A stretch of DNA of 64,000 nucleotides from Lucinisca nassula. Lineage: Eukaryota; Mollusca; Bivalvia; Lucinida; Lucinidae. This document shows positions 1 to 64,000 of this stretch, one piece after another; the first letter of the stretch is position 1; every line of letters begins with the position of its first letter. The stretch lies in NCBI GenBank assembly GCA_963580285.1, contig OY757021.1, forward strand, positions 92,801,221 through 92,865,220, written 5' to 3'. The notes under the pieces were generated by a model. That model was not told the DNA's origin and made no database searches. It saw only the letters and a program-made list of their open reading frames with translations. Both the position numbers and the translations under genes were made by a program.

Positions 1-2
1 AC

Positions 3-185
3 TGAAGAAATAGATTGGGTTGCACGATGCTTCCACGCAGAGCTGATACCGGCCGCACATGAGTAGTGTTAAATCGCCAAGAAGTTCTAAGCCTGTCCAG
101 GAAAAGTGGCTCGAGTCGGACCGGTCATGCATTTCAACCATTTAGTTTCATTGGGCGACAGAATGGAAGCAATGTCATTAACAAC
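3..185 (+). mobile_element. SINE-1 copy, truncated by window edge
   Basis: Matches the family consensus from TGAAGAAATAGATTGGG through GGTCATGCATTTCAACC. It is part of the inverted duplication. SINE-1 is the most abundant repeat here, about 290 bp long, starting near GGCCCCCGCCCATCGGGGC and ending GACGTTAAACCTCAAATCAAAC. Confidence 0.8.
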
Positions 186-630
186 AAATGAAATAGATAA
201 CCAAGGCCCTATAGAAGGCATGATGACTTAGGAAAAATCTTTCTATATACCCGTTTGAAAAACAACAACAACAACAACAACAAAAACGGTCGTATTAAGT
301 TATGCTTTGGTTGGTGTCCATCCGTCCGTTCGTAAACTTTTTTTTCGTTTCCGTATAACTCCTACTATACAGTTTTCATCCGATTAAGCCTAAAATGTGT
401 ATGTAGTAAGGCTAAGATGTGAAGATATGCCTTAAGTTTCGAGAATTACTGTCCACCAAATATTAACAGAGTTATGACCTTTGAAAAACTCGGTTTACAT
501 TTTCGTATGGTTAAGTTTTGTGCTATACATGTGTAAAACATATGTAAGTTACATTTAGTTTATACTTGCCATGGCGTTAAACAATTTACCACAGGATACT
601 CATCTCTACCTACCCCTCCTGATATCAAGG

Positions 631-905
631 TCACAGACTTTGACATTTTATATACACGTTTTGTATTAAAAAATAGAAGTGGAGGCAATGATCAGGAATC
701 GTTACAATCAACCCACAGCTCCCATCAGAGACACCAAAGGGAAAGACACACAAACATGAAACAACAGACCCTAATGGAAACACCAACAGCGGAAAGCCAA
801 AAGGACAGTTACTTTCCCCTAAAATGGCCAATAGGCTATCCAAAATAAAATAATATAAACGACACAAACAACCATAACAAAACAAGCCACGACAGAAGAA
901 CCGCC
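631..905 (-). repeat. Dispersed repeat family E
   Basis: On the minus strand this reads TTGGATAGCCTATTGGCC, then CCTTTGGTGTCTCTGATGG. Related copies are at 9448-9690 (-), 13040-13290 (+), 31166-31440 (-) and 55060-55285 (+). No ends or target duplications were resolved. Confidence 0.75.
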
Positions 906-1256
906 TTGGAACGGTCAGCGGAAACGAATTCCACTGGGGGGCTTAAATCGATTTTACGTGGCCACAATCCTCGCCCTTACTTCCGTCGCGATTTAGACAA
1001 ATAATTTGCTCAGTCCGCATGAAGGCCTCCAGACTTCAGACAAACCATAACAAAAATATACCGCGACAGAAGAACCGCCTTGGAACGTTTGAAGTTTATT
1101 ATTTTTATTAAAAAATGCATTAAGTGGGATAATGATATCAGCTGGCTCAAATCAGAATGTAGACTGACAAGACCAAACCTATTGGATGCTTTTTGAAAGC
1201 AGCCAACTTGTTTATGAACTGGGCGTGAGAGTATAATAATGTCACGTGGTGCTTAC

Positions 1257-1394
1257 ATGGTTCTTCGTCATTTGCAAGCCTCGGGCATGTACCACAGCAG
1301 AGCCTCTGGTTTTCTTGTAGGTAACATAAGTGTGGTCTCTGTCGGACGTTTAAACATCTTGGAGTCAGATCGCCGTACTCGCAGTTAGGAGCCG
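1257..1394 (-). CDS. Exon 7: six-Cys module 3 (PLAC-like)
   Basis: The acceptor TTTACTGCAG|CG starts an exon in phase 1 that encodes a module opening NCEYGD, spacing C-x8-C-x8-C-x8-CC-x2-C, followed by PRLANDEEP. A donor (CCAT|GTAAGC) closes it in phase 1 after 138 bp, so like exon 6 it is symmetrical. The frame stays open past this donor to a TGA at 1147, but from about 1215 that read-through lies in the inverted repeat that recurs at 12733-13963, so it is unlikely to be real coding sequence. The next exon, and the stop codon and 3' UTR, should then lie beyond the left edge. If the donor is not used, the protein would end in a repeat-derived tail. Confidence 0.75.
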
Positions 1395-1909
1395 CTGCAG
1401 TAAATAACACAGACCTTATGATAACTTACCCGTGCGACATAGTGAGTGAAATATTTATATATCCAAAATGGCTAGTTTTCTGATGAAAATCCGTGATATT
1501 TTTCTTATAAATGCTCAAAACATAGGTTGTGGGTGCTCGTTAGAACCGCCTCAACCTATGTCTTGGAGCAAAAATAAGAAAAATATTATATGCCCCCATA
1601 AACCCCAGTTTTCTCTATATGAAGTGGGGTTTAGGGGGTCTTCATTTCACGGACATGGTCACGTGATGGCTTCGTCAGTTTTCAGCATTTTACTTTGAAT
1701 AAATTTATTGCCAATGAATTTTACCCTTACACCTCCGAGTTTATGAAGTGTACCCTTCCATCTTTATAGTTGGAGACATCCTTTCTTGGAATCATTCAAA
1801 ATCATTAACTAGCAAATAGTGTAGATTCTGGTGTGTCGGCTCTTATAAGAGCCGTCTTATCAGGATTTACACTGTTTGCATTATGAATTTGTACCGATCT
1901 GCAAGGATA

Positions 1910-2180
1910 AAATGGTAAATTGCACAAGATGACGGAAAGAAGAGTTACACTAACCGTTCTTGAACCAAATGGAATCTTCCTCCTTATAAACGGCAGGAGT
2001 CCATTTCAAAACTTAGGGGTTTCAGGTTGGGTTTTCATCAAAATTTATTTGGAAAATGACTGAACTTTTAGCAAACAGTGGAGGCCCTGACCAGACGCCG
2101 CGTTCTGCGATGTCTGATCTGGGCCTGCACTGTTTGCCAAGGTATCCCTTTAGGGGTTTCTGGCACTAAATGGGTTAAAT
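1910..2180 (-). mobile_element. MITE family D with central hairpin
   Basis: Contains GGAATCTTCCTCCTTATA, AAAATTTATTTGGAAAATGACTG and a hairpin at 2078-2140 (GCAAACAGTGGAGGCCC to GGGCCTGCACTGTTTGC), and ends near CACTAAATGGGTTAA. Fuller copies are at 40747-40976 and 62385-62625. Confidence 0.7.
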
Positions 2181-2269
2181 CCGAGCCAGTATACATGCTT
2201 TTCTAATCTGAAATCTGTTCTTTCTTTCAAACGACAGCCATTACAGCTTTATCATACATTTTGCACAAA

Positions 2270-2560
2270 TGGTTTTGGGGGTATATGTATAGCTTCATCA
2301 CGCAAAAATGTCAAAATAATTTTGATCCCCTTAAACAACACTTTTATGTGGTAAAACTGGAGTTTGCAGGGGTATATATTAGTTTTCTTATTTCCTATTT
2401 TTGCTCAAAAACATAGATTGTGGATACTCGTTAGAAACGCCTCGCCGAGGCGGTTATTACGAGTATCCACAATCTATGTTTTGAGCAAAAATAGGAAATA
2501 GCACAAATTTTCATCTGAAATTTTTCATTTTTCGGTGGTAAAATTTACAATGTGTTTTCG
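2270..2560. mobile_element. MITE family B with perfect central hairpin
   Basis: Centre is a palindrome of about 70 bp (ACATAGATTGTGGATACTCG facing CGAGTATCCACAATCTATGT), flanked by 'caaaaatag/ctatttttg' arms, ending at GTGTTTTCGTAATG. The same centre recurs at 16310-16365, 23470-23540, 39330-39445 and 45605-45680. Confidence 0.75.
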
Positions 2561-2747
2561 TAATGTCTAGTTGACTTCCTTAATGATATCATTGGTATCA
2601 GAAAGGCTGCGTCTCCTGACAACCGGTTGTCAGGAGCATTTTTGCTATCAAAAATGCTCCTGACAACCAGCAATATTTTTCCAATAAAATCCTTCTTTAT
2701 TAGCATTATTTTGGTTACTTAACCCAGTATTTTAAGTTTCTTGATAC

Positions 2748-3100
2748 ATGTTTAATATTTTTTGTCTTCTTTGGTATTTTAACATAACTACTGGATTGAA
2801 AATAAAAGAGAAAAAAAATATGATATTTGCAGAATTTAATGTTTCATTTATTACTGAAAATAAATACCAAATAAATATAGGGGCCATTTTACTTGAGTGC
2901 TATGGAAAAAAACATGTCATAAATTCCCTTTTGGAATTATTAGAAAAATATCAGATTATCACTAAGGCTGGCACGGTTTATCGGAAAATCGATAATTCAA
3001 TCGGTCGATTCCACATAAATGATTATCATTACTGATTTGCTTGCAAACGATTATTTGATAAGTACAATCAACTACCCAAAGTTGTGCCTAAAATAGCTGT
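2748..3100. other. Interior of 5.1-kb element, nothing recognised
   Basis: AT-rich sequence with a 95-codon open frame that shows no motif, no splice context and runs of Lys/Asn/Ile typical of chance reading of AT-rich DNA. Confidence 0.5.
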
Positions 3101-3107
3101 ATGAGTG

Positions 3108-3190
3108 GCAAACAGTGCAGAACCAGATGAGATGCCACAGAACAGATGCCACATTCTGCTGCGTCTCATCTGGGTCTTCACTGTTTGCTC
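3108..3190. repeat. Family A hairpin
   Basis: Imperfect hairpin, GCAAACAGTGCAGAACCAG facing CTGGGTCTTCACTGTTTGC. One of at least fifteen family A hairpins in the window. Confidence 0.7.
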
Positions 3191-3906
3191 GGGTCGGTCT
3201 GTTCAAATACTTATGGAAAAGTACAGCATATGGTGGGAGTCATGCTCAGACAGAAAGCCAGACAGGTAAAATAACGACCAAATCTTCAGTGATTACTAAT
3301 CGATTATCGATCGCAATGACAGGAATGATAATCGATTATCTTTTCAGCTCCAATTAGCCAGCCCTAATTATCACCCGAATATATATCTTTCTTCATAGCA
3401 GCCAATACATACATGTATATCAGTCATTGTATTTCACAATTGTATCTTATACTGTAAAAGTTAGGCGAAGGCTACTGACAACTGGTTGTCACCAGCCTGT
3501 GAGGCTAGGAGGCATGTACCCCAATATAGAGAAGGGGGCATGATGTTTTTGGTGTGTTTTTGCTGGCTTTTGGAAACTGATTGCAGTGTATCTATAGAAC
3601 CAATTTAATGAATTCTTACCACACTTGCATCAGTATGTGCATCCACTTGCATCAATATGTGCATCATTAACTTAATGATTAAGACCTGGAAAAGCAGTGA
3701 CTAAGGTCTTTTGACCTTGACTTTATTTTCAAGGTCACTGTCATTTTTTTATCAGAAATACTTTGCCTCCAGAATGGATGCATGAATTACATGTACATGC
3801 ATGGTCATACTTGGTACAATGACTACAATCTATCTCTGCAATGAACCAAAAACTTGAATAGGGTGTGCTGACCTTAACCTACTGCTAGTTTTCAAGGTCA
3901 CACACT

Positions 3907-4075
3907 GAAGCCTCCATGGTGTAGTGGTTACGCTACTCGCCTTGTAAAAAGGGGTTGCAGGATCGATCCCGGGCTTCTCCAGACTTTCGGACGAGTCTTT
4001 AAACCGAGGTCCCGTCTCCGTATGACCTTAGCTGTTGGTGGGACGTAAAACTCAAAACACTCACTCACTCACTCT
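3907..4075 (+). mobile_element. SINE-3 (tRNA-derived), near full length
   Basis: A tRNA-like head has a box A-like TGGTGTAGTGG and a box B-like GGATCGATCCC, followed by TTCTCCAGACTTTCGGACGA, GGTCCCGTCTCCGTATGACC and an (ACTC)n tail. An inverted copy is at 57180-57335; a split copy is at 58426-58865. The cloverleaf is not intact, so this is not a functional tRNA. Confidence 0.78.
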
Positions 4076-4449
4076 CAAGGTCACACAAGTACATAGATGC
4101 AAATTTTGCACTGTATGCTCTAGCATATCTTCGAACCAAATAATCTCAAATTTGGTGTAAACAATATATAATTACATGTACATTATGGTCTCCCAGATGA
4201 ACCCCCAATGCTCAAATGAGCTCCAGTGTTGACTCCATTTCTATGAAGAGGCACCTCCAGTCAACATCACAAATAAATGCATTTTATCATTATAAGAAAC
4301 AATTAGATTGCGCAGTCGATGGTAAACCATCACAAATACCCGCTTTTTCTATGAATAACACTAACGACTATGTATTAGCTAGCCAAAACTACATGTAAGT
4401 TACGAAAAAAGTTGCAAAGAACATTCTAACTGATCAGCAAAGTTTCAGA

Positions 4450-5110
4450 AGTGTAGCTCCTATAGTTTAGAAGATAAGGCAAAGTCATACCTTTTGACCT
4501 TTGACCTTGGGGTTATGTTAAGGTCCACCAAAAGTATTCAAATTTTTTCTTTATTCCAACGGCCATCCAATAACCAGTTTCAGAAGTATAACTTCAATAG
4601 TTTAGAAGATATGGCAAAGTCATACTTTTTTGCCTTTGACCTTGGGGTCAGGTTGAGGTCAAGGTCACACCAAAAGTAGCCCAATTTATTCTATAATCCA
4701 AGGGCCATCCAATAACCAAAGTTTCAGAAGTGTAGCTCCAATAGTTTAGAAGATATGGCAAAATAATACTTTTTGACCTTTGACCTTGGGGTCATGTTGA
4801 GGTCAAGGTCACACCAAAAGTAGCCTAATATATTCTATATTCCAGGGGCCATCCAATAAGCAAAGTTTCAGAAGTGTAACTCCAATTGTTTAGGAGATAT
4901 GGCAGTGATATTTTTTTACCTTTGACCTTGGGGTCATGTTGAGGTCGAGGTCACGGCAAAAGTAGCCCAATTTATTCTATATTCCAAGGGCCATCCAATA
5001 AACAAAGTTTCAGAAGTGTAACTCCAATAGTTTAGCAAAGTTTCGTAAGTGTAAATTAAGATATGGCAAAGTCATACTTTTTGACCTTTGACCTTGGTAC
5101 CATGTTGGGG
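4450..5110 (+). repeat. Minisatellite M1, about 150-bp units
   Basis: At least four tandem units of AGTTTAGAAGATATGGCAAA, TTTGACCTTGGGGTCATGTT, GAGGTCAAGGTCACACCAAA, TTCCAAGGGCCATCCAATAA and AGTTTCAGAAGTGTAGCTCC. Units differ by point changes and small gaps. Each carries TCAAGGTCA-type motifs. Confidence 0.88.
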
Positions 5111-5339
5111 TCAAGGTCACAAAACCGTAGCCCACTGCCATCTACATACCATGTACTATCCACAAGCAAAGTTTCAAAAGTGTAACCAGTGGTTGCAGAG
5201 GAGATCCATTTACAAGAAACGTGACTGACGGACAGACAGACCGACAGACGAACGGATGGACTGACGCCCACTCAACTCTGGTAAGAAAACAATATACCTG
5301 ATTTTTCTTCGAAAAAAGCGGGTATAATAACAGAGATGG

Positions 5340-5900
5340 TTTCAAAGATAGTAAGCCTTATTTGCACTGAAGAGGGTGGGCATATCCCTAGGTGACCCAT
5401 AGTTGTTGTCACCAAATGTAAGCAACAAAATGTATGCATACATGCAGTTTAGGAGTGGGGATCTAAGCGATTTCTGCAATATTCAGCCTTATACAAACTG
5501 GAGGGAGTAGCACATGCCCTGGTTAGTGTCAAAGGATGCATCTTATCATTAGGAATAGATGTAATAATATATATGGTTCAGGAGTGGAGATAAGAGCAGT
5601 TTCTGAGTTATTAAGCCTTATTTGAACTGGAGGGGATGGGACGTAGCCTTTGGGACCCAGTCAGTGCCAGTAAATGTGGCGTCATAAGGAGAAATAATAT
5701 TTATGATTTAGGCATAGGGATCTGAACATTTTCCAAATGTTTTCCAAGATATTAAGCTTTATTTGAACTTGAGGGGTGAGGCATGCCCTCTGGGGATTCC
5801 CTTATAAATACAAATGGATGCATCTTATCATAAGGAACAACAATGTACATGTATATCGTTTAGCATTGAGGATCTGAACAGTTTCCAAGTTTCCAAGTCA
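5340..5900 (+). repeat. Minisatellite M2, about 150-bp units
   Basis: Four diverged units share 'TTAAGCCTTATTTGAACTGG', a 'GATGCATCTTATCATAAGG' block and 'TGGTTTAGGAGTGGGGATCT'. A further unit at about 6500-6660 is separated by a MITE and partial SINE sequence. Confidence 0.78.
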
Positions 5901-6004
5901 ACAGTGAACTGAAGTGGGTGATCGAAGCATATCCAAAGAGGATACATGGTTGTCGCCATTAAATGTGTTTCATCATAAGGGAGAGCATCAATGAACATAT
6001 TTGA

Positions 6005-6230
6005 TTTAGTCCTTAAGATGCCACGAAAACATGCATCCAAAATGTCATCTGTTCATAATATTATTGTCTTCTGCATCTTTTTTGTATACAGGCAATGCGA
6101 ACTCCGATCAGACTGCACTACAGATCTGGGTTCACACTGTTTACAAAAATGACTTTTAAAGCTACCAGATGTCAAAACAGACGACAACTGTTGTGATCGG
6201 TATCTTAAGGGTTTGATTGGGGATCTTAAC
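6005..6230. mobile_element. MITE family F
   Basis: Starts CCTTAAGATGCCACGAAAA and ends ACAGACGACAACTGTTGTGA...TATCTTAAGG, giving short terminal inverted repeats. Relatives are at 7915-8150 and 8150-8305, and fragments at 60060-60200 and 60900-60985. Confidence 0.65.
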
Positions 6231-6299
6231 AGTTTCTCAGGTGTAAGCTCATACTCATTAGTTCAACATCTATGAGAACATAAAAACCAAACTAGTGCA

Positions 6300-6490
6300 G
6301 AAATAATCGAACGCATATGAGTACTGGTAAACTGCTTAGTAAGCCTGACCAGGCAAAGTGATAGGAGTTGGACCGACCATGCACATAAATCCTGCATTGG
6401 TTTCATTGGGCGGCTGGGCTTGAGATGTCATCTCATGCATATAAATCCTACATTGGTTTCATTGGGTGGCTTGGCTTGAGATGTCAGTTT
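6300..6490 (+). mobile_element. SINE-1 fragment in minisatellite M2
   Basis: Matches the middle and 3' half of SINE-1 (GAGTACTGGTAAACTGCTTAG, then ATTGGTTTCATTGGGCGGC). The last 60 bp is duplicated in tandem. Confidence 0.7.
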
Positions 6491-6669
6491 CACTCTGGTG
6501 GCCTTATTTGAACTGGAGAGGTGGCGCATACTGCTGGGGAACTCCCAGTCAATATTACTGAATGTATCTTTTCTTAAGAATATACATGGTTATTGGGGCA
6601 GGGATCTGAACGGTTTCTGTGATACATATGTACATGTATTAAGCTTAAGTGGATGTGGTATGGGGTACA

Positions 6670-7550
6670 TGTCCAGGCAAGGAGACCCTTTGAAACCCTC
6701 TCACAAAATTTTATATCCATATTTTATCATATCCCCAAATTTCAAATTAAGTCATCTAACAGAACTTTACTGTGGACCCCTTTTTTCCAAAATTTGGGGC
6801 TAATTTTTTCCATGCCTTGGTTTCTGAGGGGGCATACCTCCCCCAACCCCAACCCCATCCATCCAACCAACCCCAAGTCCTTGGGTTGTTATCAGTGAAC
6901 TTCTTTTCGAGTACCAGGGTGGTCAAATATTGGACTGAGCCCATTATTCAGTATTGCAGAAGATATAATGAAACAGTCTTAAGGTCTTAAGTCATAGTCC
7001 AGAACCATTTTTTCAGTCTTCACTCAGATATAAACATTCCACCACTGGCCATGTTAGATATTTTTTTCCAGACTCACTGATAGCTACACATACTGGTAGT
7101 TTGACTAACTGTTGGTTTTTATGGTTACTGGCTTATATATGTATTTTTCCCATCCAAAACCTTGTTTGACACAAGAGGCCATTCAGAAATAATTGTCAAA
7201 CAAACAAAAACCCACTGTAAACTGTTGCAGACTGAAGACCATATCCTTCAGAACAGAAAGCATTTTTTCCATGTCTCAAGGTTTGAACCCGTTCTCAATC
7301 AGCTAGCATCAGCCCCAGTTTGTGATAGGATAGCAAATATAAGTTTAAAATCTATTTTCAAATCATATCAAATAAAACCTGGTTATCCAGGTCTAAAGTC
7401 AGACTGACATACCCTGTACTTAAGTTCAACAGAATTGTAATTATAAAAATAATAGGCCAGAATTTGATTGATTCAATTCTTGGAATTTATTCCAAAAATA
7501 AAAAAAAATTGGAATGAAAATTACATGAATTAAGTTTGTTTGAATGCTAA
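6670..7550. other. Interior of 5.1-kb element, nothing recognised
   Basis: C-rich patch at 6830-6880 and otherwise AT-rich sequence. The short open frames overlap each other on both strands and show no motif. Confidence 0.5.
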
Positions 7551-7914
7551 AAAATGACAAAAAAGCATTAAACATGTATCAAGAACCATGAAATACTAAA
7601 AGGTAACGAAAATAATACTAATATCATAGGTTTTTATTGGAAAAATATTGCTGGTTGTCAGGAGCATTTTTGATAGCAAAAGTGCTCCTGACAACCGGTT
7701 GTCAGGAGCATTTTACATAGCAAAAATGCTCCTGACAACCGGTTGTCAGGAGACACTTCCTATCAGAATACAGCAAAACGTATTGGTTAAAACATAATGT
7801 AGTTGGTGCAAGTCACGGTTATTTTGTTTCGTGAGTGCTTGCATGAGACTACGCATTTCACCTCTGCTTTCAGTGGCTTGTGATGATTGCTTTCCCTGTT
7901 TGTGGTTTACCTGA

Positions 7915-8305
7915 TTATTTAGCAAAAACAGCATCTGAAAATATCGTCTGTTCATGTCCTCTGCTGCATCTTCTTGCAAACCTTTCAATCATATTTTGGA
8001 TAAAGGCAAACAATGAGGACTCTAATCAGACTGATCTTATAGGAGCAGTCTGATCTTGATCAACACATTTGTAAAAATGACTTTCAAAGTAACCAGCAGA
8101 CGACAAAGCAACCAGCAGACGACGTTGTGACTGGCATCTTATGAGTAAACATTAATCCTTAAGATGCCATGAAAATTTGCACCTGAAAATGTCGTCTGTT
8201 TATGCCCTCTGCTGCATCATCTTGCAAATTTTTCAAACATATTTCAAAGTTACCAGCAGACGACACAGCAGACGACAATTGTTATGAATGACATCTTATG
8301 AATTA
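7915..8305. mobile_element. Two adjacent MITE family F copies
   Basis: Two units in tandem, each with AAAATGTCGTCTGTT near its start, CTGCTGCATCTTCTTGCAAA inside and CCAGCAGACGAC toward its end; CCTTAAGATGCCATGAAAA marks the junction at about 8157. The first unit also holds a family A-like hairpin (8020-8060). Confidence 0.65.
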
Positions 8306-8389
8306 ACAGACTTACGTATTTCAAAGTACTGACAGCAGTGGTGGGTCGATCACGATATTTTTGGCACTTTCTTTACTGACATTATAAAT

Positions 8390-9300
8390 CCAATGAGACT
8401 AACGTCGATCATCATCGTGCCCTCGGTATGGTTGGAGGTGGGCTTTCATACCGCCAAGTTGCAGAGCGTATGGGTTGTTCGCACACTGGTTGAAAGGACA
8501 ATGCAAAGGGATCTGTGGACAACAGACAACGCCCTGGATGTGAACGTGATGCTACACGTCAGCAGGACCGGTACATTGTTTTGAGTCATTAACGAGACCG
8601 ATTCAGGACGTCTTGGAAACTGCCCAGGAGACAGTGGGAACCCATAACCTACGCGTAAGTGCCTTAACTGTACGACGGCGTCTCCAGGAACGCGGTATTT
8701 CAAGCCATAAGACGTACTCAGTATAGGGGTAACGTTTTGAATCAGTCGCTTAAGTTGGTGTCGACAGCGTATCCGATGGAAACAGTAGCGTTGGCGTAGT
8801 GTACTGTTCACGGACGAGTCCCGTTTATGTGTTGAAATGTTTGATAGTGATGGAAGCGTAATGGTGTGGGGAGGGATCTCATGGGGCCACAAAACCCAAC
8901 CCATCGTTGTTGATGGCAATTTGACGGCACGCCGGTACATCGATGAAATCTTAAGAGCCTGAGTTGGTACCCTTTACACGCAATAATGGTGACGTTACGC
9001 TTTTCCAACAGGACAATGCACGTGTTCATGCTGCGAGTCTAACCATGGACTTTTTCAATCAAAATGGTGCACAAGTTCTTCTTTGGCCTGCGTTTTCGCC
9101 GGATTTAAACCAAACTGAGCATTTTTGGGACCAGCTCAGAAAACGTGTGTACAGCCGACGTAATCCGCCAATCAACCGTCAGCAGCACAGGAAGAATGGG
9201 ACAACATTACACAATACCAGATAAAGCGTTTAATTCGAAGCATGAGGCGTCGATGCCAAGCAGCACTTGATGCTAATGGTGGACATACCCGGTATTAGGA
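8390..9300 (+). pseudogene. Tc1-like transposase relic
   Basis: The end still reads LFQQDNARVHAA, then PAFSPDLNQTEHFWDQL, the second Asp (DNA) and the SPDLN...EHFWD motif of Tc1/mariner DDE transposases. Upstream pieces (LGMVGGGLSYRQVAERMGCSH-like) match a helix-turn-helix N-terminus. Stop codons and frameshifts separate the pieces, so it is inactive. Past 9200, frame-shifted remnants of the usual C-terminus (RRRCQAALDANGGHTRY-like) can be read to about 9298. Terminal repeats were not found. Confidence 0.8.
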
Positions 9301-9447
9301 TATATGATTTTGATTTCTTGGGTGTGTGGACTTATTCTAGTCTCCAATGAAATGCTGTAACTCTGTAGTGAGTTTGTGGATACGTTATTGATAGTTCATT
9401 AAACGTGATCAAATGCTGGAAATATTGTGAATCAATTAAAAGTAGAA

Positions 9448-9690
9448 GTAAAACAAAGATCAGGAATTGATACAATTAACTTACTCCATCCATAAAAGAC
9501 ACCAAAGGGAAAGAAATACAAACATTAAGCGACCAGACCATAATGGAAACCTAAACAAAGGAAGGCCATATGGACAGTTACTTTCCCACAAAATGGCCAT
9601 ATGGCCATCAAAAATTAAAAGACACAAGTGATACACACAGTAAGTAACAAACAACAACATAAATAAATCGCCATAGAAGAGCCGTCAGCA
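9448..9690 (-). repeat. Dispersed repeat family E
   Basis: Starts AAGTAGAAGTAAAACAAAGA on the plus strand and runs through CACCAAAGGGAAAGAAATAC to the CGCCATAGAAGAGCCG end. It closely matches 31166-31440. Confidence 0.75.
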
Positions 9691-9779
9691 CAATGCACGT
9701 GTTCATGCTGCGAGTCTAACTTTGAGGTAAAGTACTAGTGGTACGTTTTCATTGACTCTGAGTATACAATTAAACTTAC

Positions 9780-9905
9780 CTGTAGCCTGCATCTGTTCTC
9801 TAAATTCTCTGCACTTCTCACAGCAGATCTGACGGTTTCTCTCGGCGTAACAATCAAATGGCTGGATATTTCTACACTGGTATGATCTGTCTCCGTATTC
9901 ACAGC
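9780..9905 (-). CDS. Exon 6: six-Cys module 2 (PLAC-like)
   Basis: A 126-bp symmetrical exon (phase 1 to 1) between TTTGCAG|GC and ACAG|GTAAGT. The module starts GCEYGD and has spacing C-x8-C-x7-C-x8-CC-x2-C, closest to the canonical PLAC pattern. It ends with a polar tail (REFREQMQATG). It shares the opening CEYGD and the Cys spacing with exon 7, so the two probably arose by duplication of a phase 1-1 exon. It lies between the Tc1 relic at 8390-9300 and exon 5, without repeats touching its splice sites. Confidence 0.82.
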
Positions 9906-10838
9906 CTGCAAATAGGATAGAATAGTTATGTCAGTGCATGACCAGACCTATCCGACTGATGATTAGGAGGAAGCGGATTCTCTTCCAGCTTTGTCGACAG
10001 CATTCCGCACAAGAACACATTGCTTCATGAAATTAACTGCGCATATCAACAGCACAAGACGAACAATCGTATGAAAAACTGTAACAAAACAAGCGCTGAA
10101 AAATAAACACGATTAATGTCTATTTTTTTGTTTTTGTTTATTAAAATGCAATCTGTCTAATGAACAGAATACCATAAAAATATTGCACAGATAATTTTCT
10201 TCAGACTTCCAGCCATTTTTATAACCATTTTGACAAATGTGTTGAGAGCCAAACGAGAAACCGTATACATTCTACAGATAAGGTCAATCTTTATATTTTT
10301 GGGTTCCAGCTTTAAACCATGTTATATTCAAAGCTTTGTTTTTCGATTATCCCCTATAGTAATTGCATTGCAACACCTTGACCTGATAAAAATATGCTAT
10401 CTCAAGACAAGTGAGCTTCATCAGATCAACAACAGGACATTGCAATTTTATGAATGAACCGGACTCATGGAAAATTGGAAAAAATGTTATTATTACTTGA
10501 AAAATTACATGAAAAAAAAATATCATATGGTCAAATGATACTAAATATATAGACCAAATTTTGCACGCCGGTATCTTGGAATACACTAAGGACAATGTAT
10601 AACTGAGTATAATTTGCCCATTTAAAGGGATAAACTGATAAACGGAATACCAGATTCGTGTCATTTGGTATCAAGCTTATCAGGCTCGGCTTCGAGAACG
10701 CGTGTAGAATCGATCGGCAAGCCTCGCGATTCAACAAGCGCTGTCTAAGTCTTGTCCGATAAACTCGATATCAAAAGACACGAATCTGGTATTCTCTATA
10801 TAGAAGTGATGTTATAAAGAGGTTAATGTATAACTTAC

Positions 10839-10992
10839 CCACTTGAGATGGATTCTTAACAGCGAGACATCTTTCGCAGCATTCTCTGGATACCCTCTCA
10901 TAATTGTAGCATACAAACTCACCGAGTTGACTAACAGCATCGCGACATAACAAACCATTAATCCTTACTCGAATATTGGTAGTAGGACAATT
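10839..10992 (-). CDS. Exon 5: six-Cys module 1 (PLAC-like)
   Basis: A 154-bp exon between CGTTTCAG|AAT and GTGG|GTAAGT, phase 0 to 1, so it joins exon 4 in frame. It encodes one six-Cys module spaced C-x14-C-x11-C-x9-CC-x2-C, ending R-E-C-C-E-R-C. The adjacent CC and closing CxxC are hallmarks of the PLAC (protease and lacunin) module found at the C-terminus of ADAMTS-like proteins, papilin and some proprotein convertases. The first two spacings are longer than the usual PLAC, so I call it PLAC-like. It is the first of three consecutive modules and follows the low-complexity region after a 14.8-kb intron. Further exons inside that intron cannot be excluded. Confidence 0.75.
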
Positions 10993-11159
10993 CTGAAACG
11001 AAGGAACAATATATACAGTGAAACGTCGATGGCTCGAACACCGATTGCCCGTTTACCATGGCTGAGTCGAACGGGCCAGTTCCTCGGAGTCCCTAAGGAA
11101 ATGCTCTACACAACAAATAGTGGGTGGGGGTTGGGTGGGTAATTTAGGAGAGTTTCATC

Positions 11160-11245
11160 TTTTATATTACAAATGTATGCTGTGTGTACTCATTAGAATC
11201 GCCTCCATGAGGCGATTCTAATGAGTACACACAGCATACATTTTC
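11160..11245. repeat. Solo family B hairpin
   Basis: AATGTATGCTGTGTGTACTC and its reverse complement form arms of about 35 bp around CGCCTCCATGAGGCG. Confidence 0.8.
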
Positions 11246-11734
11246 ATTATAAAACACCGAAAAATTTTCATTATAAAACACCGAAAAGATGTCCAAAAGT
11301 AACTCGGTATGCGTCCTGGACGTAACCTTCAGTGGCGCGAACTACCCCTGTCTCGAACAGATTTTCGAGGTCCCTACGGTGTTCGAGCCATCAAAGTTCG
11401 ACTGTATTTCGCTTTCATTTTAAGGGGAATACGTACTCCGGGCAGATTTTTCCGCCATTTTTCAAACGGAGACTATTTTCGGGACTTCCGGTTCGCTTTT
11501 CTATAAACTCTGTCCCACTGAAAAAGGAGTCTACTCTTCTAGGGAGAATTTAGGAGTATATTCTTTCCTTTAAGAGTTGACCCCTATTGACATGGGAGAC
11601 AAAATACTTTTGCAGAATTTGTCTCCCCTGAAGGTGTATTCATTCCCCTTAATTCCTGTCAAACAACACAAACGTTGGGGCACTGTTAAACAATGGTAAA
11701 ATCAATCGCACCTCCCCCCACCCCCGCCCCCAGC

Positions 11735-12005
11735 TCAACGGGGCTTGAAGAAATAGATGGACTGCATGATGCTTCCATGCAGAGCTGAAACCGAACGCAT
11801 ATGGGTACTGGTAAACCGCTTAGAGGATCTAAGCCCACCAGGCCACGTGGTTCGAGTCGGTCTGTCCGTACATATGAACCCTACTGATTTCATTGGGCGA
11901 CAGGGCTAAAGATGTCATTTCATCTCATTGTCGGGTAAAAGTCCCACAAAATTAGAAAGAACGTCTCCAAAATGACGTTTACAGTGTTGACGGGGACTCA
12001 AATCA
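11735..12005 (+). mobile_element. SINE-1, near full length
   Basis: From ACGGGGCTTGAAGAAATAG to GTGTTGACGGGGACTCAAATC. It is in the intron between exons 4 and 5. Confidence 0.85.
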
Positions 12006-12044
12006 AACAAGATCAACATGATTTGTTTTTACCCTTAACCCATT

Positions 12045-12195
12045 TAGTACCAGAAACCCCTAAACGGGCCTGCACTGTTTGCTAAAAGTTCAGTCATTTT
12101 CCAAATAAATTTTGATGAAAACACAACCTGACACCCCTAAATTTTACAATGAACTGCTATATATAAGGAGGAATTCCATTTGGTACAAAAATATC
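12045..12195 (+). mobile_element. MITE family D fragment
   Basis: CCCATTTAGTACCAGAAACC, then TTGCTAAAAGTTCAGTCATT and TATATAAGGAGGAATTCCAT. Half of the central hairpin is missing. Confidence 0.7.
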
Positions 12196-12199
12196 GCAT

Positions 12200-12730
12200 T
12201 GAAAGACTCCGTCTGGCCTGTTCAGGCAATTTATAGCGCTATATGTGAACGAAGCTCTCTCAAGGTCTTCACTACATGTCTGACGTGACCGTGTGTAGGC
12301 GCAGGCTCGTCTAGGATTTCCTGCTCGCCTACGTGATAATTACCCTTTTCTCATGAACTGGCTAAATTTACACGCTAGCCCCTATGTGCTTCTATGTGCT
12401 CCAGTCCACTGTAAGAGTTGAACGGCCCCTCCGCCAAGAGTCAAATAGGCCCCGAGTAAGATTCTAGGGTATAAATTTTAGCCATCTTGATATCTTTGGT
12501 GGTACTGTGTGGATTTTCCTGGATGACTTCATTATAGATGATAGATACTCAAAACTGAACATGTCTATGCACATGTACTCCTTGGTCTAATTTAGGTTCA
12601 GAAAAAATGACAGTGGTAATTGAATTACCTCAGCCGCCATGATCATCGAAACACATAGATGTTACCGTTGCCAGTCCACGCATCAAGACAGCCGCAACAA
12701 CAATTACAGTGAACATCCGCAAACAGACAA
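12200..12730. other. Intron sequence, nothing recognised
   Basis: No family repeat, splice-bounded open frame or RNA-like structure was recognised. Confidence 0.5.
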
Positions 12731-12732
12731 TA

Positions 12733-13963
12733 ATAAAACAAGTTGGCTGCTTTCAAAAAGCATCCAATATGTTTGGTCTTGTCAGTCTACATTCTGATTT
12801 GAGCCAGCTGATATCATTATTCCACTTAATGCATTAAACTTTAAACGTTCCAAGGCGGTTCTTCTGTCGCGGTATATTTTTGTTATGGTTTGTCTGAAGT
12901 TTGGAGGCCTTCATGCGGACTGAGCAAATTATTTGTCTAAATCGCGACGGAAGTAAGGGCGAGGATTGTGGCCACGTAAAATCGATTTAAGCCCAGTGGA
13001 ATTCGTTTCCGCTGACCGTTCCAAGGCGGTTCTTCTGTCGCGGTTTGTTTTTGTTATGGTTTGTCTTTGGATGTTTGTGTTATTTTATTTTGGATAGCCT
13101 ATTGGCCATTTTATGGGAAAGTAACTGTCCTTTTGGTTTTCCGCTGTTGGTGTTTGCATTAGGGTATGTTGTTTCATGTTTGTGTGTCTTTCCCTTTGGT
13201 GTCTCTGATGGGAGCTGTGGGTTGATTGTAACGATTCCTGATAATTGCCCCCACTTCTATGTTTTAATACAAAACGTGTATATAAAATTTCGAAGTCTGT
13301 GACCCTGGTATCAGGAGGGGTAGGTAGTGATGAGTTTTTTGTGGTAAATTGTTTAACGCCATGGCAAGTATAAACTAAATGTAACTTACATATGGTCTAC
13401 ACATGTATAGCACAAAACTTAACCAAACGAAAATGTAAACCGACTTTTTCAAAGGTCATAACTCTGTTAATATTTGTTGGACAGTTATAGGCACATCTTC
13501 ACATCTTAGCCTTACAACATACACATTTTAGGCTTGATTGTATATATGAAAACTGTATAGTAGGATTATACGGAAACGAAAAAAATGTTTGCGAACGGAC
13601 GGACGGACACCAACCCCATAACTTAATACGACCGTTTTTTTCTTTTTTGTTGTTGTTGTTGTTTTTCAAACGGGTATATAAAAAGATTTTTCCTAAGTCA
13701 TCAGGCCTTCTATAGGGCCTTGGTTATCTATTTCATGTGTTGTTAACGTCCCTGTTAACACTGTATGCGTCTTTTTTGAGACAATGCTTCCAATCTGTCG
13801 CTCAATGAAACTAAATGGTTGAAATGCATGAACGGTCCGACTCGAGCCACTTTTCCTGGGCAGGCTTAGAACTTCTAGGCGATTATACACTACTCATGTG
13901 CGGCCGGTATCAGCTATGCGTGGAAGCATCATGCAGCCCAATCTATTTCATCAATCCCCGATC
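12733..13963. repeat. Right arm of 1.2-kb inverted duplication
   Basis: Inverted counterpart of 1-1215. Its inner edge is 11.5 kb from the inner edge of the left arm, and exons 5-7 lie between. The short plus-strand reading frame at 13045-13302 is a mirror of one at 631-885 and belongs to repeat family E, not to a gene. Confidence 0.9.
13690..13963 (-). mobile_element. SINE-1 copy inside right inverted-repeat arm
   Basis: Reverse complement reads through GTATCAGC, GAAGTTCTAAGCCTGCCCAG and CAACACATGAAATAG. It is the partner of the copy at 3-185. Confidence 0.8.
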
Positions 13964-13967
13964 AGAC

Positions 13968-14100
13968 CTTGGGGCAATATATTGGACTGCATGAGCTGAA
14001 ACCGACCGAACTTTGAAGTATTGCTGAACCGCCTAGGAAGATCTAAGCCTGCCCAGACAAAGTGCTGCGAATCAGACTGTATCTTAAACCTCGGCAGTTT
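13968..14100 (+). mobile_element. SINE-1 5' fragment
   Basis: TTGGGGCAATATATTGGACTGC, GCTGAAACCGACC and AGATCTAAGCCTGCCCAGAC match the first half of the family. It abuts the previous copy in opposite orientation. Confidence 0.7.
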
Positions 14101-14624
14101 CTTTGAGCGGTACCTCCGCAAAAACCTGAAATTTGCAATCCTTTTTGTATATCTTTCTGGATCACAATTTAATTGTAAACGAAACTGATTAGTAAAACGT
14201 CAAGTATTGAGTATTGAACACCACTCTCGGCTTATCAGATACAATAGCTCCCATCGAATGCGCCAAAAAGTCTTTTAACACCTCAGTCTGTAACTGGTGG
14301 CAGGTCACTTAGTAGACATGAAGTTTTTGAACAGAAACTATTGCTATCTGTGCTGGGCTCAAGAACAATAAACAACGACCCATCAACGTTATGACTTTAT
14401 TTCGCTCCCTAAATATTTTATATATTGGAAGCGTTAAAACCTTCGACCTTGGCACTGACGTTAATTCTAGTAGCAAAGACATGAAAATGTTTTACACACC
14501 CAGCGATCTTTTTTTATGTTTGGTTTTACGATCCTTTCAAGATTATTTCACTCACATCAAGCCGATCGTTAATCAGAGGTGAGCGAAAACTGGAGTACCC
14601 GATCAAAAACCTCCCGACTTTCCA

Positions 14625-14735
14625 TTGCAGAACGTCTCATTATGTGATCTGAGCCATGTTCAAACCTACAGCGTTGAGAGACCTTGTGATTAAGAGTCAG
14701 CACTCTTATCCACTAGGCCACGGAGGCCCGTTACA
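14625..14735 (-). mobile_element. SINE-5 (tRNA-derived) fragment
   Basis: On the minus strand: GGGCCTCCGTGGCCTAGTGG, ATAAGAGTGCTGACTCTTAA, then a GGTTTGAAC box B-like site. The long variable region recalls a Ser/Leu-type tRNA. Other copies are at 32788, 53085 and 58860. Confidence 0.72.
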
Positions 14736-14739
14736 CCCA

Positions 14740-16120
14740 GCGATCTTTATAAATGAGGAATAAAGTTTCCTTTTAAAAGAAAGGCTTCCCCAGTTTGTAA
14801 AGTTGAAAATCCGCCAGTTTTGCTCGCCCGCGAAAGTAATGGGGAGTTATTGCCATACCCTCAACGTCCGTCGTCGGCGTAAGCATCGGCGACCGCATTT
14901 GGTTGAAGTTTACCTGCAAGCAATCATTTGTGCTGTTGTACAAATTTATTTGCAAGTAAAGTTATCAACTGGTAAAAAAAAAAATAATAATAGTAATAAT
15001 AATATTTTTCACATTCTTTTTCACTCGATTTCCCAGGTTTTGGGGCTTTAAAAGTTAATCATTTCCCCTGTATTACCTCCCTTATAAGCATACATTTTGT
15101 CAAATGCATGTGCGCAGCCAACTAAAACGCATTTTCTTTTCTTCATATCCGAGAGCAGCAAAGGCTCTGGTAAGGTTGCGCGTACTCGAAGGCTCGCCTG
15201 AGTCAGTGCTGATCGCCTTTGTGAAAAAGACCCACGTCTTGACGTTGCATCGACGTGGTCGCTCTAAATTAGCACGCTTTTTCTGGCAAGACTTTTACGG
15301 AAATTGTTTCAGTGTTAGCTGTCCGTCTCAAACCATTGAGGGAGGACAATGTACGTAGAAACATATTCACGGACCCGGCGAGGAGCGAAACCGCAACGTC
15401 GATGTGCATCTAACTGTAATGGTTAAAAAAAATCGGCATTTATGAAGAGCGAAGGCTGAATGTGGCGAGCTGCTCACTCGCACAAGTTTTATGCTGGTGG
15501 AAAATTTGTCAGAAAAGACTGAACCATGATAAGCTTTTAAATTACTCGTTTGACACGCAATTTGATTTGAGAGATGAACATGTTTTGTAAAATTGACCAT
15601 GTTGGTAGGATATGAGGTCCCTTTCTGCCTGAGTTCGAGGCACGATCGTGACAAGTTCTGCAATGGTTTAAAACTGTCGTTCTCTTCACCCACCGCTTAT
15701 AAAGGAGCGGTTAATAATGTTCCTAAATAAATGAAGAAAAAATGACATATCACTTTCATAGAGACCAACCTACAACAAGCACACTTGATTGATTTACTTC
15801 GGAAAAAATGTTTTACACAATGCAAGTTAGACTATCTGCCTGTAACTGGACTCTGCAAAACTATTTTTACTGATTTCAACTGTCAAACTCCCTTCGTAAA
15901 CTCGTCCTGGAAATTCTGAGTGACCATGAAAAGTTTGAGACTACGAGAGAAGTCAAGTGACAGAATTATTTTTTGTAATCTATAGACATTTATTTTTTCT
16001 TTTTCTTATTACAAATCCTTAAGAAAAGAAAAGCATTACATCAACAAGTCCGTGTATTGAACAACGATGATCTTGTTTTTAAGGTAACAGGGCACTAGAA
16101 GCACATTGAGGCTACCCCAT
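14740..16120. other. Intron sequence, no gene recognised
   Basis: Contains AAT/ATA microsatellite around 14980-15005 and a 108-codon minus-strand open frame (15367-15693) without domain, signal peptide or splice context. I do not call it. Confidence 0.5.
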
Positions 16121-16124
16121 ATGT

Positions 16125-16440
16125 ACTGAACAACCCTATAAACCCAACTTTATATAGAGAAAGTTGGGTGTACAGGGGTACATTATTTTCCTTTTTAGGG
16201 GATTCAGAACCCCGAGCACCGACAATCTATATTTAGACTAGAAAAAAAGAATATTTTTTTTTCACACCACGAAACACGCCTGCCTAGTATTGACCCATAG
16301 ACAGTGGGTAGTCGTAAGAACCGCGTCATCGAGGCAGTTCTTACCAGTACCCACAATCTATGCTGAGAGCAGATATATGAAAAAATCTGATTTTTGAAAG
16401 TTAATTTTTGAAAGTTGATTTATAAAATCAAGTTTCTATG
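16125..16440. mobile_element. MITE family B copy
   Basis: AACCCAACTTTATATAGAGA opens a small hairpin and the central hairpin at 16310-16365 (GTGGGTAGTCGTAAGAACCG facing GCAGTTCTTACCAGTACCCA) is imperfect. Confidence 0.6.
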
Positions 16441-17109
16441 TCACTGCATTTCTACTTCCGGTACTGGACCGCGTTATTCCACTTCCGTTGTTCGTTCGCT
16501 GCATAAAATAGTCCAAAGGAACTCTTGAAAACGGATTTTGCAGGCATGGAACGTCTTTCAAAATATTTCATTTTTCGAGACTTTATACGGATTGACTATA
16601 AATTGGCACAAAGATATATTCTAAACAGAAAACAATACTCTAGGACTATTTTCCTACGCGCTTTCCGATGATATTTATGTTTTTCTCTTTCATCCCTGAG
16701 TTTCTGAACAGGACTCTTCTCGCTTTAAATATATACTTATAGAAAGGGATTTCTGATTAGTTCACTGACATGATGGCAATTAATCAGTGTACATGTAGAT
16801 TCTGGCGAGACGTGCTAGCTACGTGCCGTCTTATCAGGATCTACAAGGTTTGCATAGATACAGTGTAATTCTACCTCGGCGTCTGCACCGGTCCACAGGG
16901 TTGAAAGGGTTAGCTCGCTTCTCCGTGATTATCAGTGACCGACTTAACAACCCATAACTGACCGACATCAAATACAGTTATTTACCTGCTTTCGAGAGCT
17001 CCAATTACAAATCATGTATTGTAAGCTGCGAATTTTAAATCAAGTTCCGTACATTTAGCAAATCGTGAAGACATCGATCAGACGTTACATTCTGTGGCCT
17101 TTAATCTAT

Positions 17110-17385
17110 CTTAACTGTTTCCGAATGTCCCAGTATTGAAACAACTGGCATTTATGGGTTAATGTTTTTATCTGGAATAAACGTATTTTAATTCGCCTTG
17201 GGCAGTCGAAGTTCGCTAAACGCGGCGTCTGATCAGGGTTATAATGTCTTAACTGTTTCCGAATGTCCCAGTATTGAAACAATTGGCATTTATGGGTTAA
17301 TGTTTTTATTTGGAATAAACGTATTTTAATTCGCCTTGGGCAGTCGAAGTTCGCTAAATGCGGCGTCTGATCAGGGTTATAATGT
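17110..17385 (+). repeat. 137-bp tandem repeat, two units
   Basis: TCTTAACTGTTTCCGAATGT through GATCAGGGTTATAATG is present twice with few differences. Confidence 0.9.
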
Positions 17386-17527
17386 CTAAATCAAATCTTT
17401 TTTTTTTACCGTCCAAGTTATTCTCCTTTTCCGAAGGAATATAGCTCCAAGCGGCTGTACGACGTATGTGCATCGTCGTATCAACGCAACGTTGATGCGA
17501 CGTTGCTAAGACGTAATGTGCCCGCTA

Positions 17528-17667
17528 GGAGCGTGATAGCTCAGTGGTTAGTGCATTTGCCTCTGATGCTAGAGGTCCCGGGTTCGATCCCCGGCAGCGG
17601 CGATAAAATTTCGGTGACCGAACACGCTCCATTGGCATCATTTGCAGGGATGAAAGAAAGAAAGAAA

Positions 17668-17699
<32 letters not shown>

Positions 17700-17702
17700 G
17701 AG
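17528..17702 (+). mobile_element. SINE-4 (tRNA-derived) with GAAA tail
   Basis: Box A-like TAGCTCAGTGGTTAGTGC and box B-like GGGTTCGATCCCC are strong, followed by a GATAAAATTTCGGTG body and a (GAAA)n tail. The acceptor stem does not pair, so it is a SINE head and not a functional tRNA. A minus-strand copy is at 51125-51240 and a body fragment at 37950-38015. Confidence 0.78.
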
Positions 17703-17814
17703 AACTTGTCTGAAAGATTTTTAGCAGATGGGACAAGCACAGAATGTACTGAGCTAATTTACAAACCATGAAGAAATTAGCAGACACGTTTATCTTTCTT
17801 TCTTCCTTTTTTTC

Positions 17815-18095
17815 TTCGTGGGGGTAGTTGGATGAGGCACAGGTTATGTGTATCTTGTGTCACTGGGGAGTCCAGCTGATACTGACTTACATTTGGGCAA
17901 AGCCTGCTGTCGTTGCAGCAGGTAACGGTAGATGGTGAGATGTGTTGAAATTTCTTCTGTTTCTACACTTCCATTCACTCTGTCCCTCACTTTCATCTCC
18001 TCTGCTATCTCTTCTATCCCCCACCCCCTTTCTCTTAACGAAGACAAAATGATCCACAAGGGTTGACCTGTCGTTCAACTCAAAACAATCGATGA
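17815..18095 (+). mobile_element. SINE-6
   Basis: Reads CTTGTGTCACTGGGGAGTCC, GCAGCAGGTAACGGTAGATG, a C/T-rich stretch and AAAATGATCCACAAGGGTTG. The family ends are set by the clean insertion at 58496-58772. Confidence 0.72.
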
Positions 18096-18750
18096 ATCAT
18101 TTTTATTTTTGTCGTCGAATTGTTTAACCCTCACAAAATGTCTAGATAACTGCTTGATATACGACTGGCATTGTTACCATAATAATTATTTCTCAAAAAT
18201 CAACTTTCCTCAGTACTTTCAGTACTTTGATTTAAATCAAGTTTCTTTGTCATTACATTTCTACTTCCGGTACTGGACCGCGTTGCTCCACTTCCGTTGT
18301 TCGTACGCTGCATTAAATAGTCCAAATTAATTTTGCTGGCCGGCCCCGCATGGAACGTCTTTCAAAACATTTCAGTTTTCGAGACTTTATACGGATTGAA
18401 TATAAATTGGCACAGAAAGACGAATTCTGAAAAGAAAACAGTACTCTGGAACTATTTTCCTACGCGCTTTCGGTGATATTTATGTTTTACTCTTGGATCC
18501 CTGAGTTTCTAAACAGGACTCTTCTCGCTTTAAATATATTCTTATAGAAAAGGATTTCTGATTAGTTCACTGACAGGATGACAAACAGTGTACATGTAGA
18601 TTCTGGCGTGACGTTCTAACTACGTGCCGTCTTATTAGGATCTACAAGGTTTGCATAGATACAGTGTATTTCTACCTCGGCGTCTGCACCGGTCTACAGG
18701 GTTAAAAGGGTTAGCTTATCATTGACCAACTAAACAACCCTTTACTGACC

Positions 18751-20335
18751 TATACTACTCAAAGTTTGATAGGGATCACTTTTTTAATGCAAAATAATTT
18801 TTGGATGAATTAATCAGCTGAATCCAAATTTGATACATAATGATAGAAAAAGTATCCTTCACAAAACCTAGTGATTAATTTTGTCAACTGGTACTGCATT
18901 CAAGCGTGACAACAGCAAACGTCTTGGCACCCCCAAAATTTGCCGTAACACGAAGGGATTTGGACAACTGATTTTTCACAAATTTCCAAATTTGTTTAGA
19001 CAAACGTGCTTAATAACGTGTATGGCGTACAAGGGCATCAATTACAGTACGACATCGCTTGTGCATGCTCGTAATCCGAGTCTGTATCCGGTTTTGTGAA
19101 ATCAGCTTTCATTCAGCAACCAATGCATCTTTGAGCGCCTGTAAAGTCCTCGGATGCACAGGTCGGGCTGAAACAGCACTCTGTAGCATGTCCCGCGCAT
19201 GCTCAATCGGATTTAAGTGCGGCGACCGAGCAGGCCAGTCCATACGAACGATTGTCTCACGTTCCAGGTAGGAATCAGTGACGTTGGCAGGGTTGGGACG
19301 GGCATTATCATCCATCAGAATAAAGTCCGGACCGATAGCATCTGCATTTGGTCTCACAAATTCATCAAGAATCTCATTACAGTACCTCACTACCATTAAC
19401 GTTCCGTTTTCAACGACGTACAAGTCAGGTTTACCGTTCACGCTTATCCCAGCCCAAACCATGACTGACCCCTTTCCATAGCGATCATGCTCTGCCACAT
19501 TCAAGTCATCGAATCGCTGTTTAGACATTCGCCACACTAATTGACGATTATAAGTGAAGTCTAGATAGAATCTGGACCCCTCAGTAAACAGTACTGGCGT
19601 CAAGTCAAGAACCGTCCACCTGACGTGAGTTCTGACAAAGTCTAACCGGTCTAGCACGTGCTGTCTCGTCAACGGGACACGTACAGCAGGCCTCATGGCA
19701 TTAAGTCCGAACTTGTGGAGTCCGTTTCTGACAGTTTGTGTAGAAATTCGTACTCCAGTTCCGTTCATAAGCTCGTTATGCAAACGCGTAGCGTTCAGGA
19801 ACCGTTGACGTCGAGACTGAATCAACAAGAAACGGCCCTGACGTTGAGTTGTAGCCCTTTCTCGACCCCGCCGCGGCTGTGTGAAGGATTTCCTTGGGTA
19901 AGATGCCGACTCCACATTCGTGAAACCACGCTCTGAGACACATTCAGAATCCCAGCAACACGACGTTGAGAGACGCAAGATTCCAACATTCCGACTCAAC
20001 GATTCATTTCTTCGGGGCTCAGACGGTTTCTTAATTGTCCCCCTAGGCATTTTAGTGTTTCACAAATCAAATGAAGTCCTTTTTACGCTTGGTAAAGGAA
20101 CACTGACAAGTTTGATTGGTCTGTTGGAAAGCAGTGCTACGCAAGATTTTGGGGGTGCATGAATTCATTTGCGAATTGTGAGACGTGTACACTTTTATGA
20201 GTACTGAACTGCACACGAGTTTCTGCTTAAGATATTTATCAATATACCGAGTACAAATTCTGTCAAGAACTTATAAATTTTCTGTGCAAAATTTGGTACA
20301 TAAAAAGTGATCCCTATCAAACTTTGAGTAGTATA
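18751..20335 (-). mobile_element. Tc1-like transposon with terminal inverted repeats
   Basis: Inverted repeats of about 30 bp start CTACTCAAAGTTTGATAGGG at the left and mirror it at 20300-20335, flanked by TA. A transposase frame lies between (19109-20050, minus). Copy A of the surrounding tandem duplication has the uninterrupted site. Confidence 0.92.
19109..20050 (-). pseudogene. Tc1-like transposase, catalytically damaged
   Basis: A 313-residue frame covers most of a Tc1/mariner transposase. The N-terminus begins MPRGTIKK, then loses the expected helix-turn-helix wording over about residues 15-50, which looks like compensating frameshifts. The middle is well kept (RISTQTVRNGLHKFGLNAMR, GKGSVMVWAGISVNGK). 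The first catalytic Asp, expected in FTDESRF, reads FTEGSRF. The second is kept in LMDDNARP. The usual SPDLNPIEH reads SPHLNPIEH, which keeps the Glu. With the first Asp gone, the enzyme should be inactive. Confidence 0.88.
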
Positions 20336-20760
20336 CAATTTGCCTGCTTTCGAGAGCTCTAATATTACAAAACACGTGTTGTTTAAATCAAGTTCCGTAC
20401 TTTAGCAAATAGTAAATAAACCGATCAAACGCAACATTCTGTGGTCTCTAATCTATCTTAACTGTTTCCAAATGTTACAGAATTGAAACAATTGACATTT
20501 ATGGGTTAATGTTTTTAGGACCCCGTACAGGTAGGAATAAACATATTTTAATTCGCCTTGGGTAAACGCGGTGTCTGACCAGAGTTATAATGTCTAAATC
20601 AAATGGTTTAAAAAATGATCTTTTTTGTCAAGTTATTTTCCTTTTCATGTCCCGACGCCCCAAGGAACATAGCTCCAAGCGGCTGCACAACCTATGTGCA
20701 TCGTCGTATCAATGCGACGTTGATGCGACGTTGCTAAGACGTCATTAGCCCGCTAGGAGA

Positions 20761-21065
20761 TTGATTGATTGATCTAAGGTTTAACTTCCCCCATCAACAC
20801 TGTAAAGGTCATTTTGGAGACTTGCTTCCAATTTTGTGGGACTTTTACCCGACATTGAGCTGAAATGACTTCTCAAGTCCTGTCGCCCAATGAAACCAAT
20901 AAGGTTTATTTGCTTGGACGGTCCGCCTCGCACCGCGGTTCCTGGACAGGCTTAGATCCTCTAAGCGGTTTATCAGTACTAGTGTGCGGGTCGGATTCAA
21001 CTCTGCGTGGAAGCATCATTCAGCCCATATATATTTCTTCAAGCCCATATGGGCGGAGGTCTCCC
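20761..21065 (-). mobile_element. SINE-1 in copy B
   Basis: Starts with an ATTGATTGATTG tail, reads AACTTCCCCCATCAACACTG to ATATGGGCGGAGGTC, and is flanked by TAGGAG on both sides. A different SINE occupies the same site in copy A. Confidence 0.85.
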
Positions 21066-21179
21066 GTTAGGAGAACTTCTCCGTAAGATTATTAGCAGAT
21101 ATGTACTGAGCTAATTTAGAAATTTATGGTTGGACCATGAAGAAATTGGTTGGTACGTTTATCTTTCTTTCTGCCGTAC

Positions 21180-21222
21180 TTTCTTCGACGGGGGGTGGGG
21201 GGGTGGGGGGGGGGGGGGTAGT
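21180..21222 (+). repeat. Poly-G tract
   Basis: GGGGGTGGGG followed by about 13 G; it replaces a short GTGGGGGTAG seen in copy A. Confidence 0.9.
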
Positions 21223-21412
21223 TGAGTGAGGCAATGGCGATCTGTTTCTTATGTCACTAGGGAGTCCAGCTGATATTGACTTACAGTTGGGCAACACCTG
21301 CTGTCCTTGTAGCAGGTAACGGTAGAATGAGGGAGTGTTGATATTTCTTCTGTTCCTACACTTCCATTCATTTTCCTCTTTCTCCTCTGTCCCTCACTTT
21401 TATCTTCTCTAC

Positions 21413-21727
21413 AACGGCCCTGCCCAGCGGGGCTTGAAGAAATATATGGCCTGCATGATGCTTCCACGCAGAGCTGAAACCGACCCGCACACGAGTACTG
21501 GTAAGCTGCTTAGAGGATCTAAGCCTACCCAGGCAAAGCGGTGCGAGTCGGCCCGTCCATGCTTATGAACCCTATTGGTTTCATTGGGCGGCAGGGCTTG
21601 ATATGTCATTTCATCTCAATGTCGGGTGAAAGTCCCACAGATTGGAAGCAACGTCTCCATAATGACCTTTACAGTGTCGACGGGGACGTTAAACCTCAAA
21701 TCAAAAAAAAAAAAAAAAAAAAACATC
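21413..21727 (+). mobile_element. SINE-1, full length with poly-A and 11-bp duplication
   Basis: From AACGGCCCTGCCCAGCGGGG to CAAATC plus about 20 A. It is flanked by ATCTTCTCTAC at 21402-21412 and 21728-21738, and it splits the SINE-6 of copy B. Confidence 0.92.
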
Positions 21728-22079
21728 ATCTTCTCTACTGTCTCTTCTATCTTTTTTCCCCTTTCTCTTGGAGAAGACAAAAATGATCCACTAGGGTTGC
21801 CCTGTCGTTAAACTCAAAACAATCGATGAATAATTTTTCTTTGTCGAATTTTTTAACCAACTTAGATTAGACCTTGTCAAATCAGAACCAGGCTCAGAAT
21901 TGTTACTGGTGACACGTCAAATGTCATTCATACACCAGGACCTGTGATATGGGAAGTTAGTCTCTATATTTGTTTCAACAAAATGTCTAGATAGCTGCTT
22001 GATCTACGACTAACATTGTTATATAATAATATTTTCTCATAAATCAACTTTCCTCAGTACTTTCAGTACTTTGATTTAT

Positions 22080-22900
22080 CAGACAATTTTCATTTGGATG
22101 GCAAAATTCTGTATATGTTTGAATAGGCGTGTTTTCGTAATGAACTGAATTCATGAGATTGTAGCACATAGACGTTTTATAATTATTCCAATGGAGAAGA
22201 CCATAAGTCACAACAAACGCTTATTACGTCAAATACGGCAGTTAAGATAATTTCACCATCCTACCGGAAAATGGGAAACTGGAATCAAGTATTCCTGCTT
22301 TTTACAATGACCTTCAAATATTGAAATTTACCCATATATGCCTCCATCTTTTGAGACATTGGCAAATAGTGCAGACCCAGATCAGACGCCGCATCTGACC
22401 TCTAAACTGTTTGCTCAAAGTACATGCATTTTTGTAAAACTTACAACAAAAATGACATCCCCTATGCTTAGAAATTGACCACTCCAGACTTATAAAGGTG
22501 GAATATTTTTTGCCGGGCACCTGAGGTTACGTCAAACGGACGAAAGTGAAAGTAGGTTAACTTTTTTTTTCTTGGTTTGACTTCTTGGAAACGCTTTATA
22601 AATAGATATCTGGAACGCTTTATAAATAGACATCGACGGGCGCGGCATATTCTTGTTCATTCCGAACGAGTTTTCACTTCGTAAATATGTGGAGAGCAGT
22701 CTTATCTGTAGGGCTTTCCTAGTTACGTCATAAGACGGTTAGAAATCAACTAGGGTATCACCAATCCAATAAAAAATAACGTTCTTTGTCTTTATATACG
22801 TACGTATTATAAGAGCTACCAGCGTACCGAAAGATGTTCAGAATTTACAAATATGTTCCCATCTGTGTGAAGTAAACTTTGCAAGTTTTGTTTATTTGTA
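22080..22900. other. Intron sequence with a degenerate family A hairpin
   Basis: A partial GCAAATAGTGCAGACCCAGA hairpin is at 22360-22425 and a short direct repeat, GGAACGCTTTATAAATAGA, at 22590-22635. Nothing else recognised. Confidence 0.5.
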
Positions 22901-22904
22901 TTTA

Positions 22905-23170
22905 ACGGCCCAGTCAACACTGATTTGGGTCATGTTTGGGCCTGTCAGTGTACCTATCCACGCTTTTCCTGAGCAGGCTTATCCGCAAGCGGTTTACCAG
23001 TTCAGTGCACATTCTGTCGCCAAAAACTGACCCCCGCCCTTCCTGAATCAACGGAAGGGAGAGAATGACCATAGAAAAGATTTCATAATCAATCTCCACG
23101 AAAGAATGTTGCCGACCCCGGTAGATATCGAACCCGAGACTGCATCCGACTGAGCTACCGCAGCCAGCCA
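22905..23170 (-). mobile_element. SINE-2 (tRNA-derived)
   Basis: On the minus strand, GGCTGCGGTAGCTCAGTCGG carries a clear box A and GGGTTCGATATCTACC a box B, followed by a GTCGGCAACATTCTTTCGTG body. A second copy is at 63690-63978. Confidence 0.85.
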
Positions 23171-23269
23171 CAATTTGTGAGTAGTAGTAGTTATGTTCTG
23201 TTGTTTTTCGTTTCGTTTCCATGGCCCCATGGACTTACTCCATAATGGCATTGCAAGACGTAAAATTTG

Positions 23270-23640
23270 CGAAAATGACTGCGGCTGCTATAAGTTCCCC
23301 ATAAGGGAAATAAATACGCCTTAAGGGGGTGGGGCTTCTCCTGCAAAAGTAGTTTCTCCCACAATGGAATCAATGATCCCAAAGGACAAGAAAATATAAT
23401 CTCCACTTTTATATAGTAAAGCTCGGGTTTGCAAGGGTAAACATTAATTTCCGTATTCATGCTCTGAGACACTAGATTGTGGGTACTCGATAGAATCGCC
23501 TCGTCGAGGCGTTTCTGTCGACTCCCCGCAATTTATGTTTTATGCAAAAAGGCAAATATTCCACTTTTTCTTTTTAAAATTTAATTTCTTTTTCTTTGGC
23601 CAAAAAAATGACAATGTATTTGTATAGGTGTGTTTCGAAA
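23270..23640. mobile_element. MITE family B copy
   Basis: The central hairpin (TAGATTGTGGGTACTCGATA facing the imperfect GTCGACTCCCCGCAATTTAT) is at 23470-23540, and the copy ends GGTGTGTTTCGAAAT. 'Gggtttgcaagggtaaacat' replaces the usual inner arm. Confidence 0.65.
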
Positions 23641-23793
23641 TACGGTAAAAATGGTAGACTAACTGCCACACCTGCCAGGTGTATCCATTTCCCTTAAGAT
23701 ATTTATTGTTCGAGTTGAAACGCTTGCTTTTCGGTCTGTTTCGCTATTCAGACAGGCTGTTTCCTGTAATTGCAGTTAAGTATTGCATCATCG

Positions 23794-23883
23794 TAGATTG
23801 GTTCCCTTGTCGTAAATGTCTCCGCTAGGTGGCTACAACATAACGTACCGAAGGGGAGGTAATAACGAAGGGGAACCAATCTA
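23794..23883. mobile_element. 90-bp MITE with 9-bp target-site duplication
   Basis: Ends are TAGATTGGTTCCCTTGTCG and, inverted, TAGATTGGTTCCCCTTCG. GCATCATCG lies on both sides (23785-23793, 23884-23892). Confidence 0.88.
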
Positions 23884-24114
23884 GCATCATCGTTAAAACT
23901 GATTGGTTGATCGTGTCACGTGCCCCTCCATGGAACAGTAACAATCTGGTCATTATACCCGGTTTGCCCGCCTCATGGCGACCAAACCAAAAAGAAAATA
24001 ATGAAGCTAACAGCCGCTAAAGCTAGCTTCTACAGTCGGACCATTTCATATTTCAGCATTCCACGGTCGAAGCTGCCAGTTTAGCTTCCAACGTGTTTTG
24101 TTCAGGCTAGATAC

Positions 24115-24204
24115 TTAGCTTCCAACGTGTTTTGTTCAGTCATAATTCTACCGGGTAGAATTACCGGGTAGAATTATGACTGAACAAAACACGTTGGAAG
24201 CTAA
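24115..24204. repeat. 90-bp near-perfect palindrome
   Basis: TTAGCTTCCAACGTGTTTTG is matched by its reverse complement, with about 38 identical paired bases per arm and a CCGGGTAGAATTACCGGG centre. Part of one arm is repeated just upstream at 24081-24105. Confidence 0.9.
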
Positions 24205-24209
24205 ATTCT

Positions 24210-25240
24210 AAATTTAGCGAACCACCTAACAAGGGTCTTAAATAGCCAGACGTGACCGACTCAGTATATGAGTCATATTTTTATTGCAGCAGAACTTCAA
24301 TGACTCGAACACCTTTTCGACCATGAAAAATTATTCAAAAGTCATGACAAATTGAAAATGTCCGAACATAAAAGACACTAATGTAATTTCAAAATAATGG
24401 CTTAGTGTCACTTTTGATTTTGGACATTCTGAATTACTTATGGACAGAGCTTCAAGCTCTTGTGGTTCGAGCCGCTGAGGGTAAACCATATTGCTAGGCG
24501 ATGCGGCATAATAAGGGGATAACTGTATCGAAAATGGTCATTTTGGGAGGTAAATAGGAGGTTTTATGATCGGAAATTTCGTTTTATTGCGACGCGTCAG
24601 CGGAGCCGTAAAACGTAATTTGCGACCGTAAAACCGAAGATTTACCGCCCCAAATGACACTTTTCAATACAGTTATCCCCATTCGAATGCACTTATTCGG
24701 TTGTTTTTGTTTAAAACTTAACTTTTTTGCAAGCGCTGTGAGCTGTGTAAAACCAAATGCTAGCCAATGAAAAGCAAATGCCAGCCATGAAAAGCGATGT
24801 TACGTGATGACGTCAGTTTTCCGACAGAATATCGCAGTTAATGTCGCAAATTTTTGTCGTTATCCAATCAGACGGCGCGTTACACAAGTAAGTGCATTAG
24901 AAAATAGGATTAATAGCAAATATATTTCATTTTCTATGAAATAAAGTATGTTATGTTACTCATTTGATTTGTCTAATCGAGACAATTCCAATGCGTACAC
25001 TCTTAATTTTATATAAAAAAATATATTCCCTATCAATCCCTACCTTTCAAATTGAAATAAGAAACCCACCGCAGATATGTTACCTAAGGCTATGGGAAAA
25101 TTATATCCCGAGTACTGGAGAACGAGTTCGATATGTTATGTGTATTATACGTTGTGGTTTTACGGCCCAGTCAATGAGTTCGCAAAAGGCAATTGGTGTT
25201 CGGATTAGTGAAGTGAAGCGAAAAGAGGCATGAGAGCACG
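24210..25240. other. Intron sequence, no gene recognised
   Basis: AT-rich, no recognised family apart from scattered short inverted repeats. The short open frames at 24964-25233 show no motif. Confidence 0.5.
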
Positions 25241-25248
25241 TGCGCCCA

Positions 25249-25302
25249 TCGAAGACTCTGATCAGACTGCGCATAAGCGCAGTCTGATCAGAGTCTTCGA
25301 TG
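25249..25302. repeat. Perfect family A hairpin
   Basis: TCGAAGACTCTGATCAGACT and its reverse complement meet at GCGCATAAGCGC, giving arms of about 25 bp. Confidence 0.92.
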
Positions 25303-25497
25303 TGCGCTATTCCCTGAAGTTTGTTCCTACAGACTGAGAAATTCGTAAAGTTCGGAGGCTGTTCTGGGTTCTCGTGCACATGTTTGAAAATCCCCTTTCG
25401 CTTGTTGCATCCCAATGAATGTCGGGCCAATGTCGGGTCGACAGCGATACGCCGCATCGCTGTCGGCCCGATATTGGCCCGCTGTTTTGTGTTACCT

Positions 25498-25740
25498 GGC
25501 CCCAAGGTTATAAAACTTTTTTCATGCTCAACTCAGCTGAGCATGAAATTTGAAGTGCTCATAAAAAATAAAATGCTAATGAGTTGAGTGGTTTTTCTTT
25601 CTCAGATAGCAGAGAATGTTAATTCTCCTGCTGACAAATTTTAAAATGCCAACTATTGTTGGCATTTTAAAATTTGTGAGCAGGACAAATTTCATGCACA
25701 AGTGAGTGGAGCATGAAAAAAGTTTTATAACCTCGGGGCC
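25498..25740. mobile_element. MITE beside the exon 4 donor
   Basis: Terminal inverted repeats GGCCCCAAGGTTATAAAACT at the left and GGCCCCGAGGTTATAAAACT inverted at the right continue through TTTTTCATGCTC. A second palindrome of about 44 bp, ACAAATTTTAAAATGCCAAC inverted, lies inside. Its right end is 9 bp from the GTAAGT donor hexamer of exon 4. Confidence 0.88.
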
Positions 25741-25755
25741 TGGGTTAGGACTTAC

Positions 25756-26901
25756 AGGATCATTGGATATCTGTGATATAACCGGGTCGTAGGTGCTAGG
25801 AAACCCCTCTTGTGCATAATCATCACTAGAGCTAGATCCAATCAGGCGGCCACTACTGTCTCTGTGCCTTCCATAGGGATCAACTTCATGCCCTGCGCTG
25901 TCATAATACCGGCCGTTTTCGTATCTTATTCCGCTTCCACTTCCGCCATGTTGTTGAGAAATGGGGATACCCGACTGCCTGTTGCCACCGTATCCTTGTG
26001 ACTGGCCAGTAGGCTGTCCATATCTGTAAGGAGATCCCCCTGATCCTGAATTGTAGTAGTATCCATCACCTGTCACTGGTATGCCAGTTCCTGAGCCCAC
26101 CGGCTGATAAGAACCAGAAGATCCTGTGCCCACCGGCTGATAAGAACCAGTAGAATCTGTGCCAACCGGCTGATAAGAACCGGTAGACCCTGTGCCAGCC
26201 GGCTGATAAGAACCAGTACCATCTGTTTCGCTACCACCATATGCAATAACTCTTCTCTGTGAATGAGTTGGGTAACTTGATCCTTGCGTATTAGTACCAT
26301 AATCTACACCGTGTCTCTGTCTTTGATAGTCAGAGCCTTGCCCAGCAGATCCACCGCTACCATACCCCACCAGCCTGGTCTGCGACTGTGTTTGATATCC
26401 GGGATTATTAGAGTTACTACCTCCCCCGCCATAGACGGCAACTCTTCTCTGTGCAGCGGTACTCCCATAACTAGTGTCACCCGTGGTCGAACCATATGTT
26501 TGCACGCGTCTTCTGTTCGTCAGCGTTTCGGAAGCACTTTGATGAGAACCACTACTAGGCGACGGATGTGAGCCTGTTTGTCCACCAGACGGCGGATGTC
26601 CACTTGTCGTCTGGCCATACGAATACTGTGCGGCGAACCTCCTCGTGCCGGTTCTACTTCCGGTGACAGAATCCCGACTTTGGTCTTCGCCTCCCTCTTC
26701 GCCCCCTTCTGTAACTGCTGGCAGTGAATCTGCATTTGTGACATCGTCATTGTCAATTTCGGGTTGAAAGACAGTTTGTCTGGTCTCAAATGCCTCTCCC
26801 AACATAGACTGGGGTAAATCGTTCTGTTCTGTCTCTGAATGCGAATTCGGATTAATTGGTTGTGATGCTCTGTATGTTCGGCCGTCAACATATGGCAGTT
26901 C
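25756..26901 (-). CDS. Exon 4: large Gly/Ser/Tyr/Gln-rich exon
   Basis: A 382-codon exon, phase 0 to 0, between TGTCTTTCAG|GAA and CCT|GTAAGT. Residues 22-75 are acidic (Glu/Asp/Gln). From about residue 85 the chain is Gly/Ser/Tyr/Gln/Thr-rich with no Cys. It carries a recurring basic-plus-Tyr motif, RRVxxYG or similar, near residues 131, 152, 175, 196 and 216. Four 11-residue repeats of the type TGSYQPVGTGS lie at about 229-272; the matching DNA repeats have a 33-bp period at 26094-26220. Tyr clusters follow (YYYN, PYRYG, RYENGRYY). This is typical of secreted structural matrix proteins, where Tyr may be modified to DOPA or cross-linked; that role is inference. Reading through the donor runs at once into the MITE at 25498-25740, so the donor is needed. 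Confidence 0.82.
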
Positions 26902-27450
26902 CTGAAAGACAAGCATGGGCGCGTCAGTTTTAATTCTGAATATGTGGATTTGTTTTCGATCTACTAGCTAACTCTGATATTTTTGTTTGTCTATAGAAAC
27001 AATATTTATGTAGTTTACACTGCCGATATGCACGTGACTACCACCGACCAATATAATTACATGTATACCCGCGCAAATTGAAAACTTAAAGTAACTTCAT
27101 GCAAGAAGTCGTGCGAATTTGAAGAAACATAAAGTTGTGGGCCCTTTTTTCGTGTGACGGCTCCTAGACAGTCAACCCTTCGATACAACAACCAAACTTG
27201 TTACGACGACAATTCTAATGGAAAACATCCTTAGCCCAAGATAACAAGAGTAATAGAGATATTTATTTATTTATTTATTTGCGTTTCCCAAAACTTATAA
27301 GATTATTACATTCGCGTCAAGTGAAACAATCTTCGGTCATGTGCGCCCAACAAAGACCAGTTCGACGTGTGCATCCATAATGTTGACCCGACCTGATAGA
27401 ATGGATACATAGCAACAGATATGGTCGGTATTTCGGGATATTTTAAGGAT
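26902..27450. other. Intron 3 sequence, nothing recognised
   Basis: Includes a short (TTTA)n run at 27260-27280; otherwise unique-looking. Confidence 0.5.
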
Positions 27451-27454
27451 AGAT

Positions 27455-27545
27455 TTCCTTATGACTCCATAAAAACCTATGTAGTGGATCATTCATCTAC
27501 GAGGCGGTTCTAATGAATACCCACAACATAGGTTTTTATGGAGAA
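27455..27545. mobile_element. Short MITE B-like element
   Basis: CTCCATAAAAACCTATGTAG faces ATAGGTTTTTATGGAG, with a GAGGCGGTTCTAATGAATACCC half hairpin between. Confidence 0.75.
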
Positions 27546-27594
27546 CTGACAAAAACTACAAAATACCAACCTTATCGTTTGCTCGCCCCACGCC

Positions 27595-27885
27595 CATGGG
27601 GTCTTGAAGAACTATATGGGCTGTATGATGCTTCGAAGCAGAGCTGAATCCGACCCGCACACGAGTACTGGTAAACCGCTCAGCGGATCTAAGCCTGCCC
27701 AGGCAAAGCGGTGCGCACGAGTCGGACCGTCCATGCTTATAAACCCTATTGGTTTCATTGGGCGACAGGGCTTGAGATGTCATTTCATCTCAATGTCGGG
27801 TAAAAGTCCCGAAAATTCGAACCAACGTCTCCAAAATTACCTTTACAGTGTTGACGGGGACGTTAAACCTGAAACCAAACAAATT
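27595..27885 (+). mobile_element. SINE-1
   Basis: GGGGTCTTGAAGAACTATATGG to GACGTTAAACCTGAAACCAAAC, in the intron between exons 3 and 4. Confidence 0.88.
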
Positions 27886-28245
27886 ATCTTTTGCTGTGAG
27901 ATAACTAGTGTTGTTAGGGTCTCTGCTGATCCAAAATATCCGAAGATTCATTTTCGGTTGTCATAACATGAGCCAGCGTAAGACTAAACCTACATTAAGA
28001 CGTATGTGACTACCGGAAACTCAGATTAGCCTGCGCACCGAGCTTCTAGATTATCCAAAGAGTTATACCCATAAACGCTTGCCATTTTCGTTTGATTTGC
28101 ATACAAGTCTTATGGAAGGTATTGTAGTGCGCCAGCTCATACGTTTTCAAAAACAGTAGCCTGTTCATTCGATCTAGATTATGAATTTTCCAACAGAAGC
28201 GACTTCAAACAATATCAGGTGTACATTTCAATCAGAGAACTTTAC

Positions 28246-28307
28246 CTGGCTGTTCAAAGGTGCATCCCTTTTCACGACTAGTTTAACTTCTATGTTGTCT
28301 TCGGGAT
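28246..28307 (-). CDS. Exon 3: short linker
   Basis: A 62-bp exon between a good acceptor (TTTATTTCAG) and the donor CAG|GTAAAG. Only phase 1 is open: two bases, then 20 codons starting P-E-D-N-I-E-V and ending A-P-L-N-S-Q in phase 0. That phase matches exon 4 directly. The segment is mixed charged and hydrophobic without Cys, so it probably links the N-terminal Cys-rich part to the low-complexity region. The exon is supported by its two splice sites and by phase agreement with exon 4; there is no family match. Confidence 0.6.
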
Positions 28308-28371
28308 CTGAAATAAATAAATAAATAACCATATCTGGTGGGTATTATTAGATCTTTGTCTATCATAATCG

Positions 28372-28640
28372 ACCCCCGTCCATCGGGGCTTGAAGAAATA
28401 GATGGGCTGCATGATGCTTCCACACAGAGCTGAAACCGACCGCACACGAGTACTGTTAAACCGCTTAGAGGATCTAAGCCTGTCCAGGCAAAGCGGTTGC
28501 GAGTTTATAAACCCTATTGGTTTCATTTGGCGACAGGGCTTGAAATGTCATTTTATCAAGTTCCACAAAATTGGAAGCAACGTCTCCAAAATGACCTATA
28601 CAGTGTTGAATTGACGTTAAATCTCAAATCAAAAAATTAA
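28372..28640 (+). mobile_element. SINE-1
   Basis: CCCCCGTCCATCGGGGCTTG to GACGTTAAATCTCAAATCAAA, with an A-rich tail; it lies about 65 bp upstream of the exon 3 acceptor. Confidence 0.88.
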
Positions 28641-28872
28641 AAAAAAAAGTATTTCATAATGCTATATACACAGTCAGACATAAGTTAAGCATCACCTTCT
28701 ACATTTTAGTCGATAAAATATTTTTTCTCAACTTTGTTGTCAAAACAGCATGATGAGTCTACAATACAGTTTGTAAGCAGAATATCATTCCCGTGTATAC
28801 TATTGCCTAACGAACCGGTTTTAGCAACCTACTCTATCTGATCTTAAAACCTAAGTTTGGTCCATTGGTGCA

Positions 28873-29890
28873 ATAACGGTGTAAGTATAAAGGAGAGACA
28901 AAACCGTTTTATTTAACAATGACAAAGAAACCCATTCTATAAGCTGGTTACTAAACTTAAGCTTGATTTATTTCATTTGTGTGTGAGATTGATTGTTGGA
29001 AAAATAGCATTTGTAAAAATATAATTAGCATTTAAATGCTAGTACACACTTTCTGTGCTGGGTGTAAGTGCATTCAGTGTAAAGACAGTGTTAGTGCAAA
29101 ACCTTATTTCTTAACCTTTCACATTGTTAATCAGTAAATTAAAGGCACTGGGTGGGTAACAGGCCTTATTTTATACATTCTGCATGGTGCTTTCTTTCTC
29201 ATTCTGCAATATTAAGCAGCCGGATTCAATATTTCTGAGGTTTTTAAAAAAAACGTTTGCGCAAAAAACGGTGTAAGTACACTTACACGTTTTTGCGCGA
29301 ACATTTTACAAAACGTTAGAGCAGAAACAGTGTAACTGCCAAAAAAAAAAAAAATACAAAATGCATAAATAAGGCATGATTCAGGCAGAACCCAGCTGTA
29401 GTAATTATTTAGGTACGGTAGCTTTGCACTAAATATTGGAGGTACTGTGTTTTATCACTTTGGGACAGATCTTTTAGTTAGGCATGCTCCCATTGGATAA
29501 ATATCCCATGTTTCATTTCAATGTTATAAGGAAATAAAATGATGTGTGTTTTATAATTATATCTGCAAGCTCAAAGAAATTGTTGCTGATTTTATATTGT
29601 CAACTCTCTGTTAAAAAGTCGGCTTGTATTTACTGCGAATCTGCATGTAAACAAATATGGCGGACCGTATCTTGAAAAGGAGCAGGGCAACATGTGGATT
29701 TTTTCTCATCAACTTGTTGAGCTAGGATGGCTCTATAAATAAGTAAGGTTTGAAAAGTTGTGTATGTGTAGTTTTTGTGGGAGCATGTAAACGGTCACTA
29801 TTGTCGCCTATGGAAACTATTTACTGGTAAACTCCCGTAACCGTTTATGGGGAAAAAATGGCCAAATGTCAGTTACACCGTTATTGCATC
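28873..29890. mobile_element. 1-kb non-autonomous TIR element
   Basis: Starts TGCAATAACGGTGTAAGT and ends with the inverse, ACTTACACCGTTATTGCA in near form (AGTTACACCGTTATTGCA). The same GTGTAAGTNCA phrase recurs internally near 29060 and 29270. It holds no ORF. Confidence 0.75.
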
Positions 29891-29924
29891 AAGCAGACGC
29901 ACGTACTTTGTGCCGTTTAGCACG

Positions 29925-31091
29925 GGTCTGATATTCTCGTAATGAGGCGTGGCACAACTGAAAAGAAGCGATGGCTAGAAGCTCAAAAGTGACAAATTGT
30001 TAGTTTGAACAATGCCGGTCTAAGCACATGGTATAATGGTGGCTGGTTTGGGTATCCAGTCATCTATTGTGCGTCATCGAGCCGATGGGACTGTATCCGA
30101 ACGTCAACGTTCGGGGAGACCGCCAAAGACTGACGACCGCGATAACGGAAGGCATGTACGTATGGCACGTGCAAAGCCATCAACTTCAGGGCACCGACTC
30201 AGAAACCGGTGACCGGTTTGTGGACACGATGACACGGTAACACGATGACTCAATATTGCCGGTGTATCAAGTTGAGAAGGCTCGATAAGCACCCTTTGTT
30301 GACTGTAGACTTCGGAGAGTTAGATTAAAATGGGCTCGCGATCGACATAACTGGAATGTTCGCTCGTGGCGTCCAGTACATTGGTCTGACGAGTTCAAGT
30401 TTGTTTCAATGTCATTTTGACGACAGGGTGCGCGTCTTGCGTAAGGAAAACACGGCGTTTGAACCCATGAACACCGTTGGGACTAAAGCATTAGGCGGAG
30501 GCTCGGTTACTGTTTGAGAAAGCTTCTCACGTTACGAAAACACGCCTATACAAATACATTTTAAACTTTATCCCCGAAAAAAAAAACACATGAAAATTTT
30601 AAGATAAAAAATTGTGATATTTTTCTTATTTGTGCTCAAAATAAAGATTGTTGGTAACACGTACCCATAATCTATGTTTTTGAGCTAATCTAAGATAAAT
30701 AATATATACCCCTCTAAACCTCAATTTTACTATATAAAATGGGGTTTACGGGGCTCAAAATTATATAGGTGTGTTTTCGTGATGACATGCGTATAAACTG
30801 GACATGTACGTTTTGGACGGAACGTTATTGGATGTCAAGTATATAGATGACGTATTTAGGAAAATCGCTGTGCCCCATTTTGACAGCCACCGACTAGCTG
30901 ACAGGCCTTTATTCATGGACGACAACGCCAGACCTCACCGAGCAGCACTTGTACAGGAGTATGTCAATCAGGAGGCAATTGACGTCTTACCAGGACAGGC
31001 GTTATCGCCAGATATAAACCCAATCGGAAATGTGGCTTGGACCAGATACAGCGTCATTTGGACCAGCACAATCCTCCGTGTCAAAATCTGA
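29925..31091 (+). pseudogene. Tc1-like transposase relic, split
   Basis: Plus-strand pieces include RVRVLRKENTAFEP and GGGSVTV before the MITE B insertion, then YVLDGTLLDVKYIDDVF, PLFMDDNARPHRAA and ALSPDINPI after it. These match the central and C-terminal DDE domain of Tc1 enzymes (the MDDNA Asp and SPD.NPI). Several stops and frameshifts precede them, and the Glu-containing EH after NPI has become GN. It is inactive. Confidence 0.85.
30532..30785. mobile_element. MITE family B inside transposase relic
   Basis: Ends are GAAAACACGCCTATACAAAT and ATATAGGTGTGTTTTCGTGA. The inner hairpin AAATAAAGATTGTTGGTAAC facing GTACCCATAATCTATGTTTT is decayed. Confidence 0.8.
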
Positions 31092-31165
31092 ATGAATTAA
31101 GGGCTGCAATTGTGCATGAATGGAACTTATTCCCACAGAATAAACTGCAGAGGCTAGCTCAAGAG

Positions 31166-31440
31166 GTGCAAAGTAGAAGTAAAACAAAGATCAGGAATCC
31201 ATACAATTAACTTACTCCATCCATCAAAGACACCGAAGGGAAAGAAACCCAAACATGAAGCGACCAGACCATAATGGAAACCTAAACAAAGGATGGCAAT
31301 AAGGACAGTTACTTTCCCACAAAATGGCCAAATGGCCATCCAAAATAAAAAGACACAAGTGATACACACAATGAGTAGTAACAAACCGCCACAGAAGAAC
31401 CGCCTTGCAACGGTCAGTGGAAAGAATTCCACTTTACGCG
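31166..31440 (-). repeat. Dispersed repeat family E
   Basis: AAGTAGAAGTAAAACAAAGA to AACCGCCTTGCAACGGTCAG, inserted in the Tc1 element right after the transposase remnant. Confidence 0.78.
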
Positions 31441-31779
31441 AAACGTGACGGTTATACAAGATACTGGCACATGTCTTTGTGAACTGATAAACAAGTAGAT
31501 ATAAGTTTTAGATCTACTACCAGATTCACTGAGACTGTATACGTATGAGGACTATCTAGGTAAAGTGGAACGTATTTTCACCTTTTGGAAGGCATCTGTT
31601 TCGAATGACGTTATCAATAGCATAAGATTGTACTTGAATATAGGCGTTGCTATTTCAAAGAAATAAAATATTTATCAAAAATATGGGTTCATATTTTATT
31701 TAAATGTTTTGAACAACATAAATGTTTAGTTGCAAACAAAAGCTGGTGATGCTTAACGTAAGTCTGACTGTATACACAT

Positions 31780-32780
31780 GTATTCTAAATGCACCAAATG
31801 GTTTTATACATGAGCTGTTAACAACTTAAACACAAAATTTAAGTTCTTAGTCCATGACATAAATACGAAGGCATGCACATCAAAAAGATTTGCCTGACCT
31901 GGTCTTTTTTTTTTTTTTTTTTTTTTTTACCCCAATGCATTAACCTGGGTGGTAAATTTGAACCACTGCCGATAGGTGATAACGTATGCAAAGGCTATGT
32001 TCTTGATAAGTGGTGGGCTCTTTGCGAAAAATAGTTGTCAAAAGTCAGGAAGAGAGCGGTAGAATATTGCATATGAAAAGCATGTCACCAAAGATAATTC
32101 ATCTTGGTGATTTGTAGCATTAAGGAGAAGACGAACCACGGCCAGATGCGACTGCTTATCCTCAAGTCGATGCTGAAGATTGCATGAAGCATATTATTAA
32201 TGCGGTTGGGATATATTTGGTTTAATCCGATTTGTTTTGTCTGATGTCCTTCACATGGGCAAACTGTCGACAAGATGGGTTCCCAGAATGTCGACACCAG
32301 ATCAAAATGTGATACGGCAGAATATTTCCGGACAGCTTTTGGCACGTTTTCAGATCATTTAAGGGGCTGGGAGATTTTTTCCGCTAATTTTCAAAAGGAG
32401 ACAACTTTCGGAACTTCCTGTTCGCTTTTCTGTAAGCTCTGTCCCTCGGAAAAAGGGATCAACTCTTAAAGGAGAGAAATTTGCTCCTCCGGAGACAGAA
32501 ATACTTTTGAAGAAGTTGCCTCCCCTGGAGGCGTATCCATTCCCCTTTAAAAAAAATTTACGGTAAATAAATACCGTCGAAAAAAGATAAAAGATAAAAA
32601 CCGAAAAAAAAAAAAAAAACACGATAAAAGCCGAAAAAAGATAAAACATTGGTGACATTAACACACACATAGACTCGCGTGCGCACGCACACACAAACCA
32701 AACAAGACCTACACCAACACACCAAACAGGAAACCACCTTGAGATGGTTAACAGAAAAAAACTACTTGGGGGCTCAATTT
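31780..32780. other. Intron 2 sequence, no gene recognised
   Basis: Contains a poly-T run (31906-31929) and an A-rich stretch at 32550-32640. A minus-strand frame near 32085-32210 (HRLEDKQSHLAVVRLLL) is open but has no convincing splice sites. Confidence 0.45.
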
Positions 32781-32787
32781 CGGAGCT

Positions 32788-33007
32788 TCACGGGCCTCCA
32801 TGACCTAGTGGAAAGAGCGCAGACTTAATCATTAGGTCTCTCAGCGCTGTGGGTTCAAGCCTGGCTCGGGTCACATGTGAGACGCCAAGTTCTGCAACGG
32901 AAGGTCATGTGGTTTGATCTCATGGTGCCTCGGTTTTTGCCCACCTCTGATTAACGATAGGCTGGAAATGAGTGAAATAATCTTGAAAGGACCATAAAAC
33001 CAAAATA

Positions 33008-33052
<45 letters not shown>
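32788..33052 (+). mobile_element. SINE-5 (tRNA-derived), with AAT tail
   Basis: GGGCCTCCATGACCTAGTGG and GGGTTCAAGCCTGGCTCGGG are the box A and box B-like sites, followed by GACGCCAAGTTCTGCAACGG and ATCTTGAAAGGACCATAAAA, and ending in (AAT)n. Confidence 0.82.
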
Positions 33053-33054
<2 letters not shown>

Positions 33055-33907
33055 CTTCGGAGCTTACCAACATTCAACCCACGTCCTCAAGCTAGACACT
33101 TTATCTGAATGGAAATATGACCCAGAATGAGACATGGGTCCATCGCTTTGATCCCGAGCCAAAAAGTGCAGAGGAAACAGTGGGAGTAGCAAGGCTCCCC
33201 TCGCCTGATGTACACAGCATCTGCTCAACAAATGTTTTGAAGAGGGTATGACGCCAGAAATATGGTAAAGGGGAATAATTCAACCATTCCAAAATCATCA
33301 ACGATGGACTCGAGTGACGCTTTAAGCTATCATGGAACTAAGTAGCACTTACACCGGTGGTTTATTCATTATTCTAGCTTGAATAAAAGACTGTCATTGT
33401 GGGACCAGCATAATAGTATTATTTTTGACAAATCAAAATGGTTTTAGGAAAGAAAGGTGTACCATAAAATAAGGTCTCAACAATAACTAATATTGTCGAA
33501 ACGAGGAAACTGAAGAAGTCAAAATTTATCGCCATTGATTTCAAGAAGGCACACGACTGTCAACAGAATTGTGTTTGTTAATCCAGGGAAATCAAAGGAT
33601 ATGCATTTTAGGTCAAAGCCAGTGTCAAAGTTGAATAAAGTTTTTAAGATAGTAGAAGATAAAGCGGCTATTAGAACTTCTCATGAGTATCCAAAACAGA
33701 GCGGCAAGATTTTTCTACTCCTAATGCGACAGGAACGGTTGAGAAAAGGTAATGTTATAAATGAGGAATATGGATATAACACGTTTTCATATTGGCCGCA
33801 AGGCGTGGAAATCGTATGTTCAAGAATTGGTGCGAAAGACTGTTTAACCAGTTTAAAAAATGTAACATAGCAAATATGTTTTAAATGAAGATACTAACAG
33901 TAAGTAA

Positions 33908-34021
33908 GCTACGGAACCCGGGAAGGGACATGAATTTTTTTTAATTAGTTTAACGCACAAGATATTATCTTGTCCGCACAACTTATAAAAAAAATCATGT
34001 CCCTTCCCGGGTTCCGTAGTC
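33908..34021. mobile_element. 114-bp palindromic MITE
   Basis: TACGGAACCCGGGAAGGGAC at the left and its exact reverse complement at the right. The centre has AAGATATTATCTTGT. A half copy occurs at 48455-48561. Confidence 0.88.
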
Positions 34022-34206
34022 AGCACCAAATTAAGGAAGAACTTAAAAAAACAAGCGATTATTTTTTTTAAGAAATTGAATAAAAATCTGTGCACAGAAA
34101 TACTGGATAGAAATAAATACGATCCCACAGAATGTTACACAATAGAGTACAGAACTAAGAATCATACTGATTGCACTTTAAAAAGGTTATACCATCGTGC
34201 CCATGT

Positions 34207-34403
34207 TTACCCTTATCCTGCTGAATATTCATTTTAGCCACACCCATCTCTGACTTTGAACCAATCAGATTACTTGGTGAAATTTATTCCTACAAATTCA
34301 TAAACTGAATGTCAAACAGTGTAGATCCGGATCAGAAATAATCTGATCTGGATCTACACTGTTTGCAAAGATAGGGGTTGTCGTGAACAGCAGGATAAGA
34401 GTT
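34207..34403. mobile_element. MITE family C with family A hairpin
   Basis: Ends ACCCTTATCCTGCTGAATATT and CAGCAGGATAAGAGTT. The hairpin AGTGTAGATCCGGATCAGAA facing ATCTGGATCTACACTG is at 34318-34363. Other copies: 37547-37759, 58108-58286, 62754-62939. Confidence 0.85.
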
Positions 34404-34911
34404 ATGTTTAGATCCGGGAAAGCTCCGCTAAGGATAGAGACTGGACGTTTTGAAAAGCTCCAGCTTCACGATAGACACTATTTTCACTGCTCAAATGCCA
34501 TGGAATCTGTGAACTTAATGAAGACTTAAGAGAGAAGTTATTCAATGCAATGCGAGTAAATGTTCCTGGATTTGACTACTTGTCTGAAACCTGCAATAAC
34601 ATATAACTTATTATAACAATAAATATGATTGTGGGCTTTAACATGTACAGACGTTTCAATAGTCTCAAATCTTAACCTGACGATTTTATCTCATAATTCT
34701 TTTAAGAGTGGTTCTGTATACTGGTTCTTAATGTATGAGGTTGGTGTGATTTGTTTTCATATTATGAATATGTGAGTTCAATGAATGAATGTATCTGTGT
34801 CTATGGTTAAGTTTATGTCCAATTTTGTGGTGCTTTTACCCGACTTTGAGGTGGAATGACATCTCAAGCCCTGCTCTCCAATGAAATCAATAGCTCCACT
34901 TTGCCTGGGCA

Positions 34912-34957
34912 GGGTCACTGATGAGGCCTTATTGGCCGAAACTAGTTAGTCTGGCCC
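34912..34957 (+). ncRNA. Type I hammerhead ribozyme, copy 1 of retrozyme A
   Basis: All core elements are visible in order: stem I strand GGGTCA, core CTGATGA, stem II GGCC with loop TTATT and GGCC, core GAA, stem III ACT with loop AGTT and AGT, cleavage base C at 34951, and the second stem I strand TGGCCC. Stem I pairs over 6 bp (one G-U), stem II over 4 bp, stem III over 3 bp. The predicted cut follows the GTC triplet, between 34951 and 34952. An open stem I with a very short stem III is the type I form known from metazoan retrozymes and Penelope-like elements. Activity is inferred from structure only. Confidence 0.88.
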
Positions 34958-35172
34958 AGAAAACATCTACACTCCATATTTTTCAGTTCTGTGGTGTATT
35001 CCTTGCTTCCAAAGGATAGCCCTGTTATAAAACATATTTAACTTCACTACAGCTGGTGTGTGGGAATTTGTGGCGGCGGTAAAACGTCTCTCTGCCCTAC
35101 ATCATAGTGTAGATTATATTTTCTTGTCCTTTGGAATCATTGATTCCATTGTGGAATTTTGAAAATATCTGA

Positions 35173-35218
35173 GGGTCACTGATGAGGCCTTATTGGCCGA
35201 AACTAGCTAGTCTGGCCC
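35173..35218 (+). ncRNA. Type I hammerhead ribozyme, copy 2 of retrozyme A
   Basis: This starts about 261 bp downstream of the first ribozyme, in the second tandem unit. It has the same 6-bp stem I, the CTGATGA core, the GGCC/GGCC stem II and the GAA core, with a stem III loop of AGCT instead of AGTT. The only difference is in a loop, where it does not break pairing. The GTC cleavage triplet is intact. Confidence 0.88.
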
Positions 35219-35409
35219 AGAAAACATGTACACTCCATATTTTTCAGTTCTGTGGTGTATTCCTTGATTCCAAAGGATAACCCTTTTATAGAACATATTA
35301 GACTCTCTAAGCGGTTTACAAGTACTCGTGTGCGGTCGGTTTCAGCTCTAGGTGGAAGCACCATGCAGCCCAATCTATTTCTCCAAGCCCCGATGGGTGG
35401 GGGCCCAAA

Positions 35410-35653
35410 TATTACTGTGTATCTTTGAATAATAATAAAAACAATGCATAGGCTAACTAATGTTATGTAACATATACTAGGATATACTAGCACCATGCGT
35501 AGATTACCTGGTTAGTTTTTTATGGCATTGTTTTAATATTTCACGGAAAAATATCTATTTTTCAGATGCAGGCATGCATTGCAGGTGCAGGAGAACAGAC
35601 TTGTATATCATTGTCTTCACTGCTGAGTCACTGAAATACACTGCTTGAATATA
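35410..35653. other. Intron 2 sequence, nothing recognised
   Basis: No open, splice-bounded frame that could fill the phase gap between exons 2 and 3 was found here. Confidence 0.45.
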
Positions 35654-36537
35654 GGGCGCCATTTTACTATTTATTCCCTATTTATAGAAATCCAAAATTC
35701 GAATTATGGATATCCATAATTATTTATGAATACCAATAATTATTTATGGCTATCCATAATTCGAATTATTGATATACATCATAGGAAATATGTATATCCA
35801 TAAATCGATCTGAAATATGGATATCCATAAATCGATCTGAATTATTGATATCCATAAATCGAATTATAGATGTCCATTATTCGATTTATGGATATCTATA
35901 ATTCGAATTATGGATATCCATTATTCGACTGATTTATGGATATCATTAATTCGAATTGTGGATGTACATAAATCTTATTATTGACATACCATAATTAGAT
36001 ATACAGATATCATTAATTCAGATCGATTAAAGGATATCCATTATTGGAAATATGGATATTATTAATTCGAATTATTGATATCCATAATTCTGTCCATTTC
36101 GATTTATAGATATCCATAATTTGTCTTTGAAAATAAATACAATAAATAATGACTGAAACCAAAGGCTTTTGCGTGGAATTGACGGATATCCATAATTCTA
36201 AATATGGATATCATTAATTCAGCCCGATTTATAGATATCCATAATTCGATTTATGGATATCCATAAATCAGCGAAATAGTTGATATCCATATTTTGATTT
36301 ATTGATATCCACAATTGGAATAATTCGAATTATGGATATCCATAAATCGATCTGAATTAATGTTAACAATAAATCGAATTATGGATATCCATAATTCGAT
36401 TTATGGATATATATAAATCTAATTATTGATGTCCATTATTCGGCTTGATTTACTGATATCCGTAATTTGAATTATGGATATCTATAAATCGAATTATGGA
36501 TATATATAAATATGGATTAAATAGTAAAATGGCACCC
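35654..36537. mobile_element. Foldback element made of palindromic satellite
   Basis: Ends GGGCGCCATTTTACTATTTA (left) and GGGTGCCATTTTACTATTTA (right, inverted), with TA on each side. The whole interior is an irregular array of variants of AATTATGGATATCCATAATT, itself a perfect palindrome, joined by TCGA-type spacers. No ORF. It lies in intron 2 and stops at the edge of the possible extended exon 2. Confidence 0.9.
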
Positions 36538-36598
36538 TACACTTGAATACATACTGCGGTGTTCCGCAAACATATTTGCAGTCAATGCCATATCTTAC

Positions 36599-36666
36599 CT
36601 TGTTCTTATTTTCCTTAGAAAACATGACTTGACATCTTATGCAAGTTGACTCTCCGCGACATTTAC
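36599..36666 (-). CDS. Exon 2: short Cys-rich segment, donor uncertain
   Basis: After the acceptor GCATGCTAG the exon reads GT plus 22 codons: K-C-R-G-E-S-T-C-I-R-C-Q, then a Lys/Asn-rich end. It stops at a consensus donor, AAG|GTAAGA, in phase 0. That conflicts with the next recognised exon (28246-28307), which is open only in phase 1. Either an exon between them was missed, or the reading continues to 36541 and uses the weaker donor AAGT|GTAGGG. The longer form (126 bp, phase 1 to 1) adds DCKYVCGTPQYVFK, brings the segment's Cys to five and makes all seven exons phase-compatible. The weak donor sits exactly at the boundary of the foldback element at 35654-36537. I know no named domain with this Cys pattern. 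Confidence 0.6.
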
Positions 36667-36821
36667 CTAGCATGCAAAGCGTTTAGAGCATTTTTGCTTT
36701 TAGTTATTTCGACACCCAGTGTCCTCTAATAATTAAGAGATTACTTTTTGGACTGTTCAGAAAAAAAAAGTATATCAAAACAGGTTTTGTCTTTTCATAA
36801 AATCATTGCGTGCTATACAAA

Positions 36822-36880
36822 ATTTATTGAAAGAAAGAAAAAAAGAAAGAAAGAAAGAAAGATGGATGGATGGATGGAAC
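36822..36880 (+). repeat. GAAA and GATG microsatellites in intron 1
   Basis: AAAGAAAGAAAGAAAGAAAG followed by GATGGATGGATGGATGG, right behind the exon 1 donor. Confidence 0.9.
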
Positions 36881-36887
36881 GACTTAC

Positions 36888-36978
36888 CATTTTCTTTTTC
36901 GGTGGTTCTACAATTGGAATGTGAAATAAAAACTAAGAACACGTTAACAATGCACATTTGCACTGCAGTTAACTCCAT
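36888..36978 (-). CDS. Exon 1 of secreted matrix-like gene: signal peptide
   Basis: The ATG at 36978 opens 30 codons plus one base. They encode a short polar start, a hydrophobic core (CIVNVFLVFIS) and a polar end (HSNCRTTEKEN), the layout of a cleavable signal peptide, so the product should enter the secretory pathway. The exon closes at a strong donor, G|GTAAGTC, in phase 1, which fits the phase-1 start of the Cys-rich exon 220 bp downstream. Just past the donor the intron holds GATG and GAAA microsatellites (about 36830-36880). The sequence upstream of the ATG is AT-rich, and a palindromic MITE begins only 62 bp away at 37040. The start is inferred from the signal peptide; no promoter motif was recognised and untranslated exons further upstream cannot be excluded. 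Confidence 0.72.
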
Positions 36979-37039
36979 TTTTTCTCTTTTTTCTGGAATA
37001 TATGTTTGTTTAAATATAACACAAATATTAATTAATCTT

Positions 37040-37266
37040 TATACACCACAACCTCTTTGTAACACTACTAATGGGGTCCAAAGCAGAAACCGTATTAGTT
37101 AAACAACCGTGTTATATCCAAACAAAAATGTATAGATTATATAGAAAAATGACCATTTATGGTCATTTTTCTATATAATCTATACATATTGGGATCCATC
37201 CTGAAACCGTGTTATAGCCATAACCGTGCTATAACGAACCGCGTTATAACGAGGTCGTGGTGTATA
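37040..37266. mobile_element. Promoter-proximal MITE with 28-bp perfect hairpin
   Basis: Ends TATACACCACAACCTCTTTG and, inverted, TATACACCACGACCTCGTTA. Inside, 37128-37155 pairs perfectly with 37160-37187 around a 4-base loop. It starts 62 bp upstream of the exon 1 ATG. Confidence 0.85.
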
Positions 37267-37546
37267 ATTCAATACCACACAGAAATTCAGAATACTTTCG
37301 TAATCCACGTGAAGCTTTTCTTATTTCTGTTTTATTATATTATCATGGTTAAGACTGCTTTTAAATCAATAGAAGACTATTGCGCAGCTATGAAAGTGGT
37401 TGAACTCGACTGTTTTTATTTACTTTTGGTTTACGCCCAACTTGTGAGTTCTAAGTTCAATGCCTAGAACAGCTGTCTCCTATTTCTCAAGAGAACGTGT
37501 AATATTGCCTTCAAATTGATATAAGCCTGTGCCAGCAAAATGATAT

Positions 37547-37759
37547 TTAACCCTTATCCTGTTGTTCCCGACAACCCCTATCTTTGCAAACAGTGTAGAT
37601 CCAGATCAGATGGCTTCTGAAGCCATCTGATCTCTGATCAGGATCTACACTGTCATTCAGTTTGTGAATTTGAAGGAAAATATTACATCATGTAATCTGA
37701 CTGGCTGATGGTCAGGAAGGGGAGTGGCTAATTTAAATATTCAGCAGGGAAAGGGTTAA
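37547..37759. mobile_element. MITE family C, near complete
   Basis: TTAACCCTTATCCTGTTGTT to GCAGGGAAAGGGTTAA; hairpin GTGTAGATCCAGATCAGATG with AGCCATCTGATC. Confidence 0.85.
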
Positions 37760-37904
37760 GCAGATACGGCTCGGTTACTTTGAAACAATGCAGAAGGAAA
37801 CCGTGCTTGAACTCGGCCAAACTTTAGTCATCGATTATCAGCTTATGGAAATGATCGATGATCGACTGCACATCGATATCCATGAAAATGCTAGAAATCT
37901 CTTC

Positions 37905-38015
37905 AAATAATAATAATAACAGTAATAATAATAATAATAATATCACCACCGGCGGTGATAAAATTAGAATGCCCGAGCATTCTCAATTGGCTTCTTTTGC
38001 AGGGATGAATGTCAC
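37905..38015 (+). mobile_element. AAT microsatellite and SINE-4 body fragment
   Basis: (AAT)n at 37908-37942, then GGCGGTGATAAAATTAGAATGC and CTTCTTTTGCAGGGATGAAT, which match the body of SINE-4. Confidence 0.65.
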
Positions 38016-38124
38016 AAAGTGCACCGTAGTTAACTCCAGTCCCTGCTGGTACAGGAAGGATCATCCCCTGTGCAGGCCGTAATTACATGATTACTGTGTA
38101 GGTTTTCATCCTGCAAATCGAGCT

Positions 38125-38628
38125 CCGCCCATCGGGGCTTGGAGAAATAGATTGGGCTGCATGGTGCTTCAACGCAGTGCTGAAACTTACCGCACGAGTA
38201 CTGGTAAACCGCTTAGAAGGGCTAATCCTGCCTAGGCAAAGTGTTTGACCCAAGGTTTAACGTCCCCATCAACACTGTAAAGGTTATTTTGGAGACTTTG
38301 CTTCCAATTTTGTGAGACTTTTACTCGACATTGAGATGAAACAACATCTCAATCCCTGCCGACCAATGAAACCAATAGGGTTTATAAGCATGGACGGTCC
38401 GACTCGCACCGCTTTGCCTGGGCAGGCTTAGATACTGTAAGCGGTTTACCAGTACCCGTGTGCGGGTCGGTTTCAGCTCTGCGTGAAAGCATCATGCAAC
38501 CCATCTATTTCTTCAAGCCCCGATGGGCGGGGGCCGAGGCAAAGTGGTGCGAATCAGACCGTCCATGCATATAAACCTTATTGGTTTCATTGGGCGGCAG
38601 GTCTTACGATGTCATTTCATCTCAATAT

Positions 38629-38632
<4 letters not shown>
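38125..38632 (+). mobile_element. SINE-1 split by another SINE-1
   Basis: The 5' part is 38125-38243 and resumes at 38537-38632. The copy ends where the GATA array begins, at ATCTCAATATCGATAG, so the microsatellite replaces the SINE's 3' end. Confidence 0.88.
38244..38536 (-). mobile_element. SINE-1, full length with 10-bp duplication
   Basis: 293 bp in reverse orientation, flanked by AGGCAAAGTG at 38234-38243 and 38537-38546. It sets the family ends: CGGCCCCCGCCCATCGGGGC at the 5' end and GACGTTAAACCTTGGGTCAAA at the 3' end. Confidence 0.93.
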
Positions 38633-39139
<507 letters not shown>

Positions 39140-39204
39140 CTGAGCGCATTTGGTTTATTTGGTAAGTTTGATCACGAATCTTACGTTCAAAGTACAATAC
39201 GCTT

Positions 39205-39545
39205 CTTTTGTGAAAACGCACCTATATAATTTTGACCCCCGTAAACCCCAAACTGGGGTTAACAGGTTAAACCCCAAAGTGGGGTTAACAGGTTATACAT
39301 TATTTATTTTTCTCATTTCTGTTCGAAAACATAGATTGTGACTACTTGTTCGAACCGCCTCTTGTTTGAACTGCCTCGGATAGGCGGTTACTTGTTAGAA
39401 CCACCTCGGCGAGGTGGTTCTTACGAGTACCCACAATCTTTGTTTCAGTTTAGCATAAGTATGTAAAATATCAGAATTTTATGTCTGAAAATTTTCATTT
39501 TTGGTGGTAAAATTTTCAATATATTTGAATAGGCGTATTTTCATA
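39205..39545. mobile_element. MITE family B, full length
   Basis: AACGCACCTATATAATTTTG at the left and TATTTGAATAGGCGTATTTTC at the right. The centre has the hairpin plus an extra partial repeat (39330-39445), and CCAAAGTGGGGTTAACAGGTT is duplicated nearby. Confidence 0.85.
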
Positions 39546-39549
39546 ATGC

Positions 39550-40740
39550 ATTTGACTCTTCTTTATCTCAGACAACTGCTTAAGTTTTTTGTCCACGCTT
39601 CAACGTTGTTTTTGTCTCAAACTATCGTTATTTCAAGCAAGAAAATCGGGTCCCTTGGAGTTTAAGATAACGAGGGACAACTGTGTATGCGTTGAAGAAG
39701 ACTGCGATGTCAGTGTTATCGCGCAGGCTCGTCTGTATCATAGCTCTATTTGGAAAAAGCGTGACCTAAGGGGTTTTAAATAAACCTTGTCACACAAAGC
39801 GTCATCAGACCAACCCAAGGGTCTTTTCATCTTGCACGTGACGTTTAAGCAACGTAGCATCAACGTCAGTGCAACGTCATGGCCGCTGCATCGACATTTA
39901 TACGACGTTACTTGCATGTTTTAATGTGTCGGTTCGCGTTTTAATTTGAGCGGAAGCACAACATTTCATACAATTAACAAGTGCGCCCAGCGAAGACTCA
40001 GATCAGCCTGCGCTCTCAGGATTGCTAATGGCTCAATGCGCCTTCATGCAGCAAGAGAAGTCTCTGGTCAGACTATATGTATGCGTAGGCCGATCTGATT
40101 CTTCGCTGGACGCACATGTAAATTGCAGGAAATGCTGTGCCCCGGCTTATTTGTGTGGCACAAGAAATTCAATGAAATGCACGGGATGTATTGTCGCACT
40201 GTGCGGTTAAAACGAGGAACCAAACGTGCAACTCCCTGGACTAATTCAGCAGATTCAAATTGTTAATATTTTTTTCCGATTTTATCCCAGATTACAGTAC
40301 TTGACATCTCATGCACAGAACACAATTTACGTGGAAACAATTTGCATGAAATGTCAAAGCCTGTTCTCAGTGAAAAATAAGAAAATATTTCAAAAAGCCG
40401 TCTGCTGAAAAAACAACAACAATAACAACAAGAAATGGCATGCAGAGCATTAAGCCTCTGCTATTTTCCACACCGTGGCTTTATGATATCATAACATATC
40501 ATAAGCACTCTCGCTGCGGCATATCAGTTATGCTAAAGACATTCCAAAGATTATTTGATTACGGGGAAGCGTTTAATATGATTTCCGAAGAATCTGCCAA
40601 ATATTGTCATGAAAAAAGTATCGGAATCTACAGGTGAATTTCAAAATGAAATGCTCAAAACCGTTGTTGTTGCTTCTTGTCTGTTTGTTTTGTAGTTACG
40701 GCACAGTTAACACTATTAAGGTTATTCTTCTCATACTGAC
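39550..40740. other. Upstream region; possible degenerate paralogue of exon 2
   Basis: Mostly unrecognised. A plus-strand frame at about 40333-40386 (VETICMKCQSLFSVKNKK) aligns codon by codon with exon 2 (GESTCIRCQVMFSKENKN), 9 of 18 residues alike, but no donor follows. At 40120-40205 another plus frame is Cys-rich (CCAPAYLCGTRN...KCTGC). Confidence 0.35.
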
Positions 40741-40746
40741 CAGTGG

Positions 40747-40976
40747 TTAACCCATTTAGTACCAGAAACCCCAAAACGGGTACCCTGGCAAATAGTGCAG
40801 GCCCAGATCAGACGCCGCAGAATGCGGCGACTGATTAGGGCCTCCACTGTTTGCTGAAAGTTCAGTCATTTTCCAAATAAATTTTGATGAAAATGCAACA
40901 TGACACCCCTAAATTTTGTAATGAACTCCTGCTATATATAAGGAGGAAGATTCCGTTTGGTACAAAAAGGGTTAAT
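40747..40976 (+). mobile_element. MITE family D, full length
   Basis: TTAACCCATTTAGTACCAGA to GTTTGGTACAAAAAGGGTTAA. The hairpin is at 40788-40854. Confidence 0.88.
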
Positions 40977-41284
40977 ATTTACTTCCTTCTCCAGTAGCGT
41001 GGCCATAGACATGCCCGGTCAGTGTTTCAGCTAGGTCAGGTCAGGATTTGAAATCGGGGCGCCCCATCTCTGGATTTACAATCGCATTGCAGCTCGCTAA
41101 ACGTAACGCCTTGGTTTATTCCGGAGGCTTGGTGACTTGACAGTTTCGCGATTAACAGACAGACGATATCTACTGCCACATTTCCCGCTTGTCCGAGCCG
41201 TTCGCTCTCAGGCAGAGAATGTGATCCCATGTTCACCGCCAAGAATAAAAAATAACAACTTTGTTCTATTGCAAAGCTTCTTCA

Positions 41285-41400
41285 GGACATTTTAGCTCAC
41301 CTGTCACGTAGTGACAAGGTGAGCTTTTGTGATCACTTTTCGTCAGTCGCCCGCCGTCAGTGCGTGCGTGCGTGCGTGCGTGCGTAAGTAACAATTTCTT
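41285..41400 (+). repeat. AGCTCACC palindrome and TGCG microsatellite
   Basis: TTTTAGCTCACCTGTCACGTAGTGACAAGGTGAGCTTTTGTGATC forms a hairpin whose form is common in bivalve genomes, followed by (TGCG)n at 41361-41384. It leads into minisatellite M3. Confidence 0.8.
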
Positions 41401-41559
41401 CAAACGACATCTCCTCCTAAACCACTGATCGGATTTTAACCAAACTTCAAAGTAATGATCCTTAGGTGGTACCCTTTCAAAGTTGTTCAAATGGTTCCGG
41501 TCTGTTGCACATCTAGGTCACAGTAGCCAAAGTTAGATTCTTTTTTCACTGAAAACTTA

Positions 41560-42430
41560 AAAAAATCTTCTTCTCAGAAACCACAACGCCCAGGCCTTGG
41601 TTTTTTGGTATGAAGCTTTATCTAGTGGTACTCTACCAAGATTGTTCAAATTATAGCACTGGAGCCAAAAATGTCCCCACACGGGGCCCACAAGTTTTAT
41701 ATAGGCTTATATAGGGAAAAACCTTTAAAATTCTTCTTAACTGAAACCAAAAGGCCCAGGTGTTTGATATGTGTTATGAAGTTGTATCTAGTGGACCTCT
41801 ACCAAGGTTGTTCAAATTATAGCCCTGGGGGCCAAAAATGTCCCCACGACTGGGCCCACCGGATTTACATAGACTTATATAGGGAAAACCTTTAAATATA
41901 TTCTCGCCGGAAACAAGAAGGCGCAGGTCTTTGATATTTGGTATGAAGTTTCATCTGGTGGACCTCTACTATGATTGTTCATATTATAGCCCTTGGGCCA
42001 AAACTGGCCCCACCCCGGGGCCCACTGGTTTTACATAGACTGTTTAGGAAACCCTTTAAAATCTCGTTTGAAACCGCAAGGCCAAGGTCATTTGATGTTT
42101 GGTATTCAGCGTCATCTAGCCGACCTCTACCAAGATTGTTCAAATTAAAACCCTGTGATCAAAAATGACCCCACCCCGGGTCCCACTGGTTTTACTTTGA
42201 CTTATGTAGGGAAAAGTTCTTGTCAGAAACCAAAAGGCCCAGGTCTTTGATATTTGATATGAAGCTTCATCTGGTGAACATCTACTTTGAAGGTTCAAAT
42301 TACAGCCCTGGGGTCAAAGGTGACCCCACCCCAGGGCCCACGGTTTTACATAGACTTATTTATGGAAAACCTTTAAAAATCTTCTCTGAAACCACGAGAC
42401 CCAGGTCTTTCATCGCCGTTGGTTTATACA
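41560..42430 (+). repeat. Minisatellite M3, about 160-170-bp units
   Basis: At least five diverged units containing GAAACCAAAAGGCCCAGGTC, TTTGATATTTGGTATGAAGC, TGGACCTCTACCAAGATTGT and CCCCACCCCGGGGCCCACTG. Open frames here are short and unit-derived. Confidence 0.88.
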
Positions 42431-42911
42431 ATATTTTATTTCTTTCAAACTCTTATACACTACATAAATATAATTCAGGAGCTGATGGTAAGAGATGCTC
42501 CTTTAAATGCCATGTATGTTATAGTCCTTGTGACAGATGGCTAAGTGGACGGCATACAGGCATGGCAAGTTAAATATATTTTCAATATTTAAGAATATAA
42601 CAAATCATACAACATGTGAGGTGTTCAATGAAACGCTAACCGATTTCCGGACGGTGAAGTACAGAAATAAATGTCGCTGCATCCTGAGTTGGTATACATA
42701 ACGTGGTTGAATCTGCCAGATTTAACAATATAATATTGTAAAAACTTGTAAAAGGTGCGCTTGGTTTTGCTGTAATGTTGCATTTTGCCTGTCGTAAAGT
42801 AAGTCTCCTGCAAATCATTCGGTAGGTAAAGTAACCTGGTTTGGTATACTTTGGGGACTTGAAGAAAATGTGAGTGGGGCTTCCATAGCTTCCATAGTCA
42901 CAAGAGGGGCT

Positions 42912-45104
42912 TGGAACTATTTTTTTCTGTAGAGATCAGAGTTTAAAGAGCTACAAACCATTCTTAGCCTAGATTGTTGAATTTGACATAGTCCCATACC
43001 TGAATTGTAATATTTTGGTAGGGTAGTTAAGTTTGTATTCAAACCGTGTGTAAAAGCTGTCACAGATGTTGCTTGCTTTGCATCCAATGGAAGGTTGTTC
43101 CATGACCGTACTGCAAAGGGAAAGAAGGAATCGAGAAAGAGATTAGAATTGGCTCTATAGTTCTGTATATGGTCGGACTTTCGAATACTATACCTTGGCG
43201 TTTCTTGTACACTGGGAGGAACAAGATCAGTAAGATAACTAGGAGTAAGATCATTAAAAGCTTTGTAGGACAATACTAGTATTTGTTTGTCTCGGCGACT
43301 TTGAAGTGACTCCCAGCCATGGTCTAACAAGAATTTTTCGATTCTACATAGTTTTGATTCCGGCTGCTTCAATATGCATGGCATCTAACTCCCTTTTTGC
43401 TCCATGAGAGTAGTTGTCCCAAACAGAATAACTAAATTCAAGGAGTGGACGAATGTATGAGGTATAAATTTTGTTTTCAAGAGGTTCTCTACTAGTGCGG
43501 GTGCATATCTCGTTGTCATTCCCTCTAGAATGTCATTGACAGTGTCTTATTAGCGTTGAAAACAACAAGCCATTTGTCTGCCCATTCGGAAATAGTACTG
43601 AGGTCATTATTGAGAAGTGTTGCTGCCTGCAACGAACAGTCTACGATTATATATAAACTAGTATCGTCTGCAAAAAGACGAACATTGCAGCGGATCTCTT
43701 TGACGATATCGTCAATGAAAAGAATGAATAAAAGGGGGATTAAAATAGACCCCGGGCCCAGTCATAATAATAATAATAATAAAGTCTTTATTTCAAGAGG
43801 GTAACACAATTAGAACAATAACTAATCTCCCTTGCGGCCCTCAAATTATTTACAAATTTTACAAAGAACAAAGTTCCATATTTACTGCAAGCACCCAGAC
43901 ACACAGGCGAGAGCAAACAGTGCAAACCCAGACAAGATGCCAAAGAGTTCAGCATCTCTTCAGGGTCTACACTGTTCGCCAGTCGTCTAGCCACCCACAG
44001 GCACAATGTTAGGTAGTAAACCATACCTGTTCAAGTTTTGGAACAATTATGGTAGGCAGCTAAGGTGTCCAAATACTTTGGGCAAATATGAAAATAAAAA
44101 AATCAAAGACAATACTACATGGATTGATGATACAAAATGACCAAAAGGACCAACAATCTCCCCAGCATGTACAAGTATTAAACTCAGCCAAATTCTAAAA
44201 AATCATAAAGTTTGCCCTCCATCTTCCATCAATATTTGATATACAGAAGGCAAATTTTAGTAATTATTAACACTTTAGGGAAGAAGATGAAGAAGGAAAA
44301 AAAGAGAGAGAGATAAAAAGAAAAATATAAATATCACCTGGCTGAGAATAACAAACATTTGATAGGAAGGTGCCTGACCCCGCAGACATTCTAAATCAAT
44401 TCCATGTAATACTTATATACAAGGAAAGAGACTGCAAATGTCCGTTCACATACTCAACAAAAGACAAAGAGATGAGGCAAAAAAGTATATACATGTATAC
44501 AAAATATTGACTTGCACACACAAACACACATACAAATATGCGCACACGCAGAAAAAAAAGTTAAAAAAAAAATAAATAAAATAAAAATAAAAAAAAAAGT
44601 TAAAAAAGAAGACTGACCGGTACCAGTAGCTTGAAAACCAAAGTAGAATGTCCCTTGAACACCCGATTCCTTGTAACTTATGAAGTAGCCCTTTGTGCCA
44701 GACTGTGTCGATAGCCATGCTTATATCGCAAAGACAGCTCCGACTTCCTTACCGCCATCGACAGCTTCGCATATCTTATGATAATTGTAGAGTTTCCCTG
44801 TACAAGCCAGATTGAAGTTACGGCGACGACATGATTGTAAAGGTGCGTATGTTCACAGCGTTCCAGGGTTTTGCCAACGAGACTTAATAGGAACATAGTA
44901 GAGATAGGGACTATAGGTCTATAATTGCTGGGAAGATATGTGTTGTTTTTCTTAAATACTAAATGGGAAATATCCGTGTTACCCGTAGAATATGGTGGGT
45001 CGGCACCTTGTCGTGAAAGACGTGGGCTAATTAAGTCTGGACCGGATGCTTGTCTGACACGAGGTGTTTTAAAACTTCTAGTACATGTACATCTTGGACA
45101 GAAA

Positions 45105-45135
<31 letters not shown>

Positions 45136-45480
45136 ACAAAACAAATAAAAAAGGCAACGGAGTAACATGTGCTGGTTTGAGATCTGGTATTGATTTGTGA
45201 GCATCATTAACAATCGTTTGAGTGACGAGAAATAAGAGTTTAACATTACAGCTTTCTGAAGGTCAGTTTCGGCATGGACATGGTTATAGAGCCTGACGTT
45301 ACCCGAATTCAGTATCACTTTTAATGTTTTCCCAAATATTTTTGGATCACTGTTTTCATCAAGTAATTTGCGATCTAATTTGTCCAAATAATCTTTTTTG
45401 ACTTTTTTTATTTCGTTGACCACCTTATTCCTTATAATTTTATATTTATTCCAGTAGTATATGTTGGTTGTTGTTTTCTG
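42912..45480 (-). pseudogene. CR1-like LINE relic split by an 860-bp insertion
   Basis: In minus-strand order: KKVKKDYLDKLDRKLLDEN, ETDLQKAVMLNSYFSS, NYRPIVPIST...GKTLERC, DTVWHKGLLHKLQ, then after the insertion GPGSILIPLLFILFIDDIV, the catalytic box FADDTSLY, SEWADKWLVVFNANK, and the end HGWESLQSRRDKQILVLSYKAFN. This is the reverse transcriptase of a CR1/jockey-type non-LTR element. Frameshifts and stops are many. 43763-44620 interrupts it between the SYL and GVPQGS positions. Confidence 0.87.
43763..44620. mobile_element. Insertion in LINE with family A hairpin
   Basis: Begins (ATA)n AAGTCTTTATTTCAAGAGGG, AACTAATCTCCCTTGCGGCC, a sequence that recurs at 46130-46230. A hairpin at 43913-43982 (GCAAACAGTGCAAACCCAGA) is inside. 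The right end is an A-rich tract (44550-44600). Confidence 0.65.
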
Positions 45481-45514
45481 ATTATTTTTTATACCACACG
45501 TTATCCATCACGAT

Positions 45515-45780
45515 AAAAAGTCCTTGAAACGAAGACCCCTCTAAACCCCACTTTATATCGAGAAATGTGGGGGTTACAAGGGTATACACGGTCTTATTTT
45601 TGCTCAAAAACATAGATTGTGGGTACTCGTTAGAACCGCCTCATTGAGGCGGTTCTAACGAGCACCCACAATTTATGTTGAAAGTAGAAATAAGAACGAT
45701 GTTATCATTTGTCCCAAAATTTGTCATTTCTGACACCATGTTGGACGCCATTATTTCACACGTTTTCCTAATGCGGTTTA
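45515..45780. mobile_element. MITE family B with 35-bp hairpin
   Basis: The hairpin at 45605-45680, AACATAGATTGTGGGTACTC to its complement, is near perfect. Flanking 'CCCACTTTATATCGAGAAATG' belongs to the outer arm. Confidence 0.8.
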
Positions 45781-45891
45781 ATAGTAACGACCTTATTCGG
45801 TATATAGACTTTACTACTGCATCGCTGTTAGCAAGTCCCTGTACTAAAGAACCTTGCTAATCCCGCATGAATCGTGGCTTACATGAGTATG

Positions 45892-45893
<2 letters not shown>

Positions 45894-45949
<56 letters not shown>
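45894..45949 (+). repeat. ATT microsatellite
   Basis: About 18 uninterrupted ATT units, followed by a partial family B hairpin (45955-46010). Confidence 0.95.
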
Positions 45950-45951
<2 letters not shown>

Positions 45952-46239
45952 AAAACACACGTTGCGGAACCTCAATGAGACGGTTGTAAGGGGAATCCAC
46001 AATATATTTATGTTTGTGGCAAAACAAAGAAAAACATCACAAATTTTCCTATGAAAACCTTATGAAAACCACTAAAGAAAGCCCTGATTCTTGTAATCTC
46101 ACAGTGTGTCATCCTAATGACCGTGTGTGAATATAATAATAATAATAATAATAGTTATAATAATAGACTTTATTTTACGAGGGTAACACAATTAGTACAA
46201 CAACTAATCTCCCTTGTGGCCCGCAATATTTAAAAATTA

Positions 46240-46870
46240 TACAACAAATGGAAACATGTTTAAAACGAGAATTTAAGACGAGACCTCTCACACACTTATA
46301 ATGACTGGTTGAATAGATAAATTTATGAACAAATAATAATAATAATGACGATTAAATTATCAGCTGAATGAAAAATGCCAGCTGGATGAATGAATGTTTC
46401 CATGGAGTTCCGTGGAATGAATCAATCAGTCGACCAGCCAATCACCCAACCAGTGAATCCGATGGATCCATGAATGAAAGGTTCCATAAATGAATGAAAG
46501 AATGAAAAAATCAGCCATTGGTCCGTGGTTTTGGCAGCAAAAGGTTGTCTTCAGTCATTGAACGTAAAACATGAATCATGAACATTAGTCTGAGATTGCC
46601 TGTTTGAGATATTTCATTTATGTATTCTGGAGTACTTCCATTTGAAACCTAATAATTACGTGAACTTGGCTTTCCTGAAAAAGACTCTCAGACAAAGACA
46701 AAGTATTTGTTGGAAAAGCAATCATTAACAATGGAAGCTAGAAATTTTCTAGTTTATGAATTCTCAGGCACGATTTCAAAATATGTAGTCTCATGCTCGA
46801 CAAAGCCTTGCAATGGACGAATAAAAAAAAACCTCGCCTGACGTACCACTATATATCATGTAATTGTACC
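46240..46870. other. Intergenic, nothing recognised
   Basis: Contains GAATGAATGAATG-like short runs; no coding or RNA feature. Confidence 0.5.
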
Positions 46871-46871
46871 T

Positions 46872-47175
46872 AAAATAAGTCGGCCCCCACCCATCGGGGC
46901 TTGAAGAAATAGATGGGCTGCATGATGCTTCCGCGCAGAGCTGAAACTGACCCGCACACGAATACTGGTAAACCGCTTAGAGGATTTAAGCCTGCCCAGT
47001 CAAAGCGGTGCGAGTCGGACTGTCCATGCTTATAAACCCTTTTGGTTTCAATGACTGGCAAGGGTTGAGATGTCATGTCATCTCAATGTCAGGTAAAAGT
47101 CCCACAAAAATGGAAGCAATGTCTCCAAAATGACCTTTACAGTATTGACGGGGACGTTAACCTCAAATCAAACAA
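46872..47175 (+). mobile_element. SINE-1
   Basis: GGCCCCCACCCATCGGGGCTTG to GACGTTAACCTCAAATCAAAC, nearly full length. Confidence 0.9.
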
Positions 47176-47283
47176 AACAAACCTAAAATAAGCAATACTG
47201 CCCGTCAGAGTGTTCATGGCTGACTTCGTTATGTCTGCAAATGCTTACAGTGAATGTGCATTCATGTATAAAATTTGAGAAAA

Positions 47284-48462
47284 TTTTGAACAGAACAGAA
47301 CAAACATTTTATTGGAATAAACAGCTCAGGCCACAATTTTTGGCATATGAGAACAAAATACATGTACAATAACCGAATATATGTGACGTACAAATACGAG
47401 TTAGTACAAGCACAAATGGAGAATGGACGATATTTCCTTTGAGTAATTCGCCATTTGTGCTTGTACTAACTGTACTAACTAACTCGTATATCAATATACA
47501 GAATTACCCTATGTATATCTGTTGATAGAAAAAAAAGAAGAAAAGCGAACAAAAATCAGGAAGTATTGTTTAACAGTTTGCTTTGGGGAGATACAAAGTA
47601 CAGTCGTTATGCAAATGTTTTTAGTATGATTGATATAAAAATACTAAGATTTTTCAAAATTTGGGTATTGTTGTTATTAAAAAGTAAGTCGAATTTGAGC
47701 GTGTTTTGTTGCCTTGTATAAAAGACTGATAAATACCTCTGTCTTGCTATGCTGAAACTTGTGCATTCGAAGAAGTAATGAAATTCGTCACCTATGTTTC
47801 TGGAGTTACAGAGAGAGGATATTCTTTCATTGAAATCAATATGTTCCCACCAGCTTGTGGTTACCTGTTCGGAGCTTCAGTATTGGAAAATAGAATGACT
47901 CTGACAGTACATTTAAATATGACTCAAAGGAAATATCGTGCTTATCGTGTTCGTACCCTTCGAGGAATTCTCCATTTGTGATTATACTAACTGCAGTTGT
48001 TGACTTTATAGGATTTCAATAATTTTGGATTTTAAACTAATTGGATGATTAACTTGTTTGTGAAATCCAAACATCGTTTCTGCCTGCAGATTGTAAAATA
48101 CTCTTCACATATGTGACCCATTTATGAGGATAAAATCCCATTTCAGTATCGTTTAACAAAATTCTATATACCAGAAATGCCAACTTACTTTGTTTACAGT
48201 TTATAAATGAAAACCAATAGTTCAGCATTCTTACTTTAATATTAATCTTCAGTGGGTAGCGACCAAGCTCTGAGTGGAGAATGTACAAAGGTGTGCTTTT
48301 TCTTGGAAAACATATTTTTCTTAAGAATTCATTATGCAGTTTGTCTATTATGCCTGTGTTTCCGAAACCCCAAACTTCAGAACCATCAAGAAGAATTGGA
48401 ACAACCGTGTGGTCAAAAACCGTCAACTGTAAATCTAATGGTAATTTTGCGGACAAGATAAT
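47284..48462 (-). pseudogene. LINE 3' end with reverse-transcriptase C-terminus
   Basis: On the minus strand, 48462-48049 reads LPLDLQLTVFDHTVVPILLDGSEVWG, KLHNEFLRKIC, STPLYILHSELGRYPLKINIKVRMLNYW, the tail of a non-LTR reverse transcriptase. A 3' untranslated region with two inverted pieces follows down to 47284. The 5' end is cut by a half MITE. Confidence 0.83.
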
Positions 48463-48561
48463 ATCTTGTGCACAAGATATTATCTTGTGCGCACAACTAA
48501 ATATCTTGTTCGCATAACACATTAAAATAAATTGAATGTCCCTTCCCGGGTTCCGTAGATC
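48455..48561. mobile_element. Half copy of the TACGGAACCC MITE
   Basis: Has repeated AAGATATTATCTTGTGC and ends TGTCCCTTCCCGGGTTCCGTAG, but lacks the other end. Confidence 0.75.
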
Positions 48562-49022
48562 CTTGAAAAAGTGTTGTTGTTTTTTTTATTGATTTTTGAA
48601 AATTAGCATTAAAAACACACACACAATAAAAAAAACCTCTTTTAAAACCTGACCAATTGATGTTTCACTGGCATAGGTTACCCATTACCTGCACTTCCGG
48701 TTTATGGGCAAAAAATAAGAATCTTCGCAAAATGACACTGGAAAGGGAAAATATGTTGGATTTAAAAAAAAAAAAAACACAAAGCATTCATGAACGGTGA
48801 TTAATTTCTTCTAAAAATTTCAACGGAATTTGACTAGCAGTCACGACGATGCAGCATATTGAAAATCACACTTGGATCATGTTTGGATTACTGCTGATTT
48901 ATCCCGCTTTTAGTAATCTAAGTTGAATTTTGCACCCCTTTCGAAAGCACGTGTCCCCTATTGAATAAAAATCAAAAATGAGTTCCTTTAAGAGCAATGA
49001 AAACATTCATAAGAAAGAAGAT

Positions 49023-49068
49023 GGGTCATACTACGTAGTTTCGGCTAATAAAGCCTCATCAGTGACCC
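49023..49068 (-). ncRNA. Type I hammerhead ribozyme, 3' copy of retrozyme B
   Basis: On the minus strand: stem I GGGTCA with TGACCC (6 perfect pairs), core CTGATGA, stem II GGCT-TTATT-AGCC (4 pairs), core GAA, stem III ACT-ACGT-AGT. The cleavage triplet is GTA, with the predicted cut between 49029 and 49028. Compared with the plus-strand family, stem II changed from GGCC/GGCC to GGCT/AGCC, a change that keeps pairing. Confidence 0.87.
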
Positions 49069-49405
49069 TGTAATGATCCGGCAAAGAAAGCCAGAGGAAA
49101 CATACTGCAATTTTGCGAAATTCAAATAGGCAGTCGATTCAAAGACTGATATAAATCAAAAAGGGGTCCAAATAATTAAAAACCTGTCAAGATTATGAGT
49201 CTAAACCAATAATTTATTTCTGAATTCTCAGAATATTCACGCTGATCTCAAAGGATCAAAAGTAAAATATAAACTGCACTATGGTTGATGTACGGGGAGA
49301 CGTTTTACGGCCGCCACACGGCACAACACCAGCTGCAGTGAAGGCAAATAAAAATCAAAAATGAGTTCCTTTAAGAGCAATGAAAACATTCATAAGAAAG
49401 AAGAT

Positions 49406-49451
49406 GGGTCATAATACGTAGTTTCGGCTAATAAAGCCTCATCAGTGACCC
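49406..49451 (-). ncRNA. Hammerhead ribozyme, 5' copy of retrozyme B, stem III damaged
   Basis: On the minus strand: GGGTCA, CTGATGA, stem II GGCT-TTATT-AGCC, GAA, then ACTACGTATT, cleavage base A and TGACCC. Stem I is a perfect 6-bp helix. The second pair of stem III is C opposite T, where the sister copy at 49023-49068 has C-G, so this copy is probably weaker. The cleavage triplet would be TTA. Confidence 0.8.
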
Positions 49452-49899
49452 TGTAATGATCCGGCAAAGAAAGACAGAGGAAACATACTGCAATTTTGCG
49501 AAATTCAAATAGGCAGTCGATTCAAAGACTGATATAAATCATAAAGGGGTCCAAATAATTAAAAACCTGTCTAGAATATGAGAATATGAAATTTGAATAA
49601 ACCAAACCTACGCAAAATTGGCTTTAGAATCGCCCAAAGGGAGACGTGTCAGTATCAATCCAAACATGACTCAAGTGTGATTTTCAATCAGCAGCATCTT
49701 CGTGACTCCTGGCCGGATTTTAAAGCGGATGTTAATCCCTGTACGTGCTAATCCAGTACCATTTTCCATTCCGATGTCATTTTACAAAGATTCATTTTTT
49801 TGGCATAAAAACCGGAAGTGAAGGGAATGAACAACATTTAGACAATCAAATTTGCCTGAAAAGGTAGCATTCTGACATATTGCTTCAATTTGTGTTTGT

Positions 49900-50620
49900 A
49901 AATCATCAGTTGGTAGAGTTATGAAAGGGGCCTCTTTGAAAATTGAACTACACCCCTATTTTTTTTTTTTTTAAATTCAATTTCCAAACTTCGATAAAAA
50001 AAAAAAACGTTTTCGAGGTATTTTTAAATTTCTGCGTTGTTTTTACACTATGCAACCTTCATTCCGAAGCATAAATGTTGAAATACGGCAAAAATGTCAA
50101 CTCATTAAATTTTTATGCGAAAAAATAACAAAGGGCTAGGGTCGATAAGGGGCATTTTTGGCCTCGATTTTTCAGAAAAATCAAAATTACATGTTTACTT
50201 AGGTTTATACATGTTAAAACAGAACACCATATAAAGTTTCAAGAAATGCTGTTAGAACGTCGGATCGTGCGCACGTATTGCTATGGTGACGTCACTAAGG
50301 AAGGTCGAAACGTCATTTTCCTGAAATTTTTAGTTATTTTGACATGTTTCCACGGAAAATTAAGTACCGCACCACTCCTCAACCAACATGAAAAATGTCG
50401 CAAAAGAAAGATAACGTCCAGTTCGTCTTATCACCAATGTTTGGTGTTGGTTGAGGGGTGGTGCGATTGTTAAAATTACAAGTAGAGACCCTTTGACAAC
50501 AGCCAAAAGCCTTGGTGAAACATACATTTTATCAACCTTTGAGGCACTTTTGACATGAATGAAGAATTTATTTCGCTTGTTTTCGTTAAAATAGTTTGTC
50601 ACGGCATTGAATTATATTTC
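49900..50620. other. Intergenic; short hairpin element at 50368-50466
   Basis: CGCACCACTCCTCAACCAAC faces its complement GTTGGTTGAGGGGTGGTGCG, 98 bp in all. AGGGCTAGGGTCGATAAGGG at 50137 recurs inverted at 54885. Confidence 0.6.
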
Positions 50621-50624
50621 AAAC

Positions 50625-51120
50625 TAGATCAAGGATAAATCTGCATAAATCTGACTAGCCCTTACTCTTTGCATTTTTCTAGATCTAGATGTGAATATAT
50701 CTACTTTTATAAACCTACTCATTGAATTAAAATAAAAAAATAATTTAAATTGCAATAATTTAAATTGATGTCTTTCTAATATGCTGTTGTTTTAGGCTAC
50801 TGTTTTATCTGTTTGTTTCGGCTACTGTGTTCTGTGCATGAATAGCCTCCCTTGCAATTCACGGTATTTAACCGGAGTTGCCAACACATTTGACGTAGGC
50901 CCACATAGGCCCTATTGATTTTTAATTAACTATAGCTGAAATCCTTAACTTGCACCGGGGGACGGCCAAGCCAGCATCAAACACTGGGTCAGCGTCGGAC
51001 TGAGAGCGATACGACGTTGTGTTCCGGCATTCTTTGCGTACAGAAGTAAACATTATTTTTCTTAAATTATGACCTCCAGTAAAAGCCCCCCACCCCCACC
51101 CCACACACACATCCGGATCC
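50625..51120. other. Intergenic, nothing recognised
   Basis: AT-rich to 50780, then unique-looking sequence. Confidence 0.5.
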
Positions 51121-51124
51121 AACG

Positions 51125-51240
51125 AAGTGTGCACTTTGTGGACTCATCGCTGCAAATTATGTCATTATCTCCACTGTCGGAGATCGAACCCGGGACCTCT
51201 AACATCAGACACAAGTGCACTAACCACTGAGTTCTCATGT
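51125..51240 (-). mobile_element. SINE-4 (tRNA-derived)
   Basis: On the minus strand: GAACTCAGTGGTTAGTGCAC and GAGGTCCCGGGTTCGATCTC, then GACAGTGGAGATAATGACAT. Confidence 0.78.
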
Positions 51241-51264
51241 TCCATCTTCGATGCACCTATTTTG

Positions 51265-51552
51265 ATGGCATTCGAAGAAATATATCGGCTGCATGATGCC
51301 TCCACGCAGAGCTGAAACCGACCCCCACACTAGTACTGGTAAACCGCTAAGAGGATCTAAGCATGCACAGGCAAAGCGGTGCGAGACGGCCCGTCCATGC
51401 TTAATAAACCCTATTGGTTTCATTGGGCGACAGGGCTTGAGATGTCATTTCATCTCAATGTTGGGTTAAAGTCCCACAAAATTGGAAGTAGCATCTCCAA
51501 AATGACCTTTACAGTGTTGATGGGGACGTTAAACCTCAAATCAAACAAACAA
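51265..51552 (+). mobile_element. SINE-1
   Basis: GAAGAAATATATCGGCTGC to GACGTTAAACCTCAAATCAAAC. Confidence 0.88.
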
Positions 51553-51836
51553 AACGGTATAATACTGACAACTCCCAACTGGTGCCAGAGACCATGGCTG
51601 CGCGTTTGAAATTGTCAGTGCACGTTATATACATGTTGTTCCATAACAGACGAGTTAAGAAAGTTTTCTTTTAAAATATAGAAGCCCATGGCTATCAATT
51701 TCAAAATGTGGTCTGATCTAGTAGAGGTGCAGGACTCTGTCTGGTTTTCATTTTTCCCGCGCCTCTGCATTGAATCATGTTTCATTTTGCATATGAATCT
51801 AATCGGCTGCTATTTTCTCTTTATTACTATTCGTAC

Positions 51837-52008
51837 ATGCGGTGCGAGTCTGACCGTCCGTGCTTATAAACCCCATTGGGCGACAGGGCTTGAGATGTCA
51901 TTTTACCTCAATGTCGGGTAAAAGTCCCACAAAATTGGAAGCAACGTCTCCAACATGACCTTTATAGTGTTGACTGGGACGTTAAACCTCAAAACAAACA
52001 AACAAAAA
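51837..52008 (+). mobile_element. SINE-1 3' half
   Basis: TGCGGTGCGAGTCTGACCGT to GACGTTAAACCTCAAAACAAAC. Confidence 0.85.
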
Positions 52009-52211
52009 CTCTTCGTACATGCAAGCTCTTGTGCAAGACAGTTTTAATTTCTACTTTTAAGGCTAAGACGATAAAAAGTTTAACACACAATGCGCTGAAA
52101 TAATATCTGTCTCATACCGCACTGATGGTTAGGCCTACCGGTACATCATTTTTCGCAATTTAATTTTTCTTTTCGCTTGTTGTCATGTGTTACTATATAC
52201 CTCAAAATTAT

Positions 52212-52422
52212 TCCGCCCCCGCCCATCGGGGCTTGAAGAAATATATGGGCAGCATGATGCTTCCACGCTGAGCTGAATCCGACTGCACGCGAGTACTGGA
52301 AAATCGCTTAGAGGATCTAAGCCTGCCCAGGCAGAGTGGTGTGAGTCGGATCGTCCATGCTTATAAACCCTTTGTTTCCATTGGGCGACAGGGCTTGAGA
52401 AGAGAAACCTCAAATTAAACAA
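52212..52422 (+). mobile_element. SINE-1 with internal deletion
   Basis: CCGCCCCCGCCCATCGGGGC through GGGCGACAGGGCTTGAGA, then directly AAACCTCAAATTAAAC. Confidence 0.87.
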
Positions 52423-52770
52423 TTATTATGATACGCCAAAGTCTTGCTGTTCAAGAGAAGCGGGTGTACCAAAGCTAATTAGGATATAGCCGGGATGTGG
52501 GTATGCTTTGGTTATGTATACCCGGGTTACTTTTTTCGCTTGGATGGACAATTCTTATTGTTTTCAGCCTGCACTGTGACTGGGTCGATTGTTTGTCAGT
52601 CGACCTAAAGTTATTATACACTAGCCAAATGTTGTTGATCATAGGAAATTATAGTCACGCTTTTCTTTCCGTTGTGAGATCATAGTATTGTGTAAAAGGG
52701 CCATGCACTGGGTTAGGCAATCAGTGTAGATCCAGACTAGACGCGGCATCTGATTGCCATAGGTATAGCT

Positions 52771-52909
<139 letters not shown>

Positions 52910-53084
52910 AAAATAGAGATGCTGAGAACAGCAACATTATCAGGAAAAAGAATACATTTTCATTACGCAGGCCTTAGGGCTTTTCATGGCCAGTCAAGAC
53001 GATGGTCAGACCAGAGAATATTTAAACAGAGAACTGCTTTCGGGCACCGTTTGGCACGTTCATTGTTACAGACGTCATTGGCTA

Positions 53085-53290
53085 ATTGGGTAAGAGTGCT
53101 AGCTGTCTCTTAATTGATAAAGTCTCTCTGTATTGTAGGTTCGAGTCCCACTCGGGTCATGTCAGACGCCAAGTTCTGCAGAGGAAGGTCAGGTTTTTAT
53201 TTTTTCCAGATACTCAGGTCTTTATCGTTCTCTGGTTGACGATCGGCTCGAAAGCAGTAAAAGTATCTTGAAAGGACCGTTATAGCACAC
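53085..53290 (+). mobile_element. SINE-5 copy
   Basis: TTCGAGTCCCACTCGGGTCA, GTCAGACGCCAAGTTCTGCA and AAGTATCTTGAAAGGACCGT match the copy at 32788; the head is decayed. Confidence 0.72.
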
Positions 53291-53699
53291 CCGCGACCAA
53301 TACAAAAAGAAGACCTTCAATAATATTAACAGTTGCAAGATAGAGTTTTTCTTGAATGCACCAGAGCCGGGCAAAATTCCAAACAGACAGTTACGAACTG
53401 CACCGAGCTCGATGCAGTAATTATTCAATTCAAACAGTCAATATTCTGATCAGATGGTATGGTCTCTCTCTCTCTCTGTCTCTCTCTGTCTCTCTCGTAC
53501 CTGCATCGCCTCTAGTCTCACGTCTGATTGAAGGTTCTCTCTCTCTGTGATGGGTCTTTTAACTGTATTTTTGCCATTTTGGTGAAATGGAAGTAGCTCA
53601 TTTTTTTGTGTGATGTTACATGTATAACCCGCTATTTTGCCCGGTAATTGCACACCGGTCCGCCCGAATGCATTGGTCCTTCATGAGCCTGAGTCACAA

Positions 53700-54490
53700 C
53701 GATTTACCTTTTGATATTTGGTTATCGGTAAGTCTACTTTGTGAAAAGGTCAAGATCACCAAAATCTCACAAAATCTTCGTTTTTTTTTTTGTAATGATG
53801 TATTGTACCAAGTTTGACGAAAATCAATCAATTCGTTTATGAGATAGAGTGCGGACAAGCTATTTTTGACCAAACATTGACTGTTTTTGGGTCGCTGTAA
53901 CCTTGAAAATGGGGTCAATGTCACCAAAATCTAAACAAATCTGCGGTTTGTTGTAATGATATATTGTACCAAGTTTGACGAAATTTGGTAAATTAGTTAA
54001 TGAGATAGAGTGCAGACAAGCAATTTTTGGCCCAAAAATGACTGTATTGGGGTCGCTGTGACCTTGAAAATAAGGGCAAGGTCACCAAAATCTAATCATA
54101 TCTGTGGTATGTTGTAATGATATATTAATCAATTCGTTAACGAGATAAAATTAATCAATTCGTTAACGAGATAGAGTGCAGACTAGCCGTTTTTGGCCAA
54201 AAAATGGCCGTTTTTGGGGTCGCTGTGACCTTGAAAATGAGGTCAAGGTCATCAATTTCTAACCAAATCTTCGGAATGTTGCAATTATATGTTGTACCAA
54301 GTTTGACGAAAAATGATCAATTTGTTAATATGACAAAGTGCAGACAAGCCATGTTTTGGCCCAAAATGACAGTTTTTGGGTCGCTGTGACCTTGAAAATG
54401 AGGTCAAGGTTATCATGACCTAAAGACTGTTTCTCTTATGCTAGTATTGTGTCTATGCAAGCTTGGTCAAAATCCATCCATAGGTTCAGG
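53700..54490 (+). repeat. Minisatellite M4, about 150-bp units
   Basis: Five units share GGGTCGCTGTGACCTTGAAA, ATGAGGTCAAGGTCACCAAA, TTGTACCAAGTTTGACGAAA and GAGATAGAGTGCAGACAAGC. Each unit has two to four AGGTCA-like motifs. Confidence 0.88.
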
Positions 54491-54944
54491 AGATATAATG
54501 CTTTAAATAGGCTACGCCGATGCTGACGCCGACGCAAACGGGATCTGCACCAAAAACAATATGCCCCCTCCCCTCTGGTGGGGTGGGGGGGGGGAAGCAA
54601 TTACAGCAGGTATTCTTATTGGATAATATTACTTTTCTTAACTAAAAGGCTCGTTTAGCATATACCATTACATCTTTGAATAAAAAGTATTATGATATAT
54701 GCCAGTTTAACAATCAAAAAGAAGGCATCATCATCTTTTGGTAGGGGAAACGGTGTCTTTCTTTCAACGCGTGTTGCCATGGCAACAGACTTCAAATGTT
54801 ACAACTATTTACATTTTTCAAAATCGCAACTAATATTTTGTCATTCGGCAAAATTTGAATGATTTTGGAGATGAAGCCAAAAATGGCCCTTATCGACCCT
54901 AGCCCTTTACATTTCGCTCGAAATTTTCATGCATGGCTGCACAT

Positions 54945-55285
54945 TTGCAGACTTCATGCCATCATGCGGACTGAACAAATAATTTGTCTAAATCGCGACG
55001 GAAGTAAGGGCGAGGATTGTGGCCACGTAAAATCGATTTAAGCCCCCAAGTGGAATTCGTTTCACAGACCGTTCCAAGGTGGTTCTTCTGTCGCGGTTTA
55101 TTTTGTCTTTGAGTGTTTGTATCGCTTATATTTTTTTGTTTTGTAAATGTCCCCTTGGCTTTCCGCTATTGATGTTTCCGTTGGGGCTATTGTTTCTTGT
55201 TCTTTCCCTTTGGTGTCTCTGATGGGAGCTGTGGGTTAATTGTATCGATTCCTAATCATTGCCTTCACTTCTATTCGTGATCACT
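54945..55285 (+). repeat. Fragment of the 1.2-kb duplicated block, with family E
   Basis: ATAATTTGTCTAAATCGCGA, GGATTGTGGCCACGTAAAAT and CCTTTGGTGTCTCTGATGGG match 12905-13290 in the same order. This is a third, shorter copy of the block. Confidence 0.85.
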
Positions 55286-55439
55286 CAAACCAGCAATCAA
55301 ACTTATTCAGAACTGTTTATCTTGCGTAAAATGACATGATAACAGGGGTGCGTTTTATAAGTCCTTAAGTATATATCTTTGTACCAGTGCCATCGAAAAC
55401 CGTACATCATCGGATACTTGGTATGATGCTACATCGATG

Positions 55440-55570
55440 TTTATACGTTGTATGAGGGGGTGGTTGGGTGCGACAAAGGTGATGTGTATCTAACGTCACT
55501 GGGGTGCCCTACAGTAGGGCAAATAACCCACAGGCATTGGTGTGTCGTTTAACCCAAAACAATCAATAAA
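55440..55570 (+). mobile_element. SINE-6 fragment
   Basis: GGTGATGTGTATCTAACGTC, CACTGGGGTGCCC, then the end GGTGTGTCGTTTAACCC; the middle is deleted. Confidence 0.6.
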
Positions 55571-55607
55571 TTTAAGTCGTATGCTAGTGATGCATAGCGT
55601 TGCATTG

Positions 55608-55922
55608 GTTTTTTTTTTTTTTTTTTTTTTGTTTGATTTGAGGTTCCCGTTCCCGTCAACACTCTATAGGTCATTTTGGAGACGTTGCTTCCAAGTTTGT
55701 GGGACTTTTACCCGACATTGAGATGAAATGACATATCAAGCCCTGTCGCCCAATGGAACCAATAGAGTTTATAAGCATGGACGGTCCGACTCGCACCACT
55801 TTGCTTGGTCAGGCTTTGATCCTCTATGCGGTTTACCAGTACTCGTGTGCGGTCAATTTCAGCTTTGCTGCGTGGAAGCATCATGCAGCCCATCTATTTC
55901 TTCAAACCCCGATGGGCATTGG
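55608..55922 (-). mobile_element. SINE-1 with long T run (poly-A tail)
   Basis: A T run of about 22 at 55609-55630, then GTTTGATTTGAGG through to TTCAAACCCCGATGGG. In reverse this is a full SINE-1 with a poly-A-type tail. Confidence 0.9.
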
Positions 55923-55924
55923 TT

Positions 55925-56800
55925 TGGATGTTACGTCGTTTTAACGTCATGTGCCCATTTGGATCCCAAACGAAAAAAGAGCAGATCGACAGATCCAGAA
56001 ACCGCCGATAGCACCAAGAGGAAAAGTAGTCAAAAGGCAACTCGACATGTGCGAGCTCTCTTTCCCAGGGCAAACTACCCACTGGGTACATGACGCATCT
56101 ATGTCGATACAACCTCATGTATAGACGTTGATACGACGTTACCTTCACGTTATATGCCTGGTAGGCTTTCTACGTCACTGGTTATGTGTCCGGTGTGAAG
56201 AGCTACTCGTAAGAACTTTTTAAATTGTCATTGTCGCAATGCTCTGAACAGAATTGCGTTTTATAACAATGTGTAGGCAACGTCTTATATACATCAGTGC
56301 AACAACATGACGTTGCATCGACGCTTTAACGCCATGTTCCAAGCAGGTGAACCCAAAGAGCAAAAACAAAAGGTACATAGAAACAGTACGGTAATAGCTC
56401 TGTGTTTGTCATTTATTTATTTATTTTTGTAAAAAAAAAAAAAAGTGAGAGTTTGCAAATGTATGGCAGTACTTTTGTAGCATCACTTGCTAGTAATTAT
56501 TTTATTATCTTTTTCTCCTCCCATAATGATTAAACCACTTGCTTCTGCTGCTTATCATGATAATAAGAATTACCAGCGTACAGGTAAGTTCAAGGACATA
56601 AGCAAAAGAAGTACCTTCGGTCATGTGTTCATAATGCAATCAAAGCACTGACAAGACTGATGTGAGTATAGGCTGGCAAAATGGAGAGTCTAAAATCCTA
56701 AACATTGGGACACCCTGCAGACGTATTGTAATTCTCCTAAAATTTTAACAAATCTGTTTCATGATCCAGCAAGTAGCCCTAAAGGTGCAGATAGAACGGC
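55925..56800. other. Intergenic, nothing recognised
   Basis: No motif or repeat identified apart from a poly-A run at 56431-56444. Confidence 0.5.
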
Positions 56801-56829
56801 AAACAGTGAAGACCATGATCAGACTGCTC

Positions 56830-57005
56830 CTTCAGTCCACATCAATTTACATTTCAACCAATCAAATTACTTCTTGTTATTTATTCATTCAAATTTTCAA
56901 ACTGAATGACAGTGTAGATCCTGATCTGGAAGCCATCTGATCTGGATCTACACTGTTTGCAAAGATAGGGACTGTCCTGTTCAGTGGAATATTGGTTAAC
57001 ATTCT
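56830..57005. mobile_element. MITE family C fragment
   Basis: TTTCAACCAATCAAATTACT, AACTGAATGACAGTGTAGAT and the hairpin at 56910-56960. Confidence 0.7.
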
Positions 57006-57179
57006 CTATTTTATATTCTACAAATGCATGTGCACAGGCAACGTATAGGCATGGACACATTACTTTTTGAATCCTCATGATCTCCATGTTGCTTTCAGAA
57101 ATATACATTGTGTGTACTCACTAGACTAGCCTCAGTAAGGCAGTTGGAACAATTTATGGCCCCAAAAAACATCATCAGA

Positions 57180-57335
57180 GTGAGTGAGTGACTAAGTTTT
57201 ACGTCTCACCAACAGCAAAGGTCATAAGGAGACGGGACCTCGGTTTAAAAACTCAATTTTGAAGAAGCCTGGGATCGATCCTTCGGCCCATGGTTTACAA
57301 GGCCAATAGCATAACCACTACACCACGGAGGCTTC
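57180..57335 (-). mobile_element. SINE-3 (tRNA-derived)
   Basis: Reverse of AAGCCTCCGTGGTGTAGTGG to GGTGAGACGTAAAACTTAGTC, ending in a GAGTGAGTGA tail on the plus strand. Confidence 0.8.
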
Positions 57336-57599
57336 TTTTTTCATCAGAGAAAACCCAGTTCAGGAAAATAAAAGTTCTGCTCATCACAATAAACCCTACC
57401 TGTAGATCAAGATAGAAGGCATCCTGTCCAGAATTTACACAGTCACTCAGTTTGCAGATTTTAATAAATATATAATATCAAGTAATTTGATTGGTGTGTC
57501 AGTAATGAGTGGCACAATTGATTTATTCAGCAGGACAAGAGTTAAGTGAAGCACCAGTTTTCAAAGCATTGTTAGCTTAACAAGCTTGTTAGTTTGTTT

Positions 57600-57850
57600 G
57601 ATTGAGGCCCATCAAAACAATTTAGGTCATTTTGGAGACATTCACCTGCCATTGTGATGAAATGACATCTCAAGCCCCGCCGCCCAATGAAACCAATAGG
57701 TTCATATGTATGGACACTTCCACTTTGCCTTGGCATGCTTAGGCCTTATATGCGGTTTACAAGTATCATGTGTTGTTGGTTTCAGCTCTACGTTGAAGCA
57801 CCATAAAGTCCAATCTATTTCTTCAAGCCCCGATAGGCGGGGGCCAACGA
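57600..57850 (-). mobile_element. SINE-1
   Basis: CCCATCAAAACAATTTAGGTC to AGCCCCGATAGGCGGGGGCC. Confidence 0.87.
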
Positions 57851-58107
57851 GTTTCTTAGTGGTAAAATGTTAACTAATCTAGTACAATATCTATGGCTGG
57901 TTACATTTTTTCTTAAAAAATATTAGTATGTTTGCCATATAAAATAATTAAAAGTTTTAGCGATATGTAAACTAATGATGTAGTTAGTTTTGAACAACTG
58001 GCCCCGTCTAAGCAAGTCCATGTAATGAACACACTTGTAAAACTCACTTTAGTTTAGAAAAGGAGGGGTTTATAAAGGCTCACGTTTTTATTTTATTTTG
58101 TTTTATA

Positions 58108-58286
58108 CATTATCCCACTCAATAAATTAATTTAGCCACAACCATTTCTGATATCCACCTATCCAATTACTGGATATAATGTATCCATTCAAATTTGCAA
58201 ACTGAACAACAAACTGAAGCCATTTGATCAGGATCTACACTGTTTGCTAAGGTAGGGGTTTTCATGTCCAGGAGGATACGGGTTAA
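58108..58286. mobile_element. MITE family C copy
   Basis: TTATCCCACTCAATAAATTA to GGATACGGGTTAAT with a reduced hairpin. Confidence 0.7.
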
Positions 58287-58425
58287 TGCATTTTCAAGAT
58301 TATTTCTCCAATATTGAGCCAATCATGAATAAGTGGAAGGCAAAATTCTGTGTACCCTTAGAAAAATTATCCCAACCTTCCTTTACAAAGCTTAGTCTCT
58401 CACATGGGATCAGAAGCCTCCATGG

Positions 58426-58868
58426 TGCAATGGTTAAGGTACGCGCCTCAAAAACCAAGGGTGTTGGATCCTATTGCTGGCTTCTCCAGACTTTCTACGA
58501 GGTGGTTTGGCAAGGTAAAGGTGTTGCGTATTTTATGTCACTGGCGCATCCAACTGATATTGGGCCAATGCCTGCTATCCTTGTAGCAGGTAAGAGTAGA
58601 GGGTGAATGTTTTTACTTCTTCAGTTTCTTCACTTTCATTCTTCATCTTTCTCCCGTCTCTCTTTCATCTTCTCTACTGTCTCCTCTATTTCTATTCTCC
58701 CTTTCTCTGGGAGACGACACAAAATGACCCACAAGGGTTGACGTGTCGTTAAACCTAAACACAATCAAATCAAGACTTTCGAATGAGTCTTCAAACCATG
58801 GTCCTTCTTCATATGACCTAAGTTGTTGGTGGGATGTAAAATACAAACACACAATATGAGACCGGAGC
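58426..58868 (+). mobile_element. SINE-3 split by SINE-6
   Basis: The head AGCCTCCATGGTGCAATGG to TTCTCCAGACTTTC is at 58426-58495; the body continues AGACTTTCGAATGAGTCTTC at 58773-58868. Confidence 0.83.
58496..58772 (+). mobile_element. SINE-6, complete, with 8-bp duplication
   Basis: 277 bp flanked by AGACTTTC (58488-58495 and 58773-58780). It runs from TACGAGGTGGTTTGGCAAGG to CCTAAACACAATCAAATCA. The first part may hold a decayed tRNA-like head, not recognised with confidence. Confidence 0.85.
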
Positions 58869-58948
58869 AAGGCTAAATCCCAGTGCTGAGTGACCTAATG
58901 CTCAAGTGACAGCACTTTTAACCACTAGGCAACAGACGCCTATGAACA
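58860..58948 (-). mobile_element. SINE-5 head fragment
   Basis: On the minus strand, GTCTGTTGCCTAGTGGTTAA, GTGCTGTCACTTGAGCATTA and TGGGATTTAGCC. Confidence 0.65.
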
Positions 58949-59003
58949 CTTTTCTTATTTATGGCTACTGTAATGATCCTAAGTATTGGGACAGACAGGC
59001 CTA

Positions 59004-59061
59004 AGCAAACAGTGCAGATCCAGATCAGACGGAGGTCTGATCAGGGTCTACACTGTTTGCC
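59004..59061. repeat. Family A hairpin
   Basis: GCAAACAGTGCAGATCCAGA facing TCAGGGTCTACACTGTTTGC, with a short CGGAGG loop. Confidence 0.85.
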
Positions 59062-59299
59062 TTTTGGACTCCTTGCTGGATCATGAAACAAATTTATTAA
59101 AATGTTATGAGAATTACAGCAAGAACAAAAGGTGTCCAAATTTTCAGAATTTTTACGTTATTTCTGTTATGTCAAGCCTGTCTGTTGACCTGCCCAGACT
59201 ACACATGTATTCGTAGGCAGTGTTATAACTTCTGTTGCAGATCACATTCTTTTGCCAATGCATGAATATATTTTGACTGGTTTCTTCAAAAAAAATTTA

Positions 59300-59375
59300 C
59301 TGAATCCTGCAAGGATCAAACCTGCAATCTCCTGATTATCAGTTGGATGCCCACAACACTGAACCACCAGGATAA
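59300..59375 (-). mobile_element. tRNA-like sequence, probable SINE head
   Basis: On the minus strand, GGTGGTTCAGTGTTGTGGGC, an anticodon-arm-like ACTGATAATCAG and GCAGGTTTGATCC. The acceptor arm is not convincing, so not called as a tRNA gene. Confidence 0.45.
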
Positions 59376-59589
59376 AATTCATGTTATCCCGCAGATAAAT
59401 GCCGAGCCCCGCCACTCAAAATTTTTAATGTACTACAGTAAAATCCCCATATTTAGACCACCTTTGGGACTGTTCACATGTGGTTTTTAAGACCACTTTT
59501 GAACAGCCTTTACAGTGGTCTTACTAGAGCCTAAGAGGCCACTGGGTGTGGTAAAAAAGAAATAATAAACAACTGAAACCTTTCAAATA

Positions 59590-59825
59590 TCATTTTAACC
59601 CTTTGTATGCTGGTGGACTCTTCCATTGCAATGTGTTGGACAAGTCCATTTGTCATATAAAGGGTGTCAGGCTTATTTTTTCGTTTTTATTCCATTTTTG
59701 ACGAAAAACATTCTGTTAGCAATAGTGCAGGCCCTGATCAGACGCCACATTCTGTGGCGCCTGATCTGGGCCTACACTGTTTGCCAAGGTACCCCTTTAG
59801 GAGGTTCCCACATACAATGGGTTAA
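59590..59825 (-). mobile_element. MITE family D-like element with hairpin
   Basis: TTAACCCTTTGTATGCTGGT to CATACAATGGGTTAA; hairpin at 59718-59784. Confidence 0.8.
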
Positions 59826-59829
59826 AGAA

Positions 59830-60640
59830 GAGCCTTAATTTTAATTCATAATAGGAGAATTTCACAGTATTAAGTACTGACTAATCGAAGGCTGAAATAA
59901 TAACAAACTCATGGTAACAAATGATCACATTTATTGAAGCACCATCATGTACATCAGAAACAAAACAATATAGAGTAACATGATCATATACAGTTAAACC
60001 ATCTTTGTAAGTTGAAGGTTTTCTCCCAACATGTTTTCTACCTTAATTTTTACAGGAGAGAAGACTTTGAAGACTTGCCTATCTACTACATAAATTCCCA
60101 TAGCAGACGACAAATTTATTTTTCAAAATATTTTTCATAGTAAATACAACCGCGCAACTAGCAGTTTAGCAATATGACATCTGTCGTCAGTTCATTAAAA
60201 TGGAAATACGTCAAAACAAGAATGACACGCAAAACAAGAATCTTTGTCAAAGTACAAAGAAACTGCAATCCATATTAAGCATTTTGAATACAGGTATTTT
60301 CTGCTTCACACAGAAGCTTAGCAATTGTCAAAGAACCTATACCACTCCAATCCTGCCTTCTTCAGATTTGTGCGGCATATTCAAAAATGTTATTTACATT
60401 ATGTCAGTTGTCTGAAAGTTTTGGTCAATCAGCAGAGAAGGACTAGCTACACAATCATTCCGCCTACATTGTCAACCTGTTCAGAAGCACACGATAAAAA
60501 GTTCAACAAAATGCAATAAAGCTTTCAGTGTGCCTTCGATTTTCGTTGCAAACAGCATTAATTTTGCGCCGATGAGAAGTCTTATTGCTAAACTACTGGT
60601 TGGGTGGCTGTAAGACTTGACATTATACGGGCCCCGTCAA
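59830..60640. other. Intergenic, fragments of MITE family F only
   Basis: CAGACGACAAATTTATTTTT and AATATGACATCTGTCGTCAG at 60104-60190 face each other. The rest is unrecognised. Confidence 0.5.
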
Positions 60641-60663
60641 GCGATTTTGGTTCTTATCGCCTA

Positions 60664-60733
60664 TGCGAGCAGCGAAGGTTCAGGCGAGCCTGCGCATCCG
60701 CGCAGTCTCGCCAGAACCTTCGCTGCTCGCTCA
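60664..60733. repeat. GC-rich family A-like hairpin
   Basis: GCGAGCAGCGAAGGTTCAGG faces CCAGAACCTTCGCTGCTCGC around CTGCGCATCCGCGCAG. Confidence 0.88.
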
Positions 60734-61004
60734 TACAAGCAGTGAATCAAGAGGAACCTTCAGACAAAAAGCCATATCCCTGGCCCCTCTGAATGGCTGG
60801 GCTTGCGCAGTTAAAATTTGTCATGACGGAATGCTCGAAGACATAAATTCGCTTGGCGGGGCTCACTTGTGAATGGTTTGTGTATCGTTTCCTGTGCAGA
60901 CGATACAGCAGATGATTCACATGTAATGTAAGTCTTATTTTCTCTGAAACATAAGAAAAATTCACTTTGAAAATGCCGTCTGCTAATTGCGATCGCCATA
61001 ATGG

Positions 61005-61440
61005 GCCTAAGTATTGGGACAGATAAGCCTAAGCAAACAGTGCAGACCCAGATCAGACTGAAGGAGCAGTCGGATTCCTGAAGGAGCAGTCTGATCAGAG
61101 TCATCTCCACCTTTTGGACTCCTTGATGGATCGTGAAACGAATTTTTGAGAATTACTGCAAGTTTCAAGGTGTTCAAACTTTCAGGATTTTTACAGTAGC
61201 AGAGTTGATCATCAGGAAAAACACTACTGTAAAAATTCTACAAGTTCAGTCACCTTGAGAACTTGCTGTAATTCTCCAAAACTTTTAACAAATTTGTTTC
61301 ACAATCCAGCAAGGAGTCCAGAAGGTGCAGACGGAGTGGCAAACAGTGAAGACTCTGATCAGACTGCTCCCCTTTGGGAGCAGTCTGATCTGGGTCTGCA
61401 CTGTTTGCTAAGGTCTATCCCTCCCAATATTTAGGATCAT
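61005..61440. repeat. Two family A hairpins in facing MITE copies
   Basis: Hairpins at 61030-61105 and 61339-61408. The surroundings (GGACTCCTTGATGGATCGTG against CACAATCCAGCAAGGAGTCC) are inverted copies of one another. Confidence 0.8.
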
Positions 61441-61769
61441 TACGGTATCTTCCTTATCAAAAGGGGCCTACCCTTAAAAGAAATAATTTGCTCTAACAGC
61501 AGACCTCCTTTTCAGAGGGGCTCAGTTTTCAGGAAGTACTTATATACCGGAAGTTGCTGAAGTTGTTTCCATTGCAAACACAATCACAGAAAATATACCA
61601 GTTTTCTCTTTTATCAAAGTGTACAGTATTATAAATCTTAGCATAATAATGATATACAAACTTCAATAACTCCAATACCTTAGGACCATGAACATTTTTT
61701 GAGATAGGGGTACTTTGAACTAACGAGGGTTGAACATAGCCCCAGGTCATGATGCATATTGGGTTTGAC

Positions 61770-62066
61770 TTCTGTTTGTTTGATTTGTGGTTAAACCTCC
61801 CTGTCTACAATGTATAGATCATTTTGGAGACATTGCTTCCAATTTTGTGGGACTTTTACCTGACATTGAGATGAAATGACTTCTCAAGCCCTGTTGCCCA
61901 ATGAAACCAATAGGGTTTATAAGCATAAACGGTTCGACTCGCACTGCTTTGCCTGGGCAGGCTTAGATCCTCTAAGCGGTTTACCAGTACTCGTGTGCTG
62001 TTTGAGCTCTGCGTGGAAACATCATCCAGCCCATCTATTTCGTCAAGCCCAGATGGGCGGGGGCCG
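61770..62066 (-). mobile_element. SINE-1
   Basis: TGTTTGATTTGTGGTTAAACC to AGCCCAGATGGGCGGGGGCC. Confidence 0.9.
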
Positions 62067-62384
62067 GGATTTGACTTTGGGATACCTTTTTGATCTTCTG
62101 TAAAATAAAGAAATGTTCTTTGTGCTCATAGAATCACCTAAATGAGCGATTCTAATGAGCTCACAACCAACTTACTTGCAACATAATATCAGAAAACAAT
62201 CAATATTCTAAACACAGTGAAATTCCTACATTAAGACCACCTTTGGGACTGATCAAAAGTGGTCTTTAAGACCACGTTTGAACAGTTACAAAGGTGATCT
62301 CTGTTTACAAGACACAGTGTGCAGAAAACACAAAGAATAACTGCAACCTTCTAAATGAGCTTTTCAAAGCAGAATTAGTTTTAA

Positions 62385-62625
62385 TTTAGGTGGTCTCAAT
62401 CCATTTTGTACAGGAAACCCCAAAACGGGTACCCAAGCAAACAGTGCAGGCCCAGATCAGACGCCGCAGAATACGGCGTCTGATCAGGGCCTACACTGTT
62501 TGCAAAAAGTTCAGCCATTTTCCAAATAAATTTTGAAGAAAACACAACCTAAAACCCTAAATTTTGAAATGGACCCCTGCTTTATATAAAGAGGAAGATT
62601 CCATTTGGTACAAAAAGGGTTAATA
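62385..62625 (+). mobile_element. MITE family D, full length
   Basis: Contains ACCCCAAAACGGGTACCC, then the hairpin 62437-62503 with about 32 paired bases per arm, and ends ATTTGGTACAAAAAGGGTTAA. Confidence 0.9.
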
Positions 62626-62753
62626 GCGGAATTTCACTGTATTTGGATATCCGTGTTCGACTTATCGAAGTTTTACTGTATATAATTTCAAAGCTAATCA
62701 AAATAAAATGGTTTTGATTTCATGTCATAATTCTTTTGTTTTGTATAAATTTT

Positions 62754-62939
62754 TAACTCTTATCCTGCTGTTCACAACAACCCTTTTCTTTGCAAACAAA
62801 ACAGTATAGATCTAGATCAAGTGTGATCTGGCTCATTCAATTTTTGAATTTGTAGGAATAAATTACATCAAGTAATCTGATTGGTTCAAAGCTAGAAATG
62901 GGTGTGACTAAACTGAATATTCAGCAAGAGAAGGGTTAA
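62754..62939. mobile_element. MITE family C
   Basis: TAACTCTTATCCTGCTGTTC to ATTCAGCAAGAGAAGGGTTAA; most of the hairpin is lost. Confidence 0.8.
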
Positions 62940-62944
62940 GGTCA

Positions 62945-63685
62945 AAAGCTGATCCTAGTTCTGTCAGGACATGTCAATCCTTGTTGGTACTTTATTCCAA
63001 CTCCCTGAGACAGGGCAAAATAGGAACACAAGAGAGGTTAGAGAAGGAAGACAGTGATAGGGAAGAATGAAAGAAAAGGGGCATGGTAGCAAGAAAAAAA
63101 ACCACCACCCCCTCTCCCTTGCTGCAAATACAACAGCCTCTAACTACATCACAGCCACCAACAATATTCAGACAGATAGGCCTAGCAAACAGTGTAAACC
63201 CAGATGAGATGCCACAGAACATGTAGACCCAGATGAGAAGCCACAGAACATGTAAACCCAGATGAGATCCCACAAAACAGTTTACATTAATTGCCACTCA
63301 TCTGGCTATTTTTAGAAACATCATCAGGTAGTAAATTATACTTATATGTATTTCAAACAAGTATAGTAAGAAGTTATCCAATTATATCTTAACAACCTCC
63401 AACAATCTCTTGAAGTACATCTAAAATTCAACTTGTCTTTTATGGGAAACCCCTAAAAAGGAGTCCTGCTAAGGACACTGGAAAACAGATCAGGCCCAGA
63501 TCAGGGTCCAGTTGTCCAAAGAATCTTTGTCTTAACGAGCTTGTTAGTGGGCCAATTATCTGTTCTAGCAGGTACAATATCATTTTTTTTCTATTCATAC
63601 TGAATACCAATCGGAGTACTTTTTGCACATCCAAAAGGTACTATTTTTTTCAACAAAAAAACTGTTTGTCTGTTTGTTTTGGAGT
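62945..63685. other. Intergenic, with a threefold short repeat
   Basis: AACCCAGATGAGATGCCACA is repeated three times at 63190-63275 inside a degenerate family A element. No gene recognised. Confidence 0.55.
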
Positions 63686-63689
63686 TGAA

Positions 63690-63978
63690 GGGCCAGTCAA
63701 CAGTATTCAGGTCATTTTTGAGCCGGTCAGTTTACCTATCCACACTTTTCCTGGGCAGGCTTATACGTAAAGTAAGCGGTTAACCAGTGCAGTGCACATT
63801 CTGTTGCCAGAAATTGACAACTGCCCTTCTTAAACCAGTGGAAGGGAGAGAATGACCATAGAAAAGATTTCATGATCAATCTCCACGAAAGAATGTTGCC
63901 GACCCCGGCAGGTATCGAACCCGCTTCCTACTGACCACCAGTCAGACACACATCCAACTGAGCTACCGCAGCCAGCAA
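63690..63978 (-). mobile_element. SINE-2 (tRNA-derived)
   Basis: On the minus strand, GGCTGCGGTAGCTCAGTTGG and GGGTTCGATACCTGCC, then the same body as 22905-23170. A few bases (CCACCAGTCAGAC) are added in the head. Confidence 0.87.
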
Positions 63979-64000
63979 CAAAAATCATAACCCACAACTC

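Follow-up and report, generated by a model that had tools for sequence, protein, structure and literature searches.

Does a short insertion with two hammerhead sequences belong to a mobile family, and by what route would its RNA return to the genome? This question was raised by a locus of the bivalve Lucinisca nassula, which we analysed within a stretch of 64,000 nucleotides of DNA (referred to as the window) and compared with copies elsewhere in the same genome. In a COX1 comparison, the three named hits with the lowest E values came from bivalves (Novaculina, Laternula and Ensis, 66-67%), with annelids and insects next (65-67%), and the closest hit of all, outside the named ones, reached 92%. 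An earlier note on this DNA had described a retrozyme-like insertion, a description supported by the genome-wide copies of what is a real mobile family. Judged by its sequence, the insertion is confirmed as a retrozyme, and families A and B, described below, are two new families of the metazoan non-LTR kind.

Hammerhead insertions in the window

The family A insertion was located at 34911..35299 on the plus strand and was composed of 1.49 units of a 261-bp repeat, with a 3' end reading ...GAACATATT at 35299. Its right limit had been placed at 35302 in the earlier note, and was shifted to 35299 by comparison with other genomic copies. The 5' junction was ambiguous over positions 34911-34914, where AGGG is common to the interrupted repeat and the insert. 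A direct repeat was found between 34911-35043 and 35172-35304, with 94% identity. As previously claimed, two complete type I hammerhead sequences were found 261 bp apart, with all elements present: A1 (34912..34957, plus strand), with a predicted cleavage after 34951, and A2 (35173..35218, plus strand), with a predicted cleavage after 35212 and a palindromic stem III 10-mer, ACTAGCTAGT. Each was characterized, from 5' to 3', by a 6-bp stem I (with one G.U pair), CTGATGA, a 4-bp stem II, GAA, a 3-bp stem III with a tetraloop, GTC, and the 3' strand of stem I; stems I, II and III paired in both copies, as had also been noted. The predicted monomer, from cut to cut, corresponded to 34952..35212 (plus strand; 261 nt; 40.6% G+C). 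It contained the family A copy of a domain common to families A, B and C (TTCACTACAGCTGGTG...GTGGCGGCGGTAAAACGTCTC; 35043..35099, plus strand), immediately downstream of the fixed insertion end described below. The unit had been said to contain no open reading frame, in agreement with the absence of any ATG frame of at least 40 aa wholly inside the insert. The longest such frames were two of 32 aa, and a 97-aa minus-strand frame at this place extended into the flank.

The insertion interrupted an interspersed repeat, the left and right parts of which were found at 34818..34914 and 35300..35405 (both on the plus strand), and 13 other copies of this repeat were extracted from the window. The earlier note had called this host a SINE; the repeat was indeed abundant and interspersed, and its identification as a SINE was not borne out, one copy having only a sub-threshold snoRNA match. 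At this locus the repeat read ...GGGCAGG, followed by the insert and then by AGA (or TTAGA by overlap), with no clear duplication. The Rfam scan gave no tRNA match in the A and B inserts. A 58-bp family A-like fragment without hammerhead was also present at 23359..23416 (minus strand), with 91% identity to 35097-35154. As judged by eye, its upstream flank matched that of L034, the site of an A array.

A second hammerhead element, missed by the earlier reader, was found on the minus strand. This family B insertion (48964..49582) comprised about 1.6 units of 383 bp, with a unit G+C content of 37.3%, a 3' end reading ...GATTTTTATT at 48964, and a longest ATG frame wholly within the insert of 36 aa. 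Of its two hammerhead sequences, B1 (49406..49451, minus strand) exhibited one stem III mismatch, and B2 (49023..49068, minus strand) was complete, with a GUA triplet and a predicted cleavage after 49029. The family B copy of the common domain (TTCACTGCAGCTGGTG...GCGGCCGTAAAACGTCTCC) was located at 49291..49342 on the minus strand. The whole element lay in the loop of an inverted-repeat structure at 48561..50018, whose arms aligned with a score of 195, versus 90 for the best of 100 base shuffles. This long, imperfect inverted repeat had a foldback-like appearance.

A2 and B2 differed at 6 of 46 bases. The changes consisted of a double change retaining a pair in stem II, the replacement of U.G by U-A in stem I, a swap from GC to CG after which the stem III loop was still palindromic, and a change of the triplet from GUC to GUA. 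When six changes were drawn at random 200,000 times, the pairs, the core and the triplet were retained in 0.13% of the draws, and the palindrome as well in 0.03%. At the sequence level, B is a second, diverged family, set off from A by structure-preserving changes.

The full type I descriptor matched three sites in the window (A1, A2 and 49067-49024 on the minus strand) and gave no match in 200 first-order Markov sequences of 64 kb. A hammerhead core pattern matched four sites, versus 0.33 expected in shuffles, two of them on the minus strand (49039-49062 and 49422-49445). A covariance-model search had been proposed in the earlier note, and the Rfam scores were near background: 21.0 and 19.8 bits for Hammerhead_3 (gathering score 48.5), with E values of 0.11 and 0.22. 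The A region scored 19.3 bits against Rfam RAGATH-1-hammerhead (E = 1.7), and the B region scored 20.7 bits against an unrelated bacterial Rfam family versus 20.3 bits against Hammerhead_3. At the gathering threshold, the only Rfam match in the window was a tRNA at 17537, with no hammerhead. The exact hammerhead pattern had no match in viral_contigs or in genome_contigs.

Among 135 A-type hammerhead copies (46-mers, excluding copies with indels or more than nine substitutions), all 13 pairs and the core were intact in 94, and a pair or the core was broken in 41. The tetraloop was palindromic in 132 copies and the 10-mer in 126; such palindromic stem III loops would allow pairing between hammerheads, as reported for amphibians. 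The hammerhead was not clearly more conserved than the remaining unit in these copies. We retained the hammerhead reading despite the near-background Rfam scores, since these are outweighed by the exact descriptor, the structure-preserving changes between A and B, and the 94 intact copies.

In nearest-neighbour folding of the isolated motif, in which tertiary contacts are omitted, the hammerhead fold represented 0.0003 to 0.05 of the ensemble. The flanking repeat sequence could compete with folding of A1, again with energies that omit tertiary contacts. The predicted circles were more stable than shuffled sequences (z = -2.7 for A and -2.9 for B; none of 100 shuffles was equally stable), and their paired fraction was not higher (0.59 versus 0.60 for A, and 0.60 versus 0.58 for B).

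Other features of the window included a Tc1-like transposase frame (PF01498) at 19109-20056 on the minus strand, with 1301 relatives at E values up to 1e-20; a palindromic AT-rich repeat near ATTTATGGATATCCATAATTC at 35680-36200, with a spacing often of 22 bp and at least 15 listed copies of 21 nt; and a long simple repeat at 38612-39221 on the minus strand, reading YLSI/CLSV in three frames.

Genomic copies, their ends and their sites

Families A and B were both repeated in their own genome (2.93 Gb, 696 contigs searched). The A query returned 5216 unconfirmed first-look candidates, 40 of which were scored and yielded at least 49 matches; for the B query, the corresponding numbers were 2492, 40 and at least 70. 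The first A sample consisted of 37 loci covering the 49 A matches and was selected for length. The second, obtained with a 128-nt query, consisted of 20 of the 26 places outside the first sample. The B sample (n = 22) combined 20 further stretches, the window B element and one element in L036. Unplaced A-like pieces (L022 minus and L030 minus) and pieces shorter than 150 nt were left out of the A counts, L036 plus was reassigned to family B, and L010 plus and L020 minus to family C. Loci L039-L045, which duplicate L046-L051, were counted once.

Family C (L010:524-1230, L020 on the minus strand, and L087-L096) was built of tandem units of about 277 bp and had the common domain and a corresponding 3' end. 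Its sample contained 10 loci, mostly chosen because they had two matching pieces of similar length. The CTGANGA core was absent from all 10 fetched loci, and cmscan of L010 400-1300, up to an E value of 5, detected no ribozyme family. The segment specific to C, which runs from gagttctgcttaagcc to ccgagtctgc, may harbour an undescribed self-cleaving motif.

The 3' end was fixed in all three families. In the A and B samples, its anchor was searched near the BLAST end. All 36 main arrays of the first A sample whose 3' end was covered by the fetched stretch shared this end, which was identical to GAACATATT in 30 and within 3 nt in 6. In the second A sample, the 13 copies with an end in view all stopped at GAACAT, including L073, which reached it after an internal loss, and 7 of the 20 continued into further units. 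The B copies ended at GATTTT-TA in 21 out of 22 cases (18 of them reading GATTTTTATT), L061 being shifted, and the nine C copies with an end in view all stopped at GAACTT, L090 running out of the stretch. Flanks differed between loci in B and in both A samples. In each of the three families, a few bases separated the 3' end from the downstream TTCACT(A/G), with which the common domain of about 55 nt begins. The family A 3' end lies 87 nt downstream of the predicted hammerhead cut, and therefore does not correspond to the end of a self-cleaved linear monomer. A hairpin common to the 3' tails of the three families was considered and rejected, as their folds disagreed. Pol III termination was also argued against as the cause of the fixed end, since a stop in each unit would forbid multi-unit copies.

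The 5' ends, in contrast to the fixed 3' ends, varied in phase, and insertions ranged from half a unit to six units. The shortest measured 131 nt (L079) and the longest with both ends seen 6.1 units (L022); L035 (7 units; 5' end out of view) and L025 (35 units; 3' end out of view) extended past the fetched stretch. The 5' ends were in excess close to the 3' edge of the common domain, within -15 to +5 nt of CATAGTG, an interval set after C had been seen: 8/36 (p = 0.007, in a set selected for length) and 3/15 (p = 0.11) in A, 4/22 (p = 0.03) in B, and 8/10 (p = 5e-8) in C, where the figure is biased by the hand-picked loci. In arrays of more than two units, the 5' phases were compatible with a uniform distribution (KS test: 19 A arrays, p = 0.68; 12 B arrays, p = 0.35).

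Insertion at a single site of the interspersed repeat was considered and dropped, since 6 of the 20 stretches of the second A sample touched the repeat, at several places, and B copies L050 and L063 lay, by eye, elsewhere in it. Ten A loci shared one site in the repeat as judged by eye, but the query carried about 20 nt of flank there. A composite of repeat and retrozyme was rejected because the 5' junctions differed among these ten loci.

Left and right flanks of A loci shared short words (mean match of 3.86 versus 3.16 permuted; 35 loci; reached by none of 500 permutations), as did those of the 25 loci outside the interspersed repeat (4.2 versus 3.24; none of 500). These matches measured 2 to 9 nt, mostly 3-5 nt, and often started with TT; at the window A locus, the match was 2 nt. 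Flank matches in B were weak, with 39 of 500 permutations reaching the observed value.

Variants within arrays and the proposed mechanism

Variants present in one insertion and in at most 5% elsewhere were considered private. Such variants occurred in all units of their insertion in 33 of 280 cases in A and in 37 of 86 in B. In 200 permutations of the units, this count averaged 1.1 in A (at most 9) and 1.4 in B (at most 10). In A, 237 of the 280 were found in one unit and 10 in some units only. At positions covered by at least three units, variants were present in all, some or one of the units in 17, 10 and 166 cases in A, and in 13, 0 and 26 cases in B. Divergence was lower within arrays than between them (0.024 versus 0.038 in A, and 0.007 versus 0.024 in B).

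The pattern of variants found in B is that expected if one circle was copied over several laps and mutations came later. One circle and later mutation explain the 237 one-unit variants of A, but not the 10 partly shared ones, which call for a further process, for example gene conversion or a mixed template. Units could also have become alike after insertion, by gene conversion or by tandem duplication.

Target-primed reverse transcription of a monomer circle from one site would account for the fixed 3' ends, the variable 5' ends and the shared private variants. We consider it probable that the element is a non-autonomous retrozyme whose RNA cuts itself, likely forms a 261-nt circle, and is copied by target-primed reverse transcription from one fixed internal point. 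The A RNA would cut itself at both hammerheads, and a host ligase would likely close the monomer into a 261-nt circle. A LINE or Penelope-like enzyme would be supplied in trans, and a T-rich nicked target would pair with the start point, which in A is ...CATATT|T. Synthesis would then proceed around the template for one or more laps and end at variable positions, somewhat more often at the 3' edge of the common domain, the putative binding site of the enzyme.

R2-type target-primed reverse transcription likewise combines a fixed 3' junction with variable 5' truncation and a domain close to the 3' end. The template of R2 is a linear RNA and its target a single rDNA site, whereas here copies exceed one lap and target sites vary.

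A wider scheme, which we advance only tentatively, combines rolling target-primed copying of a small RNA circle from a dedicated start with partial halting whenever the enzyme passes the domain that it binds. The hammerhead would then be an exchangeable circle-making module, and C would carry an unrecognised self-cleaving motif instead.

In the best-surviving alternative, read-through of a genomic array gives a multimeric transcript that remains uncut and serves as the template, the enzyme starting internally, immediately 5' of the common domain. This reading also yields a fixed 3' end with variable 5' ends, and the 10 partly shared A variants fit copying from a mixed array. We nevertheless regard it as unlikely, because B variants at positions covered by at least three units were present either in a single unit or in every unit, and because an enzyme needing the domain downstream of its start point would be expected to shorten the copies at each generation, the last unit having no domain after it.

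It is much less probable that the hammerhead is a relic devoid of catalytic activity and that the element moves like a plain SINE. The 41 broken A-type copies, the repetition of family C without the core in all fetched loci and the low predicted share of the hammerhead fold would fit such a relic. Conversely, 94 copies were intact, the rarity of random change sets that, like the six between A2 and B2, retain pairs, core and NUH triplet argues for retained structure, and insertions exceeding one unit require a multimer or a circle. Least credible of all are ordinary satellite repeats growing and moving by DNA recombination: long arrays exist (35 units in view in L025) and units are alike within arrays, but unequal exchange would not give three families a constant 3' boundary at unrelated sites, and short insertions of 131 to 208 nt carry the fixed 3' end too.

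Relation to known retrozymes

Metazoan non-LTR retrozymes, as described by Cervera and de la Pena (2020; PMC7229834), consist of units of 150-450 bp in tandem, with type I hammerheads, a G+C content below 50% and many dispersed copies. The elements described here resemble them in their intact type I hammerheads (A1, A2 and B2), tandem units of 261 and 383 bp, G+C contents of 40.6% and 37.3%, and dispersed copies, and the mussel units of about 350-390 bp in the same text are close in size to family B. Single partial units also occur here, beside dimers to multimers. Target-site duplications of metazoan retrozymes, when present, exceed 4 bp (PMC7229834), whereas the flank matches reported here were mostly 3-5 nt. 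The fixed internal 3' end, the adjoining common domain, the array-private variants and the hammerhead-less sibling family are not described in the sections of that paper that were consulted.

Plant LTR retrozymes also carry hammerhead pairs that release circles, proposed as retrotransposition intermediates (PMC4918200, as summarised in PMC7229834). They differ by their type III hammerheads, LTRs and circles of 600-800 nt (PMC7229834), versus type I hammerheads and predicted circles of 261 or 383 nt here. Amphibian hammerhead satellites share a short stem III, a palindromic tetraloop and tandem units, with one or two stem III pairs instead of three (PMC7229834, PMC6155905). Penelope-like elements carry a minimal hammerhead without helix III in the pseudo-LTR of a coding element, whereas here helix III has three pairs (A1, A2 and B2) and the longest ATG frames encode 32 aa (A) and 36 aa (B).

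For the return of hammerhead circles to animal genomes, PMC7229834 proposes that a primed circle is copied into tandem cDNA; this requires priming, whether from target DNA or from a small RNA, and recognition by a reverse transcriptase borrowed for the purpose. The fixed end point, the adjoining common domain and the shared private variants provide a testable model of this step, with named nucleotides, and family C is a place to look for another ribozyme.
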